Source: Halobaculum rubrum
GTDB lineage: Archaea > Halobacteriota > Halobacteria > Halobacteriales > Haloferacaceae
NCBI RefSeq assembly: GCF_019880225.1
Contig: NZ_CP082284.1
Coordinates: 2,232,001 to 2,296,000 of the forward strand
Direction of reading: 5' to 3'
Length of the DNA: 64,000 bases
How positions within the stretch are numbered: the stretch's first letter is position 1; the number at the start of each line of letters is the position of its first letter. Positions 1 to 64,000 of this stretch are shown here, piece after piece. The notes below the pieces were generated by a model that searched no databases, was not told the origin of the DNA, and was given only the letters and a program-made list of their open reading frames with translations. The position numbers were made by a program, and so were the translations under genes.

Positions 1-1474
1 CGCGCAGCGTCTGGGCGATCGATTCCCAGGCGCCGTCGCCGGAGAACACCGTGAACTCGATCTCCGCGCGGTTGTCCTCACCGTAGCCGGCCTCCTCCAT
101 GACGCGCTGTGCCTCGCCGATGCGGGCCTCGCCGACGCCGTACGGGTAGCCGTCCGAGAACTGATCCATCCGGTTGCGGTGCCCGTCCTGGTAGTGCTTG
201 TTGTAGTTCTCGCCGGGGTTCTCGCCCTCCCGGGCCATGAACGCGCCCGGCGGTGTGAGGTGGTATGCCGCGGGCTGGAGCCCCTTGTACACGTCTTGGG
301 AGATACGATCCTGGTTGATCAGGTAGGCGATCGCCTTGCGGACCGGCTTCGGGGTCCGCGCGGCGTTGAACACGAGGTAATCCGTCGACAGCGTCGGAGC
401 TTCCCCGTAGTTGGCGGTGTTCCCGTTGTCGAGTTCGTAGGTGCCCGTCCGGTAGGTGCCGCGGTTACGGTCGATGGACCGGCGGTCCGAGTTGAACGCC
501 GCGGTCGGCATTCCCTCCAGAAGGATGTCGAGGTTTCCGTTCTTGAACCGGGAGAACCGCGTCTGCTGGTTCCCGATCACGGTGTACACGATCTCATCGA
601 TATAGGGACCCTCGCCGTAGTAGTCCTCGAACGCCGACAGGCGGATCTGGTCGCCCTTGCTCCAGGCGTCGATCTGAAACGGCCCAGTGCCCGCGAAGTA
701 GGGGCCGTCACCCGACGTGGAGAAGTACTCGTTGTACTCGTACTCGCCCTCCCACATGAGGCCGTCGACGCCCTCGTGGTCCTCGTAATCCTTCGGGTAC
801 GCGACCGAGCCCTCGGGGATCGGGGCGAACGTGCCGCTGGCGATCTGCGACATCGTGCCCGTGAACGGGGTCGCCATCGTGAACTCGAAGGTGTAGTCGT
901 CCACCGCCTCGACGGCGAGCGTACCGGGGATGTACGCCGAGACGCCGTCCTTGTCGCCCTGTTTCTCGTGGGCGATGGCGAAGGTGTCGCCGACGATGTC
1001 GTCGGCGTTCCGGGTCTCCTCTGCGCCCGCGAGCCGCTCCCACGAGTACACGAAGTCCTGTGCCGTCAGCTCGTCGCCGTTGTGGAACTGGACCCCCTCC
1101 CGAAGCTGGAAGGTGTAGGTGAGCCCGTCGTCTGACACCTCGTAGTCCGTCGCGAGCCCGGCGACCGGCGGGAGGTCGCCGTTCTCGAACGTCATGAGCG
1201 TGCCGTTGTACTGGTTATAGCCCGCGCCCGACCCCTTGGCGTTTATCGGGTCGAGCGTCTGGACCGGACCGTTGGAGGCCAACTGGAGCGTCCCGCCGGT
1301 GTACTCCCGCTCCGCCTCCGGCGTCGACGTTGCCGTCGAGGTCGACGCCGGCGTGTCGGTGTCGGCTTCCGTCGACTGTTCGTCCGGTTGGTTCCCGGAG
1401 CAGCCCGCGAGCGCCGCCGCCACGCCCGAGCCTGCCGCGGTGAGAAAACGCCGCCGAGTGGTGTCCTCGGACAT
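1..1474 (-). CDS. ABC transporter substrate-binding protein, oligopeptide type (SBP_bac_5), 3' end missing
   Basis: Extracellular lipoprotein that should bind peptides or a similar solute for an ABC importer. About 491 codons are visible before the gene runs off the window's left edge. The N-terminus has a twin-arginine signal (TTRRRFL) followed by a lipobox LAGC with Cys at about residue 25, then a Thr/Ser/Glu-rich linker usual for haloarchaeal lipoproteins. The mature part matches SBP family 5, for example LQLREGVQFHNGDELTAQD-like wording (here TFQLREGVQFHNGDELTAQD) near residue 85. I chose ATG at 1474; an in-frame ATG at 1483 is equally possible. A TATA-like element (ctatatatac on the minus strand, about 1530-1540) lies upstream. 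Permease and ATPase genes, if linked, would lie beyond the left edge. The family is clear; the substrate is not. Confidence 0.85.
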   Translation of the reverse strand, partial: MSEDTTRRRFLTAAGSGVAAALAGCSGNQPDEQSTEADTDTPASTSTATSTPEAEREYTGGTLQLASNGPVQTLDPINAKGSGAGYNQYNGTLMTFENGDLPPVAGLATDYEVSDDGLTYTFQLREGVQFHNGDELTAQDFVYSWERLAGAEETRNADDIVGDTFAIAHEKQGDKDGVSAYIPGTLAVEAVDDYTFEFTMATPFTGTMSQIASGTFAPIPEGSVAYPKDYEDHEGVDGLMWEGEYEYNEYFSTSGDGPYFAGTGPFQIDAWSKGDQIRLSAFEDYYGEGPYIDEIVYTVIGNQQTRFSRFKNGNLDILLEGMPTAAFNSDRRSIDRNRGTYRTGTYELDNGNTANYGEAPTLSTDYLVFNAARTPKPVRKAIAYLINQDRISQDVYKGLQPAAYHLTPPGAFMAREGENPGENYNKHYQDGHRNRMDQFSDGYPYGVGEARIGEAQRVMEEAGYGEDNRAEIEFTVFSGDGAWESIAQTLR

Positions 1475-1684
1475 CACGTACATCCGTTACTTCGGGCATA
1501 ATGTAACTTGTCATCTACAGTCCTATGTGTATATATAGGCACACAGATCGCTCTCTATTCCACACATCTGCATTTTCACGTATCGTCCATTATATACACT
1601 CACACGGCGAACCCGGTGCGATCGGTCCGCTCGCGAACGCCCGGGACCGGGACCGTTTTGAACCGGGTGTCCCACGCCACCGAT
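1475..1684. promoter_or_regulatory. Divergent promoter region between binding protein and phosphoesterase
   Basis: This is an AT-richer stretch between two divergent genes. On the minus strand ctatatatac (about 1530-1540) is the best TATA candidate for the binding-protein gene, giving a leader of about 30 bases. The arms gttac (1486-1490) and gtaac (1503-1507) form an interrupted dyad just ahead of that start. On the plus strand attatatac (about 1590) and ccgttttga (about 1655-1663) are candidate TATA boxes; the second sits about 27 bases before the phosphoesterase ATG at 1685, fitting a leaderless mRNA. Confidence 0.5.
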
Positions 1685-2650
1685 ATGGGTACACCGCTCG
1701 ACAGGTCCGGCTCCCCCGAGGGCTCGCTGATGGCCTCGCTCGACCAGCCGTCCACCGACGAACGGACGCGCGTCGCCGTCATCGCCGACCCGCATCTCTC
1801 GACCGAGGAAACGGGCACCTCGAAGCTGTTCGACCGCACCGAGGAGCACGTCGCCACCGCCGTCGCGGATATCGCCGGCCGCGACGTGGACGCGACGCTG
1901 TGTGTCGGTGACATCACGAAGGACGGCGAGCCGTGGAACTTCGACCGGTTCGACGAGCTCGCGACGGACCTCGACGCCCCCTTCTACTCGATCCCCGGCA
2001 ACCACGACGTGCCCAAGGAGGGGTACGACCACGAGAACCTCCCGATGGCCGAGTTCGAGGCGCGATACACGCCCGACGGTCAGGGCTTTCCGTTTCACGT
2101 CGAAGTCGGCGGGATCGACGTGATCGGCGTCAACACGGCGGGAACCGAGGAGTGGCTCTACAACTCGCACGCGGGGACCGTTCCCGACGGCCAACTCGAC
2201 GAGTTGGACGCGATGCTTGCGGACGCCGACACGCCGCTCGTGCTCGCACACCACAACCTCCCCGCCATGTCCGAGCAGGTGCACGAGCACCGCGAATTGG
2301 CCGAGCCGGACATGTTCGTCCCCCCGGAGATGGACGACCCGGAGCCGTTCGTCGAGACGCTCGAACGCCACAACGCGCCGCTGTTGCTCACCGGGCACCT
2401 GCACATGCCCTCGGCCGCTCTCCAGGGGTCCGTCCGGGAGTTGATGATGCCGACGACGTGCTCGTTCCCGCAGGGGTACTGTCTGGTCGAGGTCGGCCCC
2501 GAAGGAACCGATGTGCGGTTCGTTCCGGTCACCGACTTCGATGGAATGGTCGTCGGCCACCGCGAGCGGTCGACGGACTCGGTGACCGCGCGGGGGCTGA
2601 CCGGCATGGCGGCCGCCCGCCTCGCACAGTTCCCGCTGGTCGAGGAGTGA
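1685..2650 (+). CDS. Calcineurin-like metallophosphoesterase
   Basis: Predicted dinuclear-metal phosphoesterase, 321 residues, cytoplasmic (no signal peptide). The family motifs occur in order: DPH (Asp35, His37), GDITKDG (Asp76), GNHD (about 105-108), a LAHHN block near residue 195, and GHLHM near 238. These are the metal ligands and catalytic histidines of the family. An open frame extends upstream, but ATG 1685 has a TATA-like ccgttttga about 27 bases before it; ATG 1730 is an alternative. Its stop is one base from the start of the PfkB-type kinase gene, so the two are probably co-transcribed. A phosphatase beside a sugar/nucleoside kinase suggests handling of a phosphorylated small molecule, but the substrate cannot be read from the sequence. 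Confidence 0.85.
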   Translation: MGTPLDRSGSPEGSLMASLDQPSTDERTRVAVIADPHLSTEETGTSKLFDRTEEHVATAVADIAGRDVDATLCVGDITKDGEPWNFDRFDELATDLDAPFYSIPGNHDVPKEGYDHENLPMAEFEARYTPDGQGFPFHVEVGGIDVIGVNTAGTEEWLYNSHAGTVPDGQLDELDAMLADADTPLVLAHHNLPAMSEQVHEHRELAEPDMFVPPEMDDPEPFVETLERHNAPLLLTGHLHMPSAALQGSVRELMMPTTCSFPQGYCLVEVGPEGTDVRFVPVTDFDGMVVGHRERSTDSVTARGLTGMAAARLAQFPLVEE

Positions 2651-2651
2651 G

Positions 2652-3683
2652 ATGACCGGCCGCGACGCCGCGGGCGACTCCGAGGGGGCACTCGCCGCTG
2701 ACGCTCCCACAGACGCGCCCGACGACGGGGCGCCGGCAGATGGACCTGCCCCGACCGCCCCCGAGGTTGTCACCGTCGGCGCGGCGACCGTCGACCGAAC
2801 GTACCGCGTCTCCAACATTCCGGAGCCGGACGGCGGCGCATACGCGGACGACATCGTCGAGGCGTTCGGCGGCGTCGGCGCGAACGTCGCGCTCGCGAGC
2901 AGCCGTCTCGGTCGCGCCGCCGGGCTGATCGCTCGGATCGGCGACGGCGACGTGGGCGACCGGATCGTCGCCGATCTCGACGCGAGCCGGATCGACGACA
3001 GCCGCGTCCGACAGAAGCCCGAGACGAGTACGCACTGCGTGATACTCCGAGACGGCGATGGGAAACGAAGCATCGTGACCGCCGGCGACTCCGCCAAACG
3101 ACTCCGGCTGACCGACGCCGATCGATCGTCTCTCACGAACGCCGACGCGGCGTTTCTCACCGCCTACAACCCCGATCCCGTCCACCGCGACGCGCTCGAT
3201 CTCGCGGGGCGGAACGATGCGCCGCCGTTCGTCTTCGACCTGTCGGGGCCGCTCGCCGAGCTGGCCGGCCGCGGCGCGCGCGAGGAGACGATCGACCGGT
3301 GGGTCGACGCGGCAGACCTGTTCGTCGTCGGCGCGGTCGCCGCCGAGCCGTACCTCGGTTGTACGGGTCGCGAGGCGGCCGAAGAACTCCGTTCTCGCGG
3401 CGCGCGTCGGGTCGCCGTCACGGCCGGCTCGGACGGGGCCGTCCTCGGCGACGAGGACGGGTTCCACGACCTGCCGGCGTTCGAGGTTCCCGTCGTCGAC
3501 GAGACGGGCGCCGGCGACGCCTACGTGGCGGCGTTGATCGACCGCTGGGTGCTCGGCGGGGTCGACGCTCGCGAGGCGGGCCGCTTCGCCGCGGCCGCCG
3601 CCGCGCTGAACGTGACGGCGGAGGGTGCTCGCGGCGGGCTGGCGACCCGGAGGGAGGTCGAGACGTTCCTCGCTGAGCGGTAG
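2652..3683 (+). CDS. PfkB-family carbohydrate/nucleoside kinase
   Basis: ATP-dependent kinase of the ribokinase/PfkB superfamily, 343 residues. The first 35-40 residues are an acidic Ala/Asp-rich extension before the fold begins at EVVTVGAATVDRTYRV. The N-terminal PfkB block FGGVGANVALASSRLG lies near 75-90, and the C-terminal signature DETGAGDAYVAAL at 283-295 includes the catalytic-base Asp289 and the GAGD anion hole. The start ATG is one base beyond the stop of the phosphoesterase gene. An inner Met is not available near the fold start, so the acidic extension is probably real. Substrate is unknown: sugar, nucleoside or sugar phosphate are all possible in this family. Confidence 0.88.
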   Translation: MTGRDAAGDSEGALAADAPTDAPDDGAPADGPAPTAPEVVTVGAATVDRTYRVSNIPEPDGGAYADDIVEAFGGVGANVALASSRLGRAAGLIARIGDGDVGDRIVADLDASRIDDSRVRQKPETSTHCVILRDGDGKRSIVTAGDSAKRLRLTDADRSSLTNADAAFLTAYNPDPVHRDALDLAGRNDAPPFVFDLSGPLAELAGRGAREETIDRWVDAADLFVVGAVAAEPYLGCTGREAAEELRSRGARRVAVTAGSDGAVLGDEDGFHDLPAFEVPVVDETGAGDAYVAALIDRWVLGGVDAREAGRFAAAAAALNVTAEGARGGLATRREVETFLAER

Positions 3684-3735
3684 TCCCCGATCGGCGGTTC
3701 ACTCCCGCGGTTGTCTACGGATAAGCAAGGCGAGT

Positions 3736-3765
3736 GCCTCGGGGCTTGACCCCGAGGCTGTTCAC
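3736..3765 (+). mobile_element. Relic resembling an IS200/IS605 (TnpB-type) right end
   Basis: A perfect 9-bp stem (3736-3744 with 3750-3758, loop cttga) is followed by tgttcac, ending at 3765. The layout of hairpin, short tail and final TTCAC resembles the right end of haloarchaeal IS200/IS605-type elements carrying tnpB, where the same hairpin ends the omega/re-RNA. No transposase or left end remains within the 78-base intergenic gap. The terminal tcac overlaps the stop codon (TGA on the minus strand, 3762-3764) of the BtpA-like gene. The hairpin could also act as a bidirectional terminator between these convergent genes. The element assignment rests on recalled family features, not a database match. 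Confidence 0.5.
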
Positions 3766-4571
3766 GGCCGGGCGGCCTCGACGAGCTCCCGAACGCGGGC
3801 CTCGGAGACGGGGTTGCCCACGTCGCCGTCCTCCTTGAGCGCCGTGCCGACGACGACGCCGTCGGCGAGTTCGAGGATGTCGCCGACGGTGTCTGCGGTG
3901 ACGCCGCTGCCGACCAGGATCGGCGTGTCGAGGTCGTTGGCGTCCCGGCGATCCACGGCGTGTTTCAGGTCCGAGCGCTCGGTCTCGTGACCGGTGCCGC
4001 TCCCGCTGACGACGACGGCGTCGGCGAGTCCGCGTTCGACGCCGTCGGCGACGGACTCGGCGGAGAACCCCCGGGCGGCGATCGGCGCGGAGTGTTTCAC
4101 GTCGTGGTCGGCGAGCACCGCCACGTCCGCGTCCAGCCGCTCGCGCAGGCGCATCGTCTCGTGGGCCGACCCGTCGATGACGCCCTGGTCGGTCACGCGG
4201 GCGCCGGTGTGGATGTTCACACGAACGAAGTCGCCGCCGGCGGCCGCGGCCACCGACAGCGCCGCGTCCGCGTCGTTGCGGAGGACGTTCACCCCGACCG
4301 GCACGTCCGTAACCTCGACGACCGCCCGCGTCGCGCGGGTCATGCTCGCGACGACGTGCTTCGGCACGTCGTCAGGATAGAACGGCGCGTCGCCGAAGTT
4401 CTCGACCATGATCGCGTCGACACCGCCCGCCGCGAGCCGGCGCGCGTCGCGCTCGGCCGTCTCAAGTATCGTCTCGCGATCGCCGTCGTACTTCGGTGCT
4501 CCGGGGAGCGCCGGGAGATGGACCATCCCGATCACCGGCTGTCTGCCGTCCGCGAACAGTGACTCGAACAT
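3762..4571 (-). CDS. BtpA/SgcQ family protein
   Basis: TIM-barrel-like protein of the BtpA/SgcQ family, 269 residues. It opens with FADGRQPVIGMVHLPALPGA, the hallmark N-terminus, followed by GGVDAIMVENFGDAPF near 50-65 and C-terminal ILVGSGVTADTVGDIL and ADGVVVGTALK phosphate-binding-type loops. BtpA itself was linked to photosystem I in cyanobacteria, but archaeal members lack that setting and their reaction is unknown; sugar or nucleoside metabolism is a reasonable guess. It is convergent with the PfkB-kinase gene. Its stop codon lies in the terminal tetranucleotide of the hairpin relic at 3736-3765, so the natural C-terminus may have been changed. Upstream, an AT-rich patch (4663-4690) may hold the promoter. 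Confidence 0.82.
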   Translation of the reverse strand: MFESLFADGRQPVIGMVHLPALPGAPKYDGDRETILETAERDARRLAAGGVDAIMVENFGDAPFYPDDVPKHVVASMTRATRAVVEVTDVPVGVNVLRNDADAALSVAAAAGGDFVRVNIHTGARVTDQGVIDGSAHETMRLRERLDADVAVLADHDVKHSAPIAARGFSAESVADGVERGLADAVVVSGSGTGHETERSDLKHAVDRRDANDLDTPILVGSGVTADTVGDILELADGVVVGTALKEDGDVGNPVSEARVRELVEAARP

Positions 4572-4751
4572 GGCACTCGCTACCTGCGGTCCCGGCGTTA
4601 GTCTGACGATCGGACCGGAGATCGCGTCGTCGTCTCTCGAACAGATCCCTGCCCCGACAGCGACAAATAAACTGTATTTCGCGATATAGAATCGGTCTGG
4701 CAGCCCAACCGTGCGGTCGACTCACAGTACCGAGACGACTGTCGCCCGATG

Positions 4752-6290
4752 CTAGGAGACGAACGAATCGAGCGTCCCCTGGCGGATCTCGAAACGTGCG
4801 CCGCCGGACTCGGATCTCGAGAGGTCGACACGCCAGTCGTGGGCGTCGACGATCCCCGAGACGATCCCGAGGCCGAGTCCCGTCCCGCCGTTCAGGGAGT
4901 AGCCGAACTCCAGGACGCGTTCTCGTTCGGCTTCGGGGATCCCGTTTCCGTCGTCGCTCACCGCGAATCCGCGGGCGTCCCCGAGTGCGTCGATGGTTAC
5001 GGTCACCGACGGGTTCGCATGCTCGCTCGTCGGGTTCGAGTCGGAGCCAACGTCGCCCCCGCGCGAGCTCTCGCCGTCGACGGGCTCCGCGGCGGGTTCG
5101 GCTCGGAGCTGGTTCGTCCCCGAAGCGTGCTCGACGCTGTTCCTGAAGAGGTTCTCGAGCAGCGTTCGCACCCGCGCGGGGTCGCCGAGCATCATCGGGT
5201 CGGCTCGGACCCGCAACGTCGCATCCGGTGCGGCGACCGTCGCCCACGCGTCCCGCGCCGCCTCGCCGATCGACACCGGGACGGGGTCGGTGACCGGGTC
5301 GCTCACGCTGCGTAGCGACTCCAGCGACTCGACGAGTTCGTTCAGTCGGTCGACGCCGACGCTCAGCGCCGACAGGTGTTCCGCGGGCTCGTCGGCGTCG
5401 GCGGGGAGGGATTCCTCGGCGAGGAGGGCTCGGCCGCGGACGATCTGGATGGCGTTTCGCGCGTCGTGGGCAACCGCGCTCGACAGGGCCTCGAGTCGGT
5501 CTCGCTCCGTACGGAGCATCCGCTCGCGATCGACCCAGTCAGTCACGTCTCTGACGGTTCGACCGACCATCGGACGGCCGTTCGCCACGTTTCCCGGGAC
5601 GTGGACGACGTCGAGGACGCGCGTCTCGTCGTTCACGTCCGCCTCGATGCGGTGCTCGTGTCGCTCGCCGTCGGCGAGGGCACGGTCGCCGTGGTCCCGG
5701 AGCGCATCCGACACGTCAGACGGAAACAGGTCGGCGTCGGTCGACCCGAGGATCCGCTGGCGGGGAAGACCAACGAGGTCGGAATAGGCGTCGTTGGCTG
5801 TTCGGTGCCGCCCGTTCGACAGCACCGCCATCGGCTGATCCGCCCGGTCAACAAGCAGTCGGTGCGGTCCGGCGTCCGCGTCCGCGGCGCAGTCGGACCC
5901 GTGTCTGTCGAGGATCTCGCGAACGCGCCGGGCGAGCGTCCGGGAGGGATCGGGGCGGTCCGCTCGGACGTACTCGGAGACGCCCGCCGAGATCGCGTCG
6001 CTCGCGAGTCTCTCGCTCCCTGCGTCGGTGAACAGGACGAACGGGATCCCGTCGCGCTCGGCGCGCACCTCCGCGAGCAGATCGAGCCCGTTCCCGTCCG
6101 GAAGCTCGAACGCGCTGACCACGCAATCGACCTCCGGACCGTCGGTAACCGCGCCGACCGCCCCGTCCGTGGACGCGACGCTCGTCACCGTCGCATCCGT
6201 CAGGTCCCGGTCCAGTTCGTCCGCGACCCGGTTGCGGCTCCCGTCGCCCGGATCGACGTACAGAACGTGCGGGAGACGACTTGTCATCAT
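4752..6290 (-). CDS. Sensor histidine kinase with degenerate receiver and PAS domain
   Basis: Cytoplasmic two-component kinase, 512 residues, with no membrane segment. Domains in order: receiver-like domain (1-130), PAS (about 145-255), HisKA with phospho-acceptor His275 in SAVAHDARNA, and HATPase_c with N box LLENLFRNSVEHA, G1 VSDDGNGI and G2 GGTGLGLG. The acidic-rich stretch before G1 (about 400-430) is a Ser/Glu/Asp insertion. In the receiver domain the expected phospho-acceptor Asp is Ala60 (CVVSAFELPDGNG) and the usual late Lys is absent, so this domain should not be phosphorylated and may sense or dimerise. No cognate response regulator is adjacent. Two or three Met codons near the start make the exact N-terminus uncertain by a residue or two. 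Confidence 0.88.
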   Translation of the reverse strand: MMTSRLPHVLYVDPGDGSRNRVADELDRDLTDATVTSVASTDGAVGAVTDGPEVDCVVSAFELPDGNGLDLLAEVRAERDGIPFVLFTDAGSERLASDAISAGVSEYVRADRPDPSRTLARRVREILDRHGSDCAADADAGPHRLLVDRADQPMAVLSNGRHRTANDAYSDLVGLPRQRILGSTDADLFPSDVSDALRDHGDRALADGERHEHRIEADVNDETRVLDVVHVPGNVANGRPMVGRTVRDVTDWVDRERMLRTERDRLEALSSAVAHDARNAIQIVRGRALLAEESLPADADEPAEHLSALSVGVDRLNELVESLESLRSVSDPVTDPVPVSIGEAARDAWATVAAPDATLRVRADPMMLGDPARVRTLLENLFRNSVEHASGTNQLRAEPAAEPVDGESSRGGDVGSDSNPTSEHANPSVTVTIDALGDARGFAVSDDGNGIPEAERERVLEFGYSLNGGTGLGLGIVSGIVDAHDWRVDLSRSESGGARFEIRQGTLDSFVS

Positions 6291-6419
6291 ACCATAGCTA
6301 TTATTCAGACTACATAATAGTGGTCATTGTGTCCGAAGCACACGGCGAGAGCGTTGTCGACGGACTCCGGGAGGAGGACTCGGGAACGGTGTCGGGTGAT
6401 GCCGTACGGCCCGGGCGAC

Positions 6420-7319
6420 TCACTCGGGCGCCAGCGCGGTGTCGACGCCGCTGGCGAGCGCGATCTCGAGCGACCGGGTCGCACGCGTCGCCTCCGCCTC
6501 GTTTTCCATCAGGACGGTCTCGCTGGGGAACAGATCCTCGCCGAGCACGAGCCCGTACTCCCGGGCGGTTCCACCGGTGACGGTGAGGTAGATGCCGAGG
6601 CCCGTGTCGGCGATCGCCGCCTCCTCCTCCCGTCCGGCGTCGGGATAGACGAACTCCACCCCGTCGAGCGCGTCGGTGCCGAGGACCGCCTCCACGAGCC
6701 GCTCGTAGCGCGGCGAGATACACAGCGGTCCCTCGTAGTCGGCGACGAACGAGCGGTCGAGGTCGGCGCCGGCCGGGAGCGTTTCGGGCGTCGCCATCAG
6801 GGTGTGTCGGACAGTGTCGCCCAGGCCGGTCGCGATGCGCACGTCGGTGTCTCGGGGGTCGATCCGGGCGTTCACGTCGGCGAGGTCGGAGATGCCCTCG
6901 GGCTTCAGGCCCACGACTTCCTCCAACACGAGGTCCGCGGAGTCGAACCCCAGGGCGAACTCGTGGGTGCGAAGCGCGCGGAACGGCTCCTCGCGACCGA
7001 CGAGGCGGACCTCGCGGCCGTCGATCGCGATCGGCGCCGAATCGAAGACGATGCGACGCGGGTGTCCCTCGCGGTCGTCTCGCACCAGCGTGTACTCGGG
7101 ACCGCGACCATCCGGATCGCTGTAGGCTGCGAGCCGGTCGTACACGCCGCGCTCGTCGCGATCGGTGCCTTTGGTGATCGCTTTCTCGTACCGAAGCGTC
7201 GAGGACACGTCGTCGGCCAGCGCCGTCGCGTCGTCGCCGCCGACCGCCGCGAGCCGCTCCAGCGCTGCCTCCAGCGGTCGCCCCTTCCGGGGGACCGCGA
7301 CGGAGACGGGTCTGCTCAT
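6420..7319 (-). CDS. HisG-related protein (ATP phosphoribosyltransferase-like)
   Basis: A protein of 299 residues that I relate to the HisG fold on three patches: N-terminal VSVAVPRKGRPLEAALERL (compare RIAVPNKGRL in HisG), FALGFDSADLVLEE in the first domain, and AIADTGLGIYLTVTGGTARE, which resembles the PRPP-binding region of HisG (DITSTGTTLR). The rest is divergent, with an Asp/Arg-rich stretch near 45-75. No other histidine gene is near, so it may be a paralogue with another substrate. Start ATG 7319 is preferred over an in-frame Met 27 bases upstream because gtgcaaaagc lies at the TATA distance. The general fold assignment is moderate and the reaction is unassigned. Confidence 0.55.
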   Translation of the reverse strand: MSRPVSVAVPRKGRPLEAALERLAAVGGDDATALADDVSSTLRYEKAITKGTDRDERGVYDRLAAYSDPDGRGPEYTLVRDDREGHPRRIVFDSAPIAIDGREVRLVGREEPFRALRTHEFALGFDSADLVLEEVVGLKPEGISDLADVNARIDPRDTDVRIATGLGDTVRHTLMATPETLPAGADLDRSFVADYEGPLCISPRYERLVEAVLGTDALDGVEFVYPDAGREEEAAIADTGLGIYLTVTGGTAREYGLVLGEDLFPSETVLMENEAEATRATRSLEIALASGVDTALAPE

Positions 7320-7418
7320 TGACGGAGGGTGGTGACCCCGGTGCAAAAGCGGCGCGTTTCCGGCACGCCCCGGCCGACCCCGATGCGGGTCGTCGGACCT
7401 CCGGGAGGGGACCCCGTG

Positions 7419-9284
7419 TTACTCCTCGTCGTCGGCTCCGTCGCCTCCGGCCGCGCCGCCGGGACCGAACACCGAGGACAGACGCGTCCGGAACTCCTCG
7501 AACTCCTCGAGGTCGTCGTGGACCTCCTCCAGCTCCGCGCGCATCTCGGACAGCTCGTCGTCGACGAGCGCCGAGACCGACTCGACCTCCCCGCCCAGCG
7601 ACGCCAGCTCGTCGCGCACCTCGGCGACGGCCTCGTCCTCGTCGGCGACCTCCTCGGAGAGCTCGTCGAGGTCGGCGCGGACCTCGTCGAGCGAATCCTC
7701 GAGCGATTCGGCGGTGTCGCCGACCTCGTCGCCCAACTCGTCGACGTCCTCGCGCAGCGTGTCGACCTCCTCGCGGAGGGAATCCGTCTCCTCGCGGGCG
7801 GCCGCCGCGTCCTCGCTGGCGGCCGACGCGTCCTCCCGAACCGACTCGACATCGTCGCGCATGGACGCGCGCTCGTCGGCGGCGTCGGCGACCTCCTCGC
7901 GGGTGTCCGCGATGTCGTCGGTCAACTCGTCGAGGTCGGCCTGCAGGCCGTCCATCCACTCGCTGGCGAGGCCGTTCTCGTCGACGAACTCCTCCAGCGC
8001 GTCCGAGTACGCCGCCATGTCCTCGACCTTGGACTGGAGCCGGGAGATGCGGGCGTCGACGCTCGTCGAGTGATCGAGCTCCAGTTCCTCCTTGAGCACC
8101 TCGCGGTCCTCCTCGGAGACCCTGCCGGCGCGAAGCTCCTCGGCGAGCGCCGCGGCGACGCCGCCGGCGGCGACCCCGGCGGCGCCCGTTCCTGCGGTAG
8201 CTCCGGCGGGTCGCTCCGTCTCATCGGTGTCCGCGTCGACCTCGTCGGTGTCACCCTCGTCGATGCCGTGGTCCGTGCCGACGACGGAGTCCGTCTCGGA
8301 CGCTTCGTCGTCCGCGATCGCGGCGGCCCCGTCGTCGGGATCGCCGTGGCCTTCCGCCGTGTCGACACCGTCGTCGGCGGCTTCCCCGTCGAGGTCGTTC
8401 TCGCCATCGTCGGCCGCTTCGTCGTCGAGATCCAGCGGGCTGTCCGCGCCGGCTTCGACGCCGTGGTCGTCGTCGCCGGACTCGCCGTCGATGTCGGACG
8501 CCCCCTCGCCGTCCTCGTCCGGGTCGAGATCGAGCAGTCCGTCGGGGTCGTCCACGTCGTCGCCGCCCGCGTCGTCGCCGACCGCGTCCTCGACGGCCGG
8601 ATCGTCGTCCACGCTCTCGGCGTCCAAGCCGTCGGCGCCTCCCTCGTCGCCCGTCAGGTCGTCGAGGACGGATTCGGGGGACTCCTCGTCCATCCGCTCG
8701 TCCTTCTGGGCGAGTTCGTCGTCGCTCGCGTCCGGCGCGAGCGGGTCGGTCGCCTCCCCGGCGCCCAGGTCCGATTCGGCGCCGGCGAGGTCGAGCCCGT
8801 CGGACCCCTCGTCGTCAGCGGCCTCGTCGTCGGCGTCGTCCCCGGCGAGCACGTCGCGGACGGCCTGCGAGGAGTCGTCGCCGATCACGTCGGCCACGTC
8901 GCCGACGGGGTCGTCGTCCTCCGACACCTCGGCGACGGTGGGCGCCCCGAGAAAGCGGTCGCCCTCGGCGGGGTCGTCGGTTCGGATCCCGTACACCGTG
9001 ACCACCTCCTCGCCGGCGTCGAGCCGGCGGCGGTACTCGACGCGGTGGTCCTGATACGCCGTCCAGTGTTCGGACTCGAACTCCGGGTGGAAGCCGATGC
9101 GATCCATCGGGAAGTCCTCCGGGATCTCGTCGACGAGGCGGAACTCGGTCGCGCCCTCGCGGTCCGACCGGAGGGTGAACTCGATCGCGGGGACGGGGAA
9201 CTCGTCGGCGGTGAATCGCTTCTCGACGGTGACGCCGTCCTCCTCGACGGTGACGACGCCTGTAGCATCGGGCCCCTTACTCAT
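7419..9284 (-). CDS. Highly acidic coiled-coil protein of unknown function
   Basis: Protein of 621 residues in four visible parts. Residues 1-115 look globular (Val/Glu/Phe-rich, with DEIPEDFPMDRIGFHPEFES). Residues about 120-385 are an extreme Asp/Glu/Gly/Ala low-complexity region with almost no basic residues. Residues about 385-425 hold a Gly/Ala patch then ELRAGRVSEEDREVLKEEL, which resembles a short SHOCT-like helical unit. Residues about 430-600 are a continuous heptad-like coiled coil. The tail is Gly-rich and acidic. There is no signal peptide or transmembrane helix. Homologues appear to be a haloarchaeal theme, perhaps structural or chromosome/cell-shape related, but I do not recognise a named family. 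Confidence 0.8.
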   Translation of the reverse strand: MSKGPDATGVVTVEEDGVTVEKRFTADEFPVPAIEFTLRSDREGATEFRLVDEIPEDFPMDRIGFHPEFESEHWTAYQDHRVEYRRRLDAGEEVVTVYGIRTDDPAEGDRFLGAPTVAEVSEDDDPVGDVADVIGDDSSQAVRDVLAGDDADDEAADDEGSDGLDLAGAESDLGAGEATDPLAPDASDDELAQKDERMDEESPESVLDDLTGDEGGADGLDAESVDDDPAVEDAVGDDAGGDDVDDPDGLLDLDPDEDGEGASDIDGESGDDDHGVEAGADSPLDLDDEAADDGENDLDGEAADDGVDTAEGHGDPDDGAAAIADDEASETDSVVGTDHGIDEGDTDEVDADTDETERPAGATAGTGAAGVAAGGVAAALAEELRAGRVSEEDREVLKEELELDHSTSVDARISRLQSKVEDMAAYSDALEEFVDENGLASEWMDGLQADLDELTDDIADTREEVADAADERASMRDDVESVREDASAASEDAAAAREETDSLREEVDTLREDVDELGDEVGDTAESLEDSLDEVRADLDELSEEVADEDEAVAEVRDELASLGGEVESVSALVDDELSEMRAELEEVHDDLEEFEEFRTRLSSVFGPGGAAGGDGADDEE

Positions 9285-9306
9285 GGGTACATCGAGCCGA
9301 GTACAG

Positions 9307-9315
9307 TATAAAAAT
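9307..9315 (-). promoter_or_regulatory. TATA box of the coiled-coil protein gene
   Basis: The plus-strand sequence tataaaaat lies 23-31 bases upstream of the ATG at 9284. This is the clearest TATA element in the first 10 kb and predicts a leaderless transcript beginning at or next to the start codon. Confidence 0.6.
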
Positions 9316-9469
9316 TCACCGGGCCGATTATCGCATCGACAGGCCGCGAGGCCGTCGCACAGCGGTCCGCGCGGTCCGACTCGTCGAGGTCCGGAGATCG
9401 CTTCAGTCCGCTGCCGGCGTCGCCATACATGCCGGCGGCGGTCCGCTCCGGATGTCGCCCCCGTGAGCG

Positions 9470-9916
9470 CTACGCGGTGACGACGGTGACGGGCATGTCG
9501 GCCTCGAGGATGATACGCTGGGTTTCGTCGCCGAACAGCGCCTTGCCGGTCGGCGAGCGCTTGCGCCCGGCGATGAAGACGTGATCGCAGCCGCGCCGGC
9601 GCGCCTCCGACAGGACGGTCTCGGCCCGGTCGCCGACCATGCCGACGGCCTCGTACTCGATGTCGACGTCCTCCAGCACCTCGCGCCCGATGTCGGAGGC
9701 GTACGCCCGAGCCCCTTCGAGGGCCTGACCGACGCCGTAGGTGGATTCACCCCGGGTCACCTCCGCGAGTTGCTTGCGCCGTTCGTCGTACTCGTCCTCG
9801 TCGGCGACGTACAACAGCGTGAGGTCGGCGTCGACGCCGGCGGCGAGCTCGCCGGCCTCCAGCGTCAGCGTCTTCGCGGTTTCGGTCGGTCCGACGACTG
9901 CGAGGGCGTGGTCCAT
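9470..9916 (-). CDS. Universal stress protein (UspA family)
   Basis: Single-domain UspA protein of 148 residues. It begins with the usual first strand (DHALAVVGPTETAKTLTLEA) and a second strand LTLLYVADEDE. The nucleotide-binding-type C-terminal region is present but altered: HVFIAGRKRSPTGKALFGDETQRIILEADMPVTVV. It keeps a G-x2-G-like spacing rather than the exact G-2x-G-9x-G(S/T) pattern, so ATP binding is plausible but unproven. It is transcribed alone; a candidate TATA (gattttt on the minus strand) lies about 27 bases upstream. A second, more typical UspA protein is at 37313-37819. Confidence 0.88.
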   Translation of the reverse strand: MDHALAVVGPTETAKTLTLEAGELAAGVDADLTLLYVADEDEYDERRKQLAEVTRGESTYGVGQALEGARAYASDIGREVLEDVDIEYEAVGMVGDRAETVLSEARRRGCDHVFIAGRKRSPTGKALFGDETQRIILEADMPVTVVTA

Positions 9917-9995
9917 GATGTCCGACTGTCGGGATGGCGTGAAAAATCCTGAGGGTTTGCGGGTGTCGACACGCGACGGGCGTCGCGGATGTTTC

Positions 9996-10847
9996 TCAGA
10001 GGTCGAGCCGGTCGCCGATCTCGACGACGTCGAGGCGCTCGGGGTACTCGAAGCCGCGGACGTGCTCGTGGAGCGCGGTCGGGTCGGCCGTCAGCCCCTT
10101 CCACATGTCCCAGTGGCTCGGGAGCATGCGGTCGGCCCGCAGCGCCTCGGCGACCTCGACGGCCTGGTTCTCGTCGCAGTACCAGCGCGTACGCTGCGGT
10201 TCGCGCGTCCGCTTGTCCGGGACGCGCCCGACGGATCCGAACGCGACCACCGCCAGATCGATGTCGTACTCGGCCCCGAGGTCGGCGAAGCCGTCGTGGG
10301 GCTTCGTGTCGCCCCCGTGGAAGACGGTCGTGTCGCCGTACCGGATCACGTAGCCGACCGGATGCGTCGCATCGGCGTCCGCGACCCCAACCACGTCGAT
10401 GTCGAAGCCGCCGACGGAGAACGAGTCGCCCTCCTCGACCTCGGTCAGTTGCTCGTCGTCGACGTCCCAGTTGTCGGTCCAGCCCTCGTCGTCCGTGACT
10501 TCGAGAGAGTCGTCGGCGGCGTAGAAGTCGGCCCCGGAGTTCGCGAGGATCGGCGCCTGCGAGGGGCCGTGCGTGTGGTCGGTGTGCTCGTGGGTCGAAA
10601 ACACCGCGTCGGCGTCGTACACGTCCCGGGGGTCGAACGGCACCGGGGTCATCCGGACCGTGCGCGGCGGGTCGCCCAGTCCGACGTACGGGTCGATCCA
10701 GAGGCTCGTCTCGTTTGCGCCCTTCAGGACGAAGCCGTTGCAGCCGAGGTACCAGACCGCCACGCCGTCGGGCTCGGCGGCCTCGATCGTTCGCGGGAGC
10801 CAGTCGCCCCAGTCGGACGTGATCGTCGGGTCGTTCGCGTCGCTCAT
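9996..10847 (-). CDS. Metallo-beta-lactamase superfamily hydrolase, UlaG-like
   Basis: Predicted metal-dependent hydrolase of 283 residues. The metal motif STHEHTDHTHG (near residue 85) supplies the H-x-H-x-D-H ligands, TVFHGGDTKPH (about 175-185) supplies the bridging Asp and a His, and LPSHWDMW near 235 supplies the final His. This arrangement, with a long Trp-rich N-terminus (YLGCNGFVLKG), is that of the UlaG-like L-ascorbate-6-phosphate lactonase group, although the physiological substrate here cannot be inferred. No sugar-phosphate genes are adjacent. A TATA-like ggccttacc on the minus strand sits about 26 bases before the ATG. Confidence 0.85.
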   Translation of the reverse strand: MSDANDPTITSDWGDWLPRTIEAAEPDGVAVWYLGCNGFVLKGANETSLWIDPYVGLGDPPRTVRMTPVPFDPRDVYDADAVFSTHEHTDHTHGPSQAPILANSGADFYAADDSLEVTDDEGWTDNWDVDDEQLTEVEEGDSFSVGGFDIDVVGVADADATHPVGYVIRYGDTTVFHGGDTKPHDGFADLGAEYDIDLAVVAFGSVGRVPDKRTREPQRTRWYCDENQAVEVAEALRADRMLPSHWDMWKGLTADPTALHEHVRGFEYPERLDVVEIGDRLDL

Positions 10848-11040
10848 GGCTCCCGCTTCCGGGTATGACCGGTAAGGCCTGTCGACTCGCCGCAGCCGCG
10901 GCTCGTTGGAGTGCGGCCCCGGTGACTCCCGTGTGTCTCGCTTTCGGAAGCGTTGGCTACCGGCGATTCCGGAAGCGTTCGACTACCGGCGACACAGCGT
11001 CCGGATAACAATCCGCCGTGCTACCATCCCCCGAAAGCAT

Positions 11041-11175
11041 ATGTCGAAGCACTCCACTGACACGAACATGTCTCCGGGAACGCATCGAACGCTCGAGTTC
11101 GCGGCGATGCGCGACAACATCGCCGAGTGCGTGGCGCTGGTCGACGCGCAGACGTTCGGTCGGTCCGCGAACTGA
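11041..11175 (+). CDS. Possible small protein, 44 residues
   Basis: Short open frame beginning MSKHSTDTNM and ending in AQTFGRSAN. Codon use looks haloarchaeal (GC at third positions), and the helix-like middle segment RTLEFAAMRDNIAECVALV resembles coding sequence. It lies between two minus-strand genes and has only a weak upstream promoter (gataacaat near 11004-11012). No family is recognised, so it is listed as a possible gene. An inner Met at 11068 would give 35 residues. Confidence 0.35.
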   Translation: MSKHSTDTNMSPGTHRTLEFAAMRDNIAECVALVDAQTFGRSAN

Positions 11176-11235
11176 GGCGCCGGGGGTCACGATGGTTACG
11201 AACCGATGTCGTCTGTGTCGCCGGCGTCGACCCGT

Positions 11236-11835
11236 TCAACCGCGCCAGGACCGATAGAGGTCGTGGCCGACCATTCCGACGCCCGGGAGGGTGACGAGCC
11301 AGTTGATCAGGCCGCCGAGCACCGGGATCGCCGTCGCCAGCGCCAACACGAGCGCGCCGACCAGCACCGCCGTCCCATCAGGGTCACCCCCGTGTGTGAG
11401 GAAACTGCCGACGACGCCGACCATCACGGCCGAGCCGACGATCCCGACGCCCGCGAGGACGAGCGCTCCGGGGATGGCGATCACTAACCCGATGATCGTG
11501 ATCGCCAAGATCCCCAGCGCGATCGGGACGCCGATCCCGACGATCAGGCCCCAGACGACCGTCTCGCCGGGATCGTCGCGGAACTCGTCGAGCTTTCGCG
11601 CGGCGTACTCCGGCCCGAACGCGACGAGCGCGCCGCCGAGGAGGAGGTTGATCACGAATCCGGCGCCGAAACTCACCGTGAGCCTGGTCCCGAAGTCGAG
11701 CGAGGACCGCGGGTCAGTTGCACCGGATTGTGCGGCCGCGACGCCGGCGGCGACCACAGCCAGCGCGACGGTCACGGCGACGGCGACGACGGCGCTGGCG
11801 GCGCTACTCGGGGAGGGCTTCGATGTGGAGGGCAT
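11236..11835 (-). CDS. Integral membrane protein of unknown function
   Basis: A 199-residue protein with an N-terminal hydrophobic, signal-like segment (AVVAVAVTVALAVVAAGVAA, residues about 18-37) followed by AQ, a possible cleavage site. Four further hydrophobic spans follow: FGAGFVINLLLGGALVAFG, VVWGLIVGIGVPIALGILAI, IGLVIAIPGALVLAGVGIVG and VLVGALVLALATAIPVLGG. A soluble acidic loop (KLDEFRDDPGE) lies between the second and third. I do not recognise the family; such short polytopic proteins with a signal peptide are common in haloarchaea. ATG 11835 is preferred over an upstream Met because of a TATA-like element about 27 bases ahead of it. Confidence 0.7.
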   Translation of the reverse strand: MPSTSKPSPSSAASAVVAVAVTVALAVVAAGVAAAQSGATDPRSSLDFGTRLTVSFGAGFVINLLLGGALVAFGPEYAARKLDEFRDDPGETVVWGLIVGIGVPIALGILAITIIGLVIAIPGALVLAGVGIVGSAVMVGVVGSFLTHGGDPDGTAVLVGALVLALATAIPVLGGLINWLVTLPGVGMVGHDLYRSWRG

Positions 11836-11965
11836 CGTCGGGAGAGGTCTCGCTCGCGGTGAATAGTTTGCGGTGGGCGGTCGGCGATCGCTGTCGTGAT
11901 CGCGCACCGGAACGGCACTCGGGACGGAACCGGTGACCGAAGGCGGACGGTCGACCCCGCCGCCC

Positions 11966-13003
11966 CTACCAGGTGCCGTGGAAGGTGTCGAACTCCAGGT
12001 CCTCCAGCGGCTCGTTGCCGACGGCGATCTCGTACTCGCCGGGCGTGAGCATCGGCTTGTGGAACTGCGGGCCGTCGTCGGTCGTGATCCGCGGGCAGCC
12101 GGTGTTGACGAACGCGTCGAAGTCGAAGTTGCGGAGGCGGTCCGGCGTCACCTCGTCCATCGTGAGCAGGTGGGCGTTGTCGTTCTCCTCGACGATCTCC
12201 TCGGCCTTCTCCCAGCGGCCCTGGCCGATCTTCGTGCAGAAGATGACGCCGAAGGTGTCGGCGTCCATCGCGCGATGGACGGCGCCGTAGCGCTGCTTCA
12301 GGAACTTCTCGGTGTCGGCGATCGTGACGACGTTGTTGACGGGGTCGCCGATGACGACCGTCTTGTCGGGGTGTTCCATCGCGAGGCCCAGCGGGTGGAA
12401 CTTCCCGCCGCCGATGTACAGCACCTGATCGGCGTCGATGTCGGCGCTGGCGTAGTTGCAGCCGAGCACCTGCCCCTCGTGTGTGAGGCGGTCGTCGCCG
12501 CGGCGGGTGTGGACCTCGAAGCCGCGCTCCTCCAGCCAGTCGACCATGTCGCCGAAGAGGTTCATGTGCTGGGCGGTCGTGACGAGCCCAACGTCGGGGT
12601 CGTCCTCGGGGTCCTCCAGTTCCGCGAGCGACTCCTCCATGATCGGGTAGGGGTCGACGTTGGAGAACAGCGGGACGTAGATGATCTTGTCCGACTCCTT
12701 CATCGGCGAGTGGCCGAAGTGGACGAACACGTCACACCGGCGCATCAGGTAGGTGTCGAGGTCGCAGGCGCCGTAGCAGGGCTGGCCCGAGATGAGGTAC
12801 GTCACGTCGTCGGTCAGCTCCCGGAGGTCGTCGGCGACCGCGGGCGCGCGGCGCTTCAGCCCCTCGGGGAACTGGAGGCCGACCTTGTCGGCGTCGCGCT
12901 CCTCGACCGCCTCGACGATGCGGTCGAGCTCGTAGTCCCACTCGCGGTCGTGTTTGAGCGACATCCCCGTCTTGGTGAGGTCGCCCTCGCTCCGCTGACT
13001 CAT
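11966..13003 (-). CDS. dph2: Diphthamide biosynthesis protein Dph2 (archaeal Dph1/Dph2 type)
   Basis: Radical enzyme that transfers the 3-amino-3-carboxypropyl group of SAM to the target histidine of elongation factor 2, the first step of diphthamide synthesis. The 345-residue protein has the QFPEGLKR block near 44-51 and three cysteine sites expected to ligate a 4Fe-4S cluster: PCYGACD (Cys76, Cys80), LGCNYASADI near 187 and NTGCPRI near 300. The open frame continues far upstream on the same strand, but ATG 13003 has a TATA-like gcttaacc 26-32 bases before it, and the upstream extension is antisense to the PhzF-like gene. It is divergent from that gene. Confidence 0.93.
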   Translation of the reverse strand: MSQRSEGDLTKTGMSLKHDREWDYELDRIVEAVEERDADKVGLQFPEGLKRRAPAVADDLRELTDDVTYLISGQPCYGACDLDTYLMRRCDVFVHFGHSPMKESDKIIYVPLFSNVDPYPIMEESLAELEDPEDDPDVGLVTTAQHMNLFGDMVDWLEERGFEVHTRRGDDRLTHEGQVLGCNYASADIDADQVLYIGGGKFHPLGLAMEHPDKTVVIGDPVNNVVTIADTEKFLKQRYGAVHRAMDADTFGVIFCTKIGQGRWEKAEEIVEENDNAHLLTMDEVTPDRLRNFDFDAFVNTGCPRITTDDGPQFHKPMLTPGEYEIAVGNEPLEDLEFDTFHGTW

Positions 13004-13114
13004 TGCACCTTGATAACTACCGAAGGCGGTTAAGCGACGCGCTCCGGCGGCTCCCACGCGAACGCCTCGCACGCCGTCGATACGCCCTTCAGGGTCCCCG
13101 ACGCAGTCGTCGAC

Positions 13115-14116
13115 ATGACCGGTCACCGGTTCCACGTGGTGGACGTGTTCGCCCGCGACGGCGAGCGCTTCACCGGCAACCAACTCGCCGTGTTCCACGA
13201 CACGGCGGACCTCCCCGAGGAGGAGTTGCTCGCGCTCACTCGCGAGAGCGAATTCTCGGAGTGCACGTTCGTCGAGGGGACGACCGAGGGCGGCTACGAC
13301 GTCCGCATCTTCGACCCGGCCGAGGAGCTCCCGTTCGCCGGCCACCCGACGCTCGGAACCGCGGCGGTGCTGCGCGAGTTGGTCGACGGCGATCGCGACA
13401 CTGACGCCGACGACGCGGCGGCCGCCCCCGCCGACGACGCCCCGACGGGCCGCGCCAGCGACGAACTGACGCTGAACCTCGGCGTCGGCCCGATCGACGT
13501 GTGGGTCGAACGCGTCGACGACGGGGGGTCCGATGGCGACGGCGCCGGCAGGGCCGACGGCGACGACGGCAGTCACGTTCGCGAGGAGTACTGGATGCGT
13601 CAGATCCCGCCGGAGTTCGGCGAGACGGTGCCCGCCGGGATCGCCGCCGACGTGCTCGGTCTCGACACCGCCGAGGTCGACGCCGAGCACCCGGTGCGGT
13701 CGGTGTCGACCGGGCTCCCGACGTTGGTGGTCCCGCTCGCGTCGGTCGACGCGGTCGAGCGCGCGGCCACGACCGAGCCCGCGTACGGCGAGTTCATCGA
13801 CGAGTACGGCGGCCACAACGTCCTCGTCTTCGCCCGGGGCGGCGTCGACGGCGGCGACCTTCACGGCCGGGTGTTCGCCGACTGGGCGGGCGTTCCGGAG
13901 GACTCCGCGACCGGGTCGGCCGCCGGCTGTCTCGCCGGGTGGCTGCTCGAACACCGATACCTCGGCGACGGGCCGGTCGCCGCGACCGTCGAGCAGGGGT
14001 ACGAGATGGGGCGCCCGTCGCGGCTTCGACTGCGAGCCGAGCGGGATTCGGACGGCGATCCGGCGGTCGAGGTCGGCGGCGCGGTCGTCCCGGTCGCGGC
14101 GGGCCGACTGCTGTAG
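13115..14116 (+). CDS. PhzF-family isomerase/epimerase-like protein
   Basis: Protein of 333 residues with the two-domain diaminopimelate-epimerase-like fold of the PhzF family. Diagnostic blocks are FHVVDVFARDGERFTGNQLAVF at the N-terminus (shown here in part: RFTGNQLAVF), SEFSECTFVEG with the probable catalytic Glu near residue 48, LPFAGHPTLGTAAVL near 72-86, and EDSATGSAAGCLAGWL near 265-280. Two acidic Asp/Ala-rich insertions (about 92-112 and 135-150) are typical halophile loops. Despite the family name there is no phenazine pathway here, so it is best read as a cofactor-free isomerase of unknown substrate. It is divergent from dph2 and convergent with the antiporter gene. Confidence 0.87.
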   Translation: MTGHRFHVVDVFARDGERFTGNQLAVFHDTADLPEEELLALTRESEFSECTFVEGTTEGGYDVRIFDPAEELPFAGHPTLGTAAVLRELVDGDRDTDADDAAAAPADDAPTGRASDELTLNLGVGPIDVWVERVDDGGSDGDGAGRADGDDGSHVREEYWMRQIPPEFGETVPAGIAADVLGLDTAEVDAEHPVRSVSTGLPTLVVPLASVDAVERAATTEPAYGEFIDEYGGHNVLVFARGGVDGGDLHGRVFADWAGVPEDSATGSAAGCLAGWLLEHRYLGDGPVAATVEQGYEMGRPSRLRLRAERDSDGDPAVEVGGAVVPVAAGRLL

Positions 14117-14134
14117 CAAACGGTCCGTGCCGAC

Positions 14135-15154
14135 TCAGATGCCCGGGACCAGCGCCGTCACGCCGAGCGTTTCCAGCACCATCCACCCGATGAAGACGCC
14201 GTACAGCCCGAGCAACGATATCGCTTCGGGACGGTCGAGTTCGAGGTCGGTCCGCGTGACGACGAGGAAGCCGATCGTCGCGACGGTGAGAAAGCCCATC
14301 ATCGGGACCGCCGTGCCGAAGTCCAGCGCCACGGTGCCGCCCGGAACGAGCAGGACGCCGACGGGGACCGCCACGAGCAGGTCGAAGGTGTTGCTCCCGA
14401 GGACGTTCGCGAGGCTCGTCGGCCCGCGACCGGCCTCCGCCGCGCGTACCGACACGACCGTGTCCGGCAGGCTGGTCCCCGCGGCGACGACGGTGAGCCC
14501 CCAGACGGCCGAGGGGACGCCCAGCGCCGCCTCCAGCGAGAGCGCGGCCTGCACGAGCGCCTCGACGCCGACGACGATCGCGACGAGCGATCCGGCGAGG
14601 AACAGCCACTGGCGGGCGGCGTTCACGTCGTCGACCTCGGGGGCGTCGAAATCGGACACGTCCTGCGACTGGATGAAGAGGTACACCGCGTACAGCCCGA
14701 GCGGGATGAGGGCGAGCGGCCGCGTGAGCGTCGACGTGAGTCCATTGGCGACAGGCTGTGGGGCGTAGATCACGCCCAGCGAGAACGTGAGCAGCAGCAC
14801 CGCGACCGCGAGCATGTAGAACTGGGTCTCCTTGTACACCACGTCGCGGTCCGCCCGCAACCCCCGACCGCGGAGGGCGCTCCAGCCGGGGATGACGAGG
14901 ATGTTGAACACGGCCGAGCCGACGATGGCGCCGACGCCGAGGTCGAAGTCGCCGTGCAACAGCACCGACACCACGACGCTCGTCAGCTCCGGAAACGACG
15001 AGCCGACGGCGGCGATGACGGCGCCCTGTACGACGGCGGGGAGCCCGTAGTGGGCGCCGAGGCGTTCGCTCGCGGACTCCAGCCGGCCGCCGGCGACCCA
15101 GACGACGGCAGTCCCGACGAGCGCGAGCCCGATCGCGGGGAACAACGAGACCAT
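14135..15154 (-). CDS. Sodium/calcium exchanger family membrane protein
   Basis: CaCA-superfamily antiporter of 339 residues with about ten membrane spans. The two inverted alpha repeats are clear: GSSFPELTSVVVSVLLHGD with VGAIVGSAVFNILVIPG in the first half, and GTSLPDTVVSVRAAEAGRG with LANVLGSNTFDLLVAVPVG in the second. The acidic residues in PELTS and PDTVVS sit where the calcium-binding Glu/Asp lie in the family. An acidic cytosolic loop (SQDVSDFDAPEVDDV) joins the halves. ATG 15154 fits a 339-residue YrbG-like protein better than the upstream Met. The ion is likely Ca2+ or Na+, which cannot be settled from sequence. Confidence 0.9.
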   Translation of the reverse strand: MVSLFPAIGLALVGTAVVWVAGGRLESASERLGAHYGLPAVVQGAVIAAVGSSFPELTSVVVSVLLHGDFDLGVGAIVGSAVFNILVIPGWSALRGRGLRADRDVVYKETQFYMLAVAVLLLTFSLGVIYAPQPVANGLTSTLTRPLALIPLGLYAVYLFIQSQDVSDFDAPEVDDVNAARQWLFLAGSLVAIVVGVEALVQAALSLEAALGVPSAVWGLTVVAAGTSLPDTVVSVRAAEAGRGPTSLANVLGSNTFDLLVAVPVGVLLVPGGTVALDFGTAVPMMGFLTVATIGFLVVTRTDLELDRPEAISLLGLYGVFIGWMVLETLGVTALVPGI

Positions 15155-15224
15155 ACCCGAGAGCGGGGGCGTCGGCTCAAAAACACACCCGAAACGAGAC
15201 GACGCTGCGAGTGAGACGCGACGA

Positions 15225-15851
15225 CTACGCGATATCGCGGGACGTGTCGATGGCGACACGCTCCTCGAGATTCAGCTTCACCGTCTCGTCGAGCGCGCGG
15301 CCGCCGCGGAACTTCGGAACGGCGAGCTTGTTGACCACGTCCGAGCCGCGCACCTGGGTGTCGAGGTCCCACACCACGTCGGCGACGTGCTCGGTCATCG
15401 CGCGGTTGCGCGGCTCGTCGTCCTGCTTCATCGCGTGGAGGAACGCGACGCTTTCGGTGTTGACCATCGCCGTCTGCAGTTCGGTGAGGAAGCGCCGGTA
15501 CCGCGAGCGGTCGGCCCGCTCCAGCGGGTCGGCGACGTCGACGATGAGGTTCGCGTTCTCGGGGAGCGCGCTGACGAGCCGATTGGCCGCGTCGAGCGGC
15601 GCGTCGCCCCCGATGTCGCGAACGGTCGGGGTGCCGACCCGCGACTTCGTCCGTTCGAGCGCGTCCTCGACGGCCTGGTCCGAGCGCAGCGTCGTGAGGT
15701 ACAGCGTTCCGCGCGCGTCCGTGAGCTCGTACAGCAGCAGCTCCGACTGGCTCGCCGGCGACGCCGAGAACAGCACGATGCTCCCGGCCGGGATCCCGCC
15801 GTCGAGACGGCGATCGAGCACGTCGATCCCGGTCGGAAGTCGATCCGCCAT
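15225..15851 (-). CDS. RAD55/KaiC-like protein with degenerate Walker A
   Basis: RecA-fold protein of 208 residues that begins like RAD55/KaiC/GvpD-type ATPases (PTGIDVLDRRLDGGIPAGSI), but the P-loop reads LFSASPASQSELLL, without the GKT lysine and threonine. A Walker B-like strand NLIVDVADP follows near 107. It ends LEERVAIDTSRDIA. A paralogue at 41591-42190 shares the N-terminal pattern, the lost P-loop and the final DTSRDIA. ATP hydrolysis is therefore doubtful; a regulatory or scaffold role is more likely (inference). The gene is 37 bases downstream of a MinD-like ATPase gene on the same strand, yet has its own TATA-like ggttatatc 25-32 bases before the ATG. Confidence 0.75.
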   Translation of the reverse strand: MADRLPTGIDVLDRRLDGGIPAGSIVLFSASPASQSELLLYELTDARGTLYLTTLRSDQAVEDALERTKSRVGTPTVRDIGGDAPLDAANRLVSALPENANLIVDVADPLERADRSRYRRFLTELQTAMVNTESVAFLHAMKQDDEPRNRAMTEHVADVVWDLDTQVRGSDVVNKLAVPKFRGGRALDETVKLNLEERVAIDTSRDIA

Positions 15852-15888
15852 GCGATCGGATGACGGTCCGGCGCGATATAACCGTTTC

Positions 15889-16599
15889 TCACGCTCGTGT
15901 CGGGCAGATTTCACCAGGACCCCACCCGGCCACCGTATCCGCACCGCGCGTGTACGCGTCGACGACCCGCTCGTCCCCGAGCACGGGGCCGGATCCGCCC
16001 GTGTTCCCCTTCTCCTCCCGCTCGTGCGGTGCCGATGCGCGGGGGACCCGTGCGACGATCGGACACCCAAGGAGATCGCCCACACCCGCAGGAACGGCGG
16101 CCGCTCTCGTCACGACGGCGCCAACGACCGGCGTGCCCAGCCGCCGGGCGACGGCGGCCGTCTTCGCGGCGTCGCGCAGGGCCGCCGCGCACGGCTCGGT
16201 CACGAGCAGCGCCCCGTCGGCGACGCGCAGCGGCGCGACCGCGTCCGGGGAGGCCCCAGCGGGGCAGTCGACGAGCACACGGGGCTCCTCCGGCGCGGAT
16301 GCGGCAACCGCCCGGAGCGCTCCCCGGCGATCGCGGTCGCGACCGTCGGTCGGCGCCGGGAGGACCCGGACCGCCGGCGCGACGGCGTCGGCGACCGCGG
16401 CAGCCAGCGGCGAGTCGTCGTCGCCTCGGTCCGGATACGTGACCCGTCGATCCGCTGCGGCCACCGCGCCCAGATCCGGTAGATCCCAGTCGGCGTCGAC
16501 CGCGATCGCCGGCGTCCCGGCCCTCCCGAACGCGCGAGCCAACCCGAGCGCGGTCGTCGTCTTTCCCGTGCCGCCCTTCCCGCCGGTGACCGCGAGCAT
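15889..16599 (-). CDS. MinD/ParA-like P-loop ATPase
   Basis: Deviant Walker A ATPase of 236 residues. The N-terminus MLAVTGGKGGTGKTTTALGL has the KGGTGKTT signature with both lysines, followed by Walker A' AVDADWDLPDLG and Walker B-type VLVDCPAG. These are features of MinD/ParA proteins that position cell-division or chromosome-partition factors or assemble Fe-S clusters. It is shorter than typical MinD and lacks an obvious C-terminal amphipathic membrane helix, so membrane cycling is uncertain. Composition is unusually rich in Ala and Arg for a halophile. The next gene downstream is the RAD55-like protein. I place the start at the Met directly before the first beta strand. Confidence 0.82.
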   Translation of the reverse strand: MLAVTGGKGGTGKTTTALGLARAFGRAGTPAIAVDADWDLPDLGAVAAADRRVTYPDRGDDDSPLAAAVADAVAPAVRVLPAPTDGRDRDRRGALRAVAASAPEEPRVLVDCPAGASPDAVAPLRVADGALLVTEPCAAALRDAAKTAAVARRLGTPVVGAVVTRAAAVPAGVGDLLGCPIVARVPRASAPHEREEKGNTGGSGPVLGDERVVDAYTRGADTVAGWGPGEICPTRA

Positions 16600-16740
16600 G
16601 GGCCGACTGGGTCGGCATCCGGTTTCAACCCTCGCGACGCTGTCGCTGTTCGGGAACCGAGCGAACGGACGAACGGGAACACGGACACGGCCGGCAACCA
16701 CCGGTCCGGCGCCGGCGGTGCGGTCGTGGCGATCCGGGAG

Positions 16741-17142
16741 TCAGTCGTGACAGCAGCCGCCGGCCTCGCCGCCGAAGTCGACGGCGAGCGGGTCGGAGAT
16801 CGCCTCGTTCAGCGTTTCGAGGCGGTCCCGTAGCTCGTCTTGCGCCTCGACGTACTCCTGCATCACCGACAGCGAGTGCAGATCCTGTTGGGCGGCCTGT
16901 ACCTTCTCCATCGTCTCCTGATCGGCCTGTCCGGCCTGCTTGGCCATCGCGAACTCCTGACGGAGCTGTTCGAACTCGGAGATGCGCCGTTGGGCCTCCT
17001 CGTCGTTCTGCACGGCCGCCTTCGCCTCCTCGAACCGGCGGTACGTGGAGGAGTCGGCGATCGCGGCGCCGAGCTCCGTCGCCAGCGCCTCGACGGCGTC
17101 GTCTGTCGCGGGCGCCTCCGGCGCGTCGGTCTCGATGCTCAT
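16741..17142 (-). CDS. YlbF/YmcA family protein
   Basis: All-helical protein of 133 residues matching the YlbF (DUF964) family. The core EALATELGAAIADSSTYRRF and the helices around EEAQRRISEFEQLRQEFAMA are characteristic. It ends with a glycine and double-cysteine tail (GGEAGGCCHD). In Bacillus, YlbF, YmcA and YaaT form a complex that affects RNase Y; archaea lack RNase Y, so the function here is open. The cysteine tail could bind a metal or Fe-S cluster, as has been reported for the Bacillus complex. A TATA-like gcttaac lies 24-30 bases ahead of the ATG. Confidence 0.8.
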   Translation of the reverse strand: MSIETDAPEAPATDDAVEALATELGAAIADSSTYRRFEEAKAAVQNDEEAQRRISEFEQLRQEFAMAKQAGQADQETMEKVQAAQQDLHSLSVMQEYVEAQDELRDRLETLNEAISDPLAVDFGGEAGGCCHD

Positions 17143-17251
17143 AGCTCGGCTTGGGTTCGATCGCTGTTAAGCCCCGCGGCTGGGGAACTGCGGGAGCGAG
17201 CAGTCGCTCACGGAGTACACGGGATCGATACGTCGCCGGCGGACGGCCGTC

Positions 17252-17512
17252 TCACGTCGCGATCGCGTAGCCGGCGGCGGCGACGGTGACGACGACCACC
17301 AGCACGGTCCAGTTGCGCGGGGTGTCGAACGAGCCGTAGGGGCCGCCCTTTCTGGTGAACAGGTACGCGAAGTAGACGACCACCGGGGCGAGCCGAGCCG
17401 GCGTCGACACCGACACGCCCGCGAGAAGATCGAGACCGAGCGTCAGTGCGAGCGCACCCAGCGCGGCCGCCGCGGCGACGGCGAGGTCCTCGCGCGCGTC
17501 GGAGAGATCCAT
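17252..17512 (-). CDS. Small haloarchaeal membrane protein
   Basis: An 86-residue protein with three probable membrane spans: AVAAAAALGALALTLGLDLL (with a preceding acidic SDAREDL), LAPVVVYFAYLF and WTVLVVVVTVAAAGYAIAT. A short basic loop, TRKGGPYGSFDTPRN, joins the last two. No catalytic motif is visible. It lies between the YlbF and FKBP genes on the same strand, with 120-base gaps on either side that hold nothing recognisable. Coding potential is supported by length and codon bias; the function is unknown. Confidence 0.65.
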   Translation of the reverse strand: MDLSDAREDLAVAAAAALGALALTLGLDLLAGVSVSTPARLAPVVVYFAYLFTRKGGPYGSFDTPRNWTVLVVVVTVAAAGYAIAT

Positions 17513-17631
17513 CTATCGGGTGATGGACGAACCGCAAGTAATCGGTGTCGATTCGGAACCGGCACACCGGCGCACAGCCGCCCGCACCCGTGCGACGAGT
17601 CGGGTGCGGTCGCTCGCAGGGCGCGAGCGCG

Positions 17632-18651
17632 TTATTCGTCGGCGTCCTCGAGCTCGTCGACGAGCTCGTCGGCGTCGACGTCGACGTCGTCCATGTCCAC
17701 GTCGTCGAGGGCCTCCTCGATGTCTTCGCCGCCCATTCCGCCGCCGCCCATGCCGCCCATCATGCCGCCCATACCGCCCATCATGCCGCCGGAGCCGTCG
17801 ATGACCTCCTCGACGACGACGCGGTCGAGGTCGAGACGGCCCATGATGTCCTGTGCGATCTGCTGTTTCGAGAACATCCACTGCTGGTTCATCTGCATCA
17901 TCGGCGTCGCCTCGATGTACAGCGTACGCCTGTCGACCTCCCGTAGCTCGGTCTCGCGATCGACCTCGCCCGTCTCCTCGTCCTCGTGGGCCTCGACGGT
18001 GACCTCCTCCTCGACGGTCTCCTCCTCGATGCGGACCTCGGGGGTCTCCTGGAGGTACATGCCGATGAGGCCGGCGGCCTTCTCCTCGTCGTCGTCGACG
18101 AGCTCGAGGATCTCGTAGTCGTACTCGAGGTCGTCGCCGGCCAGCGGGTGGTTGAAGTCGACGCGCGAGCGCCCGCCGATGACCGTCTCGACGTAGCCCT
18201 GCTCGCCGTCGATGGTGACCTGGGCGCCGGGGTAGCGGTCGTCCTCCGGGATCTTCTCGGCGCTCACGGTGCGCACGTCGTCGGGGTCGAACTCGCCGAA
18301 CCCGTCCTCGGCGGGCACGGTGACGACGTTCGAGTCGCCGACGGCCTTGCCTACGAGGTCCTCGTCGACGGCGTCGAACACGTGCCCCTCGCCGACGACG
18401 ATGATGCGCGGGGAGAAGTCGTGCTCGTCGTCGTCGATGCCGGCCTCCTCGGCGACGTCCTTGCGTGTCGTGTCGACGACGCGGCCCTCGTCCTCCTCCT
18501 CGCCGGGAACGGTGCGGACGGTGTAATCCAGCCGGAGGAAGTCCCCGTTCTGGATACCCTCGTCGGACTCCTCGGTGTCGACTGCGTCCTCGCTCGCCTC
18601 ATCGCCGGCGTCGGCGGCGTCAGCCGCCTCGGCCTGCTCTTCTTCGCTCAT
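17632..18651 (-). CDS. FKBP-type peptidyl-prolyl isomerase, SlyD-like, with Met/Gly-rich tail
   Basis: Predicted folding catalyst of 339 residues. An acidic N-terminal arm (about 1-35) precedes the FKBP fold (FLRLDYTVRTVPGEEEDEGRVVDTT; key pieces FLRLDYTV and VVDTTRKDVAEE), the insert-in-flap region (PAEDGFGEFDPDDVRTVS) and VDFNHPLAGDDLEYDYEIL, the SlyD-type signature. The C-terminal third has a charged domain and a run of Gly and Met (around 275-300, GSGGMMGGMGGMMGG and onward) before an Asp-rich end. ATG 18651 is chosen over an upstream GTG because gttaagaag lies at TATA distance from it. In bacterial SlyD the tail binds nickel through His/Cys; here those are replaced by Met. Confidence 0.87.
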   Translation of the reverse strand: MSEEEQAEAADAADAGDEASEDAVDTEESDEGIQNGDFLRLDYTVRTVPGEEEDEGRVVDTTRKDVAEEAGIDDDEHDFSPRIIVVGEGHVFDAVDEDLVGKAVGDSNVVTVPAEDGFGEFDPDDVRTVSAEKIPEDDRYPGAQVTIDGEQGYVETVIGGRSRVDFNHPLAGDDLEYDYEILELVDDDEEKAAGLIGMYLQETPEVRIEEETVEEEVTVEAHEDEETGEVDRETELREVDRRTLYIEATPMMQMNQQWMFSKQQIAQDIMGRLDLDRVVVEEVIDGSGGMMGGMGGMMGGMGGGGMGGEDIEEALDDVDMDDVDVDADELVDELEDADE

Positions 18652-18800
18652 GTGCGCATCGTCGCTCGTGCGCTTCTTAACAGTCACGTTTCGGCCGGAC
18701 GGGCGAACTCCACGAGGACGGCGGTATCGGGCGGCGACCCGCCGGAGGGCGTCTCCGCGGACACGCCATCCTTTTGCTCGGCCGTCCCCACCCCGGTCGC

Positions 18801-19436
18801 ATGTACGAGGTGGAGGTGAAAGTCCCCGCCGACCACGACGGCATCCGCGCCCGACTCGCGGACATCGACGCGACCCGCGTCCGGCGCGTTCGACAGGTGG
18901 ACACCTACTACGACGCGCCGCATCGCGACTTCGCCGAAACGGACGAGGCGCTCCGGATCCGGCGCGAAACCGTCGCCGGGGACACGAACGCAGCCGGCAA
19001 CGACGAACCGGGAGCCGCCGCGGACGGGGATGGAGATGGGGACGGCGACGGGGACACCGAGACGAAGATCACCTACAAGGGTCCGCTCGTCGAGGCCGAG
19101 TCGAAGACGCGCGAGGAGTTCGAGACGGCCGTCGTCGACGGCGACGCCGCCGAAGGTCTCTTCGGGGGGCTCGGCTTCTCGCCCGCGGCGACCGTCGAGA
19201 AGGACCGTGAGTCCTTCTCGGTCGACGGCTACACCGTCACGCTCGACGACGTGGCCCGCGTCGGCGAGTTCGTCGAAGTGGAGCGCGAGGCGACGGAGGC
19301 GGAGATCGAGTCGGCTCGCGAGGGCGCGTACGCGGCCCTCCGTAAGCTGGGGCTCGATCCCGACGATCAGATCCGAACTTCGTACCTCGGGCTCCTGCTT
19401 CAGTCGCAAGACCTGCCGAACAATTCCTCAGAGTAA
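18801..19436 (+). CDS. CYTH-domain protein (class IV adenylate cyclase/thiamine triphosphatase-like)
   Basis: Protein of 211 residues that starts with the CYTH signature ExExK (MYEVEVKVPAD). The tunnel-fold strands QVDTYYDAPHRDF, EALRIRRE, KITYKGP and SREEFE-like KTREEFETAV follow in the expected order, with later VEKDRESF and FVEVERE. These line a triphosphate- and metal-binding tunnel. CyaB-type archaeal members may make cAMP or hydrolyse triphosphates. A 30-residue insertion at about 65-92, coded by a short GA/GG-rich repeat (DGDGDGDGD), splits the domain between strands. The start has ccttttgc at about -27, fitting a leaderless mRNA. It is followed after 60 bases by mat. Confidence 0.85.
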   Translation: MYEVEVKVPADHDGIRARLADIDATRVRRVRQVDTYYDAPHRDFAETDEALRIRRETVAGDTNAAGNDEPGAAADGDGDGDGDGDTETKITYKGPLVEAESKTREEFETAVVDGDAAEGLFGGLGFSPAATVEKDRESFSVDGYTVTLDDVARVGEFVEVEREATEAEIESAREGAYAALRKLGLDPDDQIRTSYLGLLLQSQDLPNNSSE

Positions 19437-19496
19437 TCGACTGGTTCGGAACTCTTTCCGCAAGTTATACTGCGACCGAATTCCTCCCACCGACTA

Positions 19497-20711
19497 ATGA
19501 GGAACATTCAGGTCTCCGAACTCGACCGGCGGGCAGTTGAGGACCACGAGGTAGAGATCGTCGAGCGGAAGGGGATCGGCCATCCCGATTCGATCTCCGA
19601 CGGCATCGCGGAGGCAGTCTCGCGTGGCCTCTCTCAGTTGTACTTGGACCGCGTCGGCAAGGTGCTCCACTACAACACCGACGAGACCCAGTTGGTCGCC
19701 GGCACCGCGGCACCCTCCTACGGCGGCGGCGAGGTGATCGACCCGATCTACGTGCTCATCGTCGGCCGCGCGACGAAGGAGTACGAGACCGACGACGGGC
19801 GGGAGCTGACGCTGCCCGTCGGCCGCGTCGCGCTGGAATCCGCCCGGGAGTACCTCCGCGAGCACATCCCGGAGCTGGAGGTCGGCACCGACGTCATCGT
19901 CGACGTGAAGCTCGGTGAGGGGTCGGGCGACCTCCAGGACGTCTTCGGCGAGGACGGCGCGCAGGTGCCGATGGCGAACGACACCTCCTTCGGCGTCGGC
20001 CACGCGCCGCTGACCGAGACCGAGCGGATCGTCCGCGAGGCGGAGCGCGCGCTCAACGGGCCGTACCACGACGAACACCCCGAGATCGGCCCCGACGTGA
20101 AGATCATGGGCAAGCGCGAGGGCGATCACATCGACATCACGGTCGCGGCGGCGATGGTCGACACGTACATCGACGGCATCGACGACTACCGCGAGGCGAC
20201 CGAGCGCGTCGAGGCGTACGTTACGGATCTCGCCGAGAGCTACACCGACCGCGAGGTGAGCGTCGCCGTCAACACCGCCGACGACCTGGAGGCGGGGTCG
20301 ATCTACCTGACGACGACCGGCACCTCCGCCGAGCAGGGCGACGACGGCTCCGTCGGCCGCGGCAACCGCGCGAACGGGCTCATCACGCCGAACCGGCCGA
20401 TGAGCATGGAGGCGACCTCCGGCAAGAACCCCGTCAACCACATCGGGAAGATATACAACCTCCTCTCGACGGAGATCGCGGAGGCCGTCGTCGAGGAGGT
20501 CGACGGCATCCGCGACCTGCAGGTCCGTCTGCTCTCGCAGATCGGCCGCCCGATCGACGAGCCCCACGTCGCCGACGCGCAGGTCGTCACCGCGGAGGGC
20601 GTCGCCGTCGCGGACATCGAGGAGGAGGCGACCGCGATCATCGACGAGCGACTCGCCGACGTCACCGACGTGACCCGCCGCGTCATCGAGGGCGAACTCT
20701 CGACGTTCTGA
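19497..20711 (+). CDS. mat: S-adenosylmethionine synthetase, archaeal type
   Basis: Makes S-adenosylmethionine from ATP and methionine. The 404-residue protein is the archaeal MAT, not the bacterial MetK. It shows the family motifs [18 protein letters not shown] near 21-38, [10 protein letters not shown] near 58-67, GHAPLTETE near 167, and [20 protein letters not shown] with [12 protein letters not shown] near 287-320. The start is leaderless, with agttatac 27-34 bases upstream. It is downstream of the CYTH gene. SAM from this enzyme would also feed dph2 nearby, but no operon links them. After the stop, 166 bases with no recognisable feature separate it from the thioredoxin gene. Confidence 0.96.
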
Positions 20712-20877
20712 GAAGCGCGGTCGCTCGACATCTGTCGGTAGCGTACACCCGGCGACGGCCGTCGCGCGCGGCGGCGTCGCCGGGAGTTTCGCTGCCCGCC
20801 GCGCGGTCGTCGTCAGACCACGCGGTGGCTGGCTCCCGTCTCTGATAAGAACCTTCGTGACGGTCGCAAGCTAGCGC

Positions 20878-21249
20878 TCAGCCGTCCGCGAGTTCGCGCG
20901 CGAGGGAGGTGGCGATGTCAGTGTCGGCGGACTCGACGAACCTGGCCACCTCGACCCCGCTGCCGTCGAACACGATCACCGTCGGGATGTACTCGACGCC
21001 GTGCTCGTCCATCCCCGGTCCCCGCTTCTCGCCGTCGACGTTCTCGACCGGGAACTGCTCGATCCGGTCGGCGGGGACGCCCGCGGCGTCGAGCGCGGCC
21101 GCGAACCCCGGGAGCTGCCGCGTGCAGTCGGGACACCAGTCGCCGCCCCACACCTTGTACGTCAGTCCCTCGGCGCCGAGCGCCGCGGCCACGTCCGGGT
21201 CGATGTCGGTGGCTGTGTCGAACTCCATCGTCGAAAGCGTTGTGCTCAT
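20878..21249 (-). CDS. Thioredoxin-family protein
   Basis: Cytoplasmic thioredoxin-fold protein of 123 residues. The active site is GGDWCPDCTRQLPGF (WCPDC, Cys near 40 and 43) and the cis-proline segment is EYIPTVIVFDG near 86-95. The C-P-D-C motif differs from the classic C-G-P-C, which usually makes the protein less reducing or shifts it to a distinct partner. It has no signal peptide. A TATA-like gcttaac lies 25-31 bases upstream of the ATG. It is divergent from the cysteine synthase gene, with 153 bases between the starts. Confidence 0.9.
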   Translation of the reverse strand: MSTTLSTMEFDTATDIDPDVAAALGAEGLTYKVWGGDWCPDCTRQLPGFAAALDAAGVPADRIEQFPVENVDGEKRGPGMDEHGVEYIPTVIVFDGSGVEVARFVESADTDIATSLARELADG

Positions 21250-21402
21250 GTGCGTCGATGGGTCGTACGCCGGGTTAAGCGCGACGCCGCCGGCAGGTCG
21301 AGCGTGGAGCCGCCGGGCTCGGCCGTGCGCTCGTGCGCGGCGACCGCCAGATGGCTTGCCGCCGACTCGGGAGCATTTACGCGTCACGCCGGTACCGCGG
21401 GT

Positions 21403-22374
21403 ATGGACGATTCGGTAGTCGACACCATCGGCTCGCCGCTGGTCGAGGTCGATTCGCCGCCCGGCGCGACCGTGGCGGCGAAGCTGGAGTCGCGAAACCC
21501 GGGCGGATCCGCGAAGGACCGCCCGGCGATGCGGATGATCGAGCGCGCCGAGGACGACGGAACGCTGGAGCCGGACGACACGCTCGTGGAGCCGACCTCC
21601 GGCAATACCGGCATCGGTATCGCGATGGTCGGGGCCGCGAAGGGGTACGACGTGACCGTCGTGATGCCGGCCTCGAAAAGTGAGGAACGACGGCAGATCA
21701 TGGCCGCCTACGGCGCCGACCTGGAGCTCGTCGACGGCGACATCGACGCCGCGAAGGCGCGCGCCGACGAGCTGGAGGCCGAGGGGATGGTCCAGCTCCG
21801 GCAGTTCGAGAACGGCGCGAACCCGGCGGCGCACTACGAGACCACCGGCGTCGAGATCCTCGACCAGCTCGACGGGCGCGAGCCGGACGCGCTGGTCGCC
21901 GGCGTCGGCACCGGCGGAACGATCTCCGGTATCGGACGCCGCCTGCGCGAGGCATTCCCCGGGATGGACGTGGTCGCCGTCGAACCCGAGGACTCGGCGG
22001 TGCTGTCGGGCGAAGAGCCGGAGTCGGACTCGTTCCAGGGGATGGGTCCGGGGTTCGTCAGTCCCAACCTCGACACGGATCTGCTCGACGGCGTCCTCAC
22101 CGTCGGACTCGACGAAGCGGAGGCCGAGTGTCGGCGCCTCGCCCGCGAGGAGGGGATCCTCGTCGGGCAGTCCTCGGGCGGTTCGAACGTCCGCGCTCGC
22201 GACGTTGCCGAGGCGTTCGCCGCCGGCGAGGACCCCGGCTACCGCGACGTGGCGGTCGACGGCTGGGAGCCGCGCTCGGACGACCGCGTCGGCGTCGCCG
22301 GCGACGACCCGCTGGTGCTCACCGTGTTCTGGGACTCCGGCGAGCGCTACATGTCCACCGGGCTGTACGACTGA
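21403..22374 (+). CDS. Cysteine synthase family PLP enzyme (CysK/CysM-like)
   Basis: PLP-dependent beta-replacement enzyme, 323 residues, that makes cysteine (or a related product) from O-acetylserine or similar and sulfide. The PLP lysine is in NPGGSAKDRPAMRMIE (near residue 38), the substrate loop is EPTSGNTGIGIAMVGAAKGY (62-81), and the phosphate cup is GVGTGGTISG (about 167-176). GQSSGGS near 250 is the C-terminal PLP-ring contact. The open frame extends well upstream, but ATG 21403 has catttacg at TATA distance and matches the family start. It is convergent with the following small gene. Confidence 0.9.
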   Translation: MDDSVVDTIGSPLVEVDSPPGATVAAKLESRNPGGSAKDRPAMRMIERAEDDGTLEPDDTLVEPTSGNTGIGIAMVGAAKGYDVTVVMPASKSEERRQIMAAYGADLELVDGDIDAAKARADELEAEGMVQLRQFENGANPAAHYETTGVEILDQLDGREPDALVAGVGTGGTISGIGRRLREAFPGMDVVAVEPEDSAVLSGEEPESDSFQGMGPGFVSPNLDTDLLDGVLTVGLDEAEAECRRLAREEGILVGQSSGGSNVRARDVAEAFAAGEDPGYRDVAVDGWEPRSDDRVGVAGDDPLVLTVFWDSGERYMSTGLYD

Positions 22375-22410
22375 GGACGACGGCGGATCGCCCCTCGTCG
22401 GTGGACCGGC

Positions 22411-22866
22411 TCAGTCGTCGAACTCCTCGCGCGTGACCCGGACGCCGACAGTCTCGTCCACGTCGCGGAGGTCGTACTCCGGGAGCTCGGCGTCGTCGCT
22501 GCGCGCGAGGTACATCGGCTCGACGAGCCGGCCGTCCGCCAGCCCGTACAGCTTCAGGAACCGGTCGGTCTCCTCGCGCCGGACGGCGTCGTTGCGGACG
22601 GCCGTCGCCAGTCTCCGGGAGAGCCACTCGTCGCGAGTGATCGACGGCTCCCGGATCAACACCTCGTCGACGAAGCGGACGAGATACCAGTTGAGGTCGT
22701 TGCACAGCGACACCGCGGCGCCGAGGCTGACGGTGTCGAGCGCGATCGAGTTCTCGAACGGGGACCGGAGGTCGTACGTCGCGAGCGCCTCGCGGGCCGT
22801 CTCGCGTGAGAGCAACTCGTAGCGCAGGTCGGTCTCGGGCTCGCCGACGAGACAGACCGTGGTCAT
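22411..22866 (-). CDS. Conserved haloarchaeal protein of unknown function
   Basis: A 151-residue protein starting MTTVCLVGEPETDLRYELLS, with further blocks SPFENSIALDTVSLGAAVSL and NDLNWYLVRFVDEVLIREPS. From memory this resembles the haloarchaeal family catalogued as DUF5804, but I cannot check that. There are no catalytic motifs, membrane spans or cysteines in pairs. It has an acidic C-terminus (TREEFDD). It is convergent with the cysteine synthase gene (36-base gap) and lies 105 bases downstream of the DUF255 gene on the same strand. Confidence 0.75.
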   Translation of the reverse strand: MTTVCLVGEPETDLRYELLSRETAREALATYDLRSPFENSIALDTVSLGAAVSLCNDLNWYLVRFVDEVLIREPSITRDEWLSRRLATAVRNDAVRREETDRFLKLYGLADGRLVEPMYLARSDDAELPEYDLRDVDETVGVRVTREEFDD

Positions 22867-22971
22867 ACCTCCGGGTCGCCGCCGCCGGGCAAAGCGGTTA
22901 CGCTCCGCGGACGGTGCCCGCCTCGGCATGGGGGCCCAACGCTATCTGTGCCATCGGCGACCGCCGGGGCG

Positions 22972-25152
22972 TCACTCCTCGGCGGCCCACTCCAGCGCCG
23001 CGCGGAGGTCGCGGTTCGGCGGCGAGCAGGTGAAGTCGCGGCACGCGTACGCCGTCGGCGCTCCGTCGCGCGCGCCGCGGTCGCGCCAGATCGGCGGTAC
23101 GTCCTCGAGCCCGAGGTCGTCGACCCAGTCGGCGACGCCCTCCGGAGTCGGCGGACGCGGGGCGATCACGACGCCCGGGAGGTAGCGACTCGCGAGCGTG
23201 TCGCGCCACTCGGCGGGCATCTCGTCGCACGCGAGCGTGAGTTCGAAGGGGCCGCTTCGGTCGCGGGCGGCCGCCAGCGCCAGCGTGACGTGCTCCAACG
23301 GCGAGGTCGTCACGTCGTCAGCGTGGGTCGCCAGCGCGTCGCGGGCGACGGCGGCGAAGTCCTCGTCGGGCGCGAACAGGTCGAGATCGAGCAGGAGTCG
23401 CGTCGCCACGCCGAGGCTGGAGGGCGTCGAGGCGTCGGTCGGTTCCTGTGGGCGGACGACCAGATCCTCGCCGTCGTTCGGCGTCGAGTAGATCGTCGCG
23501 TCGTCGGCGTCGTAGAACGCGTCGACGACGGTCCGGCCGAGATCCAGGGCGAACCCGAGGTGGTCCACGTCGCCGGTGACGCCGTACAGGTCGAGGGCGG
23601 CCCGCCCGAGGTACGCGTAGTCCTCGAGGTAGCCGTTCCCCTTCACCTCGCCCTCGCCGACCGCGTCGCCCTCGCGTTCGATGTAGCGTCGACTGAGGCG
23701 GTCGCCGTTCCAGAGGTGGTCGCGGACGAACCCGAGCGCGTCGGCGCCGCGGGCCGCCAGCTGCGGGTCGAGCGTGTGTCCGGCGGCGGCGAACGCCGAG
23801 ATCGCGAGCCCGTTCCACCCCGCGAGCACCTTCTCGTCGCGCGGCGGCCGCTCGCGGGTCGACTCGCGGTGGTCGAACAGCGCCGTCCGCGCGCGCATCA
23901 GCCGCTCGCGAACCGTCTCGACCGGGAGATCGTGCGTCTCCGCGAGGTCGTCGACGGCGGTCGCACGGGTGAGCACGGTCGTCCCGCCCTCGAAGTTACC
24001 GCCCGACTCGACGCCGAACCGATCGCACACCAACTCCGCGTCGTCGGCCTCGAACTCGTGATCGGCGGCCGCGAGCGCCTCGGAGACCGATTCCGGCGTC
24101 CAGACGTAGAACTCCCCTTCGCCCTCGCCTGAGTCGGCGTCGAGGGTGCCGTAGAACCCGCCGTTCGGGTGCGACAGCTCCCGGTCGAGGAACGCGAGCG
24201 TCTCCCGGGCGACGGTCGCGTACTTCGGCCGGCCGAGCAGGCGGTGGGCCTCGAGGGAGACGCGCGCCAACTCGGCGTTGTCGTACAGCATCTTCTCGAA
24301 GTGGGGGACGACCCACTCGCGGTCGGTGCAGTAGCGGTGGAACCCGCCGCCGACCTGGTCGTACAGGCCGCCGTCGACCATCGCGTCGAGCGTCTCGACG
24401 GCGACGTTCAACGGTTCCTCACGGCCGCTGCGCGCGGACGCCTGCATGAGGAGATCGAGGCGACCCGTCTGTGGGAACTTCGGCCCCTGTCGACCGAAGC
24501 CGCCGTGCTCGCGGTCGGCGCTGCGAAGCGCGGCCGTGACGGCGTCCGAGAGCACGTCCGCGTCCGGAGGGCCGCTGTCGGGCTCCTCCGCCGTGTCGGG
24601 AGCGTCCGCGTCGCCGGCGCCGGTCGATTCCAACTCGTCGCGGGCGGCGGCCGTCCACTGCTCGGCGCGGGCCTCCATGTCCGCGCGCTGGTCGGGGTCG
24701 TTCCACGAGTTCGCGATGTTGCGACACACCTCCAGGAACCCTGGCATCCCCTGGCGGCCGTCCCGCGGGAAGTACGTCCCGACGTAGAACGGCTTCCCCT
24801 CCGGCGTGAGCCACACCGAGAGCGGCCAGCCGCCGCGTCCGTTGACGAGTTGGTTCACGGCCTGGTACACCCGATCCAGGTCGGGCCGCTCCTCGCGGTC
24901 GACTTTCACGGGCACGAACGCGTCGTTGAGGACCTCGGCGACGGCGTCGTCCTCGAACGACTCCTCCTCCATGACGTGACACCAGTGGCACGCCGAGTAG
25001 CCCACCGACAGGAAGAGGGGTACGTCGCGCTCGCGGGCCGCCGCGAGCGCGTCGTCGTCCCACGGCTGCCAGTGGACCGGGTTGTCCGCGTGTTGGCGCA
25101 GATACGGGCTGGCCTCCTCCTCCAGCCGGTTCCGCGCCGTCGGATCGCTCAT
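22972..25152 (-). CDS. DUF255/YyaL-type thioredoxin-domain protein
   Basis: A 726-residue protein of the spermatogenesis-associated-protein-20/YyaL type. The N-terminal thioredoxin-like domain (1-165) begins with the hallmark RLEEEASPYLRQHADNPVHW and contains SVGYSACHWCHVMEEESFED, with the C-H-W-C pair at about 56-59, and NGRGGWPLSVWLTPEGKPFY. The remaining 500 residues form an alpha/alpha-barrel (six-hairpin glycosidase-like) with GGFHRYCTDREWVVPHFEKM and VLAGWNGLAISAFA. The catalytic role is unsettled in any organism; redox and cellobiose-epimerase-like activities have been proposed. A TATA-like cttatcc is upstream. Length is normal and no break is seen. Confidence 0.92.
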   Translation of the reverse strand: MSDPTARNRLEEEASPYLRQHADNPVHWQPWDDDALAAARERDVPLFLSVGYSACHWCHVMEEESFEDDAVAEVLNDAFVPVKVDREERPDLDRVYQAVNQLVNGRGGWPLSVWLTPEGKPFYVGTYFPRDGRQGMPGFLEVCRNIANSWNDPDQRADMEARAEQWTAAARDELESTGAGDADAPDTAEEPDSGPPDADVLSDAVTAALRSADREHGGFGRQGPKFPQTGRLDLLMQASARSGREEPLNVAVETLDAMVDGGLYDQVGGGFHRYCTDREWVVPHFEKMLYDNAELARVSLEAHRLLGRPKYATVARETLAFLDRELSHPNGGFYGTLDADSGEGEGEFYVWTPESVSEALAAADHEFEADDAELVCDRFGVESGGNFEGGTTVLTRATAVDDLAETHDLPVETVRERLMRARTALFDHRESTRERPPRDEKVLAGWNGLAISAFAAAGHTLDPQLAARGADALGFVRDHLWNGDRLSRRYIEREGDAVGEGEVKGNGYLEDYAYLGRAALDLYGVTGDVDHLGFALDLGRTVVDAFYDADDATIYSTPNDGEDLVVRPQEPTDASTPSSLGVATRLLLDLDLFAPDEDFAAVARDALATHADDVTTSPLEHVTLALAAARDRSGPFELTLACDEMPAEWRDTLASRYLPGVVIAPRPPTPEGVADWVDDLGLEDVPPIWRDRGARDGAPTAYACRDFTCSPPNRDLRAALEWAAEE

Positions 25153-25296
25153 TGTCGGTGGGTCGGCGGCGGGACGGATAAGCGGGGCGGCCGCGGGTCC
25201 TCACTCCCGTGTTCGGCGGTCTATGATGCACGAACGTGGTTACTGGGTGTCGTTCAGAGAGTAAGGCTTACACGCCCGTGCAGTATCGCATCGAGC

Positions 25297-26583
25297 ATGT
25301 CCGAGACAGTGCTCCTCGTCGGGGGCGGCGGACGCGAACACGCCATCGCCCGTGCGGTCGCTGAGGACGCCTCGCTGTACGCCTGCGCGAGCAACCGGAA
25401 CCCCGGGATCGCGTCGCTCGCCGACGGCTTCGAACAGATCGGCGAACGGGACGCCGACGCCGTCGTCGATTACGCCCAGCAGATCGACGCGGATCTCGCG
25501 GTCATCGGCCCCGAGTCGGCCCTGGAGGCGGGCGTCGCCGACGCCCTCGACGACGCGGGCGTGTACACCTTCGGTCCGCGCGCCGAGGAGGCGCGCATCG
25601 AGACCGACAAAGCGTTCCAACGGCGATTCATGGACGAACACGACGTTCCGGGAACCCCGGACTTCGAGACGTTCGACTCCGCCGAGGCCGCCGCGGAGTA
25701 CGTCGAGGCGTACGACGGCGACGTGGCTGTCAAGCCCGTGGGGCTCACCGGCGGAAAGGGCGTCCGGGTGACGGGCGACCAACTGACGAAGGAGGCGGCC
25801 GTCGACTACGTCCTCGACGCCGAGTGGGACGAGTGGGTGATCGAGGAGCGCCTCCTCGGCGAGGAGTTCACCGTGCAGGCGTTCGTCGCGAACGGGGAGG
25901 TCCGCACCACGCCCGCGATCCAGGACCACAAGCGCGCCTACGAGGGCGACGAGGGACCCAACACCGGCGGGATGGGCAGCTACTCCGACACGGATCCGAC
26001 GCTCCCGTTCATGACCGACGCGGACTACGAGGCGGCCGTCGAGGTCATCGAGGCCGTCGTCGACGCGCTCCCCGAGTACAAGGGCGTGCTGTACGGCCAG
26101 TTCATGCTCGGCGCCGACGGCCCGAAGGTCGTGGAGTTCAACGCCCGCTTCGGCGATCCCGAGGCGATGAACACGCTCCCCGTTCTCGAGACCCCGTTCG
26201 TCGACGTGCTGACGGCCGCCCGCGACGGCGAGTCGCTTCCGGACCTCGAGTTCTCCGGCGAGGCGACCGTCTGCAAGTACGCGGTGCCGGCGGGCTACCC
26301 GGTCGATCCGGACGCCGGCGCACGGATCGAGGTCGACGAGTCGAGCGTCGGCGACGCGCTGTTGTTCTACGCCAGCGTCGACCAGCGAGAGGACGGCCTG
26401 TTCACGACCACGTCGCGCTCGTTCGCGGTCGTCGGCCTCGGCGACTCCATCGCGGCGGCGGAGGCGGACGCCGAGGACGCGCTGTCGATGGTCGACGACG
26501 GGTTCCACGTGCGCCACGACATCGGCACCGCGGAGCTGGTGCAGTCACGGATCGATCACATGGCGCGGTTGCGCGGGGAGTGA
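25297..26583 (+). CDS. purD: Phosphoribosylamine--glycine ligase
   Basis: Second enzyme of purine synthesis, joining glycine to phosphoribosylamine with ATP (ATP-grasp). The 428-residue protein starts VLLVGGGGREHAIARAVAED, the standard PurD N-terminus with its dinucleotide-like glycine loop. Then come QRRFMDEHDVPGTPDF, AVKPVGLTGGKGVRVTG (ATP-grasp lysine and glycine-rich loop, about 145-160), GPNTGGMGSYSD (near 222-233) and VEFNARFGDPEAMN, the metal-binding block near 275-288. The open frame extends over a thousand bases upstream without meaning; ATG 25297 fits the family start. It is divergent from the DUF255 gene, with no other purine gene beside it. Confidence 0.95.
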   Translation: MSETVLLVGGGGREHAIARAVAEDASLYACASNRNPGIASLADGFEQIGERDADAVVDYAQQIDADLAVIGPESALEAGVADALDDAGVYTFGPRAEEARIETDKAFQRRFMDEHDVPGTPDFETFDSAEAAAEYVEAYDGDVAVKPVGLTGGKGVRVTGDQLTKEAAVDYVLDAEWDEWVIEERLLGEEFTVQAFVANGEVRTTPAIQDHKRAYEGDEGPNTGGMGSYSDTDPTLPFMTDADYEAAVEVIEAVVDALPEYKGVLYGQFMLGADGPKVVEFNARFGDPEAMNTLPVLETPFVDVLTAARDGESLPDLEFSGEATVCKYAVPAGYPVDPDAGARIEVDESSVGDALLFYASVDQREDGLFTTTSRSFAVVGLGDSIAAAEADAEDALSMVDDGFHVRHDIGTAELVQSRIDHMARLRGE

Positions 26584-26859
26584 GACGCGGTTCCCGCGCG
26601 TCGTCTCGGTCGCGTTGCCCGCGAGACGGACGCGTCGCTGACGGCTGGCTGCTTGCGAACACGTGACGCGGCCGGGACGGACTCGGACCGCGCGCGTCAC
26701 GGTTTCGCGAGGCGGTCCGAGGCGTGAGTCACTGCACGGCGACGGTGGTCCCGTCATCCGTGAAGAACCCTCGTCCGACGGCAGGTCCGGCGCTCACCGG
26801 TCCGACCGGACGACCTCGAACGCACGAGATTGATTATCGCCGGTCTCGACGCTTCCACT

Positions 26860-27450
26860 GTGACCACCGACGAGGAGATCGACACCGACGCGGACGACCC
26901 CGGCGCCGTCGACGGCGGCACCGACGGCACCCCGGAACGCTACGATCGCGTGGAGCGCCATCCGACGCCGGGCGGACACAACTCCCTGCGCTACTGGACC
27001 GACGCCAAGTCACCGATCAGGGTCGGGCTCAACTACCTCGTCGTCTGGCTGATCCGGATCTCGCCGAGTCTCAGGCTGAAAAGTTGGCTCCTCCGTCTGT
27101 TGGGTGCTACGGTGGGGTCCGGCGTCTCGTGGGGGTTGGAGGCGACGCCGGACGTGTTCTGGCCCGAGCGGATCGAACTGGGCGACGACGTGATCGTCGG
27201 CTACGACTCGGTGTTGCTGTGCCACGAGTTTCTCCAGGACGAGTACCGCCTCGGCGACGTGGTCGTCGGCGACCGGGCCATGCTGGGCGCGAAGGTGACC
27301 GTGCTCCCCGGCGTCCACATCGGCGCCGACGCGCAGGTGGCGGCGAACTCCCTCGTCGCCGACGACGTGGCGCCGGGCGAGACCGTCGCCGGCGTGCCGG
27401 CGGAGCCGGTCGATCGGGAGACGGGCGACGACGAGAAGAACGAGAACTGA
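26860..27450 (+). CDS. Left-handed beta-helix (hexapeptide) acyltransferase
   Basis: Predicted CoA- or ACP-dependent acyltransferase of 196 residues. After an acidic N-terminal tail comes a hydrophobic, possibly membrane-associated segment (LNYLVVWLIRISPSLRLKSW), and then hexapeptide repeats: WPERIELGDDVIVGYDSVLL, YRLGDVVVGDRAMLGAKVTV, LPGVHIGADAQVAANSLVAD and APGETVAGVPAEPV, the last being the typical family end. I chose GTG 26860 because ttgattat lies 24-31 bases ahead of it, giving a leaderless mRNA; an in-frame TTG at 26830 is the alternative. The acceptor is probably a sugar or lipid. It is convergent with the mechanosensitive channel gene. Confidence 0.85.
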   Translation: MTTDEEIDTDADDPGAVDGGTDGTPERYDRVERHPTPGGHNSLRYWTDAKSPIRVGLNYLVVWLIRISPSLRLKSWLLRLLGATVGSGVSWGLEATPDVFWPERIELGDDVIVGYDSVLLCHEFLQDEYRLGDVVVGDRAMLGAKVTVLPGVHIGADAQVAANSLVADDVAPGETVAGVPAEPVDRETGDDEKNEN

Positions 27451-27473
27451 GGCGTCGCGAGTCGGCGTTCTCG

Positions 27474-28340
27474 TTATTCACGGATACGGACGACGCCCTC
27501 GGTGAACGCTTGTCGGTTCGGCACGACGTACTCCGCGTCCTCGCTTTCGACGTGCGTGACGAACACGTTTACCTCCTGGACGATGCCGTCGGTGTCGCCG
27601 ATGCGGACGCGATCGCCGATGCTGTACGGCTGTTCGAGCAGGAGATAGAAGCCGGCGGCGCCGGACGCGAGCAGGTCCCGGAACGCGAGCCCGCCGAACA
27701 GGACGATCGCGAAGCCGTACGTGGCCAGGAGGACGACCAGCGCGGCGGTGTCGACGCCGATCTGTCCGAGCGCGACCAGCACCGCGATGAACACCACCGA
27801 CCACTTGGCGATCGAGGGAACGATCCCGGCCTGCGGAACCTTCACCCCGCGCAGACGCTCGTCGATCAACAGTTCGACCTTGTCGCCGACGACGAGGCCG
27901 ACGATGAGCACGAGAACGGCGAGAAACAGCGACGGCAGGAAGCCGGCGGTTCGGTTCCAGAAGGCGGTGATGTACTCCACCCGGGCGATCGTCAGCGCGA
28001 CGATGAGACCGAGGATGAAGATGAAGTACCCCGAGAGGTTCGCGACGAGCGAGACGGTCGACGTCCCGAACCCCCGGGCGGTCCGCTCGAACGTCGTCCC
28101 CTCGATCGTCTCCGGGACGCCCGCGCCGACGAGTATTCGGCGGTTCACGCGAACGACGAGATAGCCGAGGAAGGCGGCGAGTACGATTACGCCGAGCGCC
28201 AGCCACAGACGCGCCGGAAGGCTCGTCAGTGCCGATCGAACCCTCCCGCCGCCGAACTGGAGCGGCGGCGGGGCCGGGACGGCACGTACCGCCGTCGACG
28301 GCACGGGCTCGACGGTCGCGATAGAACTCGCGTCGGTCAT
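27474..28340 (-). CDS. MscS-family mechanosensitive ion channel
   Basis: Membrane channel of 288 residues. Five hydrophobic spans are visible: [73 protein letters not shown] and LVVLLATYGFAIVLFGGLAF, followed by the MscS beta domain (QPYSIGDRVRIGDTDGIVQE, then EDAEYVVPNRQAF). The alanine/glycine-rich pore helix AFRDLLASGAAGFYLLLEQP is typical. It lacks the long C-terminal cage of E. coli MscS. The start lies three bases after the dacZ stop, so the channel and the diadenylate cyclase should share a transcript. That pairing links channel gating or expression to c-di-AMP (inference). Confidence 0.9.
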   Translation of the reverse strand: MTDASSIATVEPVPSTAVRAVPAPPPLQFGGGRVRSALTSLPARLWLALGVIVLAAFLGYLVVRVNRRILVGAGVPETIEGTTFERTARGFGTSTVSLVANLSGYFIFILGLIVALTIARVEYITAFWNRTAGFLPSLFLAVLVLIVGLVVGDKVELLIDERLRGVKVPQAGIVPSIAKWSVVFIAVLVALGQIGVDTAALVVLLATYGFAIVLFGGLAFRDLLASGAAGFYLLLEQPYSIGDRVRIGDTDGIVQEVNVFVTHVESEDAEYVVPNRQAFTEGVVRIRE

Positions 28341-28343
28341 GCG

Positions 28344-29156
28344 TCAGTACTCCTCCGGGTCGAGTTCGAGGACGAGCTGCCCGCCCTTGAACGCACGGAC
28401 GAGTCCGTCCGACTCCGAGAGCACGATGGCGATGGCGTTCGTGTCGCGCGTGATGGCGCCGCCGGCCATGTGGCGCGCGCCCAGTCCCTTCGGGATGTCG
28501 ACGCCCTCCGCGCCCGGCTCGAGATAGCGGTACGCGGAGACGATCTTCCCCGAGTCGCTGATGACGAACGCGCCGTCGAGCCGGGAGAACTCCTTGAGCA
28601 TCACGTTCACGATGGGATCGCCCACGTGAACGTGGCTCTTCTCGAAGGGGTTGTAGCTGAGCGGTCGGGACTTGTTCATCACCTTGCCCGCGTCGCCGAC
28701 GACGAACAGCGCGCCGACGGGCTTGCCCTTCTGTCCCTTCTTCCCGAGTTCGATCGCCACGTCGAACACGTCGCGGACGACGTTCGGGTCCGCGCGGGAG
28801 TTGGCGAACAGGTCGTAGATCCCCGAGTGCATCGACTCGGTGACGGGGCTCCTGATGACGGCGTCGATCGGATCGCCGAACACGTTGATGGCGCACGCGA
28901 CCACGTCGCCCTCCGCGCAGTAGCCGTGGTCCATCGCGCCCTCGACCCCGAAGCGGATCCGGTCGCGCACGTTGTCGAACTCCAGCGGGAGCTCCACGTA
29001 GCGCTCGGCGTCGTGGGCGTTTTCCTGAGCGACGACGACGGCTGACTCGCCGTCGACCTCGCGGTAGTCCTCGTACGTCGAGCCGGTCGGTGCAAAGAGG
29101 AACAGCCCGTCGACGTCCGCGACGAGGTCGGCGAGGACGTCGGCCGAAGTAGTCAT
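28344..29156 (-). CDS. dacZ: Diadenylate cyclase (DisA_N domain), makes c-di-AMP
   Basis: Condenses two ATP into the second messenger c-di-AMP. The 270-residue protein has an N-terminal alpha/beta region (1-110) and a C-terminal DisA_N domain with the two catalytic motifs: DGA in SRLDGAFVISDSG (near 187-197) and the RHxxA-type motif in KGLGARHMAGGAITRDTNA (near 222-240). This is the archaeal DacZ type known from Haloferax volcanii, where tight control of c-di-AMP is needed for growth and osmotic balance. The start ATG 29156 is supported by a TATA-like ccgatatc 25-30 bases ahead of it. The MscS channel gene follows after three bases. Confidence 0.93.
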   Translation of the reverse strand: MTTSADVLADLVADVDGLFLFAPTGSTYEDYREVDGESAVVVAQENAHDAERYVELPLEFDNVRDRIRFGVEGAMDHGYCAEGDVVACAINVFGDPIDAVIRSPVTESMHSGIYDLFANSRADPNVVRDVFDVAIELGKKGQKGKPVGALFVVGDAGKVMNKSRPLSYNPFEKSHVHVGDPIVNVMLKEFSRLDGAFVISDSGKIVSAYRYLEPGAEGVDIPKGLGARHMAGGAITRDTNAIAIVLSESDGLVRAFKGGQLVLELDPEEY

Positions 29157-29321
29157 TGGATGAATGTTTCGCGGCCCGTTGATATCGGTTTCGGCACCGT
29201 CATGCACTCGTCTTGCGTTCCCTCCGGATGTCGCGGCGACCACGATGCCGGCGGTACCTCGCCTGCACCGAGTCCGTCCCGACTTGCGGTATGAGAAGTC
29301 TCGCCGTTCGGCGAGGGGATA

Positions 29322-30515
29322 TCACGCGATGTCCTGTCCGCCAAGCTGAACGGTCCAGCTCACGGGATCCGTGAGGTCAGCGCCCCCGAGTCGCCAGCGC
29401 TCGCCCCCACTCGGGCCGACCCGACCTCCGGTATCGGGCTCCGCGTCGACGGTGTCCTCGGTGTCGACGACCGTCGGCCGAGCGACCAACCGGGTCGGCG
29501 TCGAGACCATCGACAGCGGGAACCCGTTGTCCGACCTGAAGCTGTACCGCCGCAGCGCCGACCGCGGGAGCGACGCGCCGGCGCATTTCAGCACGTCCGC
29601 GTCGTCGGCGTCCGCGACGACGGCCGACAACAGCGCCTCGTAGCTCCCCGTCGGCGCCGACCCGTCGGCGGGTACCACATCGAGCACCGAGACCTTCCGT
29701 GCCCCGGCGGACTCGGACTCCCCGCGGCCGCCGTGGGCGACCGCGACGAGCGCGGCGACCGGCGTCCCGTGCTCGTCGTTGAAGACGTACGTCGTCGGGT
29801 CCCACCGCGGATTCGCGAGCCGCCAGCGGTACCAACGGGCGTCGCGACCGACATGGATCGACTCGGGAACACCGGACCGGTACAGGTCGACGAGCGTCGC
29901 CGTCGGCGTCGTCTCGTGCCGATCGGCGGTCCACCCCCCGGATGGGTCGGCGGTGCCGGTGCTCAGCGACGTGAGCCCGCGGACCACCGGTGCGGCGAGG
30001 TGTCCGAGTCCGGCCGCCGCCTTCCACTGTGGCTTCTCTGTCGACCGTGCGGCTGCGAGCCTGGAAAGGTCCTGCACCCGGTAGTACGTCGAAAGGGTAC
30101 CGACGTCGCGCCAGTCGAACGACTGGAGCCCGGGGAGGATCGCCGCCGAGGGGAAGTTGTAGTAGTAGTCCGGCGGCCCGTCTTCGTACCGATCGAGCAG
30201 CCGTTCGGTCATCTCGGTAAACAGCCCGCGACGGCGGTGATCGGGGTGGACCATCCAGTCGGCCGGCTGGAAGGCCAGCGCCGACGCGTCGCCGGCGCGG
30301 AGGGGGACGGCGAGGCACGGTTCCGCCCCCACGAGTTCCCCGTCGGCCTCGGCGACGACCATGGGGACCTCCTCGACGTACGGGTTCGCGGCGAACCGCC
30401 AGGCGAACCACTCCTCGCCCTTCCGAGTTCCCCACACCGCCTCGTAGAGGTCGAGGAATGCGCCACGGTCCTCGGGACGGAACGGCCGAACCGTCGCTTG
30501 CCGCTGTGTGTGCAT
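29322..30515 (-). CDS. GNAT-family N-acetyltransferase
   Basis: A 397-residue protein with an N-terminal GNAT domain: TVRPFRPEDRGAFLDLYEAV, WFAWRFAANPYVEEVPMVVA and the acetyl-CoA loop DWMVHPDHRRRGLFTEMTER (motif A, R-x-x-G-x form, near 85-104). The second half resembles the C-terminal GNAT-like domain of long acetyltransferases, including WRLANPRWDPTTYVF, and ends without known motifs (VSWTVQLGGQDIA). The R-P-W/W-R-L pattern recalls proteins near haloarchaeal polysaccharide or tRNA loci, but the acceptor is unknown. It is transcribed towards the dacZ start and lies downstream of tRNA-Leu on the same strand. The intergenic gap to dacZ (165 bases) shows only a promoter. Confidence 0.85.
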   Translation of the reverse strand: MHTQRQATVRPFRPEDRGAFLDLYEAVWGTRKGEEWFAWRFAANPYVEEVPMVVAEADGELVGAEPCLAVPLRAGDASALAFQPADWMVHPDHRRRGLFTEMTERLLDRYEDGPPDYYYNFPSAAILPGLQSFDWRDVGTLSTYYRVQDLSRLAAARSTEKPQWKAAAGLGHLAAPVVRGLTSLSTGTADPSGGWTADRHETTPTATLVDLYRSGVPESIHVGRDARWYRWRLANPRWDPTTYVFNDEHGTPVAALVAVAHGGRGESESAGARKVSVLDVVPADGSAPTGSYEALLSAVVADADDADVLKCAGASLPRSALRRYSFRSDNGFPLSMVSTPTRLVARPTVVDTEDTVDAEPDTGGRVGPSGGERWRLGGADLTDPVSWTVQLGGQDIA

Positions 30516-30783
30516 GGGTTGGACTCGTTCGGTACTCCCACGCCATGCTGATTTGTTATGAACGTGTTTCTCGGGGATCGATGCCCGTGTTCCCCTGGAC
30601 CGATTCGTCCTTCTGACTCCGCACGTGGTGCTGTTAGCCCCGGTATGTGTCGGCTATCTCGGTCGGTGTGAGCGAGCGGTGACGCTCCTTTCCGTTCGTC
30701 TCCTGAGGCGCGAAAGAAGCGAGTGCCTCGCATCGCTCGCTTGTGCCCGCCCGCCCTGTTTTGAATCCGCTCGGGAAGCATTC

Positions 30784-30837
30784 GAGGTCTCGCTTCGCTC
30801 GACTCACCGCGGACTCACGGGTCGCTCCGCTTCCCGT
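30784..30837 (-). repeat. Two GNA-triloop hairpins downstream of tRNA-Leu
   Basis: Read on the minus strand these match the family at 55358-55625. The first, 30784-30805, has cap gagcgaagcga between arms gagtc and ga(c)ctc, with one bulged base. The second, 30817-30837, has arms acggg and cccgt and cap aagcggagcga. In both, cap positions 3 and 9 are G and C. The hairpins are in the sense orientation of the tRNA and lie 171-224 bases beyond its 3' end. Confidence 0.65.
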
Positions 30838-30872
30838 TCGTCTCTCGATGCGCTTCCTCCGGTCGCGCCTCG

Positions 30873-30899
30873 CACTGCGCGGGACCGGATTCGAACCGG
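30873..30899 (-). repeat. Displaced 27-base copy of the tRNA-Leu 3' end
   Basis: Bases 30873-30899 equal bases 31005-31031 exactly (direct repeat, 132 bases apart). On the minus strand the shared segment covers the T arm, the 3' acceptor strand, the discriminator A and three flanking bases. Nothing else of the tRNA is present in this copy. Such duplications of tRNA 3' ends are the usual trace left by integrase-mediated insertion at a tRNA gene, but no integrase gene or element lies between the copies. Confidence 0.7.
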
Positions 30900-31007
30900 A
30901 ACCAGACGTTCCGAGTCGCTCCCTTCGGTCGATTCCCGGCCTGCGACTGGGAGGGTCCGAATCCGCGCCTGCTCGTTTGCTCACTCCACTCCGTTCCGCT
31001 CGCTCAC

Positions 31008-31092
31008 TGCGCGGGACCGGATTCGAACCGGCGGACCTCTACAGGACAGCGTCCTAAGCGCTGCGCCGTTGGCCTGGCTTGGCTACCCGCGC
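31008..31092 (-). tRNA. tRNA-Leu (anticodon TAG)
   Basis: An 85-base class II tRNA without intron. The acceptor stem is gcgcggg paired with cccgcgc, with discriminator A. The anticodon loop cttagga, closed by agcg/cgct, gives TAG at positions 34-36. The T loop is ttcgaat between gccgg and ccggt. The long variable arm (about ten bases, between the anticodon stem and T stem) fits leucine. The CCA end is not encoded. The unusually repeat-rich 3' flank is described separately. Confidence 0.93.
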
Positions 31093-31178
31093 TCGAAACA
31101 CAGTATCCCGAATCGCCGTAAGTAGCTGTCGGACCGAGGCGACACGATTTATGACCGCCCGCCCCCAACACAGTATCG

Positions 31179-31487
31179 ATGTACCGCGCCAGCGACGAGG
31201 TGGAACACGAGGAGTGGCTTTCGCGACTCCACCGAGCCGCCGAGTCGCTGGAGCTGTCCGCCGAGGCACGCTCGAACGCGACCGACCTGTTCCTCTCCGG
31301 CGTCCCCGAAGCCGACCGGTCGAAGCCCGCGACGGCCGCGGCCGCGCTGTACGCCGGCGCCCTCATCGCCGGCGACGAGCGGTCCCAGACCGCGGTCGCC
31401 GAGGCGATGGACGTAACCCGGCTCTCCGTTCAGCAGCACTGGAAGGACATCCTCGAGGACGCCGGGTTCCGCCCGCCGTCGTGGTGA
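31179..31487 (+). CDS. Single-repeat TFIIB/cyclin-fold protein
   Basis: A 102-residue protein containing one cyclin-like repeat of the transcription factor B type. The pattern KPATAAAALYAGALIAGDER followed by SQTAVAEAMDVTRLSVQQHW and KDIL matches the core helices of a TFB repeat (compare RSPKGIAAAALYIA...[23 protein letters not shown]). It lacks the N-terminal zinc ribbon, the B-finger and the second repeat, so it cannot act as a complete TFB. It could compete with or modulate one, or bind DNA alone. A TATA-like gatttatga lies 26-33 bases before ATG 31179. It is divergent from tRNA-Leu (86 bases). Confidence 0.72.
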   Translation: MYRASDEVEHEEWLSRLHRAAESLELSAEARSNATDLFLSGVPEADRSKPATAAAALYAGALIAGDERSQTAVAEAMDVTRLSVQQHWKDILEDAGFRPPSW

Positions 31488-31524
31488 GGCGACAGCCCCT
31501 CCGTGGTCGACGGCGTGTCTCGGG

Positions 31525-31752
31525 CTACTCCGTGAGTAGTCGATACGCGAGCAGCGCGAGTCCGGTAAAACCGACCAACTGCCCGAGGAGAAACAGCGCG
31601 CCCCCGACGTACGCGAGTTCGCTGCCGGGGTCCCGGCCGGCCAGTCGGATCGCCTGATAGCCGAGCAGGAGCGCGACAACGCCGACGAGGATCAGTTGCG
31701 TCGACCGTGATCGACGTGCCAGCCAGTCGATCGCGGCCTCGACACCGGCCAT
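31525..31752 (-). CDS. Small two-span membrane protein
   Basis: A 75-residue protein with two hydrophobic spans, LILVGVVALLLGYQAIRLAG and YVGGALFLLGQLVGFTGLALLA, separated by a short polar loop, RDPGSELA. The N-terminus is charged and amphipathic (EAAIDWLARRSRST). The family is not recognised. The start lies seven bases after the coaD stop, so the two are probably co-transcribed. It is convergent with the TFB-like gene (37-base gap). Confidence 0.7.
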   Translation of the reverse strand: MAGVEAAIDWLARRSRSTQLILVGVVALLLGYQAIRLAGRDPGSELAYVGGALFLLGQLVGFTGLALLAYRLLTE

Positions 31753-31759
31753 CGCCCCG

Positions 31760-32260
31760 TCACTCCGTGTCCGGCGGCTCCGTCCCGCGCCCCTCGCGGT
31801 CGGGCGTGCGGTCGCCGTGGCGGTCGATCTCGCCGCGGACGATCCGCGTCGACGAGATCCGATCGCCGTCCTCGGCGGGCACGTGGTCGACGACCTCGAT
31901 TCGGAGGCTGGGCAGGCCCTTCTGCTCGCGGATCTCGTTGACACGCTCCGCGCCCGACTGTGTCTCCGGGGAGACGATCAGCGCGTCGAACCCCGGCTCG
32001 ACGGCGATCCCCGTCGGCTTCGTTAGCTCGCGGATATCGTAGTCGCGACCGTGCTCGGCCGCGATCGGGGCGATCTCGTCGTCGAGGTCGCGCTTGCGTT
32101 CGGCGAACGGGCGAACGTACCGGTCCGTGTGACGCGTCTCCGGGGCCAACTCGTCGGAGGTGAGTCCGACGGTGAGGTCCCCGAGCTCGAACGCGCGCTC
32201 GAACAGCGCGCGGTGGCCGTCGTGGACCGGGTCGAATGTCCCGCCCAGCGCGACGTTCAT
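31760..32260 (-). CDS. coaD: Phosphopantetheine adenylyltransferase, archaeal type
   Basis: Nucleotidyltransferase that adds AMP to 4'-phosphopantetheine, giving dephospho-CoA. The 166-residue protein opens with MNVALGGTFDPVHDGHRALF, with the H-x-G-H adenylate motif at about 13-16. It continues VGLTSDELAPETRHTDRYVR, and the second nucleotide motif ISSTRIVRGEID is the family's ISSTRI block. The C-terminus after about residue 145 is a charged extension (HGDRTPDREGRGTEPP) not needed for the fold. ATG 32260 is supported by cttttagg 24-31 bases ahead; the open frame extends further upstream without support. Confidence 0.9.
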   Translation of the reverse strand: MNVALGGTFDPVHDGHRALFERAFELGDLTVGLTSDELAPETRHTDRYVRPFAERKRDLDDEIAPIAAEHGRDYDIRELTKPTGIAVEPGFDALIVSPETQSGAERVNEIREQKGLPSLRIEVVDHVPAEDGDRISSTRIVRGEIDRHGDRTPDREGRGTEPPDTE

Positions 32261-32300
32261 ACCCGCTCGTGGACGCGCCGGCACCTAAAAGCGACGTTAC

Positions 32301-32348
32301 GGAGAATCGAGGAGAAAGCCTCGCGCTTCAGCGCGGGAAGGATGTCAA
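32301..32348 (+). mobile_element. Second relic resembling an IS200/IS605 (TnpB-type) right end
   Basis: A 48-base stretch ends with hairpin cctcgcgc-ttca-gcgcggg (7 paired bases with one G-T, 32320-32337), then aaggatgtcaa to 32348. The hairpin, the short gga-gtcaa tail and the terminal TCAA match the right end of haloarchaeal IS1341/IS605-type elements as I know them. The bases ttac at 32297-32300 directly precede the stretch; TTAC and TCAA are the left and right cleavage tetranucleotides of IS608 (established), so the whole 48 bases could be a deleted element. The tca at 32345-32347 is the stop codon of the next gene on the minus strand. Confidence 0.55.
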
Positions 32349-32890
32349 CCGTCGTCCCGTTCGGTCTCGACGGAGATCCGAACCGGCTCGGTCGTCTCGC
32401 CGGCGGGCTCGCCGTCGCCCGTCAGTCGGGAATCGAGCGTGAACACGGCGTTCAGCTGGTCCTGTACCTGCCCGACAGCCCCCTCGACGAGCGCGGCGGG
32501 CTCGATCGCCTCGTACTCGTACGGGTTGTTGCCGGCGCCGGCGGACTCTCGTTTCGTTCGGCTGACCGTCTCCTCGTCGTGAAGCTCCGCGAGCGCCTCG
32601 CGAACGGTGCTCGGATACAGCCCCGTCCCGTCCGCGACCTCCTCGCTCGTGGAGCCGGGCTGCTCGCGGAGGTACACGTAGATCCGCGCCCGCGTCTCGG
32701 TGTCCAGTAGCCACGCCAACAGATCGACGATGCGCTCGTCGAAGCCGTCGGCGACGTGGGCGACGTCGGCCGCGCTCGATTCGAGCCGCTGTGCGGCCTC
32801 GCGCAGCTCCTCTCGCGGGGCGTCCTCGTCGTCGGCGCCGTCCGTCTCGCCGCCGTCTTCGGGGGCCTCGTCGGTAGCCATGTGTCCCAT
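32345..32890 (-). CDS. Winged-helix transcriptional regulator
   Basis: A DNA-binding protein of 181 residues. After an acidic N-terminal arm (about 1-45) comes a helix-turn-helix/winged helix region: LLDTETRARIYVYLREQPGS, SEEVADGTGLYPSTVREALAELH (recognition helix near 87-100) and the wing DEETVSRTKRES, similar to TrmB/ArsR-like haloarchaeal regulators. The C-terminal part (AALVEGAVGQVQDQLNAVFT) may serve dimerisation. It lacks a TrmB-type sugar-binding domain. Start may be Met 32890 or Met 32881; a TATA-like ggttttccc fits the former. Its stop codon is made by the mobile-element relic, so its original C-terminus may have been longer. Confidence 0.78.
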   Translation of the reverse strand: MGHMATDEAPEDGGETDGADDEDAPREELREAAQRLESSAADVAHVADGFDERIVDLLAWLLDTETRARIYVYLREQPGSTSEEVADGTGLYPSTVREALAELHDEETVSRTKRESAGAGNNPYEYEAIEPAALVEGAVGQVQDQLNAVFTLDSRLTGDGEPAGETTEPVRISVETERDDG

Positions 32891-32968
32891 CTCGTCGGTC
32901 AGAACTCCGCAGGGAAAACCCCGTCGCCGACTCTCACCGTACCGTTCGGACCGAACCGATACGCCGGG

Positions 32969-34108
32969 CTATACCCCGTGCTCGTCGATCAGGAGATCGC
33001 GACACAGGGCGTCGATGCCGCGCTCTTCGCGGATCCGGCGCTGACGCGACGCGCCCGACTCGCGTTCCAGCAGGAACCGCAATCCCTCGACGTCGAGGCG
33101 GTCGCATTCGCGGTCGACGACCGTCGGCAGGTCGACCACCGAGTCGCCGTCGCGGTCGACGAAACTGGCGCCACGGCCGTGGCGCATGGCTCGCCACTTG
33201 TTCTCGTCGAGCAGTTCCCGACGGAGCCCGCCGGCGTGGTCGGGGCCCCCGGCGCCACCCACCCCGGCGTCGCCGGCGGCCGGATCGGACTCGTCCTCGT
33301 AGCGCTCGGCCAGATCGACGACGAGCGCGTGGACGTACTCCACGAACGCACAGACGACCTCGGGGTCGGACTGTGCGTCCGGCGTGCGAACCTCCACGGT
33401 GCCGTGCCCCGTGTGCGGGCGCACGTCGAACCAGAGTTCGCCGCGGTCCTCGATCGAGCCGTGCTCGACCATTCGCCGCTCGAAGGCGTCGTACGCCGCG
33501 AAGTCGGAGAAGTGCCCGGGCATCCCGGTGTTCGGGAGGTTCTCGAACACCTTCGCTCGGGCGGACGCGAGCCCGGTGTCGAAGCCGTTCCAGAACGGCG
33601 AGTTCGCCGACAGCGCCAACAGCGGCGGGAGGACCCAGCGGACTCGGTTGGCGATCCACGTCGCCTTGTCCGCGTCGTCGACGCCGACGTGGACGTGGAG
33701 CCCGGCGGTCGTGTTGCGGTGTTGCGGGTACTGGATCCGATCCAGCTGCGACCGGTATCGAGGCTTCTCCGCGTGGTCGAGGTCGCGCCAGACCGCCGCC
33801 GGGTGGAGTCCGGCCCCCGCGACCCGGAAGTCGTACGACTCGGCGTGCTCCACGAGCGCTTCCCGTACCGCGCTCACGTGGTCGTGAACGGAGCCCGGGT
33901 CATCGATCAACGGGGTCTGCGTCTCGATAACGGATTTGAACAGCTCGTGATCGATGCGGCCCGCCAGCGGTTCGGGCGGCTCGCGGTCCCCGTACACGAG
34001 CTGATCGCTTCCGGAAGTCGGCCGGCCGTCGCCGTCGACGACGTAGAACTCCTCTTCGACTCCAAGCGTGCCCATCCGCTCGAACGCCGACGCCGAACCC
34101 GTGTCCAT
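32969..34108 (-). CDS. gshA: Glutamate--cysteine ligase
   Basis: Makes gamma-glutamylcysteine, the main low-molecular-weight thiol of haloarchaea, from glutamate and cysteine with ATP. The 379-residue protein belongs to the GCS2 (YbdK/EgtA-like) group: [14 protein letters not shown] near 12-25 with the metal-binding Glu cluster, the [14 protein letters not shown] block near 130-143, [20 protein letters not shown] near 230-250 and [17 protein letters not shown] near 300. The halobacterial enzyme is known from work on Halobacterium. The open frame runs upstream to 34333, but ATG 34108 has a fine TATA box (34133-34140) at leaderless distance. No glutathione synthetase is adjacent. Confidence 0.9.
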
Positions 34109-34132
34109 CGCCGACGGCTTCGGCGTGCGGTG

Positions 34133-34140
34133 GTTTATAT
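34133..34140 (-). promoter_or_regulatory. TATA box of gshA
   Basis: The minus-strand sequence atataaac is centred about 28 bases upstream of ATG 34108. It supports a leaderless gshA transcript and argues against the longer reading frame. Confidence 0.6.
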
Positions 34141-34378
34141 CTCGGGAAACCGGCCCCGAACGTGACGGCATGCCGACCTGATTGGCACTTGGATAGTTCG
34201 GCGCACCGAGACGAACGTTCAAAACCGATGCCGTGACCACCGGCCACTGGACGTGCAGGCGTCCGGTCGTGGATGGCGCCGGACGTGTAGTCCGCGTAGC
34301 CGCGCCGACGCGCGGCCGAGCGATCGATGGCACCGTTCGAAGCGGAACGGGGAACGGTGAACCCGTCCAGCGGCGACG

Positions 34379-35023
34379 CTATCGCGGCGTCGCGACGACC
34401 CCGAGGTGGTCCTCGTGGAAGCGGTCGAGCGGCCGGGTCTCCAGCACCTCGTAGGTCGACTCCAGGTCCGCGAGCACGTCGTCGAACACGGCGTCGGGAG
34501 CGGCGGCAACGTCCTCCGAGCGCGCTTTCACCGCCAGCAGAAGTCGGCCGTCGTCGGCGAGGAACTGCCGGTTCCCGACCGCCACGTCGGCCTGTCCACG
34601 GGTCGCGACGTCCTGCACGAGCACGTCGCAGTCGGCCTCGACGACGTGCGCGTACGTTTCCGGTCGTCGTGCGTCCTTGAGCAGCGGGAAGAGGTTCGAC
34701 CGCGGCTTGCAGGCGTCGAGCAGGTCGCGCACCGGCCGCGGCGAGAACTCCACGGCATAGGTCGGCCCGGCGAAGTCGGCGACGTGGCTGACGGTGGTGC
34801 CGTTCGCGGCGCCGAGATACAGCACCCTCTCGCCCCCGGACAGCGCCGTGTCCATCCCGAGTTCGAGCATCCCGCCGAGCTTCGACCGGCCGGCGTCCCA
34901 CGCCCGCCACTCGTCGTCCGTCGGCTCGCCGTACACCGGCGCCCCGCGCGTGCACAGCCGCTCGTCGCCGTCGATGACGCGACGCTCGACGCCGTCCGGG
35001 AGCGACGGATCCGTCCCGGTCAT
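34379..35023 (-). CDS. flpA: Fibrillarin-like rRNA/tRNA 2'-O-methyltransferase
   Basis: Methyltransferase of the archaeal box C/D ribonucleoprotein; it uses SAM to methylate ribose 2'-OH groups at guide-directed sites. The 214-residue protein has RSKLGGMLELGMDTALSGGE (N-terminal half of the catalytic domain), the SAM motif VLYLGAANGTTVSHVADF near 67-84, YAVEFSPRPVRDLLD and VLVQDVATRGQADVAVGN, with catalytic Asp near 137 and Lys (LLLAVKARS) near 165. The bacterial-like N-terminal RGG domain of eukaryotes is absent, as usual in archaea. It overlaps the nop5 stop by four bases (ATGA), so the two are translated from one mRNA. Confidence 0.95.
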   Translation of the reverse strand: MTGTDPSLPDGVERRVIDGDERLCTRGAPVYGEPTDDEWRAWDAGRSKLGGMLELGMDTALSGGERVLYLGAANGTTVSHVADFAGPTYAVEFSPRPVRDLLDACKPRSNLFPLLKDARRPETYAHVVEADCDVLVQDVATRGQADVAVGNRQFLADDGRLLLAVKARSEDVAAAPDAVFDDVLADLESTYEVLETRPLDRFHEDHLGVVATPR

Positions 35024-35892
35024 TCCGAATCACCGCCGTCGTCCCCGGCACGGGCACGGATGGTCCGCATTCGCTCGTCCAACTCCGCCTCCAACTCGGG
35101 GCGGTAGTCGCCGGAGTAGTGGTCGATGCGCGCGGCGATGGTCAGTTTCCCGGCGAGCGCTCGCGATGCGGATCCGCGGTCCTCCGGCCGCGTCCCGCGG
35201 ACGTACTCGTGGGTGTAGATGACGCCGTGTTTCGGCGAGGAGCCGTGCCCCCGAAGGTGCGCGAACAGCGCGTCCTCGGCGCCGAGCACCTGCAGCGTCC
35301 CGGAGGGCTTCTTGGCAAGAGTCTCCAGCCCGCCGGCCAGCGAGATCAACCGGGCGGCAAGCACCGGTCCCGCCAACGCAGAGAGGTTCGGCGCGGCGAC
35401 GGGCGCCCGCGACCCGATGAACGTCTCCAGTTCGTCGGACTCGTGGTCGAGCTCCGCGACACGGGTCGCGAGCGAGACGACGCGCTCCTCGGCCGGACCC
35501 TCCGGGTCGCGGTCGGCCAGCTCACGGCAGCCGTCGACGCCCGTGCCCGCATCGGGGAACAGCGTCCCCGCCCACTCGGAGACGCGCTCCGCGAGCTCGT
35601 TTGCGACGCGCTCGGCGTCGTCCATCGCGCGAACCGCGTGGAGCAGCTGGCGGTCGTCGGCGCGCTCGCGCTCGTCGACCTCGGCGCGGGTCGCCGCCAC
35701 GGTCGCCTCGCGGAGCGTCGCGTAGTAGTCGTTCTCGTCGGCGGCGAATCCGGACTCGACAGCCAGTGCCGGCCAGTCCGCCGGTGCCTCCGCGTCGCCG
35801 TCGCGAACGCGGTCGGCCGGCGACTCCCCGTCGCCGGCGGCGAACCACGCCCGGGAGATATCGTCCCGGTGGTCTGCGTCGTCGGTAGTCAT
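35020..35892 (-). CDS. nop5: Nop5/Nop56-family C/D RNP core protein
   Basis: Scaffold of the box C/D ribonucleoprotein; it binds fibrillarin through its N-terminal region and the L7Ae-RNA complex through its C-terminal Nop domain. The 290-residue protein has a central coiled coil (about 90-155) and the Nop signature: SALAGPVLAARLISLAGGLE, LAKKPSGTLQVLGAEDALF, KHGVIYTHEYVRGTRPEDRG and GKLTIAARIDHYSGDYRPE. The N-terminal portion is Asp-rich and shorter than eukaryotic Nop56. There is no lysine-rich KKE/D tail. It forms an operon with flpA, overlapping by four bases. No clear TATA box lies ahead of ATG 35892. Confidence 0.93.
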   Translation of the reverse strand: MTTDDADHRDDISRAWFAAGDGESPADRVRDGDAEAPADWPALAVESGFAADENDYYATLREATVAATRAEVDERERADDRQLLHAVRAMDDAERVANELAERVSEWAGTLFPDAGTGVDGCRELADRDPEGPAEERVVSLATRVAELDHESDELETFIGSRAPVAAPNLSALAGPVLAARLISLAGGLETLAKKPSGTLQVLGAEDALFAHLRGHGSSPKHGVIYTHEYVRGTRPEDRGSASRALAGKLTIAARIDHYSGDYRPELEAELDERMRTIRARAGDDGGDSE

Positions 35893-35987
35893 GCACATCC
35901 GTTCCCGGCGGCGGTTCATGAGCGTTGTCTCCGCGGCCGGGGATACGAAGCAAGTAACCTTTGGCCGCGCCGGCGGACCACGCGAGC

Positions 35988-37235
35988 ATGCACCAGCCGG
36001 AACTCGGCACCACCGACGCCCCGGAGGTCGGCGAACTCACGCCCCCCACGCGGACGCTGATGGGCCCCGGTCCGAGCGACGTACACCCGCGCGTCCTCCG
36101 CGCGATGAGCACGCCGCTCGTCGGCCATCTCGACCCGTCGTTCATCGAGATCATGGACGACACGCAGGAGCTGCTCCGGTACACCTTCCGCACCGACAAC
36201 AAGTGGACGATCCCCGTTTCGGGCACCGGGTCGGCGTCGATGGAGGCCGCTATCGGCAACCTCGTCGAGCCCGGCGAGACCGTGCTCGTGCCGACGAACG
36301 GCTACTTCGGCGGCCGCATGGCCGAGATGGCGCGGCGCGCAGGCGGCGACGTCGTCGAGGTCGACGCGCCGTGGGGGGAGCCGCTCGACCCGGTCGACGT
36401 ACGGGCGGCCTTCGACGAGCACCAACCGGACGTGTTCGGCTTCGTCCACGCGGAGACGTCGACGGGTGTCCGTCAGCCCGACGTGCCCGAACTAACGAGT
36501 ATCGCGCACGACCACGACGCGTACGTGATCGCCGACTGTGTCACGTCGCTGGGGGGCGTTCCCCTGAAGGTCGACGAGTGGGACATCGACGCCGCCTATT
36601 CGGGACCACAGAAGTGTCTCTCGTGCCCGCCGGGCGCGTCGCCGCTCACCCTCAACGACCGCGCGATGGACAAGGTACTCTCGCGCGAGGAGCCGACCCG
36701 ATCGTGGTACCTCGACCTCTCGCTGCTGGAGGGGTACTGGGGCGAGGAACGCGCGTATCACCACACCGCGCCGGTCACGAACGTCTACGCGCTGCGTGAG
36801 GCGCTCAGGCTCGTCGCCGAGGAGGGCATCGAGTCGCGCTGGGCGCGCCACCGCGAGACCGCGGGCGCCCTGAAGGCCGGCATCGAGGCGATGGGGCTGG
36901 AGATGAACGTCGCCGACGAGTACTGGCTGCCGAGTCTGAACGCCGTTCGCGTCCCCGACGGCGACGCTGGGCAAGGCCCGGCTTCAACCGGCGCTTCGCG
37001 CCACACTGTCGACGACGGGGCGGTCATCGCGGACCTGCTGGACGGGTACGATCTGGAGATCGCCTCCGGGCTCGGCGACCTGGCGGGCGATATCTTCCGT
37101 ATCGGCTGTATGGGCCACTCCGCTCGTCCGGCGAACGTCTCGCTGCTGGTGTCGGCGCTCGGCCAGACGCTGGCGGAGCACGGCGCCGGCGTGGACGTGG
37201 GTGCGGGCGTCGAGGCGACCGCGTCCCGGTTGTAA
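35988..37235 (+). CDS. Class V aminotransferase (alanine--glyoxylate/serine-type)
   Basis: PLP-dependent transaminase of 415 residues. It starts [20 protein letters not shown], with the family's N-terminal loop; the middle has [20 protein letters not shown] (about 77-96), [13 protein letters not shown] near 157, [14 protein letters not shown], and the PLP-lysine segment [12 protein letters not shown] near 207 (K211). The C-terminal half has [17 protein letters not shown] and [12 protein letters not shown]. Between PDG and VDDGA (about 325-342) lies a roughly 16-residue insert rich in Gly, Ala and Ser, coded by a hairpin-rich 48-base stretch (36961-37010). It resembles archaeal serine-pyruvate/alanine-glyoxylate enzymes; the substrate is not decided. 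ATG 35988 follows taaccttt at TATA distance. Confidence 0.88.
36961..37010 (+). repeat. Small hairpin-bearing insertion within the aminotransferase gene
   Basis: In-frame stretch coding the residues [16 protein letters not shown]. It contains ccgg-cttcaa-ccgg (36978-36991 region) and ggcgc-ttc-gcgcc (36990-37002). From memory of homologues, the aminotransferase normally runs from VPDG directly to VDDGA, so about 16 codons appear to be added. Whether it is a small mobile or slippage-derived insertion is unknown. Confidence 0.35.
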
Positions 37236-37312
37236 CGGCGATCGGCGCCCGACCCCGGCGACGGGGAACCGGCGGTCACTTTTTCTCCCCTGCGTCCCAA
37301 CATCGAACTGAT

Positions 37313-37819
37313 ATGTACGAAGACATTCTGCTGGCGACGAACGGCGGCGTCGCGTCGATCAACGCCACGGACCACGCGCTCGATCTCGCGGCCGACCGCG
37401 CCAGACTGCTCGACGATCTCGACATCGCCGTCGACCGCGAGGCGACGCTGCACGCGCTGTTCGTCGTCGACGAGGACGCCATCACGACGTACCCCGGCGA
37501 CGAGTACGTCGACGGCCACGAGGGTCCCGAGTACGGGTTCGAGGACCTCGGGGAGGAGACGCTCGCCGAGGTCCGCGAGCGGGGAACCGACGCCGGCGTC
37601 ACCGTGGAGACGCATCTCCGACACGGAACGCCCGACGAGACGATCCTGGCGGTCGCCGACGAGATCGACGCCGACCTCATCGTCGCCGGGAGCCAGCGAC
37701 GCCCCGACGAGTACCGCATGCTCGTCGGCAGCGTCACCGAGCGCGTCGTGCGCGCGAGCGACCGGCCGGTGCTCGTGGTGAAGACGCCGGTCGACGAGGC
37801 GGGCGACCCGATCGCGTAA
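37313..37819 (+). CDS. Universal stress protein (UspA family)
   Basis: UspA-domain protein of 168 residues. It begins MYEDILLATNGGVASINATD, the canonical first strand and helix, and ends with the nucleotide-binding signature DLIVAGSQRRPDEYRMLVGSVTERVVRASDRPVLVV, in which the G-2x-G-9x-G(S/T) pattern is altered (GSQRRPDEYRMLVGS) but keeps the last GS-V-E-R-V block. An acidic insertion (VDEDAITTYPGDEYVDGHEG) sits near 50-70. It stands alone, with cttttt at about -30. It is convergent with the MFS gene. Confidence 0.9.
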   Translation: MYEDILLATNGGVASINATDHALDLAADRARLLDDLDIAVDREATLHALFVVDEDAITTYPGDEYVDGHEGPEYGFEDLGEETLAEVRERGTDAGVTVETHLRHGTPDETILAVADEIDADLIVAGSQRRPDEYRMLVGSVTERVVRASDRPVLVVKTPVDEAGDPIA

Positions 37820-37865
37820 TCGACACCGCAGGCGACGATCCCGACCGTGACTGCGGACGGTCGGG

Positions 37866-39122
37866 CTACCACTCGGCGAGGGCGTTCACGCCGTGATAGC
37901 GCCAGAGGACGGCGAGGAAGGTGAGCGCCCCGAGCACCGCGAACCCGCCGCCGACGAAGAACACCCACTCCATGCCGACAGTTCCCATCAGCCACCCGGC
38001 CGCGACCGGCCCGATCACCGATCCCGGGCGCCACACGAGCTCCCGGATCCCGAAACTGGAGGCGACCCCGTCGCCGTCGCTCCCCTCGTCGGCGAACAGC
38101 GCCATACTCGCGGGCTCGCGGAAGCTGTCCGCGATTCCGAGCCCGGCGTTCAACAGCAACAGCGGCAGAAACGCGGCGGAGACGGCGCCGAGGTACGGCA
38201 GCGTCGACGGCAGCCCGAGCGCCTCCCCGAGGGCCGGCGTGAACGGGACGACCACCGCGACGAGTCCGTAGGCGCCCCCGCCGGCGAAGACGAACAGGGC
38301 GCGGCCGCTGGCGTCCGAGAGGCGGCCGGTGTACGGCTGCAACAGCATGTTCGTGAACTTCTCGGAGACCGTGATCACCGAGACGGCGAACGCGGGCATC
38401 GCCAGTCCGCCGCTGGCCGCGGCGTAGCCGGCGAACACGGGGATCCAGTTGCGAACGAGGGTGACCGCGACGGAGTACTGCGCCCGAAACGACGTGAGCG
38501 TGAGGATCCGGCGGTTGAGCGCGAGGTCGGCGAACGGGAACCCCTCGACGCGGGTCTCGTCGGCTGAGAGCAGCAGCGCCGTCGCGAGGAACGTGATCAC
38601 GTACAGCCCGGTGATGATGAGGAACAGCTCCCGCGACCCCCCGAAGTAGTCGTAAAGTCCGCCCGCCGAGAGCCCGCCGACGATCGACGCCGCGAACGAG
38701 GCGGCGTTGGCCCGGCCGATCCGGCTCGCACGGGTTCCCTTGGTCGCGAGTTGGCCGACGAGCCCCAGCGTCATCAGCCCCATCCCGGTGAAGACGACGC
38801 CTTGCAACCCTCGGACGGCGAGCAGCCCCGCGTTGTCGGTGACGACGCTGAACGCGCCGTACGTGGCGATCCCGACCGCGAGGGTGCCGAGGAGCACGAT
38901 CCGCTTGTCGTAGCGGTCGCCCGCCCACGCGAGCGGGACGACGGCGACAGTCTGCGCGAGCGTGTAGGCGGTGTACAGGAGTCCGAAGGCGACGCCGTCG
39001 ATGCCGAGGTCGGTCGCGATCTTCGGGAGGACGATGATGAGCGCGATGCTCCCGAAGCCGCCGGCGAACCGCGAGAGGTACAGCGTCCAGAACTGCAGAC
39101 GCGAGGCGGAGGAGTCGGTCAC
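37866..39122 (-). CDS. MFS transporter
   Basis: Major facilitator superfamily protein of 418 residues with about twelve membrane spans. The N-terminal half opens LQFWTLYLSRFAGGFGSIAL and has the motif A-like loop WAGDRYDKRIVLLGTLAVGI between spans 2 and 3. The second half has FAVSVITVSEKFTNMLLQPY followed by TGRLSDASGRALF, the second motif A-like loop. No substrate-specific signature is visible. It lies 3' of tRNA-Lys on the same strand, separated by about 285 bases filled with hairpin repeats. A TATA-like element (minus-strand catttgac, about 39143-39150) fits the ATG. Confidence 0.88.
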   Translation of the reverse strand: MTDSSASRLQFWTLYLSRFAGGFGSIALIIVLPKIATDLGIDGVAFGLLYTAYTLAQTVAVVPLAWAGDRYDKRIVLLGTLAVGIATYGAFSVVTDNAGLLAVRGLQGVVFTGMGLMTLGLVGQLATKGTRASRIGRANAASFAASIVGGLSAGGLYDYFGGSRELFLIITGLYVITFLATALLLSADETRVEGFPFADLALNRRILTLTSFRAQYSVAVTLVRNWIPVFAGYAAASGGLAMPAFAVSVITVSEKFTNMLLQPYTGRLSDASGRALFVFAGGGAYGLVAVVVPFTPALGEALGLPSTLPYLGAVSAAFLPLLLLNAGLGIADSFREPASMALFADEGSDGDGVASSFGIRELVWRPGSVIGPVAAGWLMGTVGMEWVFFVGGGFAVLGALTFLAVLWRYHGVNALAEW

Positions 39123-39202
39123 GTCCTCGGCTTCGTGTCGGCAGTCAAATGACCGTCGAACGAGTTCCGCCGTCGTTGCGTCGCGTGTGTCGCGTCAGAA
39201 GC

Positions 39203-39223
39203 AGGCTTGGGGGGAGCTGAACC
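39203..39223 (-). repeat. Imperfect displaced copy of the tRNA-Lys 3' end
   Basis: Bases aggcttggggggagctgaac resemble gggcttggagggagttgaac at 39409-39428, with about three mismatches in 20 (aggcttgg-g-ggag-c-tgaac). On the minus strand this corresponds to the T arm and 3' acceptor strand of tRNA-Lys, lying about 200 bases downstream of the gene. It parallels the exact copy behind tRNA-Leu. Confidence 0.5.
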
Positions 39224-39245
39224 AAGCCGTCGGCTCGCGTCGCTC

Positions 39246-39383
39246 ACGGCTCACTCCGTTCGCCGTTTCCATCGAGGCGCTCACCTCGCTCGCGCCTCGC
39301 GTCGCTCGCCGCCGTCTACTTCAACACCTTCAGATGGCCTCCGAACGGCGCGGTTCCTCGAACGGTTCGCTCCGCTCACCGTT
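39246..39383 (-). repeat. Three GNA-triloop hairpins downstream of tRNA-Lys
   Basis: Read on the minus strand: 39361-39383 has arms aacggt/accgtt with cap gagcggagcga; 39273-39299 has arms cgaggcgc/gcgcctcg with cap gagcgaggtga; 39246-39266 has arms acggc/gccgt with cap gaacggagtga. Stems are perfect (6, 8 and 5 bp), caps are all 11 bases, and cap positions 3 and 9 pair as G-C, G-T and A-T. Same family as 55358-55625, in sense orientation relative to the tRNA. Confidence 0.75.
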
Positions 39384-39407
39384 CTCGTCACGGTGCGCCT
39401 CACAGAA

Positions 39408-39481
39408 CGGGCTTGGAGGGAGTTGAACCCCCGACCGACGGATTAAGAGTCCGTCGCTCTCCCTGACTGAGCTACAAGCCC
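39408..39481 (-). tRNA. tRNA-Lys (anticodon CTT)
   Basis: A 74-base class I tRNA, intronless. Acceptor stem gggcttg pairs with caagccc and the discriminator is G. The anticodon loop ctcttaa, between gacgga and tccgtc, gives CTT. The D arm (gctcagtcagggagagc) and T loop (ttcaact between gggg and ctcc-type arms) are normal. CCA is not encoded. Downstream lie hairpin repeats and a degraded copy of its own 3' end. Confidence 0.93.
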
Positions 39482-39588
39482 TTGCGTCCCGAAAATGTGA
39501 GGGTACGCTAAAAGACCTTCCGTTTCACCGACGGCGGCTGGAGACGAACATCACCGCTTAAGTGTCGTCCGTCCCGATTCCGGTCCAT

Positions 39589-41055
39589 ATGAGTACCGGC
39601 GTCACCGTCTCGTCGATGTCGACGTACGCCATTCTCGGCTGCGGGAGCGTCGGGCACGCGGTCGCCGACGCGCTGACGCTCGAGGAGAAGGACGTACTGA
39701 TCCTCGACAAGGACGAGTCCCGCGTGGAGGCCCTGCGCGATCAGGACCTGAACGCCCAACAGCAGGACATCGCCGACGACGACGTGGTCGAGGCGGTCGC
39801 CGACCGCGACGTGATCCTCATCCTCTCGTCGGACGTCGACGCCAACAAGGACGCGGTGCGGGCCATCCGCGAGCGCGGCGGCGACCAGTACGTCGTCGTC
39901 CGCGCCTCGGACCCGGTCAGCGAGGACGAACTCGCCGATCTGGGCGCGGACGTCGTCATCAACCCCTCGACCGTCATCGCCGACTCCGCGCTCCGGTCGC
40001 TCGAGTCCGGCGAGCTGGAGTACAAGGCCAGACAGCTCGCGGACATCCTCCGCGGGACCACCGGAACGCTCGCCGTGCTGGCCCACGACAACCCGGACCC
40101 CGACTCCATCGCCGCCGCGGTCGCGCTCGCGGCGATCGCTGCCGAGTACGGCGTCGAGGCGGAGATCCTCTACGACGGCGAGATCGGGCACCAGGAGAAC
40201 CGGGCGTTCGTCAACACGCTCGGGATCGATCTCCACGCCCGCGACGACGCTCAACCGCTCTCGGAGTACGGCGCGCTCGCGCTCGTCGACTACGCCGAGA
40301 CCGGCGGCAAGGAGATCGACGGCGAGGTGGACATCTACATCGATCACGACGAGCCCGAGGCGGTCATCGACGCCGCGTTCACCGACATCCGCAAGAACGT
40401 CTCCGCCACCTCGACGATCCTCACCAAGTACCTCCAGGAGTTCGACCTCTCGCCGAACGAGACGGTCGCGACCGCGCTGTTGTACGGCATCCGCGCGGAG
40501 ACGGTCGACTTCAAGCGCGACACCACGCCCGCGGACCTGACGGCCGCGGCGTACCTCCACCCGTTCGCCAACCACGACACGCTGGAGGACGTGGAGTCGC
40601 CGAGCATGAGCCCCGAGACGCTGGACGTGCTCGCGGAGGCCATCCAGAACCGCGAGGTCCACGGCAGCCACCTCGTCTCCAACGCGGGGTTCGTCCGCGA
40701 CCGCGAGGCGCTCGCACAGGCGGCCCAACAGTTGCTCAACCTCGAGGGGATCACGACCTCCGCCGTCTTCGGCATCGTCGACGACACGATCACGCTGGCC
40801 GCGCGCTCGAAGGACATCCGGATCAACATCGGGAACGTCCTTCGCGACGGCTTCTCCGACGTCGGCGAGGCGGTCGGCCACGCGAAACAGGGCACCGCCG
40901 AGATCCCCCTCGGACTGTTCACCGGGATCGAGACGACCGAGTCGAACCGCGACACGCTGCTCGCGCTCTCGGAGGAAGCGGTGCGAAAGAAGCTGTTCGA
41001 CGCGATGGGCGTCGAGAGCGGCTCCGGAGCGAGCGAGTCCTCCAACGGCACGTAG
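39589..41055 (+). CDS. RCK_N (TrkA-N) domain fused to DHH/DHHA1 phosphoesterase
   Basis: A 488-residue fusion. Residues 10-130 are a Rossmann RCK/TrkA-N domain with AILGCGSVGHAVADAL (G-x-G-x-x-G) and LDKDESRVEALRDQDL, the usual NAD/ATP- or nucleotide-binding regulator of K+ channels. Residues about 140-480 form a DHH phosphodiesterase with LAHDNPDPDSIAAAVAL near 161-176 (metal-binding Asps), VDIYIDHDEPEA near 252 (DHD in place of DHH) and a DHHA1 region FSDVGEAVGHAKQGTAEIPL. DHH-DHHA1 enzymes include c-di-AMP phosphodiesterases (GdpP, DhhP). With dacZ in the same window this is a candidate c-di-AMP hydrolase or sensor (inference). Starts are 39589 (chosen, TATA-like gcttaagtg upstream) or 39616. 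Confidence 0.88.
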   Translation: MSTGVTVSSMSTYAILGCGSVGHAVADALTLEEKDVLILDKDESRVEALRDQDLNAQQQDIADDDVVEAVADRDVILILSSDVDANKDAVRAIRERGGDQYVVVRASDPVSEDELADLGADVVINPSTVIADSALRSLESGELEYKARQLADILRGTTGTLAVLAHDNPDPDSIAAAVALAAIAAEYGVEAEILYDGEIGHQENRAFVNTLGIDLHARDDAQPLSEYGALALVDYAETGGKEIDGEVDIYIDHDEPEAVIDAAFTDIRKNVSATSTILTKYLQEFDLSPNETVATALLYGIRAETVDFKRDTTPADLTAAAYLHPFANHDTLEDVESPSMSPETLDVLAEAIQNREVHGSHLVSNAGFVRDREALAQAAQQLLNLEGITTSAVFGIVDDTITLAARSKDIRINIGNVLRDGFSDVGEAVGHAKQGTAEIPLGLFTGIETTESNRDTLLALSEEAVRKKLFDAMGVESGSGASESSNGT

Positions 41056-41590
41056 CGACCCCGCCCCGACCGCCGACACGCCGGTACGTCGTCGTCCGCG
41101 GTGTCCGTCTGCAATCGACTATTCGTCAGTGATCGAACTCCTGCGTCGAGGATGCCGCGGCAGAAAGAGATATATACACTGTGTTACGTAATACCACACG
41201 AGAGGTGGTTGGCATCGAACGAGGACACACGAACGGATCGACCGTTGCAGCGACCGCCGACCGACACCCGAACCCGAGGGTTTGACGCCGTAGCACAACG
41301 CACCCGGCACGTCCGATCGCCGGGGCGGAACAACCGGACAGGCGTTCGACCACAGCACAGGCGTTCGACACGCTATAGCCGATCAACACGGTACAGGCGA
41401 TCAACCACCGCCCGAGCGGCTCACCGGTATCGTACGTCGGACCGCCGCGGCACCGCGCCGCGGTTCCCCGGGTTCTCACGACGTTCGTCGCGAACGGAAC
41501 GTGGAGCGCGCCGACCGCGATACGGGCGCCGATCGCGACGCGCACACGGCTGTGGGATCGGCGATCGGAGGCTGGGGATGGTCCCCGCAG
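41056..41590. other. 535-base convergent intergenic region with an orphan promoter-like element
   Basis: No convincing protein gene is present: the longest frame (41101-41634, plus) is Arg-rich and lacks halophile composition. The region contains a strong TATA-like and palindromic element (41168-41194) and three imperfect copies of acaggcg(t)tcgac (41338-41350, 41357-41370, 41393-41406) spaced 19 and 36 bases apart. The rest, including 41210-41330 and 41410-41590, shows nothing I can identify. A small non-coding RNA starting near 41200 is possible. Confidence 0.45.
41168..41194 (+). promoter_or_regulatory. TATA box followed by a palindromic operator-like site
   Basis: The sequence gatatatacac (41168-41178) is a strong haloarchaeal TATA element. 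Immediately after it, gtgttacgtaatac (41181-41194) is a 14-bp palindrome with one mismatched pair, centred on ttacgtaa. A site overlapping the region just after TATA would block initiation if bound. No coding gene follows on either strand, so its target is unclear. Confidence 0.45.
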
Positions 41591-42190
41591 TCAAGCGATA
41601 TCTCTGCTGGTGTCGACGACGACGCGGTCAGTGAGCTTCAGTTTCAGGGGCTCGTCGAGTGCGGCACCCCCGCGGACCTTCGTGACGTACAGTCGGTTCT
41701 CGATCGTCATCGTGGCCGTCCGCACGTCCAACAGCCAGACGCTGTCGACCCGAGCGAGCGTTCGCGTCCGGCCGGCCGTGTCGGTCGCCGGTTCCGGACA
41801 GTGGAGGTAGCCTGCCCCGTCGGCGTCGTCGACGGCGTCCGCGGCCGCATCGAGCACCCGACGGAGGTCCGTCGGCGTGAGCTCCTCTACCCCGAGCGTC
41901 GGCGTCACGACGAGCGTCCCTCGCTCGGGAAGCACGGCGAACGTTTCTTCGGGGGCGGCCGCCAGCGCCGCCGGGTCGCGTTCGATGACCGTCGCCTCGT
42001 CCGGGTAGCCGTCGGCGACCGCCGAAGCGGGGCGGTTCAGCGAGACGACGAGCGCGTCGCTCGGTTCGGCGGCCGCCTCGAGAAGGAGTTCGGCGCTCGA
42101 CCCGACCGGCGCGACGAGCGCCGTCAGCGACCCGACGGGGAGTCCGCCGCCGAGGCGTCGGTCGAGCGGGTCGATCCCGGTGGCGTGCAC
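41591..42190 (-). CDS. RAD55/KaiC-like protein with degenerate Walker A (paralogue 2)
   Basis: A 199-residue protein that starts HATGIDPLDRRLGGGLPVGSL, like its paralogue at 15225-15851, but the P-loop region reads LVAPVGSSAELLLEAA, with no GKT. It ends KLTDRVVVDTSRDIA, sharing DTSRDIA with the paralogue. A central region (VVTPTLGVEELTPTDLRRVL) and WLLDVRTATMTIENRLYVTK match the family's later strands. The start is GTG 42190, directly abutting the TAG stop of the PRC-barrel gene (42191-42193), so translation is probably coupled. Catalytic ATP use is doubtful; the role may be regulatory or structural (inference). Confidence 0.75.
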   Translation of the reverse strand: MHATGIDPLDRRLGGGLPVGSLTALVAPVGSSAELLLEAAAEPSDALVVSLNRPASAVADGYPDEATVIERDPAALAAAPEETFAVLPERGTLVVTPTLGVEELTPTDLRRVLDAAADAVDDADGAGYLHCPEPATDTAGRTRTLARVDSVWLLDVRTATMTIENRLYVTKVRGGAALDEPLKLKLTDRVVVDTSRDIA

Positions 42191-42484
42191 CTACGCGACC
42201 GCCTCCTCGTTGGTCTCGTCTTTGAGGCGCTCGATGGTGTCGTTGACGAGGATCACGTCGCCGACGGCGCGCACCCATCGGTACGGGATCATCACGCCCT
42301 TCCCGGGTTCGACCCGGTCGGCGAACAGCTCGTCGCTGAGTTGTGCCAGCGCGAGGCCGGTGACCGCCTGCGCGTCCAGGTCGAGGCGGACGTCCTCGAC
42401 TTCCCCCACGAACACGCCGTTGTTGGAGTAGACCTCCCTCCCCACGAGAGTCGTGATCTCCTGGGGCGCCGCGTCTGCGTTCAT
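42191..42484 (-). CDS. PRC-barrel domain protein (CdpB-like)
   Basis: A 97-residue protein made almost entirely of one PRC-barrel: ITTLVGREVYSNNGVFVGEV (first strands, about 10-29), VRLDLDAQAVTGLALAQLSD, GKGVMIPYRWVRAVGDVILV and a helical end TIERLKDETNEEAVA. Small haloarchaeal PRC-barrel proteins of this type include the cell-division factors CdpB1/CdpB2, which link FtsZ-ring components to CdpA; the match in size and N-terminal wording supports that relation but cannot prove it. A TATA-like gattttaag lies 25-33 bases upstream of ATG 42484. The RAD55-like gene follows with no gap, and the dehydrogenase gene is divergent. Confidence 0.85.
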   Translation of the reverse strand: MNADAAPQEITTLVGREVYSNNGVFVGEVEDVRLDLDAQAVTGLALAQLSDELFADRVEPGKGVMIPYRWVRAVGDVILVNDTIERLKDETNEEAVA

Positions 42485-42735
42485 GCTCCGCTGATCGGCG
42501 GGGCGGGTCTTAAAATCGTTCCTCGCGGGCTCACACGCGTCAGACACAGGGCGGACGCCGAGAACGGGTGTGCCGCGAACCCACCTACAGTAGGGGGCGT
42601 CCGCACCACACGCGGGTCGTGTTTCGACACTCGACGGGTCGGGCCGGCGTGCGTCGCGCCCCGATCGGGCTCGAGGGCGACGATCGCCCTGTCCAGCGGG
42701 CTTATGTGACTCCCACACACACCTTCACCCATCCG

Positions 42736-45700
42736 ATGTCTTCCGATCTCCCGTCCCCGCCCGACGGCGGGCCGGACCTGACCGACGCGGACTACGACTA
42801 CGGCTCAGAGGACGTCGCCCGGCCGGGGCTCGTCGCCGATCTGGAGGGGCTCGTCGCGGGCGACGTTCGCTTCGACACCTACTCCCGACAGCTGTACGCG
42901 ACCGACGCGTCGGCGTACCAGCGGACGCCAATCGGCGTCGTTCTCCCGCGCTCCACCGACGACGTGGCCGCGGTGATGGAGTACTGCGCCGAGCGGGAGA
43001 TCCCGGTGCTCCCGCGCGGCGGCGGCACGTCGCTGGCGGGCCAGACGGTGAACGAGGCGGTCGTCATCGATTTCACGCGGTATATGGACGAGATCCGCGA
43101 CCTCGACTCCGACGCCCGCGAGGCGACCGTCGACGCCGGCTGCATCGTCGAGGAACTCAACGAGGCGGCCGCCCCACACGGGCTGAAGTTCGCTCCGGAC
43201 CCGGCGTGGCGCGACAAGTCCGCGATCGGCGGCGCGATCGGCAACAACTCCACCGGGTCGCACTCGCTGCGGTACGGCAAGACCGACGCGTACGTCGACT
43301 CCTGTGAGGTCGTCCTCGCGGACGGCTCCATCGAGACGTTCGGCGAGATCGCGGTGTCGACGATGCGCGAGGAGGCCGACGCCGACGGGGAGTTGCTGGA
43401 ACGGATCTACGCGGAACTCGTCCGGATCATCGACGAGGAGAGCGAGGCGGTGACCGAGCGCTACCCGGACATGAAGCGCAACGTCTCCGGGTACAACCTC
43501 GACGTGCTCGTCGAGGAGGCGCGGGGGGAGTGGGCCGGCGACGCGCCGGAGACCGGCGGCGGCACCGGCGAACCGGGGACGGTGAACCTCGCGCGGCTCA
43601 TGTGCGGGAGCGAGGGGACCCTCGGGATCGTCACCGAGGCGACCGTCTCGCTGGTCGAGGTGCCCGAGACGAAGGCGATCGCGCTGCTCACCTACGACTC
43701 GCTGCTCGACGCGATGGCGGACGTGGCCCGGATCCTCGAACACGACCCCGCCGCCGTCGAGGTGATGGACGACACGTTCCTCGATCTCGCCCGCGAGACG
43801 GCGGAGTTCGGCGACGTGGTCGGGCTGTTGCCCGAGGGAACCGACTCGACGCTCCTCGTGGAGTTCTACGCCGAGAGCGACGCAGAGGGGCGACAGAACG
43901 TCGCCGATCTGGTCGCCGATCGCTGTCCGGGGACCGACACCGAGGCCGTCGCGGCCGCGGACGGCGTCGACGCCGGCGACGAGGTGTACGCCACGGGCGC
44001 GTTGGAGGCACACGACCCCGAGCGGCGCGCGACGTTCTGGAAGATGCGCAAGGCGGGAATGCCCATCCTCCTCAGCCGGACCTCCGACGCCAAGCACATC
44101 TCCTTCATCGAGGACTGTGCGGTCCCGCCGGAGCATCTCCCGGAGTACGCCGCCGACTTCCAGGCGCTGCTGGAGGAGGTCGGGACGTTCGCGTCCTTCT
44201 ACGCCCACGCCGGTCCCGGCGTGCTCCACATCCGGCCGCTGGTCGACACGAAGACCGTCGACGGCATCGACCAGTTCGAGCGGATCGCCGACGGCGCCTC
44301 GGATCTCGTCGTGAAGTACGGCGGCAGCGTCTCCGGCGAGCACGGCGACGGCCGCGCCCGAACCCAGTGGAACCGAAAGCTGTACGGCGACGACCTCTGG
44401 TCGACCTTCCGCGATCTCAAGACCGCGTTCGATCCGGACTGGCTCCTGAACCCCGGGAACGTCTGCGGCGACCACAGCCTCACCGAACACCTTCGATTCG
44501 ACCCGGAGTACGCCTTCGACGCGGGCTTCGATCCGGAGCTGAACTGGGACAACGAGAACGGTTTTCAGGGGATGGCGGAGCTGTGCCACGGCTGTGGCGG
44601 CTGTCGCGGCGGCCAGTCGACGACCGGCGGCGTGATGTGTCCCACCTTCCGCGCGGCCGACGAGGAGATCCAGAGCACTCGCGGCCGGGCCAACCTCCTC
44701 AGGGGGGCGATGTCGGGCGACCTACCCGCGGACCCGTTCTCCGAGGAGTTCACCAGCGAGGTGATGGACCTGTGTGTCGGCTGTAAGGGTTGCAAGCGGA
44801 ACTGCCCCAGCGGCGTCGACATGGCGAAGCTGAAGGCCGAGGTCGTGCACGAGCGTCACGAGCGTGAGGGGCCGAGCCTGCGAGACCGCCTGTTCGCGAA
44901 CGTCAACCTCGTCTCGCGGGTCGGCTCGGCGCTCGCGCCCCTCTCGAACCTCGCGACGAGGCTCCCCGGGTCCGGGTTCCTCGGGGAGAAGCTGCTCGGT
45001 ATCGCCGCCGAGCGCGACCTCCCCCGGTTCCACCGGACGACGCTGCGCGACTGGTTCGAGTCGCGCGGCGGTCCGGCCGTCGCCGAGGCGGACGCCGAGC
45101 GCGTCGCCGTGCTCGTTCCCGACACGTACACGAACTACAACCACCCCGAGGCCGGGAAGGCCGCGGTCCGCGTGCTCGAAGCGGCGGGCGTGCGCGTCGA
45201 ACTCGCAGACGTGGAGGACACCGGCCGCCCGGCACACAGCATGGGCTTTCTCGACGCGGCCCGCGAGCGAACCGCCGCGGCGGTCGCGGACCTCACCCCC
45301 CGCGTCGAGAACGGGCGCGACGTGGTCGTCGTCGAGCCCAGCGAGGCTGTGATGCTGCAGTCGGACCTGTTGGATCTGCACGACTCGGAGGACGCCGCGA
45401 CGGTCGCCGCCAACAGCTACGGCGTGCTGGAGTACGTCGACGCCTTCCGCCTCGACGAGGGGATGGACCTCGGCGGCTCAGGCTCGCTCACGTATCACGG
45501 ACACTGCCACCAGAAGGCGACGAAGAAGGACCACCACGCGGTCGGCGTGCTCCGGCGCGCCGGCTACGAGGTCGACCCGCTGGACTCCACGTGCTGCGGG
45601 ATGGCCGGGAGCTTCGGCTACGAGGTCGAGCATCACTCGATGAGCGAATCGATCGCGTCGATCCTGTTCGACCAAGTCGACGACAGCCCCGGCGAGGAGG

Positions 45701-45804
45701 TCACCGCCCCGGGCGCCTCCTGCCGGACGCAGCTCGCGGAGCGCGACGGCGCCGACGGCGACCCGCCCCACCCGGTCGAGAAGGTGGCTGCGGCGCTCCG
45801 GTGA
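42736..45804 (+). CDS. FAD-linked oxidase fused to Fe-S/CCG domains (D-2-hydroxyacid dehydrogenase, Dld/YdiJ-like)
   Basis: A 1022-residue dehydrogenase of D-lactate, D-2-hydroxyglutarate or a similar acid. Part 1 (about 40-590) is the FAD-binding type 4 fold: YQRTPIGVVLPRSTDDVAAV, VLPRGGGTSLAGQTVNEAVV, APDPAWRDKSAIGGAIGNNS, LMCGSEGTLGIVTEATVSLV and VSGEHGDGRARTQW. Part 2 has two ferredoxin-like clusters: LCHGCGGCRGG...GVMCPTF (about 615-635) and DLCVGCKGCKRNCPSGVDM (about 677-695). Part 3 has CCG-type GlpC motifs, HGHCHQKATKKD near 917 and DSTCCGMAGSFGYEVEHH near 945. This architecture and length match E. coli YdiJ. ATG 42736 has cttatgtg at TATA distance. Confidence 0.93.
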   Translation: MSSDLPSPPDGGPDLTDADYDYGSEDVARPGLVADLEGLVAGDVRFDTYSRQLYATDASAYQRTPIGVVLPRSTDDVAAVMEYCAEREIPVLPRGGGTSLAGQTVNEAVVIDFTRYMDEIRDLDSDAREATVDAGCIVEELNEAAAPHGLKFAPDPAWRDKSAIGGAIGNNSTGSHSLRYGKTDAYVDSCEVVLADGSIETFGEIAVSTMREEADADGELLERIYAELVRIIDEESEAVTERYPDMKRNVSGYNLDVLVEEARGEWAGDAPETGGGTGEPGTVNLARLMCGSEGTLGIVTEATVSLVEVPETKAIALLTYDSLLDAMADVARILEHDPAAVEVMDDTFLDLARETAEFGDVVGLLPEGTDSTLLVEFYAESDAEGRQNVADLVADRCPGTDTEAVAAADGVDAGDEVYATGALEAHDPERRATFWKMRKAGMPILLSRTSDAKHISFIEDCAVPPEHLPEYAADFQALLEEVGTFASFYAHAGPGVLHIRPLVDTKTVDGIDQFERIADGASDLVVKYGGSVSGEHGDGRARTQWNRKLYGDDLWSTFRDLKTAFDPDWLLNPGNVCGDHSLTEHLRFDPEYAFDAGFDPELNWDNENGFQGMAELCHGCGGCRGGQSTTGGVMCPTFRAADEEIQSTRGRANLLRGAMSGDLPADPFSEEFTSEVMDLCVGCKGCKRNCPSGVDMAKLKAEVVHERHEREGPSLRDRLFANVNLVSRVGSALAPLSNLATRLPGSGFLGEKLLGIAAERDLPRFHRTTLRDWFESRGGPAVAEADAERVAVLVPDTYTNYNHPEAGKAAVRVLEAAGVRVELADVEDTGRPAHSMGFLDAARERTAAAVADLTPRVENGRDVVVVEPSEAVMLQSDLLDLHDSEDAATVAANSYGVLEYVDAFRLDEGMDLGGSGSLTYHGHCHQKATKKDHHAVGVLRRAGYEVDPLDSTCCGMAGSFGYEVEHHSMSESIASILFDQVDDSPGEEVTAPGASCRTQLAERDGADGDPPHPVEKVAAALR

Positions 45805-45882
45805 GCACCCCTCGGAGACGGGCCGACTCGCCGGGTCGCTCCGCCGCGACACTGTTAACAGGGGTCGTACCGAGCCGTCGGT

Positions 45883-46086
45883 ATGAACCGACTCACCGCC
45901 CTCCCGCTGTTCGGCTTTCTCACCGTCCTCGCCGCGCTGTACGTCACGGGAGCGCTCGACGGCGTCCCGTTCGCGGACCGTGCCGTGGGGTTCCTCCTCG
46001 GGCTGTTCGCGGTGCTCGCGATGGTCGCGGGCTACTCCTTCGGGCGCGGATATCGCGGCGACGACGACGAGGACACTGCGCAGTGA
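45883..46086 (+). CDS. Small two-span membrane protein
   Basis: A 67-residue protein with two hydrophobic segments, LTALPLFGFLTVLAALYVTG and RAVGFLLGLFAVLAMVAGYS, and an acidic C-terminal tail (RGDDDEDTAQ). It follows the dehydrogenase by 78 bases and has its own TATA-like tgttaac 24-30 bases before ATG 45883. The family is not recognised. The third-codon GC bias and promoter support a real gene. Confidence 0.68.
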   Translation: MNRLTALPLFGFLTVLAALYVTGALDGVPFADRAVGFLLGLFAVLAMVAGYSFGRGYRGDDDEDTAQ

Positions 46087-46155
46087 TGGATCGGCGTTCG
46101 AGACGAGGTATGGCGGCTCGCAGCGTCGGCCGGACGCTGCGGCCCGCGTTCAGAT

Positions 46156-46470
46156 TCAGAATCGGTTCTGGAAGACGCGGCCGTCGACGACGACCGTTCC
46201 GTCGCCCTCGACCGCGACCTCGTGGTCGCCGAGGGGGAACTCGAGCCGCCAGTCGGCGCTCTCGTGGCGCGCGAGCGACGCGAGCGCGTCGGCGTCGACG
46301 GCCCGTTGAAGGGTCGCGTTCAGGTCCATCGGGTCGACATCGTTCACCGTCGCGACCGCGCCGACGACCGCCGAGACAGGAGAATCGGCAGGGGTCGGGT
46401 CGTCCGTGGTCGCGTCGGTCGCCTCGCCGGCGTCGGTTCGAGCGTCTTCGAGCACTTGTGTCCGTGTCAT
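46156..46470 (-). CDS. Stand-alone HalOD1 output-domain protein
   Basis: A 104-residue protein consisting of one HalOD1 domain after an acidic N-terminal arm. The domain is recognised by SPVSAVVGAVATVNDVDPMDLNATL (key parts VVGAVATVNDVDPMDLN), RAVDADALASLAR, and the strands FPLGDHEVAVEGDGTVVVDG at the end. HalOD1 domains are thought to be output modules of haloarchaeal sensor/regulator proteins and often occur alone. No partner regulator is adjacent. The start is taken as the ATG before TRTQVLEDAR; a longer upstream frame has no support. Confidence 0.72.
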   Translation of the reverse strand: MTRTQVLEDARTDAGEATDATTDDPTPADSPVSAVVGAVATVNDVDPMDLNATLQRAVDADALASLARHESADWRLEFPLGDHEVAVEGDGTVVVDGRVFQNRF

Positions 46471-46660
46471 TGTGTAGTCGCGGTCCGGATCGCCCCCGCG
46501 GCGCGAACGCGGCGACGCGGTGGATGGCTGTGGCGTCGCGGGATCCGCGCTCTGGCGACCCAGTTCAGACAATCTGTTGACTTGTATGTACATAAACATC
46601 CGTCAGACGGATCGATGACAGCACGGAATGGAAGGCGGTCGCTCCGGCAGTCGTCGCGGG

Positions 46661-47836
46661 CTACAGCCCGTCTAGGACCCGTCCGAAGGCGTCGAGCGCC
46701 GCCTCACAGTCGTCGGGTGCGCGACCAAGCGAGACGCGGACGCCGTCGCTCATCCCGAAGAATCGACCGGGGACGACGAGCACGCCGGCGTCCCACGCGG
46801 CCTCGCTCACCGCGTCGCCGTCGACGCGCTCGTGTTCCAGATACGCGAACGGCGACCCCGGCTCGACGGAGCCGGCGAGGTCGTCGCGGTCGGCGAGGAA
46901 CCCGACGAGAAGCTGGTGGTTCCGGCGGCAGTGGTCGCGGGCGTCGGCGACGAGGTCGTCGCGGTGGCCGAACACGCGCCGCGCGAGCGCGACGCTCGGC
47001 GCGGCGAGCGCGGGGACGTGGTGTTCCACCAGTCGCGCGCGCTCGATGAACGCCTCGGGTCCGGTGATCCAGCCGACGCGGAGCCCGCCCAACCCGTGGA
47101 ACTTCGTGAGCGATCCGAGGGTGACGGTGGCCGCCAGTCCGGCGCCCGTCGGGCCGCCGAAGGCGTCGCCGGCCGCATCGTCGCCGCCGGTCCCGCTCGT
47201 GTACGGCGCGTACACCTCGTCGACGAGCAGGTAGCCGCCGTGGTCGGCCGCGACCTCCGCGGTCGCCGCGAGCGTCGCGCGGTCGACCACGGCGCCGGTC
47301 GGGTTGTGTCGGTTCGTCACCGTGACGTGCGCGAGCGGTCCCGCGAGGTCGGGGGCGGCCGCCGCGACACGCTCCGCGTCGAGACCGTACTCCGGACCGG
47401 GGCGGCGAACGCGCGCGACACGGCTCCCGATCCCGCGTGGCGTCTCGACGAGCGGCTCGTACCCGGGGGCTTCGACCAGCGCACACGGCTGTGGCCCTCC
47501 CTCGGCGGCCTCGGCGGCAGCCGTCCCGCCGTCGTCGACGGGCGCATCGTCGTGACGCTCCCGGGCGAGCGCCGCGGCCGTGGCGCACGCGAGGAAGCCG
47601 CCGTGGGTCGCGCCGGCGGTGAGCAGCACGTTGGCCTCATGGACGTCGTACTCGTCGGCGACGTGCTCGCGCAGTGACCTGCCGGCGCCGGGCTGTGACA
47701 GCCCGCGGAGCCGAGGGGGCACGAGGTCGTCAGGGTCGCCCGCGGGCAGCCGGCGGAGGTCACTGGTGCCGAGATCGTGCTCGGCGGCGGCCGGACGCCC
47801 CTCGATCCACTGCAGGTACGCGAGCGGCGGGAACAT
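46661..47836 (-). CDS. Class I/II (fold type I) aminotransferase
   Basis: PLP-dependent aminotransferase of 391 residues. Family blocks appear in order: VTNRHNPTGAVVDRATLAAT near 170-189, GGYLLVDEVYAPYTSG (Asp/Tyr of the PLP site, near 197) and SLTKFHGLGGLRVGWITGPE with the PLP lysine near 245. The C-terminal Arg for the substrate carboxylate is in DGVRVSLGRAPDD near 375. Residues 110-130 form an acidic Ala/Glu insert. It is closest in general pattern to pyridoxal enzymes of the aspartate aminotransferase superfamily with no clear substrate. A TATA-like cgtttttg is about 27 bases upstream of ATG 47836; the longer reading frame is rejected. Confidence 0.87.
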   Translation of the reverse strand: MFPPLAYLQWIEGRPAAAEHDLGTSDLRRLPAGDPDDLVPPRLRGLSQPGAGRSLREHVADEYDVHEANVLLTAGATHGGFLACATAAALARERHDDAPVDDGGTAAAEAAEGGPQPCALVEAPGYEPLVETPRGIGSRVARVRRPGPEYGLDAERVAAAAPDLAGPLAHVTVTNRHNPTGAVVDRATLAATAEVAADHGGYLLVDEVYAPYTSGTGGDDAAGDAFGGPTGAGLAATVTLGSLTKFHGLGGLRVGWITGPEAFIERARLVEHHVPALAAPSVALARRVFGHRDDLVADARDHCRRNHQLLVGFLADRDDLAGSVEPGSPFAYLEHERVDGDAVSEAAWDAGVLVVPGRFFGMSDGVRVSLGRAPDDCEAALDAFGRVLDGL

Positions 47837-47895
47837 ACTGCCGGGTTCAGGGCCGACCCCAAAAACGCTCCGTCGGCGGACGGTTCGGGACCGTC

Positions 47896-48348
47896 TCACT
47901 CGGTCGACCGCCCGCTCGCCCGGATCTCGTCGTACGCCGTCGTGGCCGCCGCCTCCGCGGCAGCGACGCCCTCGAACCGCGCCAGGTGGGACGCACAGTC
48001 GCAGTCGGAGGCGCCGAAGCCGGCGACCGGGTCGCCGTCGGGGGCCGCCCTCGCGAGCGTCCGCGCGAGACGGCACTCCTCGTCGCGGCCGCCGTCCAGG
48101 CGCTCGGCGGCCGACAGCGACACGCCGTCGTGGCCGCCCAGGTAGTCGACGTGCCAGTGTCGCACGTCGTGCTCGCCGCCGGCGACCCGGCGGTGGCGGT
48201 CGATCCGCGAGAACCCGCCCGACCCGAGCGCGCTGCCGGTGTAGACGTACCCGCCCGCCGGGAACTCGTGGACGCCGAGCGCGCCCACCTCGACGGTGAT
48301 GGGGTCCGGAGCGGCGAACACCAGCGTGTAGGTGCCTGTGTCGCTCAC
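47896..48348 (-). CDS. DUF123 (GIY-YIG-like) protein
   Basis: A 150-residue protein of the DUF123 family, a GIY-YIG-like fold. The core FPAGGYVYTGSALGSGGFSR provides the family's Y-TGSA block; next come RIDRHRRVAGGEHDVRHWHVDYLGGH (key: HWHVDYL) and the cysteine region GASDCDCASHLARF. The family is often near DNA-repair genes such as endonuclease III. The start is GTG 48348 and overlaps the ogt stop by four bases (GTGA), so expression is coupled to ogt. Nuclease activity is not established. Confidence 0.82.
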   Translation of the reverse strand: MSDTGTYTLVFAAPDPITVEVGALGVHEFPAGGYVYTGSALGSGGFSRIDRHRRVAGGEHDVRHWHVDYLGGHDGVSLSAAERLDGGRDEECRLARTLARAAPDGDPVAGFGASDCDCASHLARFEGVAAAEAAATTAYDEIRASGRSTE

Positions 48349-48851
48349 CGCTGTGCCTCCGTGTCCCCGCCGCCGTCGAACCCGGCGGCGGGGTCGCCGC
48401 CGGCGTCGTCGAGCGTGACCTGGACGGAGTCGCTTCGCTCGTGTTCGAGCAGCCGTCGCTTGAGTTCGGGCCCGCCCTCGGCGGAGAAGCCGCCGAGCCC
48501 CTCGGCGGCGACGACGCGGTGACACGGGACGACCAGCGGGACCGGGTTGCGCCCGCAGGCGGCGCCGATCGACTGCGGCGCGCTGTCGAGGTCGGCCGCG
48601 ATGTCGCCGTAGGTCCGAGTCTCGCCGTACGGGATCGCCGCCATCGCGCCCATCACTCGCCCGGTGAAGCCGTCGGGGTACCGGACCGAGAGATCGAACG
48701 CCGTCCGGCTCCCCTCGCGGTACTCGCGCGCCTGCCGTTCGATCTCGTCGGCCGCGGCGTCGACGTACGACGCGTCGAGCGTGAGCCGCCCGCCGGGGAC
48801 CGCGAGCGTCACCGGGTCGTCGTACGCCGCCCGCTTCGCCGTCGCGTCCAT
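48345..48851 (-). CDS. ogt: Methylated-DNA--protein-cysteine methyltransferase
   Basis: Suicide repair protein that takes O6-alkyl groups from guanine onto its own cysteine. The 168-residue protein has the acceptor site NPVPLVVPCHRVVAAEGLGG (PCHRV, Cys near 111), preceded by IPYGETRTYGDIAADLDSAP (the DNA-binding helix-turn-helix with the arginine finger region) and SIGAACGRNP. The N-terminal domain (1-60) is short, as in other archaeal Ogt. It shares its divergent promoter region (119 bases) with the Mrr-like gene, and DUF123 follows it in a four-base overlap. Confidence 0.92.
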   Translation of the reverse strand: MDATAKRAAYDDPVTLAVPGGRLTLDASYVDAAADEIERQAREYREGSRTAFDLSVRYPDGFTGRVMGAMAAIPYGETRTYGDIAADLDSAPQSIGAACGRNPVPLVVPCHRVVAAEGLGGFSAEGGPELKRRLLEHERSDSVQVTLDDAGGDPAAGFDGGGDTEAQR

Positions 48852-48970
48852 ACCGGTTGTGGCGGCGGAGCCGTATTCAACCCGGCGGCGGCCGGACACG
48901 ACGACGGGCGAAGGGGGGTCGTCGGACGGGACCGATACGGTTTTTGACCGGGCCGGTCCTCCCGCGACGT

Positions 48971-49393
48971 ATGCGCCACCCGGCCGACAGACTCGCCGCG
49001 CTCCCGGACGGGGAGTTCGCCGCCTTTGCGGCGCGGCTGGGCCGGATCTGGCCGGAGTTCGAGGCGGCCGCTTCCCCCGCGACCCCCGACGGGACCGTCG
49101 AGGTGTCGCTCGCGCGCCGGCGGTCGGACGCCCCGCCCGAGCGAGCGGTCGTCAGCCTCCGTCGCGAGCCCGTGACCCTGGAGGACGTGAACGAGTTCGC
49201 AGTGTTCGCGGCCGAACGGGACCTCTCCTTCGCGGTGCTCGCGACCGTCGACGAGGTCGACCCGGACGCGACCCGACGCGCTCGGGCCGCGCCGGTCGAC
49301 GTGTACGACGGCGTCGGGCTCGTCTCGCTGGCCCGCGACGCCGGCGTCGCGGTTCCGGCGGCGGACGGCGGCGACGATCCCGAGACCGAGTGA
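48971..49393 (+). CDS. Mrr/restriction-endonuclease-like protein, degenerate
   Basis: A 140-residue protein whose second half follows the Mrr-type PD-(D/E)XK layout: VVSLRREPVTLEDVNEFAVF, DLSFAVLATVDEVDPDATRR and PVDVYDGVGLVSLARDAG match the order of strand, helix and the later VTTSGFTPEA-type segment of Mrr domains. The usual Q/E-x-K catalytic strand here reads AVVSLRRE, without a clear Asp/Glu-x-Lys, so it may be inactive or bind DNA only. The N-terminal 50 residues (FAAFAARLGRIWPEFE) look helical. It is 84 bases upstream of the helicase gene on the same strand. A TATA-like ggtttttga is about 27 bases ahead of the ATG. Confidence 0.6.
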   Translation: MRHPADRLAALPDGEFAAFAARLGRIWPEFEAAASPATPDGTVEVSLARRRSDAPPERAVVSLRREPVTLEDVNEFAVFAAERDLSFAVLATVDEVDPDATRRARAAPVDVYDGVGLVSLARDAGVAVPAADGGDDPETE

Positions 49394-49477
49394 CCGGCAG
49401 CTCGGACCCGGACTGACCGCCGATGGACCCGAACCGACCGCAACCGGTAAGCGCGCCAGCCACCACGCACGATCACT

Positions 49478-51874
49478 GTGGACGACACCGTCGAGTGGCT
49501 CCGTTCCCGACCCTATTACGAGGGGCAGATCGCCGACCGCCGGACGCTCCCCGGCCGCGAGGCGTCCGTCGCCGACGTCGACCTGGAGCCGCGGCTCGCG
49601 AGCGCCCTCGCCGACGAGGGGATCGAGTCGCTGTACGAGCATCAGGCGCGGGCCGTCGAGGCGGTCCGCGACGGCGACGACGTGGTGCTCGCGACGCGCA
49701 CCGCCAGCGGCAAGTCGCTCGCGTACACCGTGCCCGCCTTCGAGCGGGCGATGGACCACGGCGGCCGAACGCTGTATCTCGCGCCGCAGAACGCGCTCAT
49801 CGCCGATCAGGAGGAGACGCTCTCGGATCTGGCGCACGGACTCGGCTTCGGATCGCGCGTCTCCGTCGACCAGTACACCGGTCGCCTGTCGAAATCGGAG
49901 AAGCGCGACGTACGCGACCGGCAGCCGACGGTCCTCCTCTCGAACCCCGACATGCTCCACTACGGGCTGCTCCCGTGGGCGTACAAGCACTGGGAGTGGT
50001 TCTTCGGGTCGCTGGAGACGGTGGTCATCGACGAGGTGCACGGCTACCGCGGCGTCTTCGGCAGCCACGTCGCGCTCGTGATGCGGCGGCTGAACCGGAT
50101 CTGCGAGCGGTACGGCGCCGACCCGCAGTTCGTCTGCTGTTCGGCGACCATCGGCAACCCCGTCGAGCACGCCGCGCGGGTGACCGCACGACCCGAGTCG
50201 AACTTCACGCTCGTCGACGCGGACGCGTCCGCTCGTGGTCCGCGCCACTGGCTGCTGTGGAACCCGCCGGAGTACGAGGGCCGGCAGGCGGACCAGCAGT
50301 CCGGGCGGCGGCGGTCGAGCCACACCGAGACGAAGCGGATCTTCTGTGACCTCGTGCAGGAGGGGTACCAGACGCTCGTGTTCACGCGCGCCCGCCAGAC
50401 CGCCGAGCGGTACGCGAGCGACTCCGCGAAGGAGTTGCGCCAGCGGGGTGCACACGAGGCTGCGGGACGGATCGAGGCGTATCAGGCGAGCCTGACGGAC
50501 GAGCGTCGCCGAGAGATCGAATCCGGGCTCCACTCTGGGGACGTGGCCGGCGTGTGGTCGACGAACGCGCTCGAGCTCGGCGTCGACGTGGGCGGCCTCG
50601 ACGCGGTGATCCTCGACGGCTACCCCGGCACCCGGATGTCGGCGTTCCAGCAGGCGGGCCGCGCCGGACGGGGCACCGACGACGCGCTCGTCGTCATGGT
50701 CGGCGGGGAGGACCAACTCGACCAGTACCTCATGGCGAACCCCGACGACCTGTTCGATGGCGACCCCGAGCGGGCGATGGTCGACCCCGAGAACGGCGAG
50801 TTGCTGCCGGGCCACGTCGCCAGCGCGGCCGACGAGAACTGGCTCCGCCCCGAGGACGAGTCCCACTTCGGCGACGGCTTCGCGTCGGTGGTCGAGTCCC
50901 TGGAGGCCGACGGCACGCTCGAACGGATGGACACCGCCCGCGGCGTTCGCTGGACGTACGACGGCCCGGGGAGCGCCCAGCACTCGATGAGCCTCCGGAC
51001 GATCGACGACCGCGAGATCGACCTCATGGACGCCCGGACCGACGACACGATCGCGTCGCTGTCGTTCGCTGACGCCCTGCGCGACGCCCACCCGGGCGCG
51101 GTCTACCACCATCAGGGGCAGACGTACGAGGTGGACGAGCTCGACCTCGACCGCGACGTAGCCCGCCTGCGACCGACGTGGGCGGACTACTACACCCGCG
51201 TCCTGACCGACAAGGACGTCGTCGTGAACGAGGACCTCCGCGCCCGTCCGCTCGACGCGCGCGAGGACACCGAGATCCGCTTCGCCGACGTGACCGTCAC
51301 CGAGCAGATCACGGGCTTCGAGCGCAAGGACGGGTCCACGGGCGAGCCGATCGGCTCTGAGGCGCTGGATCTCCCGGAGACGACGCTGCGGACGCAGGCG
51401 CTGTACTACACGGTCCCGGCGGACGTGGAGGGAGAGATGCGCGAACGCGCGGCCGAGGCCGGGCGGGGCGATGCGGGCTTCAACGGCGGCATCCACGCCG
51501 CCGAGCACGGCTCCATCTCGCTCATGCCGCTGGACCTCCTGTGCGACCGCGCGGACATCGGCGGGGTCTCGACTCCGTTTCACCCGCACACCGAGCAGGC
51601 GACCGTGTTCATCTACGACGGTCATCCGGGCGGCGTGGGGCTGACGCGTGCGTCGTACCGCGACGCCGACCGCCTGCTCGCGCGCACGGCGCGGCTGATC
51701 GCCGGCTGCGACTGCGCCGACGGCTGTCCCGCGTGCGTCCAGTCGCCCCACTGCGGCAACGCGAACGAACCGCTCTCGAAGCCGGAGGCGGTCACGCTGT
51801 TGAACGCTCTCGGGGGAACCGACGAGCCGATTCCTGAACCGGGCGAGCACGACGCTCCACCCGAGGGACGCTGA
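49478..51874 (+). CDS. DEAD/DEAH-box DNA helicase with DUF1998 zinc site (MrfA/Hrq1-like)
   Basis: Superfamily 2 helicase of 798 residues. Motif I is LATRTASGKSLAYTVPAF near 75-90, motif II DEVHGYRG near 187, motif III CCSATIGN near 220, and the helicase-C motifs include WSTNALELGVDVGGLDAVI (motif V, about 360-378) and QQAGRAGRG (motif VI, near 390). The C-terminal domain ends with the four-cysteine zinc site GCDCADGCPACVQSPHCGN (about 745-765), diagnostic for DUF1998/YprA-MrfA proteins. Bacterial MrfA acts with an exonuclease in repair of mitomycin-type damage. GTG 49478 is chosen; ccggtaag lies at TATA distance. The Mrr-like gene upstream may be a partner (inference). Confidence 0.92.
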   Translation: MDDTVEWLRSRPYYEGQIADRRTLPGREASVADVDLEPRLASALADEGIESLYEHQARAVEAVRDGDDVVLATRTASGKSLAYTVPAFERAMDHGGRTLYLAPQNALIADQEETLSDLAHGLGFGSRVSVDQYTGRLSKSEKRDVRDRQPTVLLSNPDMLHYGLLPWAYKHWEWFFGSLETVVIDEVHGYRGVFGSHVALVMRRLNRICERYGADPQFVCCSATIGNPVEHAARVTARPESNFTLVDADASARGPRHWLLWNPPEYEGRQADQQSGRRRSSHTETKRIFCDLVQEGYQTLVFTRARQTAERYASDSAKELRQRGAHEAAGRIEAYQASLTDERRREIESGLHSGDVAGVWSTNALELGVDVGGLDAVILDGYPGTRMSAFQQAGRAGRGTDDALVVMVGGEDQLDQYLMANPDDLFDGDPERAMVDPENGELLPGHVASAADENWLRPEDESHFGDGFASVVESLEADGTLERMDTARGVRWTYDGPGSAQHSMSLRTIDDREIDLMDARTDDTIASLSFADALRDAHPGAVYHHQGQTYEVDELDLDRDVARLRPTWADYYTRVLTDKDVVVNEDLRARPLDAREDTEIRFADVTVTEQITGFERKDGSTGEPIGSEALDLPETTLRTQALYYTVPADVEGEMRERAAEAGRGDAGFNGGIHAAEHGSISLMPLDLLCDRADIGGVSTPFHPHTEQATVFIYDGHPGGVGLTRASYRDADRLLARTARLIAGCDCADGCPACVQSPHCGNANEPLSKPEAVTLLNALGGTDEPIPEPGEHDAPPEGR

Positions 51875-51919
51875 CGCACCCTCGTCGCCTCGCGGAACGC
51901 AAACTGTCCACGTTTGGAA

Positions 51920-51939
51920 GGTACAACGGCCGTTGTACC
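51920..51939. promoter_or_regulatory. Perfect 20-bp palindrome, operator candidate of the sugar ABC operon
   Basis: The sequence ggtacaacggccgttgtacc is a perfect inverted repeat with no spacer. It lies about 20 bases upstream of the best TATA element of the ABC operon. A smaller dyad, tcca-cgtt-tgga (51907-51918), adjoins it. It does not match the published Halobacterium TrmB motif (TACT-N7-8-GAGTA) as I remember it. Position upstream of TATA would suit an activator or a repressor that bends DNA. Confidence 0.65.
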
Positions 51940-51955
51940 AGATTTTCATTCATAG

Positions 51956-52022
51956 CGGAGTAAATATCGACAAGTCTTAAGTGGGCGCTACGGATACGAT
52001 AGGGTAACTCCACGGATGGAGG
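51956..52022 (+). promoter_or_regulatory. Promoter and ribosome binding site of the sugar ABC operon
   Basis: The element agtaaatatc (51959-51968) is the best TATA candidate. It predicts a start near 51990 and a leader of about 40 bases. Unlike most genes here, the first cistron has a clear Shine-Dalgarno sequence, ggagg at 52018-52022, seven bases before ATG 52030. Confidence 0.5.
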
Positions 52023-52029
52023 AACGATA

Positions 52030-53307
52030 ATGAAGAACACGGAACTCAACCGACGAGACGTAGTGAAAGGCGCCGGCGCCCTCGGGGCGGCCGGCATGGT
52101 CGGACTGGCGGGCTGCTCGGGTGGCGGTGGCGGCGACGCCCCCGTCGAAGCCCTGCATGCCTGGACCGGCGGCGACGGCGCGACGGCCGCCGAAGCGCTC
52201 GAAGAAGCGTTCAACGAGGAGTATCCGGACACGGAACTGGAGATGAACCCCATCGGCGGGGGCGGCAACCAGAACCTCGACGCGGTTGTCGCTAACCGGC
52301 TGCAAAACGACAACCCGCCCAGCACGTTCGCGAACTGGCCGGGCCCCAACCTGGGCCGCTACGAGGGCGTGCTCGGCGACATCTCCGACCTCTGGGAGGA
52401 GGCCGGATTCGCCGACAGCCACGTGCAGGAGGCCGTCGACCTGCACCAGTACAACGGCGCGTTCCGCGCGGTCCCGCTCGGCTCGCACCGCCTGAACTGT
52501 CTGTTCTACAACACCTCGGTCGTCGAGGAGGCGGGCGTCGACCCGTCCTCGCTGAACAGCGTCTCCGCGCTCGTCGACGCGCTGGAGACGGTCGCCAGCG
52601 AGACGGACAAGACCCCGATGACCCACGGCGCCAGCGGCACGTGGACGACGACGCAGCTGTTCGGCGTCACGCTGTTGGGCTCGGCCGGCTACGACGAGTA
52701 CATGAACTTCGTCGAGGGCAACCCCTCGGAAGACGCCGTTCGGAGCGCCTTCGAGTCGCTCGCGACGATCCTCGAGAACTACATCAACGACGACGCCGCC
52801 TCGATCGGCCTGACCGAGTCCAACCAGAACATCATTCAGGGCGAGGCCGCGTTCATCCACCAGGGCAACTGGGCGGCGGGCGCGTACCGCAACGCCGAGG
52901 ACTTCGAGTACGAGTCCGACTGGGGCTTCAAGACGTTCCCCGGCACCGAGGGGATGTACACCCTCCACTTCGACTCGTTCCTCTTCCCGTCGAACAACCC
53001 GAGCCCCGAGAACACGCGGACGTGGCTGGAGTTCGTGGGCGGCGAGACCGCGCAGGTCGCGTTCAACCAGTACAAGGGCTCGATCCCGACCCGGACCGAC
53101 GTCGACATGTCCGATTTCGGTCCGTACCTGCAGCAGACGGCCGAGGACTTCGCGGACGCCGACGAGCGCCCGCCGAACATCCAGCACGGTCTGGGTATCA
53201 CGGCCGAACAGCGGTCCACGCTGAACGACGTGATCTCCAGCGAGTTCTCCGGGCCGTACAACGTCGACGCCGCCACGCAGGGCTTCGTCGACGCCGTCTC
53301 CAACTGA
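52030..53307 (+). CDS. Sugar ABC transporter substrate-binding lipoprotein (glucose/mannose-type, SBP family 1)
   Basis: Extracellular sugar-binding lipoprotein, 425 residues. The N-terminus carries the twin-arginine sequence LNRRDVVKGAG and the lipobox VGLAGCSGGG, with Cys29. The mature part begins EALHAWTGGDGATAAEALEE and includes NPIGGGGNQNLDAVVANRLQ and PPSTFANWPGPNLGRYEG, blocks that resemble glucose/mannose-binding GtsA-type proteins of bacteria more than maltose- or glycerol-phosphate-binding ones. The gene has its own promoter, palindrome and Shine-Dalgarno site, and it is first in a four-gene operon, ten bases before the first permease gene. Confidence 0.93.
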   Translation: MKNTELNRRDVVKGAGALGAAGMVGLAGCSGGGGGDAPVEALHAWTGGDGATAAEALEEAFNEEYPDTELEMNPIGGGGNQNLDAVVANRLQNDNPPSTFANWPGPNLGRYEGVLGDISDLWEEAGFADSHVQEAVDLHQYNGAFRAVPLGSHRLNCLFYNTSVVEEAGVDPSSLNSVSALVDALETVASETDKTPMTHGASGTWTTTQLFGVTLLGSAGYDEYMNFVEGNPSEDAVRSAFESLATILENYINDDAASIGLTESNQNIIQGEAAFIHQGNWAAGAYRNAEDFEYESDWGFKTFPGTEGMYTLHFDSFLFPSNNPSPENTRTWLEFVGGETAQVAFNQYKGSIPTRTDVDMSDFGPYLQQTAEDFADADERPPNIQHGLGITAEQRSTLNDVISSEFSGPYNVDAATQGFVDAVSN

Positions 53308-53317
53308 CCGCGTTCTC

Positions 53318-54394
53318 ATGCGCGACATTCTTTCGAGCGTTCGACAACGACTCCGGCGCGCAGCCCACGCGACCCGGACGAGTGGCGACGCGGGCGACGG
53401 CGGGGAAGACGACACCGTCGCGAGCGACGACGGCGACCCAGCCCTCGACGGCGCCGCGGTCGTGACCGACGGCGGAACTGCCGCCAGCGGCGACGGAATC
53501 GCCGAACGGCTCAACGACCGGTTCGGCGACGACTTCACCGAGTCGGCGCCGTTCTGGCTGCCGCCGTTCCTGCTGGTCGGGCTGTTCGTCTACGGCGCCA
53601 TCGCGTGGAACTTCGTCATCTCGCTGACCGACTACGAGGGGTTCATCGGCCCGGACTACTCGGACCTCGACTTCGAGATGTACGTCCGGGCGGCCAACGA
53701 CTCGGGGGTCATCGACGCGACGGTCAACACGTTCCTGTTGGTCGTCGCGTTCACCGCCGTCGCGCTCGCCTTCGGGATGGTGCTCGCGATCCTCATCGAC
53801 CGGAACATCCGGTTCGAGAACACGTTCCGCACCATCTACCTGCTGCCGATGAGCCTCTCGTTCGTCGTGACGGCGCAGTTCTGGCTGTGGATGTACAACT
53901 ACAACAACGGCGTCGTCAATATCGTCCTCGGCACGGCCGGGATCGGCCCGATCAGCTGGATCGGGAACTCCTCGCTCGTCCTGTGGGCGGTGGTGTTCGC
54001 GCTCGTGTGGCAGTTCTCCGGGTACACGATGGTCGTGTACCTCGCGGGACTGCGCGCGATCCCGACCGAACACTACGAGGCCGCCCGCGTCGACGGCGCA
54101 TCGACGCTGAAGATGTACTGGCGGGTCATCCTCCCGCAGCTGAAGGGGTCGACGATCAGCGCCGCCATCGTCCTGATGGTGTTCGCGCTGAAGGCGTTCG
54201 ACTTCCTGTACTCGCTGGTCAGCGGCTACCGGCCGCCCAACGGGGCGGACATCCTCGCGACCAAGATGGTGCGTGAGGCGTACAGCACGAACAACTGGGC
54301 GTACGCGTCGGCGATCGCGATCATCCTGTTCCTGATGGCGCTGTCGATCATCGGCCCGTACCTGTATTACGAGTACAAACAGGGGAACCTATGA
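53318..54394 (+). CDS. Sugar ABC transporter permease 1 (MalF-type)
   Basis: Inner-membrane permease of 358 residues. A long acidic cytosolic N-terminal arm (about 1-80, SGDAGDGGEDDTVASDDGD) precedes the first span, FWLPPFLLVGLFVYGAIAWN; about six spans follow. The EAA loop that docks on the ATPase is EHYEAARVDGASTLKMYWRV (about 248-267). It carries a periplasmic loop after span 1 (TDYEGFIGPDYSDLDFEMYV). It overlaps the next permease start by four bases (ATGA). Together with the second permease it should form the transmembrane channel. Confidence 0.93.
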   Translation: MRDILSSVRQRLRRAAHATRTSGDAGDGGEDDTVASDDGDPALDGAAVVTDGGTAASGDGIAERLNDRFGDDFTESAPFWLPPFLLVGLFVYGAIAWNFVISLTDYEGFIGPDYSDLDFEMYVRAANDSGVIDATVNTFLLVVAFTAVALAFGMVLAILIDRNIRFENTFRTIYLLPMSLSFVVTAQFWLWMYNYNNGVVNIVLGTAGIGPISWIGNSSLVLWAVVFALVWQFSGYTMVVYLAGLRAIPTEHYEAARVDGASTLKMYWRVILPQLKGSTISAAIVLMVFALKAFDFLYSLVSGYRPPNGADILATKMVREAYSTNNWAYASAIAIILFLMALSIIGPYLYYEYKQGNL

Positions 54395-55353
54395 GCGACG
54401 AACCACTCGACGGATCCGACTCGACGGACTCGACCGGCCGAACCGACGGCATCGCCGACCGCCTCCGCGACGACCTCGCGGGGGTCGACGGCTACCGCGT
54501 CGCGCTGTACGTCACGATCCTCGCGATGACCGCCTTCTTCCTGACGCCCATTGAGTCGGGACTGGTCACGGCGTTCAAGACGAATCCGGAGGGGATCTCG
54601 TCGACCCTGCCGTTCGCGCCGCCGCCGCCGCGGTTCTTCACGCTTGAGAAGTGGCAGACCGCACTGGCGGCGCTCGGTCGTGGGATGGTCAACAGCGCGC
54701 TGTACGCGGTGCCCGCGACGATCCTCTCGGCGCTGCTCGGGAGCTTCGCCGCCTACGGGCTGACGCAGGCCGACTGGCGGGCCCGGTACAAGGCGCCGGT
54801 GTTGACCATGCTCGTCGCCGGGATCTTCATCCCGTATCAGGCCGTTCTCGTCCCGCTGTCGCAGTTCTGGGGCGCGATGCCGCTGCAGGAACTGCTCACG
54901 CCACTGTGGGTGCTGGGCGTGCCGGAGGCGTACACCGGGCTCGTCGAGTTGACGATCACTCACGTCGCGTACGGCATCCCGATCTGTATGGTGCTGTTCC
55001 GGTCGTACTACCGGAACGTGAGCGAGGAGATGATCGAGGCGGCGCGCCTCGACGGCGCGACGTTCCGCCGGACGTACCGCCGGATCGTCTTCCCGATCTC
55101 GACGCCGATGTTCGCGGTCGTGCTCATCTACCAGTTCACACAGATCTGGAACGACCTGCTGTTCGCGCTCATCCTCGTGTCCACCGAGTCGAGTCCGGCC
55201 GCCCCGGTCGTGCTCATCCTCGCGGGCCTCGGGGAGTCGATGGAGGGACAGGACTTCGCGCTCCGGATGGCCGGGGCGTTCATCGCCGCGCTGCCGACGC
55301 TCATCGTGTACATCATGTTCGGCGAGGAGTTCGCCGAGGGGGTGGCCACGTGA
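54391..55353 (+). CDS. Sugar ABC transporter permease 2 (MalG-type)
   Basis: Second permease subunit, 320 residues, with about six spans: YRVALYVTILAMTAFFLTPI first, then LTMLVAGIFIPYQAVLVPL and others. The EAA loop is SEEMIEAARLDGATFRRTYR (about 210-229) followed by RIVFPISTPMFAVV. Short acidic N-terminal arm. It overlaps the first permease gene by four bases. Directly after its stop begins the hairpin array (55358-55625), which separates it from the ATPase gene by 397 bases, an unusual spacing for a haloarchaeal ABC operon. Confidence 0.93.
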   Translation: MSDEPLDGSDSTDSTGRTDGIADRLRDDLAGVDGYRVALYVTILAMTAFFLTPIESGLVTAFKTNPEGISSTLPFAPPPPRFFTLEKWQTALAALGRGMVNSALYAVPATILSALLGSFAAYGLTQADWRARYKAPVLTMLVAGIFIPYQAVLVPLSQFWGAMPLQELLTPLWVLGVPEAYTGLVELTITHVAYGIPICMVLFRSYYRNVSEEMIEAARLDGATFRRTYRRIVFPISTPMFAVVLIYQFTQIWNDLLFALILVSTESSPAAPVVLILAGLGESMEGQDFALRMAGAFIAALPTLIVYIMFGEEFAEGVAT

Positions 55354-55357
55354 AGTG

Positions 55358-55625
55358 CGAGGACGAGCGAAGCGAGTCCTCGAATCGAGCGGGGAGTGAA
55401 GCGACCCGCGAGACGGGCGAGGGCGAACGCAGTGAGCCCTCGAAGCGAACGGCGAACGCAGTGAGCCGTGAGAAGTGCGAGGCACGAGCGAAGCGAGTGC
55501 CTCGAAGCGAGCGGCGACCGACGGGAGCCGCGAGCAATGCGGGGGCCGACAGCAGTGAGCCCTCGAAGCGAGCGGCGACCGGCGGGAGCCGTGAGAACCG
55601 CGAGGCCGACCGCAGGGAGGCCTCG
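55358..55625 (+). repeat. Array of nine GNA-triloop hairpins between permease and ATPase genes
   Basis: Nine hairpins at 55358-55382, 55389-55409, 55418-55442, 55449-55469, 55478-55504, 55511-55531, 55541-55564, 55572-55592 and 55601-55625. Arms are 7, 5, 7, 5, 8, 5, 4-6, 5 and 7 bp, alternating long and short, so the true unit is about 60 bases. Arm sequences differ but stay complementary (cgaggac/gtcctcg, cgagggc/gccctcg, cgaggcac/gtgcctcg, cgaggcc/ggcctcg, for example). The 11-base cap is ga-N-c-g-n-n-g-N-ga; positions 3 and 9 pair as G-C, A-T or C-G in eight of nine. Spacers alternate aa(g/t)cga with about eight bases starting gag. The seventh unit is degraded. Confidence 0.85.
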
Positions 55626-55750
55626 AATCGAGCGGTGCGAGTCGCGAACGCGTACGACGCGCCGACCGCAACACCGACGGCGTGTGCCGTCGGATCGACC
55701 GATCACGACCGATCGACCCGCACTCGCGGGTCACGTGGGGGACTCTGACA
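55626..55750 (+). other. Remainder of the spacer upstream of the ABC ATPase gene
   Basis: About 125 bases after the hairpin array. It has short CG-rich tracts (cgtacgacgcg) and a weak dyad around gatcgaccgatcacgaccgatcgac (55691-55715 region: three gatcga/cgatc-type repeats). No gene is seen. It precedes ATG 55751 and might hold a secondary promoter or operator for the ATPase gene, but no clear TATA box is present. Confidence 0.35.
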
Positions 55751-56899
55751 ATGGCACAACTCGAACTCGAGGACGTACGAAAGGTGTTCACGGACGACGA
55801 CGGCTCGGATATCGTCGCCGTCGACGACGTGACGGTCGACATCGAGGACGGGGAGTTCCTCGTGCTCGTCGGCCCGTCAGGCTGCGGGAAATCGACGACG
55901 CTACGGATGGTTGCCGGGCTGGAGACGGTCACCAGCGGCGACATCCGTCTCGGCGGCCGGTCCATCGTCGGCCAGAAGCCGCAAGACCGGGACATCGCGA
56001 TGGTGTTCCAGTCGTACGCGCTGTACCCGCACATGACCACCCGGGAGAACATGTCGTTCGGGCTGGAGGAGTCCACGGACATGGCGGACGCGGAGATCGA
56101 CGAGCGCGTCGGGAACGCGGCCGACATGCTCGACATCCCGGAACTGCTCGACCGGAAGCCGTCGGAGCTGTCCGGCGGGCAACAGCAACGCGTCGCGCTC
56201 GGCCGGGCGATCGTCCGTGAACCGGAGGTGTTCCTGATGGACGAGCCGCTGTCGAACCTCGACGCCAAGCTCCGCTCGCAGATGCGGACGGAACTGCAGC
56301 GCATCCAGGACGACCTGGACACGACGACCGTCTACGTCACGCACGACCAGACCGAGGCGATGACGATGGGCGACCGGATCGCGATCCTCGACGGCGGCGA
56401 GCTCCAACAGGTCGGCACGCCGCTGGAGTGTTACCACCGCCCGGCGAACCACTTCGTCGCGGGGTTCATCGGCGAGCCGGCGATGAACTTCTTCGAGGCG
56501 ACCGTGGAGGGCGACCGGCTGGTCACGGACCGCTTCGAGTACCCGCTGACGGCCGACATGCGCGAGGCGGTCGAGGGCGCCGACGGCGTGACCCTCGGTA
56601 TCCGCCCGGAGGATATCGAGGTCACGGCCGACGACCGGGCGACCGACGGCGACGAGTTCGCCACGGTGGTCGACGTCGTCGAGCCGATGGGCAACGAGAA
56701 CGCCGTCTACCTCGGCTTCGGCGGGGACGCGACGGACACGTTCGTCGCGACCGTCGGCGGCATGCGCCGCATCGACGCCGGCGAGTCCGTCGTCGCGCGG
56801 TTCCCGTCGGACGCGGTTCACCTGTTCGACGCCGCCAGCGGCGACGCGTTGCACAACCGTTCGCTGGAGGACGCTGCCGATACCGATCCGCGGATCTGA
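55751..56899 (+). CDS. Sugar ABC transporter ATP-binding protein (UgpC/MsmK-type)
   Basis: ATPase of the sugar importer, 382 residues. It has Walker A GPSGCGKST (about 39-47), Q loop VFQSYALYPHMTTRENMSFG, signature LSGGQQQRVALGRAI (about 141-155), Walker B VFLMDEPLSNLDAKLR and switch VYVTHDQTEAMTMGDR. The C-terminal third (about 240-382) is the TOBE/MalK regulatory domain with GIRPEDIEV. The final residues (LHNRSLEDAADTDPRI) are acidic. ATG 55751 follows a poor leader; an upstream frame reads through the hairpins and is rejected. It completes the importer coded by the three upstream genes. Confidence 0.95.
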   Translation: MAQLELEDVRKVFTDDDGSDIVAVDDVTVDIEDGEFLVLVGPSGCGKSTTLRMVAGLETVTSGDIRLGGRSIVGQKPQDRDIAMVFQSYALYPHMTTRENMSFGLEESTDMADAEIDERVGNAADMLDIPELLDRKPSELSGGQQQRVALGRAIVREPEVFLMDEPLSNLDAKLRSQMRTELQRIQDDLDTTTVYVTHDQTEAMTMGDRIAILDGGELQQVGTPLECYHRPANHFVAGFIGEPAMNFFEATVEGDRLVTDRFEYPLTADMREAVEGADGVTLGIRPEDIEVTADDRATDGDEFATVVDVVEPMGNENAVYLGFGGDATDTFVATVGGMRRIDAGESVVARFPSDAVHLFDAASGDALHNRSLEDAADTDPRI

Positions 56900-57016
56900 G
56901 GGTCGGCCCGCGCTCGGTTTCACCGCGCCCGTCGCCGCCGGCCGGCGGCGAGCTTCCGGCGACGCGGGCGTTATCCCCGTCGGTCGACTCGGTGTCGCCA
57001 TGGAGGCGACCAGTCG

Positions 57017-57793
57017 ATGACCGACCCAGAGGGATCCGATCGCGACGAGCCGATCCCCGGCGGACAGGTTCGTCACGGAACGGGCGTGAACTCGACGCGC
57101 GCGTTCCCAACCGAGACACACCCGTCCCACCGCGACCCGTTCGTCCTGTTCGAGCGGTTCTACATCGACCCTGACACGGGGTTCCCCATGCATCCCCACC
57201 GCGGGTTCGAGATCGTCTCGTACATGCTCGACGGGGGGATGGAACACGAGGACTCTCTCGGTGTGTCACACACCGCCCGCGAGGGCGACGCGATGCAGAT
57301 TACGACCGGCGGCGGCATCCGTCACTCGGAGTTCCCCGCCGACGGGGCCGCCTGCAACGGGCTTCAGTTGTGGGTGAACCTCCCGCGCGAACGGAAGGAG
57401 ATCGAGGCCGACTACGCTGACGCCGCCGCCGCGGATCTCCCGACCGCGACCGAGGACGGCGCGACCGTGACGACCGTCGTCGGCGACGGGTCTCCGCTCG
57501 AACTCCACACGCCGATGGAGTATCTCGACGCCCGCGTCGACGACGCGTGGACCTGGACGGTCCCGGACGGCTGGACCGGCTTCGCCTTCGGCGTCGCGGG
57601 CGCCGGAACGGCCGACGGGGACCGGATCGACGCGGGTGACGTACTTCCGGTCGACGGCGGTCGATCGGTCGAGTTCGCCCCCCACGATTCGCAGTCCCCG
57701 TCCGACGGTGACGACGCCGGGTTCCGCGTGGTCTGCGTCGCCGGCGAGCCGCACGACGAGCCGATCCGCCAGCGTGGTCCGTACGTGCTGTGA
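57017..57793 (+). CDS. Pirin-family cupin protein
   Basis: Bicupin pirin of 258 residues. The N-terminal cupin has the metal-binding block PMHPHRGFEIVSYMLDG (His, His, Glu near 56-62) and GGGIRHSEFPAD (His, Glu near 97-103), the pirin signature. The second domain (about 155-258) has the usual strand pattern LDARVDDAWTWTVPDGWTGF but no metal ligands. Pirins act as quercetinases in some species; in others the role is unknown. A possible Shine-Dalgarno ggagg (57002-57006) is ten bases before ATG 57017. It lies after the ABC operon, on the same strand, but is probably separate. Confidence 0.87.
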   Translation: MTDPEGSDRDEPIPGGQVRHGTGVNSTRAFPTETHPSHRDPFVLFERFYIDPDTGFPMHPHRGFEIVSYMLDGGMEHEDSLGVSHTAREGDAMQITTGGGIRHSEFPADGAACNGLQLWVNLPRERKEIEADYADAAAADLPTATEDGATVTTVVGDGSPLELHTPMEYLDARVDDAWTWTVPDGWTGFAFGVAGAGTADGDRIDAGDVLPVDGGRSVEFAPHDSQSPSDGDDAGFRVVCVAGEPHDEPIRQRGPYVL

Positions 57794-57878
57794 GCGGCTC
57801 GCGATTCCTGTCGGGATCGCTACGTAAAGCGGATTCAGGGAACGCTCTTTTGCCGGACGGCCGTACAATGAACCGCAC

Positions 57879-58478
57879 ATGAGCTACGAACTCGATCCGT
57901 TGCCGTACGACTACGACGCACTGGAACCGCACATTTCCGAGCAGGTGCTGACGTGGCATCACGACACCCATCATCAGGGGTACGTCAACGGTTGGAACTC
58001 TGCGGAGGAGACGCTCGAAGCGAATCGCGAGGAGGGCGACTTCTCGTCCTCGGCCGGTGCCATTCGCGACGTGACGCACAACTCGTCGGGCCACATTCTG
58101 CACGACCTGTTCTGGCAGAACATGAGTCCCGAGGGCGGCGACGAGCCCTCGGGCGCGCTCGCCGACCGCATCGCCGAGGACTTCGGCTCGTATGAGGCGT
58201 GGAAAGGCGAGTTCGAGGCCGCGGCGGGCAACGCCTCCGGCTGGGCGCTGCTCGTGTACGACACGTTCTCGAACCAGCTCCGCAACGTCGTGGTCGACAA
58301 ACACGACCAGGGCGCGATCTGGGGCGGCCATCCGATCCTCGCGCTGGACGTGTGGGAGCACTCCTACTACTACGACTACGGCCCCGCCCGCGGCGACTTC
58401 GTCTCCGCGTTCTTCGAGGTCGTCGACTGGGACGAGCCCGCCACCCGCTACCAGCAGGCCGTCCAGCTCTTCGAGTAA
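57879..58478 (+). CDS. sod: Superoxide dismutase (Mn/Fe type)
   Basis: Removes superoxide in the cytoplasm. The 199-residue protein has the N-terminal LDPLPYDYDALEPHISEQVL and metal ligands in order: His near 26 (EQVLTWHHDTHHQGYVNGWN), His near 74 (SGHILHDLFWQNMSPEGG), and Asp and His in LALDVWEHSYYYDYGPARGD near 160-168. DVWEHSYY matches the Mn/Fe family signature DxWEHxYY. The exact metal cannot be told; haloarchaeal homologues are mostly manganese. Start ATG 57879 has gctcttttg at about -30. No peroxidase or regulator is adjacent. Confidence 0.95.
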   Translation: MSYELDPLPYDYDALEPHISEQVLTWHHDTHHQGYVNGWNSAEETLEANREEGDFSSSAGAIRDVTHNSSGHILHDLFWQNMSPEGGDEPSGALADRIAEDFGSYEAWKGEFEAAAGNASGWALLVYDTFSNQLRNVVVDKHDQGAIWGGHPILALDVWEHSYYYDYGPARGDFVSAFFEVVDWDEPATRYQQAVQLFE

Positions 58479-58666
58479 GCCGGCGACGACGAACGGATCC
58501 GGAGGGATCCGAGCCGGACACCCGCGTTCTTTCGACGCCACGCCCGGTAGCCGCGGCGCCGCAAGAGCCCACCAGCACGCCGGCGAACCGTCCCGATCGC
58601 TTGCAGTGTGCGCCATCAGTACTCTCGACACCCACAGTTAGGATGCTTGCGACACACACGGAGGCC

Positions 58667-59362
58667 ATGGAACTCGCCGAGGGCGTGTACGCGCTGGAGT
58701 TGACGATGGAGCGAGAGGAGGGAACGGCCGCGTTCCATCCAGTGGCCGTCGAGACGCCGAGGGGACCGCTGCTGATCGACGCCGGGCTCCCGGGACAGAC
58801 CGATCAGTTGGCGGCGGCGCTGTCGGAGCACGGGCTCGACCTGGCTGACGTTCGTGGGATCGTCCTCACGCACCACGACGGCGACCATGCGGGCTGTCTG
58901 GCGTCGGCGCGCGAGCGTGCGGCCGACCCCGTCGTGTACGCGCACGAGGCGGCGGCGCCGTACGTCGACGGCCGGGAGTTCCCGGTCAAGAGCGACCCCG
59001 ACGGCAACCGCTACGAGCCGGTTCCGATCGACGTGGAGCTACAGGACGGCGTGACGTTCCGGACGAAGGCCGGGCCGATGCGGGCGGTGTTCACGCCCGG
59101 CCACGCGCCCGGTCATCTGGCGTTTCACCTCCCCGAGGCCGAACTGCTGCTCGCGGCCGACGCGCTCCGCGGCGAGAACGGGGAATTGATCGGCCCGGCG
59201 GAGCACTTCACGCCCGACATGGCCGAGGCGACTCGATCGGTCGGACGCCTCGCGGGGTTGGACGCGGAAACGGTCCACTGCTACCATGGCGGCACCGTTG
59301 ACGCCGGGACCGCCGAGATCGAGGCGATATACGAATCGTTGACGGCCGAGTACTCGAGGTAG
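58667..59362 (+). CDS. Metallo-beta-lactamase-fold hydrolase
   Basis: Predicted hydrolase of 231 residues. Motif 2 is VLTHHDGDHAGCLASA (H-H-x-D-x-D-H form; first ligand HHDGDH at about 66-71), with upstream strand GPLLIDAGLPGQTDQL, then TPGHAPGHLAFHLPEAEL (His near 148) and LLAADALRGENG (Asp near 164), and the final HCYHGGTVDAG near 206. It has the general glyoxalase II/beta-lactamase layout without a specific subfamily sign. ATG 58667 is preferred over 58643 because agttagga lies at TATA distance. Confidence 0.83.
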   Translation: MELAEGVYALELTMEREEGTAAFHPVAVETPRGPLLIDAGLPGQTDQLAAALSEHGLDLADVRGIVLTHHDGDHAGCLASARERAADPVVYAHEAAAPYVDGREFPVKSDPDGNRYEPVPIDVELQDGVTFRTKAGPMRAVFTPGHAPGHLAFHLPEAELLLAADALRGENGELIGPAEHFTPDMAEATRSVGRLAGLDAETVHCYHGGTVDAGTAEIEAIYESLTAEYSR

Positions 59363-59441
59363 GGAGTCGGGGTCGAGAACGGGCCGCACGGAGGTTCCGC
59401 CGCCGGACGATTCATATCGCCACCGACCGAGGCGCCGATCG

Positions 59442-59903
59442 ATGGAGCACATCGAGATCGACGAGGTCGAGACCGGCGGCTTCGGCAACGACGTGGAGAT
59501 GCGACGCCTCACCGACGCGCTCGGGACCGAGGACATGGCGATCAACCACTACCGGCTCGAGCCGGGCGAGGGGTTCTCCGGCGGGCTGCACACCCACCTC
59601 GATCAGGAGGAGGTGTTCGTGATCCTCTCGGGGGCCGCGACGTTCGAGACGGAGGACGGCACCGTCGAGGTCGGCGAGGGGGAGGCGGTCCGGTTCGCGC
59701 CCGGCGAGTACCAGACCGGGAGCAACGAGGGCGATGAGGCCGTCGACGCGCTCGCGCTCGGCGCGCCGGCGGACTCGACGGAGGTTCGTGTGCCGGTCGA
59801 GTGCCGCGAATGCGGGCACGAGGCGCTTGCGGCGGTTCCGGACGACGACGGCATGGGGTTCGTGTGTCCCGAGTGCGGGACCGAGGCCGACCTCCCGACG
59901 TAA
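59442..59903 (+). CDS. Cupin domain fused to a C-terminal zinc ribbon
   Basis: A 153-residue protein in two parts. Residues about 30-110 are a cupin with GLHTHLDQEEVFVILSGAAT (His, His, Glu ligands near 50-57) and VEVGEGEAVRFAPGEYQTG, lacking the usual late His (P-G-E-Y-Q in place of P-x-x-x-H). Residues about 115-150 have two CxxC pairs, VECRECGHEALAAV and GFVCPECGTEAD, a zinc-ribbon pattern. A TATA-like ttcatatcg is 23-31 bases ahead of ATG 59442. The fusion suggests a regulatory or binding protein, perhaps interacting with nucleic acid or protein (inference). Confidence 0.8.
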   Translation: MEHIEIDEVETGGFGNDVEMRRLTDALGTEDMAINHYRLEPGEGFSGGLHTHLDQEEVFVILSGAATFETEDGTVEVGEGEAVRFAPGEYQTGSNEGDEAVDALALGAPADSTEVRVPVECRECGHEALAAVPDDDGMGFVCPECGTEADLPT

Positions 59904-59968
59904 CCGCCGGCGATCGCGACCGCTCCCGACCCGTCGCCCTTTAGCGACGCCGCGAACTACCGACGGGT

Positions 59969-60316
59969 ATGCCGATCGAGAAATCGGAGTTCCCGGGGCT
60001 GTACCCGTGCGACTTCTACACGCCCGCGGAGCTGTTCGAGCCGGACCGGATGTACACCGTCTACGAGATCGCGCGGCTCCTGCAGGGGCTGGAGCCGGAC
60101 GCCGAGATCGACGAGGGGACCGAGGAGGTGCTGCTCGACTGGGCGATCCCGTGGGTCATGACGAACGCGGAGGAGCTCGTCGTCGCGGAGCCGCGCGGGG
60201 ACGACGAGCCCGGCTACTACGGCGTGCGCCGGCCGGAGGACCTCGACGGCGCCGGCGACTCGGCCGACAGCGACGACTCCGAGCACCCGGACGACGCGTC
60301 CGCGGACGGAGCGTGA
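59969..60316 (+). CDS. Conserved haloarchaeal protein of unknown function
   Basis: A 115-residue protein with KSEFPGLYPCDFYTPAELFE, PDRMYTVYEIARLLQGLEPD and LLDWAIPWVMTNAEELVVAE. It is followed by an acidic, low-complexity C-terminal tail (about 85-115). From memory it may be the family catalogued as DUF5827, unverified. The conserved Cys/Trp/Pro positions suggest a small folded domain of about 80 residues. Its stop overlaps the following ATPase start by four bases (GTGA), so the two probably act in one pathway. Confidence 0.75.
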   Translation: MPIEKSEFPGLYPCDFYTPAELFEPDRMYTVYEIARLLQGLEPDAEIDEGTEEVLLDWAIPWVMTNAEELVVAEPRGDDEPGYYGVRRPEDLDGAGDSADSDDSEHPDDASADGA

Positions 60317-61152
60317 AGCTCCTCGTCGCCGGGGGCGACCCCGTCGACGCGGGCAAGACGACGTTCGCGGTCGGGCTCGCCGCGCGGCTCCGCGACGACG
60401 GCTCGCGACCCGCCGTGTTCAAGCCCCGCGCCGGCAACGACCGGTGGTTCGACCACGACGACGTTCGCCTCGCGGCGGACGACGGCCGGCTGTACGGGAA
60501 AGACATCGACCGACTGCTCCGGGCCGCCGAGGGCGACGCGACCCACGAGCGGCGGAACCCGATCCACCGCCTCTGGCGACCGACGTCGGGCGAGACCGGG
60601 CTGCTCGGCGAGTCCGGTCGGACGTTCCTCGTCGACCGCGTCCGGACCGCCGACGGCGACGAGTGGGTGGTGAACGGAACCGCCGAGGTCCCGTCCCGAC
60701 TCCGCGATGATCTCCCGCTCGGGGGCGCCCGTCGCGTCGACTCGATCCGGGCGGTCAACGACGCGATGCGCGAGCTCCACCTCCCCGCGCTCGACCGCCT
60801 CGCGGAGGACGTTCGCGCGGCCGGGGAGTCGGGTGTCGCGCTCGTGGAGTCGTACGGGGACGTGGCGATGCCGCTTCGCGAGGTCGAGTTCGACGCGGTC
60901 GCCGTCGTCGACCCCGGTCGGTGTCGCGTGTACGACGGCGACCGCTGGGCGCTCGCGCGCGAGACCGCGACCGGCGACCGCGACGAGGGGACGCTTGAGG
61001 TCCACGTCGACCGCGTGACCGCGATGCTCGATCCGCTCTCGACACACGACCTGCGCCCGCTGACCGGCGAAGAACGAGGCGACCCCGACGCCGTCGCGTC
61101 GGCGTACCGCGAGGCGTACGGCGAGTTGCTGGCGGCGGCGCGGGATCGATAG
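60313..61152 (+). CDS. P-loop ATPase of unknown role
   Basis: A 279-residue protein that starts KLLVAGGDPVDAGKTTFAVG, a Walker A of the form GGxxxxxGKTT typical of DTBS/CobQ/MinD-related NTPases, followed by strand PAVFKPRAGNDRWFDHDDVR. Later pieces are LFRDLP-like but without known motifs; LVESYGDVAMPLREV with AVVDPGRC may hold the Walker B. The substrate-type lysine/arginine rich patch HERRNPIHRLWRP sits near 75-90. Similar archaeal genes are annotated only as ATPase. Start GTG 60313 overlaps the upstream gene. Possible role: metal or cofactor handling (inference only). Confidence 0.72.
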   Translation: MKLLVAGGDPVDAGKTTFAVGLAARLRDDGSRPAVFKPRAGNDRWFDHDDVRLAADDGRLYGKDIDRLLRAAEGDATHERRNPIHRLWRPTSGETGLLGESGRTFLVDRVRTADGDEWVVNGTAEVPSRLRDDLPLGGARRVDSIRAVNDAMRELHLPALDRLAEDVRAAGESGVALVESYGDVAMPLREVEFDAVAVVDPGRCRVYDGDRWALARETATGDRDEGTLEVHVDRVTAMLDPLSTHDLRPLTGEERGDPDAVASAYREAYGELLAAARDR

Positions 61153-61204
61153 CGCGACTGACAGCCCGGGGCCGCTGACGGCTGCGCTGCGTCCGGTCGC
61201 CCCG

Positions 61205-61831
61205 CTACCGCGTTCGCGCCGCTCGCCCGGCGAGTTCCACGTGATCGAACGGCGAGTCCAGCACGCTGGGCCCGTGGCCGACGTGTAGCTCTCGGAGGCC
61301 GTCACCGTCGACGCGGTCGCGAACGCGGTCGATACTGCGGATCAGTGCATCTCGGTCGCCCTCCTCCAGATCCGTCCGGCCGAAGCCGCCGTTCTGGAAG
61401 ATCAGGTCGCCGGCGAACAGGACGCCCGCGTCCCCGTCGTACAGACAGAGGTGGTCGTTCTTGTGACCGGGCGTGTGCAGCGCCTCGTAGCTGCCGAGAC
61501 CCAAGTCGACGCTTCCGCCGTCGGGGATCTCGTTGTCGACCGAGGGCTGGCTCGTATCGAAGCCCCACGTCTCGACGCCGAAGGCGTCGCACACGGCCTC
61601 GACGTTGCCGACGTGGTCGTGGTGGGTGTGGGTGAGGACGACCGCGTCGAGGCCGTCGACGCGCTCGCGGACGAGCGGGAGGACGTCGAAGTTCGAGCCG
61701 GTGTCGACGAGGACGCGTCGGCCCGCGTCGCCGTCGTCGGTGGTCGCCGAGGAATCGGCGCTCGCGGGGCCGGACACGAGGAACGCGTTGCTCGTGAACG
61801 CCTGCACGCCGGCGGCGAGGTTGTGGATCAT
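61205..61831 (-). CDS. Metallo-beta-lactamase-fold hydrolase
   Basis: A 208-residue MBL protein. It begins MIHNLAAGVQAFTSNAFLVS, has an acidic insertion (SADSSATTDDGDAG), and then the classic motifs VLVDTGSN, LTHTHHDHVGNVEA (THxHxDH near 70-76), LHTPGHKNDHLCLYD (His near 122), LFAGDLIFQNGGFGRTDLEE (Asp near 143) and HVGHGPSVL (final His near 189). It is closest to the glyoxalase II/persulfide-dioxygenase-like group, but it is too short for the persulfide dioxygenase itself. It is convergent with the P-loop ATPase gene (52 bases). Confidence 0.86.
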   Translation of the reverse strand: MIHNLAAGVQAFTSNAFLVSGPASADSSATTDDGDAGRRVLVDTGSNFDVLPLVRERVDGLDAVVLTHTHHDHVGNVEAVCDAFGVETWGFDTSQPSVDNEIPDGGSVDLGLGSYEALHTPGHKNDHLCLYDGDAGVLFAGDLIFQNGGFGRTDLEEGDRDALIRSIDRVRDRVDGDGLRELHVGHGPSVLDSPFDHVELAGRAARTR

Positions 61832-61942
61832 GGACGTGCGTTCGGCGGCACGGGTCTTGGGGGTTCGCGTTCGGCGCCGTCGCGTCGGTGGCGGCGGCCC
61901 GGAAGCGAAACCGATAGTTGCGCCCGAGGTCACCGCTCGGCC

Positions 61943-62476
61943 ATGTCGACGGACGCGTCGGCGGTCCCCGACCCGCGCGCGGAGATGGAGGAACGAGGGT
62001 ACGAGATCGTGTACAGGCCGCACGAGGAGATGGCCCGCTACAACGCGTTCTACAACGTCGAGTACGAGGGCGAGGTGATCGCGCCGCCGGCCGCGCGGCG
62101 CGAGGGCGTGCCGCTGAACGAGGTGTGGGTGAGCGAGCTGTACCGCCCCTACGAGCGGTACCTCCTCCACCACGAGCTGAGCGAGATCCGGTTCCGCGCC
62201 GAGGGGTACGGCGTCGAGGAGGCGCACGAGCTGGCGTTGGAGGCGGACACGGTGTTCGAGGGCGACCCGAAGTGGGAGGAGCTGTGGACCGAAGTGAACG
62301 TCGTCCCGCCCGAGCGCGTCACGGCGCTGGAGGGATTCGGACCGACGCTGTTCGAGCGGATCCAGCGGAACCGGCCGTACTGCGACATGGACGAACTCGG
62401 CGAGGTACCAGGGATCGGACCGGAGCGACACGGCCGTCTCCGGGGGGCGTTCTGGTGTCTCGACTGCGATCTGTAG
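61943..62476 (+). CDS. Helix-hairpin-helix domain protein
   Basis: A 177-residue protein. The N-terminal two-thirds (about 1-130) is a novel globular region with ARYNAFYNVEYEGEVIAPPA and LHHELSEIRFRAEGYGVEEA. The C-terminal 45 residues form a helix-hairpin-helix: ALEGFGPTLFERIQRNRPYC and DELGEVPGIGPERHGRLRGA. The two G-x-G hairpins (GFGPT and GIGPE) bind the DNA backbone non-specifically. It ends in a cysteine pair, FWCLDCDL. It looks like a DNA- or nucleoprotein-associated protein. It lies 67 bases upstream of thyA but has no overlap. Confidence 0.78.
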   Translation: MSTDASAVPDPRAEMEERGYEIVYRPHEEMARYNAFYNVEYEGEVIAPPAARREGVPLNEVWVSELYRPYERYLLHHELSEIRFRAEGYGVEEAHELALEADTVFEGDPKWEELWTEVNVVPPERVTALEGFGPTLFERIQRNRPYCDMDELGEVPGIGPERHGRLRGAFWCLDCDL

Positions 62477-62543
62477 CGGTCCGCGTCCGCCGTCGGTCGC
62501 CACCTTCGGTACGTTTACGGCGACCCGGCCGCCCCTCTCGCGT

Positions 62544-63545
62544 ATGCAGCAGTACCTCTCGACCGTGGAGGACGTACTCCGGGACGGCGCCTACAAGCCG
62601 AACCGGACCGGCGTCGACACGCTCTCCTCGTTCTCGGCGCACTACGAGGCCGACCTCGCGGACGGCTTCCCCCTGCTCACGACGAAGGACCTGTCTGGCT
62701 TCCGCTGGAACTCGCTGATCCACGAACTTCTCTGGTATCTTTCGGGCGAGGAGCACGTCCGCGACCTTCGCGAGAAGACCGGCATCTGGGACGCGTGGGC
62801 AGACGATGAGGGGCGCCTCGACACCGCCTACGGTCGCTTCTGGCGTCGCTACCCCGTTCCGGAAGAGGGGCTGGAGGGCGAAACGTGGCCCGACGAGACC
62901 CACCGGTGGATGAACGACGACGAGCGCACCTTCGACCAGCTCGCGTACGTCCTCGACACCCTCCGCGAGAACCCGAACTCCCGGCGGATCGTCGTGAACG
63001 CGTGGCACCCCGCGAACGCGACCGTCTCGACGCTCCCGCCGTGTCACTACACCTTCGTGTTCAACGTCCAGGGCGACCGCCTGAACCTCCATCTCACCCA
63101 GCGCTCGGGCGACCTGGCGCTCGGCATCCCGTTCAACATCGCCGCCTACTCGATCCTCCTCACGGCCGTCGCTCGGCGCACCGGCTTCGAGCCCGGAACG
63201 TTCGCCCACAGCGTCGTCGACGCGCACGTCTACTGCGGGACTGAGGACCGCGGCGACTGGTACGGGCGGAACCGCGAGGAACTCGCCGGGCGCGTCGCCG
63301 CCGCGGAGTCGAGCGAGGCGTATCGGGAACTGGCCGACTGGGTCGAGGGGACCGCGCCGGCGGAGGCCGACGGCGACGAGAAGAAGGACCACGTGCCGGG
63401 GCTGCTGCGGCAGTTGGGCCGCGAGCCGCGCGAGAAGCCGACGCTGCGCGTCGCCGACAAGCCCCTCGACGACCTGACGTTCGACGACATCGAGCTGCTC
63501 GACTACGACCCCGCGCCGGGCATCGAGTTCGCGGTCGCCGAGTGA
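62544..63545 (+). CDS. thyA: Thymidylate synthase
   Basis: Converts dUMP to dTMP with methylene-tetrahydrofolate. The 333-residue protein has NRTGVDTLSSFSAHYEADL with the phosphate-binding Arg near 22, the catalytic cysteine in STLPPCHYTFVFNVQGDRLN (PPCH near 168), and LHLTQRSGDLALGIPFNIAAYSIL (RSGDLALG at about 190-197), plus HSVVDAHVYCG at the folate side. A halophile-type acidic insertion lies between about 255 and 285. Start ATG 62544 has cgtttacg at TATA distance. It overlaps the folA start by one base. Confidence 0.96.
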   Translation: MQQYLSTVEDVLRDGAYKPNRTGVDTLSSFSAHYEADLADGFPLLTTKDLSGFRWNSLIHELLWYLSGEEHVRDLREKTGIWDAWADDEGRLDTAYGRFWRRYPVPEEGLEGETWPDETHRWMNDDERTFDQLAYVLDTLRENPNSRRIVVNAWHPANATVSTLPPCHYTFVFNVQGDRLNLHLTQRSGDLALGIPFNIAAYSILLTAVARRTGFEPGTFAHSVVDAHVYCGTEDRGDWYGRNREELAGRVAAAESSEAYRELADWVEGTAPAEADGDEKKDHVPGLLRQLGREPREKPTLRVADKPLDDLTFDDIELLDYDPAPGIEFAVAE

Positions 63546-64000
63546 TGGACGACGACGACAGATCCCCGCCGAGCGATGGCGATACTGACGGCGACGGCGA
63601 CGAGGACGCCGACGTTCGCGTCTCACTCATCGCCGCCGTCGCAGCCAACGGCGTCATCGGTGCCGACGGCGGGATGCCGTGGCACTTCCCGACCGACATG
63701 CGTCACTTCAAGGAGACCACGACCGGCCACCCGGTGATCATGGGACGCCGGACGTACGAGTCGATCGCGAGCGACGTCGGGGGGCCGCTCCCGGACCGAA
63801 CGAACGTCGTCCTCTCGCGGTCGAGCCCGGACCTCTCGGACGACGTGATCGTCGCCGACTCCGTCGAGGAGGCGCTCGCGGCCGCCCGCGGCGACGCCGC
63901 CGAGCGGGGCGTCGACAGGGTCTACGTCGCCGGCGGCGGCGACGTCTACGAGCAGTTCCTCCCGCTCGCCGACGAGCTGGTGTTGACGGAAGTTCACGAG
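63545..64000 (+). CDS. folA: Dihydrofolate reductase, 3' end missing
   Basis: Regenerates tetrahydrofolate after thymidylate synthesis. The first 152 codons are in the window. After an acidic arm (about 1-22, SDGDTDGDGDEDADV) comes VSLIAAVAANGVIGADGGMPWHFPTDMRHFKETTTGHPVIMGRRTYESI (pieces: NGVIGADGGMPW, with Trp and the substrate Asp in FPTDMRHF; GHPVIMGRRTYES for NADPH). VYVAGGGDVYEQFLPLADEL matches the second NADPH loop. Met 63545 overlaps the thyA stop (TGATG), so translation is coupled. Haloarchaea pair these two genes, as in hdr/hts of Haloferax. Confidence 0.94.
   Translation, partial: MDDDDRSPPSDGDTDGDGDEDADVRVSLIAAVAANGVIGADGGMPWHFPTDMRHFKETTTGHPVIMGRRTYESIASDVGGPLPDRTNVVLSRSSPDLSDDVIVADSVEEALAAARGDAAERGVDRVYVAGGGDVYEQFLPLADELVLTEVHE

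Follow-up and report, generated by a model that had tools for sequence, protein, structure and literature searches.

The window (the whole stretch of 64,000 nucleotides from Halobaculum rubrum that we analysed) contains an operon that, by its Pfam domains, encodes a carbohydrate-type ABC importer: a solute-binding protein, two permeases and a MalK-like ATPase (Table 1). In the spacer between the second permease gene and the ATPase gene lie nine hairpins, occupying exactly the interval 55358-55625 given in the first-pass annotation and repeating, as described there, about every 30 bases (29-31 nt), with long stems of 7-8 bp alternating with short stems of 5 bp. The earlier statement that all units but one carry the cap also holds: eight of the nine are intact and fit GA-X-[C/T]-G-n-n-G-X'-GA with X and X' complementary and at least five paired arm bases, the exception being the degenerate unit 7. 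In 2000 dinucleotide shuffles of the region no such hairpin with strictly Watson-Crick arms appeared, against seven in the real sequence, and each of 100 shuffles of the entire window gave at most one such hairpin.

Table 1. Features of the window that are discussed in the text (cap start, first base of the GA cap)
Feature	Coordinates	Strand	Cap start	Description
Third family cluster	30730..31007	-		partly degenerate; behind tRNA-Leu (31008-31092); exact 22-nt tail copy at ~30876-30897
Second family cluster	39202..39387	-		behind tRNA-Lys (39408-39481); at its end an imperfect tRNA 3'-tail copy (19/22), ~39202-39223
ABC solute-binding protein gene	52030..53307	+		SBP_bac_8, TAT signal
ABC permease gene 1	53318..54394	+		BPD_transp_1
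ABC permease gene 2	54391..55353	+		BPD_transp_1; directly upstream of the array
Unit 1	55358..55382	+	55365	long, CGAGGAC-GAGCGAAGCGA-GTCCTCG; 4 nt after the permease stop codon
Unit 2	55389..55409	+	55394	short, GCGGG-GAGTGAAGCGA-CCCGC
Unit 3	55418..55442	+	55425	long, CGAGGGC-GAACGCAGTGA-GCCCTCG
Unit 4	55449..55469	+	55454	short, ACGGC-GAACGCAGTGA-GCCGT
Unit 5	55478..55504	+	55486	long, CGAGGCAC-GAGCGAAGCGA-GTGCCTCG
Unit 6	55511..55531	+	55516	short, GCGGC-GACCGACGGGA-GCCGC
Unit 7	55541..55565	+	55548	degenerate long; cap GACAGCAGTGA, X/X' unpaired, arm mismatches; placed by eye, fails the hairpin scan
Unit 8	55572..55592	+	55577	short, GCGGC-GACCGGCGGGA-GCCGT
Unit 9	55601..55625	+	55608	long, CGAGGCC-GACCGCAGGGA-GGCCTCG
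Tenth unit	~55626..55650			short, degenerate; follows the array
ABC ATPase gene	55751..56899	+		ABC_tran, OB_MalK, TOBE_2

No hairpin of the array is directly followed by a T-run, the feature of intrinsic terminators, and the flanks are T-poor. A search of Rfam 15 returned no match to the array above the gathering score, the best being a chance-level one of 12.5 bits against a cut-off of 49. At about 55661-55750, upstream of the ATPase gene, we also observed a stretch (GACCGCAACACCGACGG and nearby; L102-L110) that is conserved in most congeners, some of them hairpin-free, and that is possibly an internal promoter or leader.

The array had been taken for a feature of the ABC operon; it is instead one cluster of a dispersed, genome-wide family of short DNA palindromes. 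A covariance model built from 44 copies finds 92 matches at E ≤ 0.1 in the genome, and all among the matches listed are chromosomal. The genome (3.06 Mb) contains 43 copies of the 12-mer GAGCGAAGCGAG (it is a mirror palindrome, so a reversed-string control of this count is uninformative), and many more clusters were seen around its sites and in arbitrary 20-kb stretches, the genome-wide numbers being based on such searches and sampled stretches. Two further clusters lie in the window itself (Table 1). Long arms are mainly of the type CGAGGNC..GNCCTCG and short ones of the type ACGG[CG]..[CG]CCGT, the short hairpins being usually flanked by a second GA/GA pair; long and short forms alternate into mosaics at many loci besides the array, and tandem arrays occur at several, with periods of 61, 70 and 77. 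Extending the elements outwards by base composition revealed no clean boundaries. Long hairpins are often followed by another type, roughly ACGGCGGCGAG...GAGCCGCCCAC, whose loop varies and which likewise contains an internal GA/GA pair (L010, L027, L033, L040, L164 and others).

The family is not confined to this genome but spans the Halobacteriales. A covariance-model search of the kind proposed in the first-pass annotation found it in 34 of 40 relatives (the own genome counted among the 40), including all 11 sampled genomes of the genus, with 19-92 matches each. Among 295 genomes drawn from the phylum, searched at E ≤ 0.001 and with stricter filters than the 40 relatives, matches were found in 46 of 53 Halobacteriales and in 2 of about 240 other members. 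When a 21-base pattern of the long hairpin was compared with 84,980 species genomes, all 80 loci among the matches listed bore haloarchaeal names (Halorubrum, Halobaculum, Natrinema, Natrialba, Halovivax, Halorientalis, Halosimplex, Halorhabdus, Halomicrobium, Natronomonas and others, one locus being titled 'Halobacteriaceae bacterium'), which shows the breadth of the family among those matches and not its exclusiveness. The same pattern had no match in the IMG/VR viral collection. Our search of the open-licence literature on haloarchaeal REP-type repeats found no description of a GA-capped family, and exact-string searches returned unrelated papers only; the family is apparently undescribed so far. 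For Haloferax, a study of 3' ends reports that hairpins lie upstream of 503 termination sites.

What the copies share is the tip, GA-X-C-G-N-A-G-X'-GA. In 527 of 568 distinct strict caps (those with at least 4 of 6 arm positions paired) X and X' are complementary, that is 93% against 34% expected from the columns, which bears out the covariation first noticed in the array; there are 234 G-C, 150 A-T, 142 C-G and 1 T-A pairs and 41 non-Watson-Crick combinations. The model, which somewhat prefers paired X/X', supplied many of these loci, and others came from the 21-base pattern, which leaves X and X' free; pairing of the arms in alignment A1 is partly circular because copies were selected for it. 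The cap and its closing pairs stand as proposed; the triloop, given earlier as G-n-n, is mostly G-N-A family-wide (at least 90% of the 44 copies have A in column 19). A search that started from the arms showed a pronounced maximum at loops of 11 nt, almost all of which begin and end in GA on one strand. The tip of GA/GA and triloop first described is supported, and it is strand-polar. The GA/GA element, which forms no Watson-Crick pairs, is invariant while its surroundings drift in compensated fashion. As DNA, d(GCGAAGC) is exceptionally stable and nuclease-resistant (PMC10527192 and its references). X = T is nearly absent from the cap (2 of 568), though A, G and C are common; it would place GATC in the cap. 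A kink-turn was considered and rejected by inspection, the 3-nt bulge being absent.

Copy number varies rapidly at orthologous sites. Across 11 congeneric genomes the permease-ATPase spacer holds 9 units in the window, at least 4 in G004, 4 in G010, 2 each in G006 and G009 and 1 in G005, while G001 keeps a degenerate remnant and G002, G003, G007 and G008 have none. Where present, the first long arm begins 3-5 nt after the permease stop, in sequences that differ yet are compensated (CGAGGAC, CGAGGCC, CGAGGCAC, CGCGGTC); congeners keeping the array mostly retain its pairing, and the conserved leader of the ATPase gene is intact on the far side. In a gene for a Hef-like helicase/nuclease (ERCC4 and helicase domains), 4 of 11 genomes (G000, G010, G004, G008) carry in-frame hairpin units in a presumably disordered linker, and seven congeners lack them, including the closest, G005 (96% identity). 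Local tandem duplication of units is evident. These comparisons show that units are gained or lost between related species at both sites, whatever the mechanism. With 0-9 copies in the spacer among congeners and in-frame units that come and go in Hef, we read the family as one that turns over as DNA. Among the alternatives of the first-pass annotation, the 'REP-like mobile hairpin' is supported.

Such turnover could also be expected if the hairpins arose simply from mutation or base composition in GC-rich intergenic DNA, through hairpin-templated correction and slippage, and served neither recognition nor function; frequent tandem arrays, and the lack of any preference for wobble pairs described below, agree with this as well. 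Templated correction would, however, erase the GA/GA mismatch, which is invariant while the arms vary freely, and members of the phylum outside the Halobacteria have almost no copies, though few of them match in GC content. We regard this explanation as very unlikely.

Placement was analysed in 131 deduplicated clusters from the own and related genomes, with genes called by a codon-bias caller trained on the own genome; 108 clusters lie outside called genes. In 51 of the 104 intergenic clusters whose neighbours were both called, the GA strand is that of the upstream gene, and in 53 it is the opposite one: 33 clusters are antisense to both flanking genes, 24 are sense to both, 27 lie between convergent and 20 between divergent genes. 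An antisense excess suggested by the first 21 clusters was gone at 48 and at 131. The distances are not random. The 5' edge of the GA strand falls 0-9 nt after a sense stop codon in 15 of 51 clusters, where 4.1 would be expected (p = 3e-6); the own genome by itself gives 9 of 19 against an expected 1.7 (p = 5e-6). In 16 of 53 clusters, against 2.8 expected (p = 4e-9), this edge stands 38-48 nt away from a divergent gene's start codon, just outside the TATA/BRE region (-40 edge) of promoters that appear to be leaderless. All these p-values are optimistic because some clusters are orthologous, hence not independent, and the gene calls come from our own codon-bias caller. The 3' edge never lies 19 nt or less from a stop codon or 48 nt or less from a same-strand start, an asymmetry to which degenerate 3' tails missed by the scan may contribute. 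Units inside genes are sense in 22 of 23 cases, for which coding constraint on a polar acidic frame may suffice. In real protein genes such units are read as acidic linkers resembling EAERSEAS, and congeners differ in their presence (L013, L052, L053 and others; Hef, L331-L341).

These data bear on whether the array evolved as an RNA that regulates the sugar ABC operon in cis, either by stabilising the mRNA upstream or by restricting expression of the ATPase. Its hairpins are in sense between the permease and ATPase genes, the first arm begins 4 nt after a stop codon and at a near-constant offset in the congeners that have it, arm changes are compensated, and the RNA fold is very stable: under RNA parameters the GA strand is 3-4 kcal/mol more stable than its complement, a difference that falls below 1 under DNA parameters. 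Like units nevertheless stand at dozens of unrelated loci in both orientations, and the spacer is empty in 4 of 10 congeners and holds only a remnant in one more. Nor is wobble pairing preferred. Arm mismatches comprise 34 G.U and 31 A.C, and those at X/X' 6 G.U and 22 A.C; since G.U is no commoner than A.C in the arms and rarer at X/X', RNA is argued against as the main level of selection. We consider it unlikely that the array evolved as such a regulator, and the earlier proposal of selection through mRNA fails as a general rule, given the near-equal orientations, the 33 clusters antisense to both neighbours and the absence of a G.U excess. An mRNA effect is plausible at the array itself, judging from its sense orientation and its distance to the permease stop, but it is difficult to envisage such a role for the half of clusters that are antisense or divergent. 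Antisense and promoter-flush units call for a different explanation, the simplest of which would be that they are tolerated where they are.

From the dispersal, the covariation of arms and X/X', the GA/GA invariance, the gain and loss at orthologous sites and the non-random placement, all of which are observed, we hypothesize that the array belongs to a haloarchaeal REP/BIME-like family of strand-polar DNA palindromes that multiply and are lost as DNA and that probably modulate upstream genes where they lie in sense, a reading that we hold to be probable. Each unit would be a GA-strand hairpin with the tip arm-GA-X-C-GNA-G-X'-GA-arm, long and short forms alternating into mosaics. Units would multiply and vanish through local duplication, recombination or some mobiliser, and would persist where promoters and reading frames stay unbroken. 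Where the GA strand is transcribed right after a stop codon, the hairpins probably act as a block to 3' exonucleases or delay ribosomes at termination; those of the array would then shift expression of the upstream genes relative to the ATPase gene. In E. coli, REPs that lie no more than 15 nt from a stop codon are reported to lower translation (PMC12306157).

A second association of the family is with tRNA genes. Seventeen of the 131 clusters lie near a tRNA, which in 15 is upstream and in sense. A copy of the tRNA 3' tail (at least 18 of 22 positions) follows within 420 nt downstream in 24 of the 48 distinct tRNAs in our loci. In this sample, which is biased to hairpin loci, such copies are associated with sense hairpins, being present for 18 of 26 tRNAs that have hairpins and for 6 of 22 that have none (p = 0.008). 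Both tRNA genes of the window have tail copies and hairpins, and at several loci two or three tails stand in tandem with hairpins between them. In most segments the tail copy is preceded, at a distance of about 40-130 nt, by a stretch with partial complementarity to it (mean 10.1 of 14 positions, against 8.1 in shuffled segments) that fits its own tail better than those of other tRNAs in 32 of 36 cases; together the two can close a long hairpin, sometimes with a GA cap at its tip. Alternation of tails with GA-capped hairpins can be seen at 30730-31092 and 39202-39481 of the window (minus strand) and at L001, L009, L084, L086, L092, L123, L157, L206, L211 and L277. At L049 (G000 chromosome, 633095) the hairpins are followed, about 70 nt further on, by an exact second copy of an 18-nt palindromic stretch from the gene's 3' end (GAGGAAGTGGAACTTCCT), which resembles the tRNA-tail pattern. 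Flanking direct repeats were found at a minority of sites only, chiefly as tRNA tails.

The tail copies behind tRNAs are no more than suggestive of recombination of the integron attC or tRNA att kind, and arrays of them may leave room for a site-specific recombination system. The hairpins might then be footprints or substrates of recombination targeting gene 3' ends, tRNAs above all, with a folded strand that is attC-like in principle; placement flush behind stop codons agrees with this, as do the units that alternate with 22-nt tail copies, up to three in tandem, mostly preceded by a complementary stretch. Against it, most non-tRNA sites lack a flanking repeat, 8 of the 26 hairpin-bearing tRNAs have no clear tail copy, and the tail copies could be old att remnants in which hairpins settled later. 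We find this origin doubtful, and give a similarly low probability to its fuller form, in which an undescribed recombination or transposition system of haloarchaea would use the GA-capped hairpin as its folded single-strand substrate, inserting units at gene 3' ends and building hairpin/tail arrays at tRNAs.

It is highly improbable that these are classical REP elements moved by a RAYT/TnpA-REP (Y1 HUH) transposase. Dispersed short palindromes in mosaics and a strand-polar tip would suit such a partnership, as would a replication-strand bias near orc1/cdc6, which is weak and unstable (p = 0.005 in the pooled data within 300 kb, no significance at 500-700 kb, and a flat GC skew). However, no Y1 transposase was found in five relatives that carry 86, 44, 40, 37 and 37 copies, and another genome, with ten Y1 matches, is free of the family; the single Y1 gene of the own genome resembles IS605, has a tnpB-like neighbour and is not near family caps. 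No GTAG or CGTC tag was seen in the hairpin flanks, where the 5' consensus is only a G at -1, and IS200 is the only Y1 subclass reported in Archaea (PMC6006769). The Y1-free genomes rich in copies, the IS605-like Y1 gene, the missing tag and the IS200-only report together disfavour a RAYT partner. We recognised no transposase linked to the family, and target duplication is absent at most sites. On the G000 chromosome, hairpin orientation seems to flip at about 1.40-1.55 Mb, near the main orc1/cdc6 gene, a weak effect not seen in all relatives.

The REP/BIME-like reading would make several questions testable in Haloferax or Halorubrum: how such units spread without RAYT, whether stop-proximal hairpins affect translation in Archaea, and why tRNA tails are copied. 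For annotation, the units create false C- and N-terminal extensions as well as real in-frame linkers. Among known systems, the d(GCGAAGC) mini-hairpins with tandem sheared G-A pairs correspond to the commonest core of the family tip, GCGAAGC or GCGNAGC, but are a structural motif from chemistry and not a genomic family. Rickettsia palindromic elements likewise occur between genes and in frame in unrelated protein genes (PMC10969869), but are about 150 bp long with a conserved peptide, whereas our units measure 21-27 nt and stand in variable numbers in acidic linkers. Archaeal MITEs of Halobacterium and Haloquadratum are also non-coding repeats of haloarchaeal genomes (PMC10969869), but share terminal repeats with a parent transposon and have target duplications, the latter not seen at most sites of the family.

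Bacterial REP-like repeats and RAYT transposases are well studied. Bacterial REP/BIME elements share with the haloarchaeal family their form as palindromes of 20-40 nt, dispersed and largely intergenic, with two alternating forms in mosaics, and a strong class just after stop codons: 0-9 nt here, 1-20 nt from the ORF end in E. coli, with an effect below 16 nt (PMC12306157). The haloarchaeal family differs in having neither a GTAG/CGTC tag nor RAYT, in its tip of tandem GA/GA and a C-GNA-G triloop, in its spread across an archaeal order, and in units that also occur as in-frame parts of genes and, together with tail copies, behind tRNAs. The visible part of the RepRanger table includes no haloarchaea among its organisms. 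By the broad definition, short dispersed extragenic palindromes, the family is REP/BIME; it fails two features of the RAYT-based REP/REPIN (REPtron) definition. An order-wide archaeal family with an invariant strand-polar tip and without RAYT would be either a separate REP-like lineage or a convergent one.
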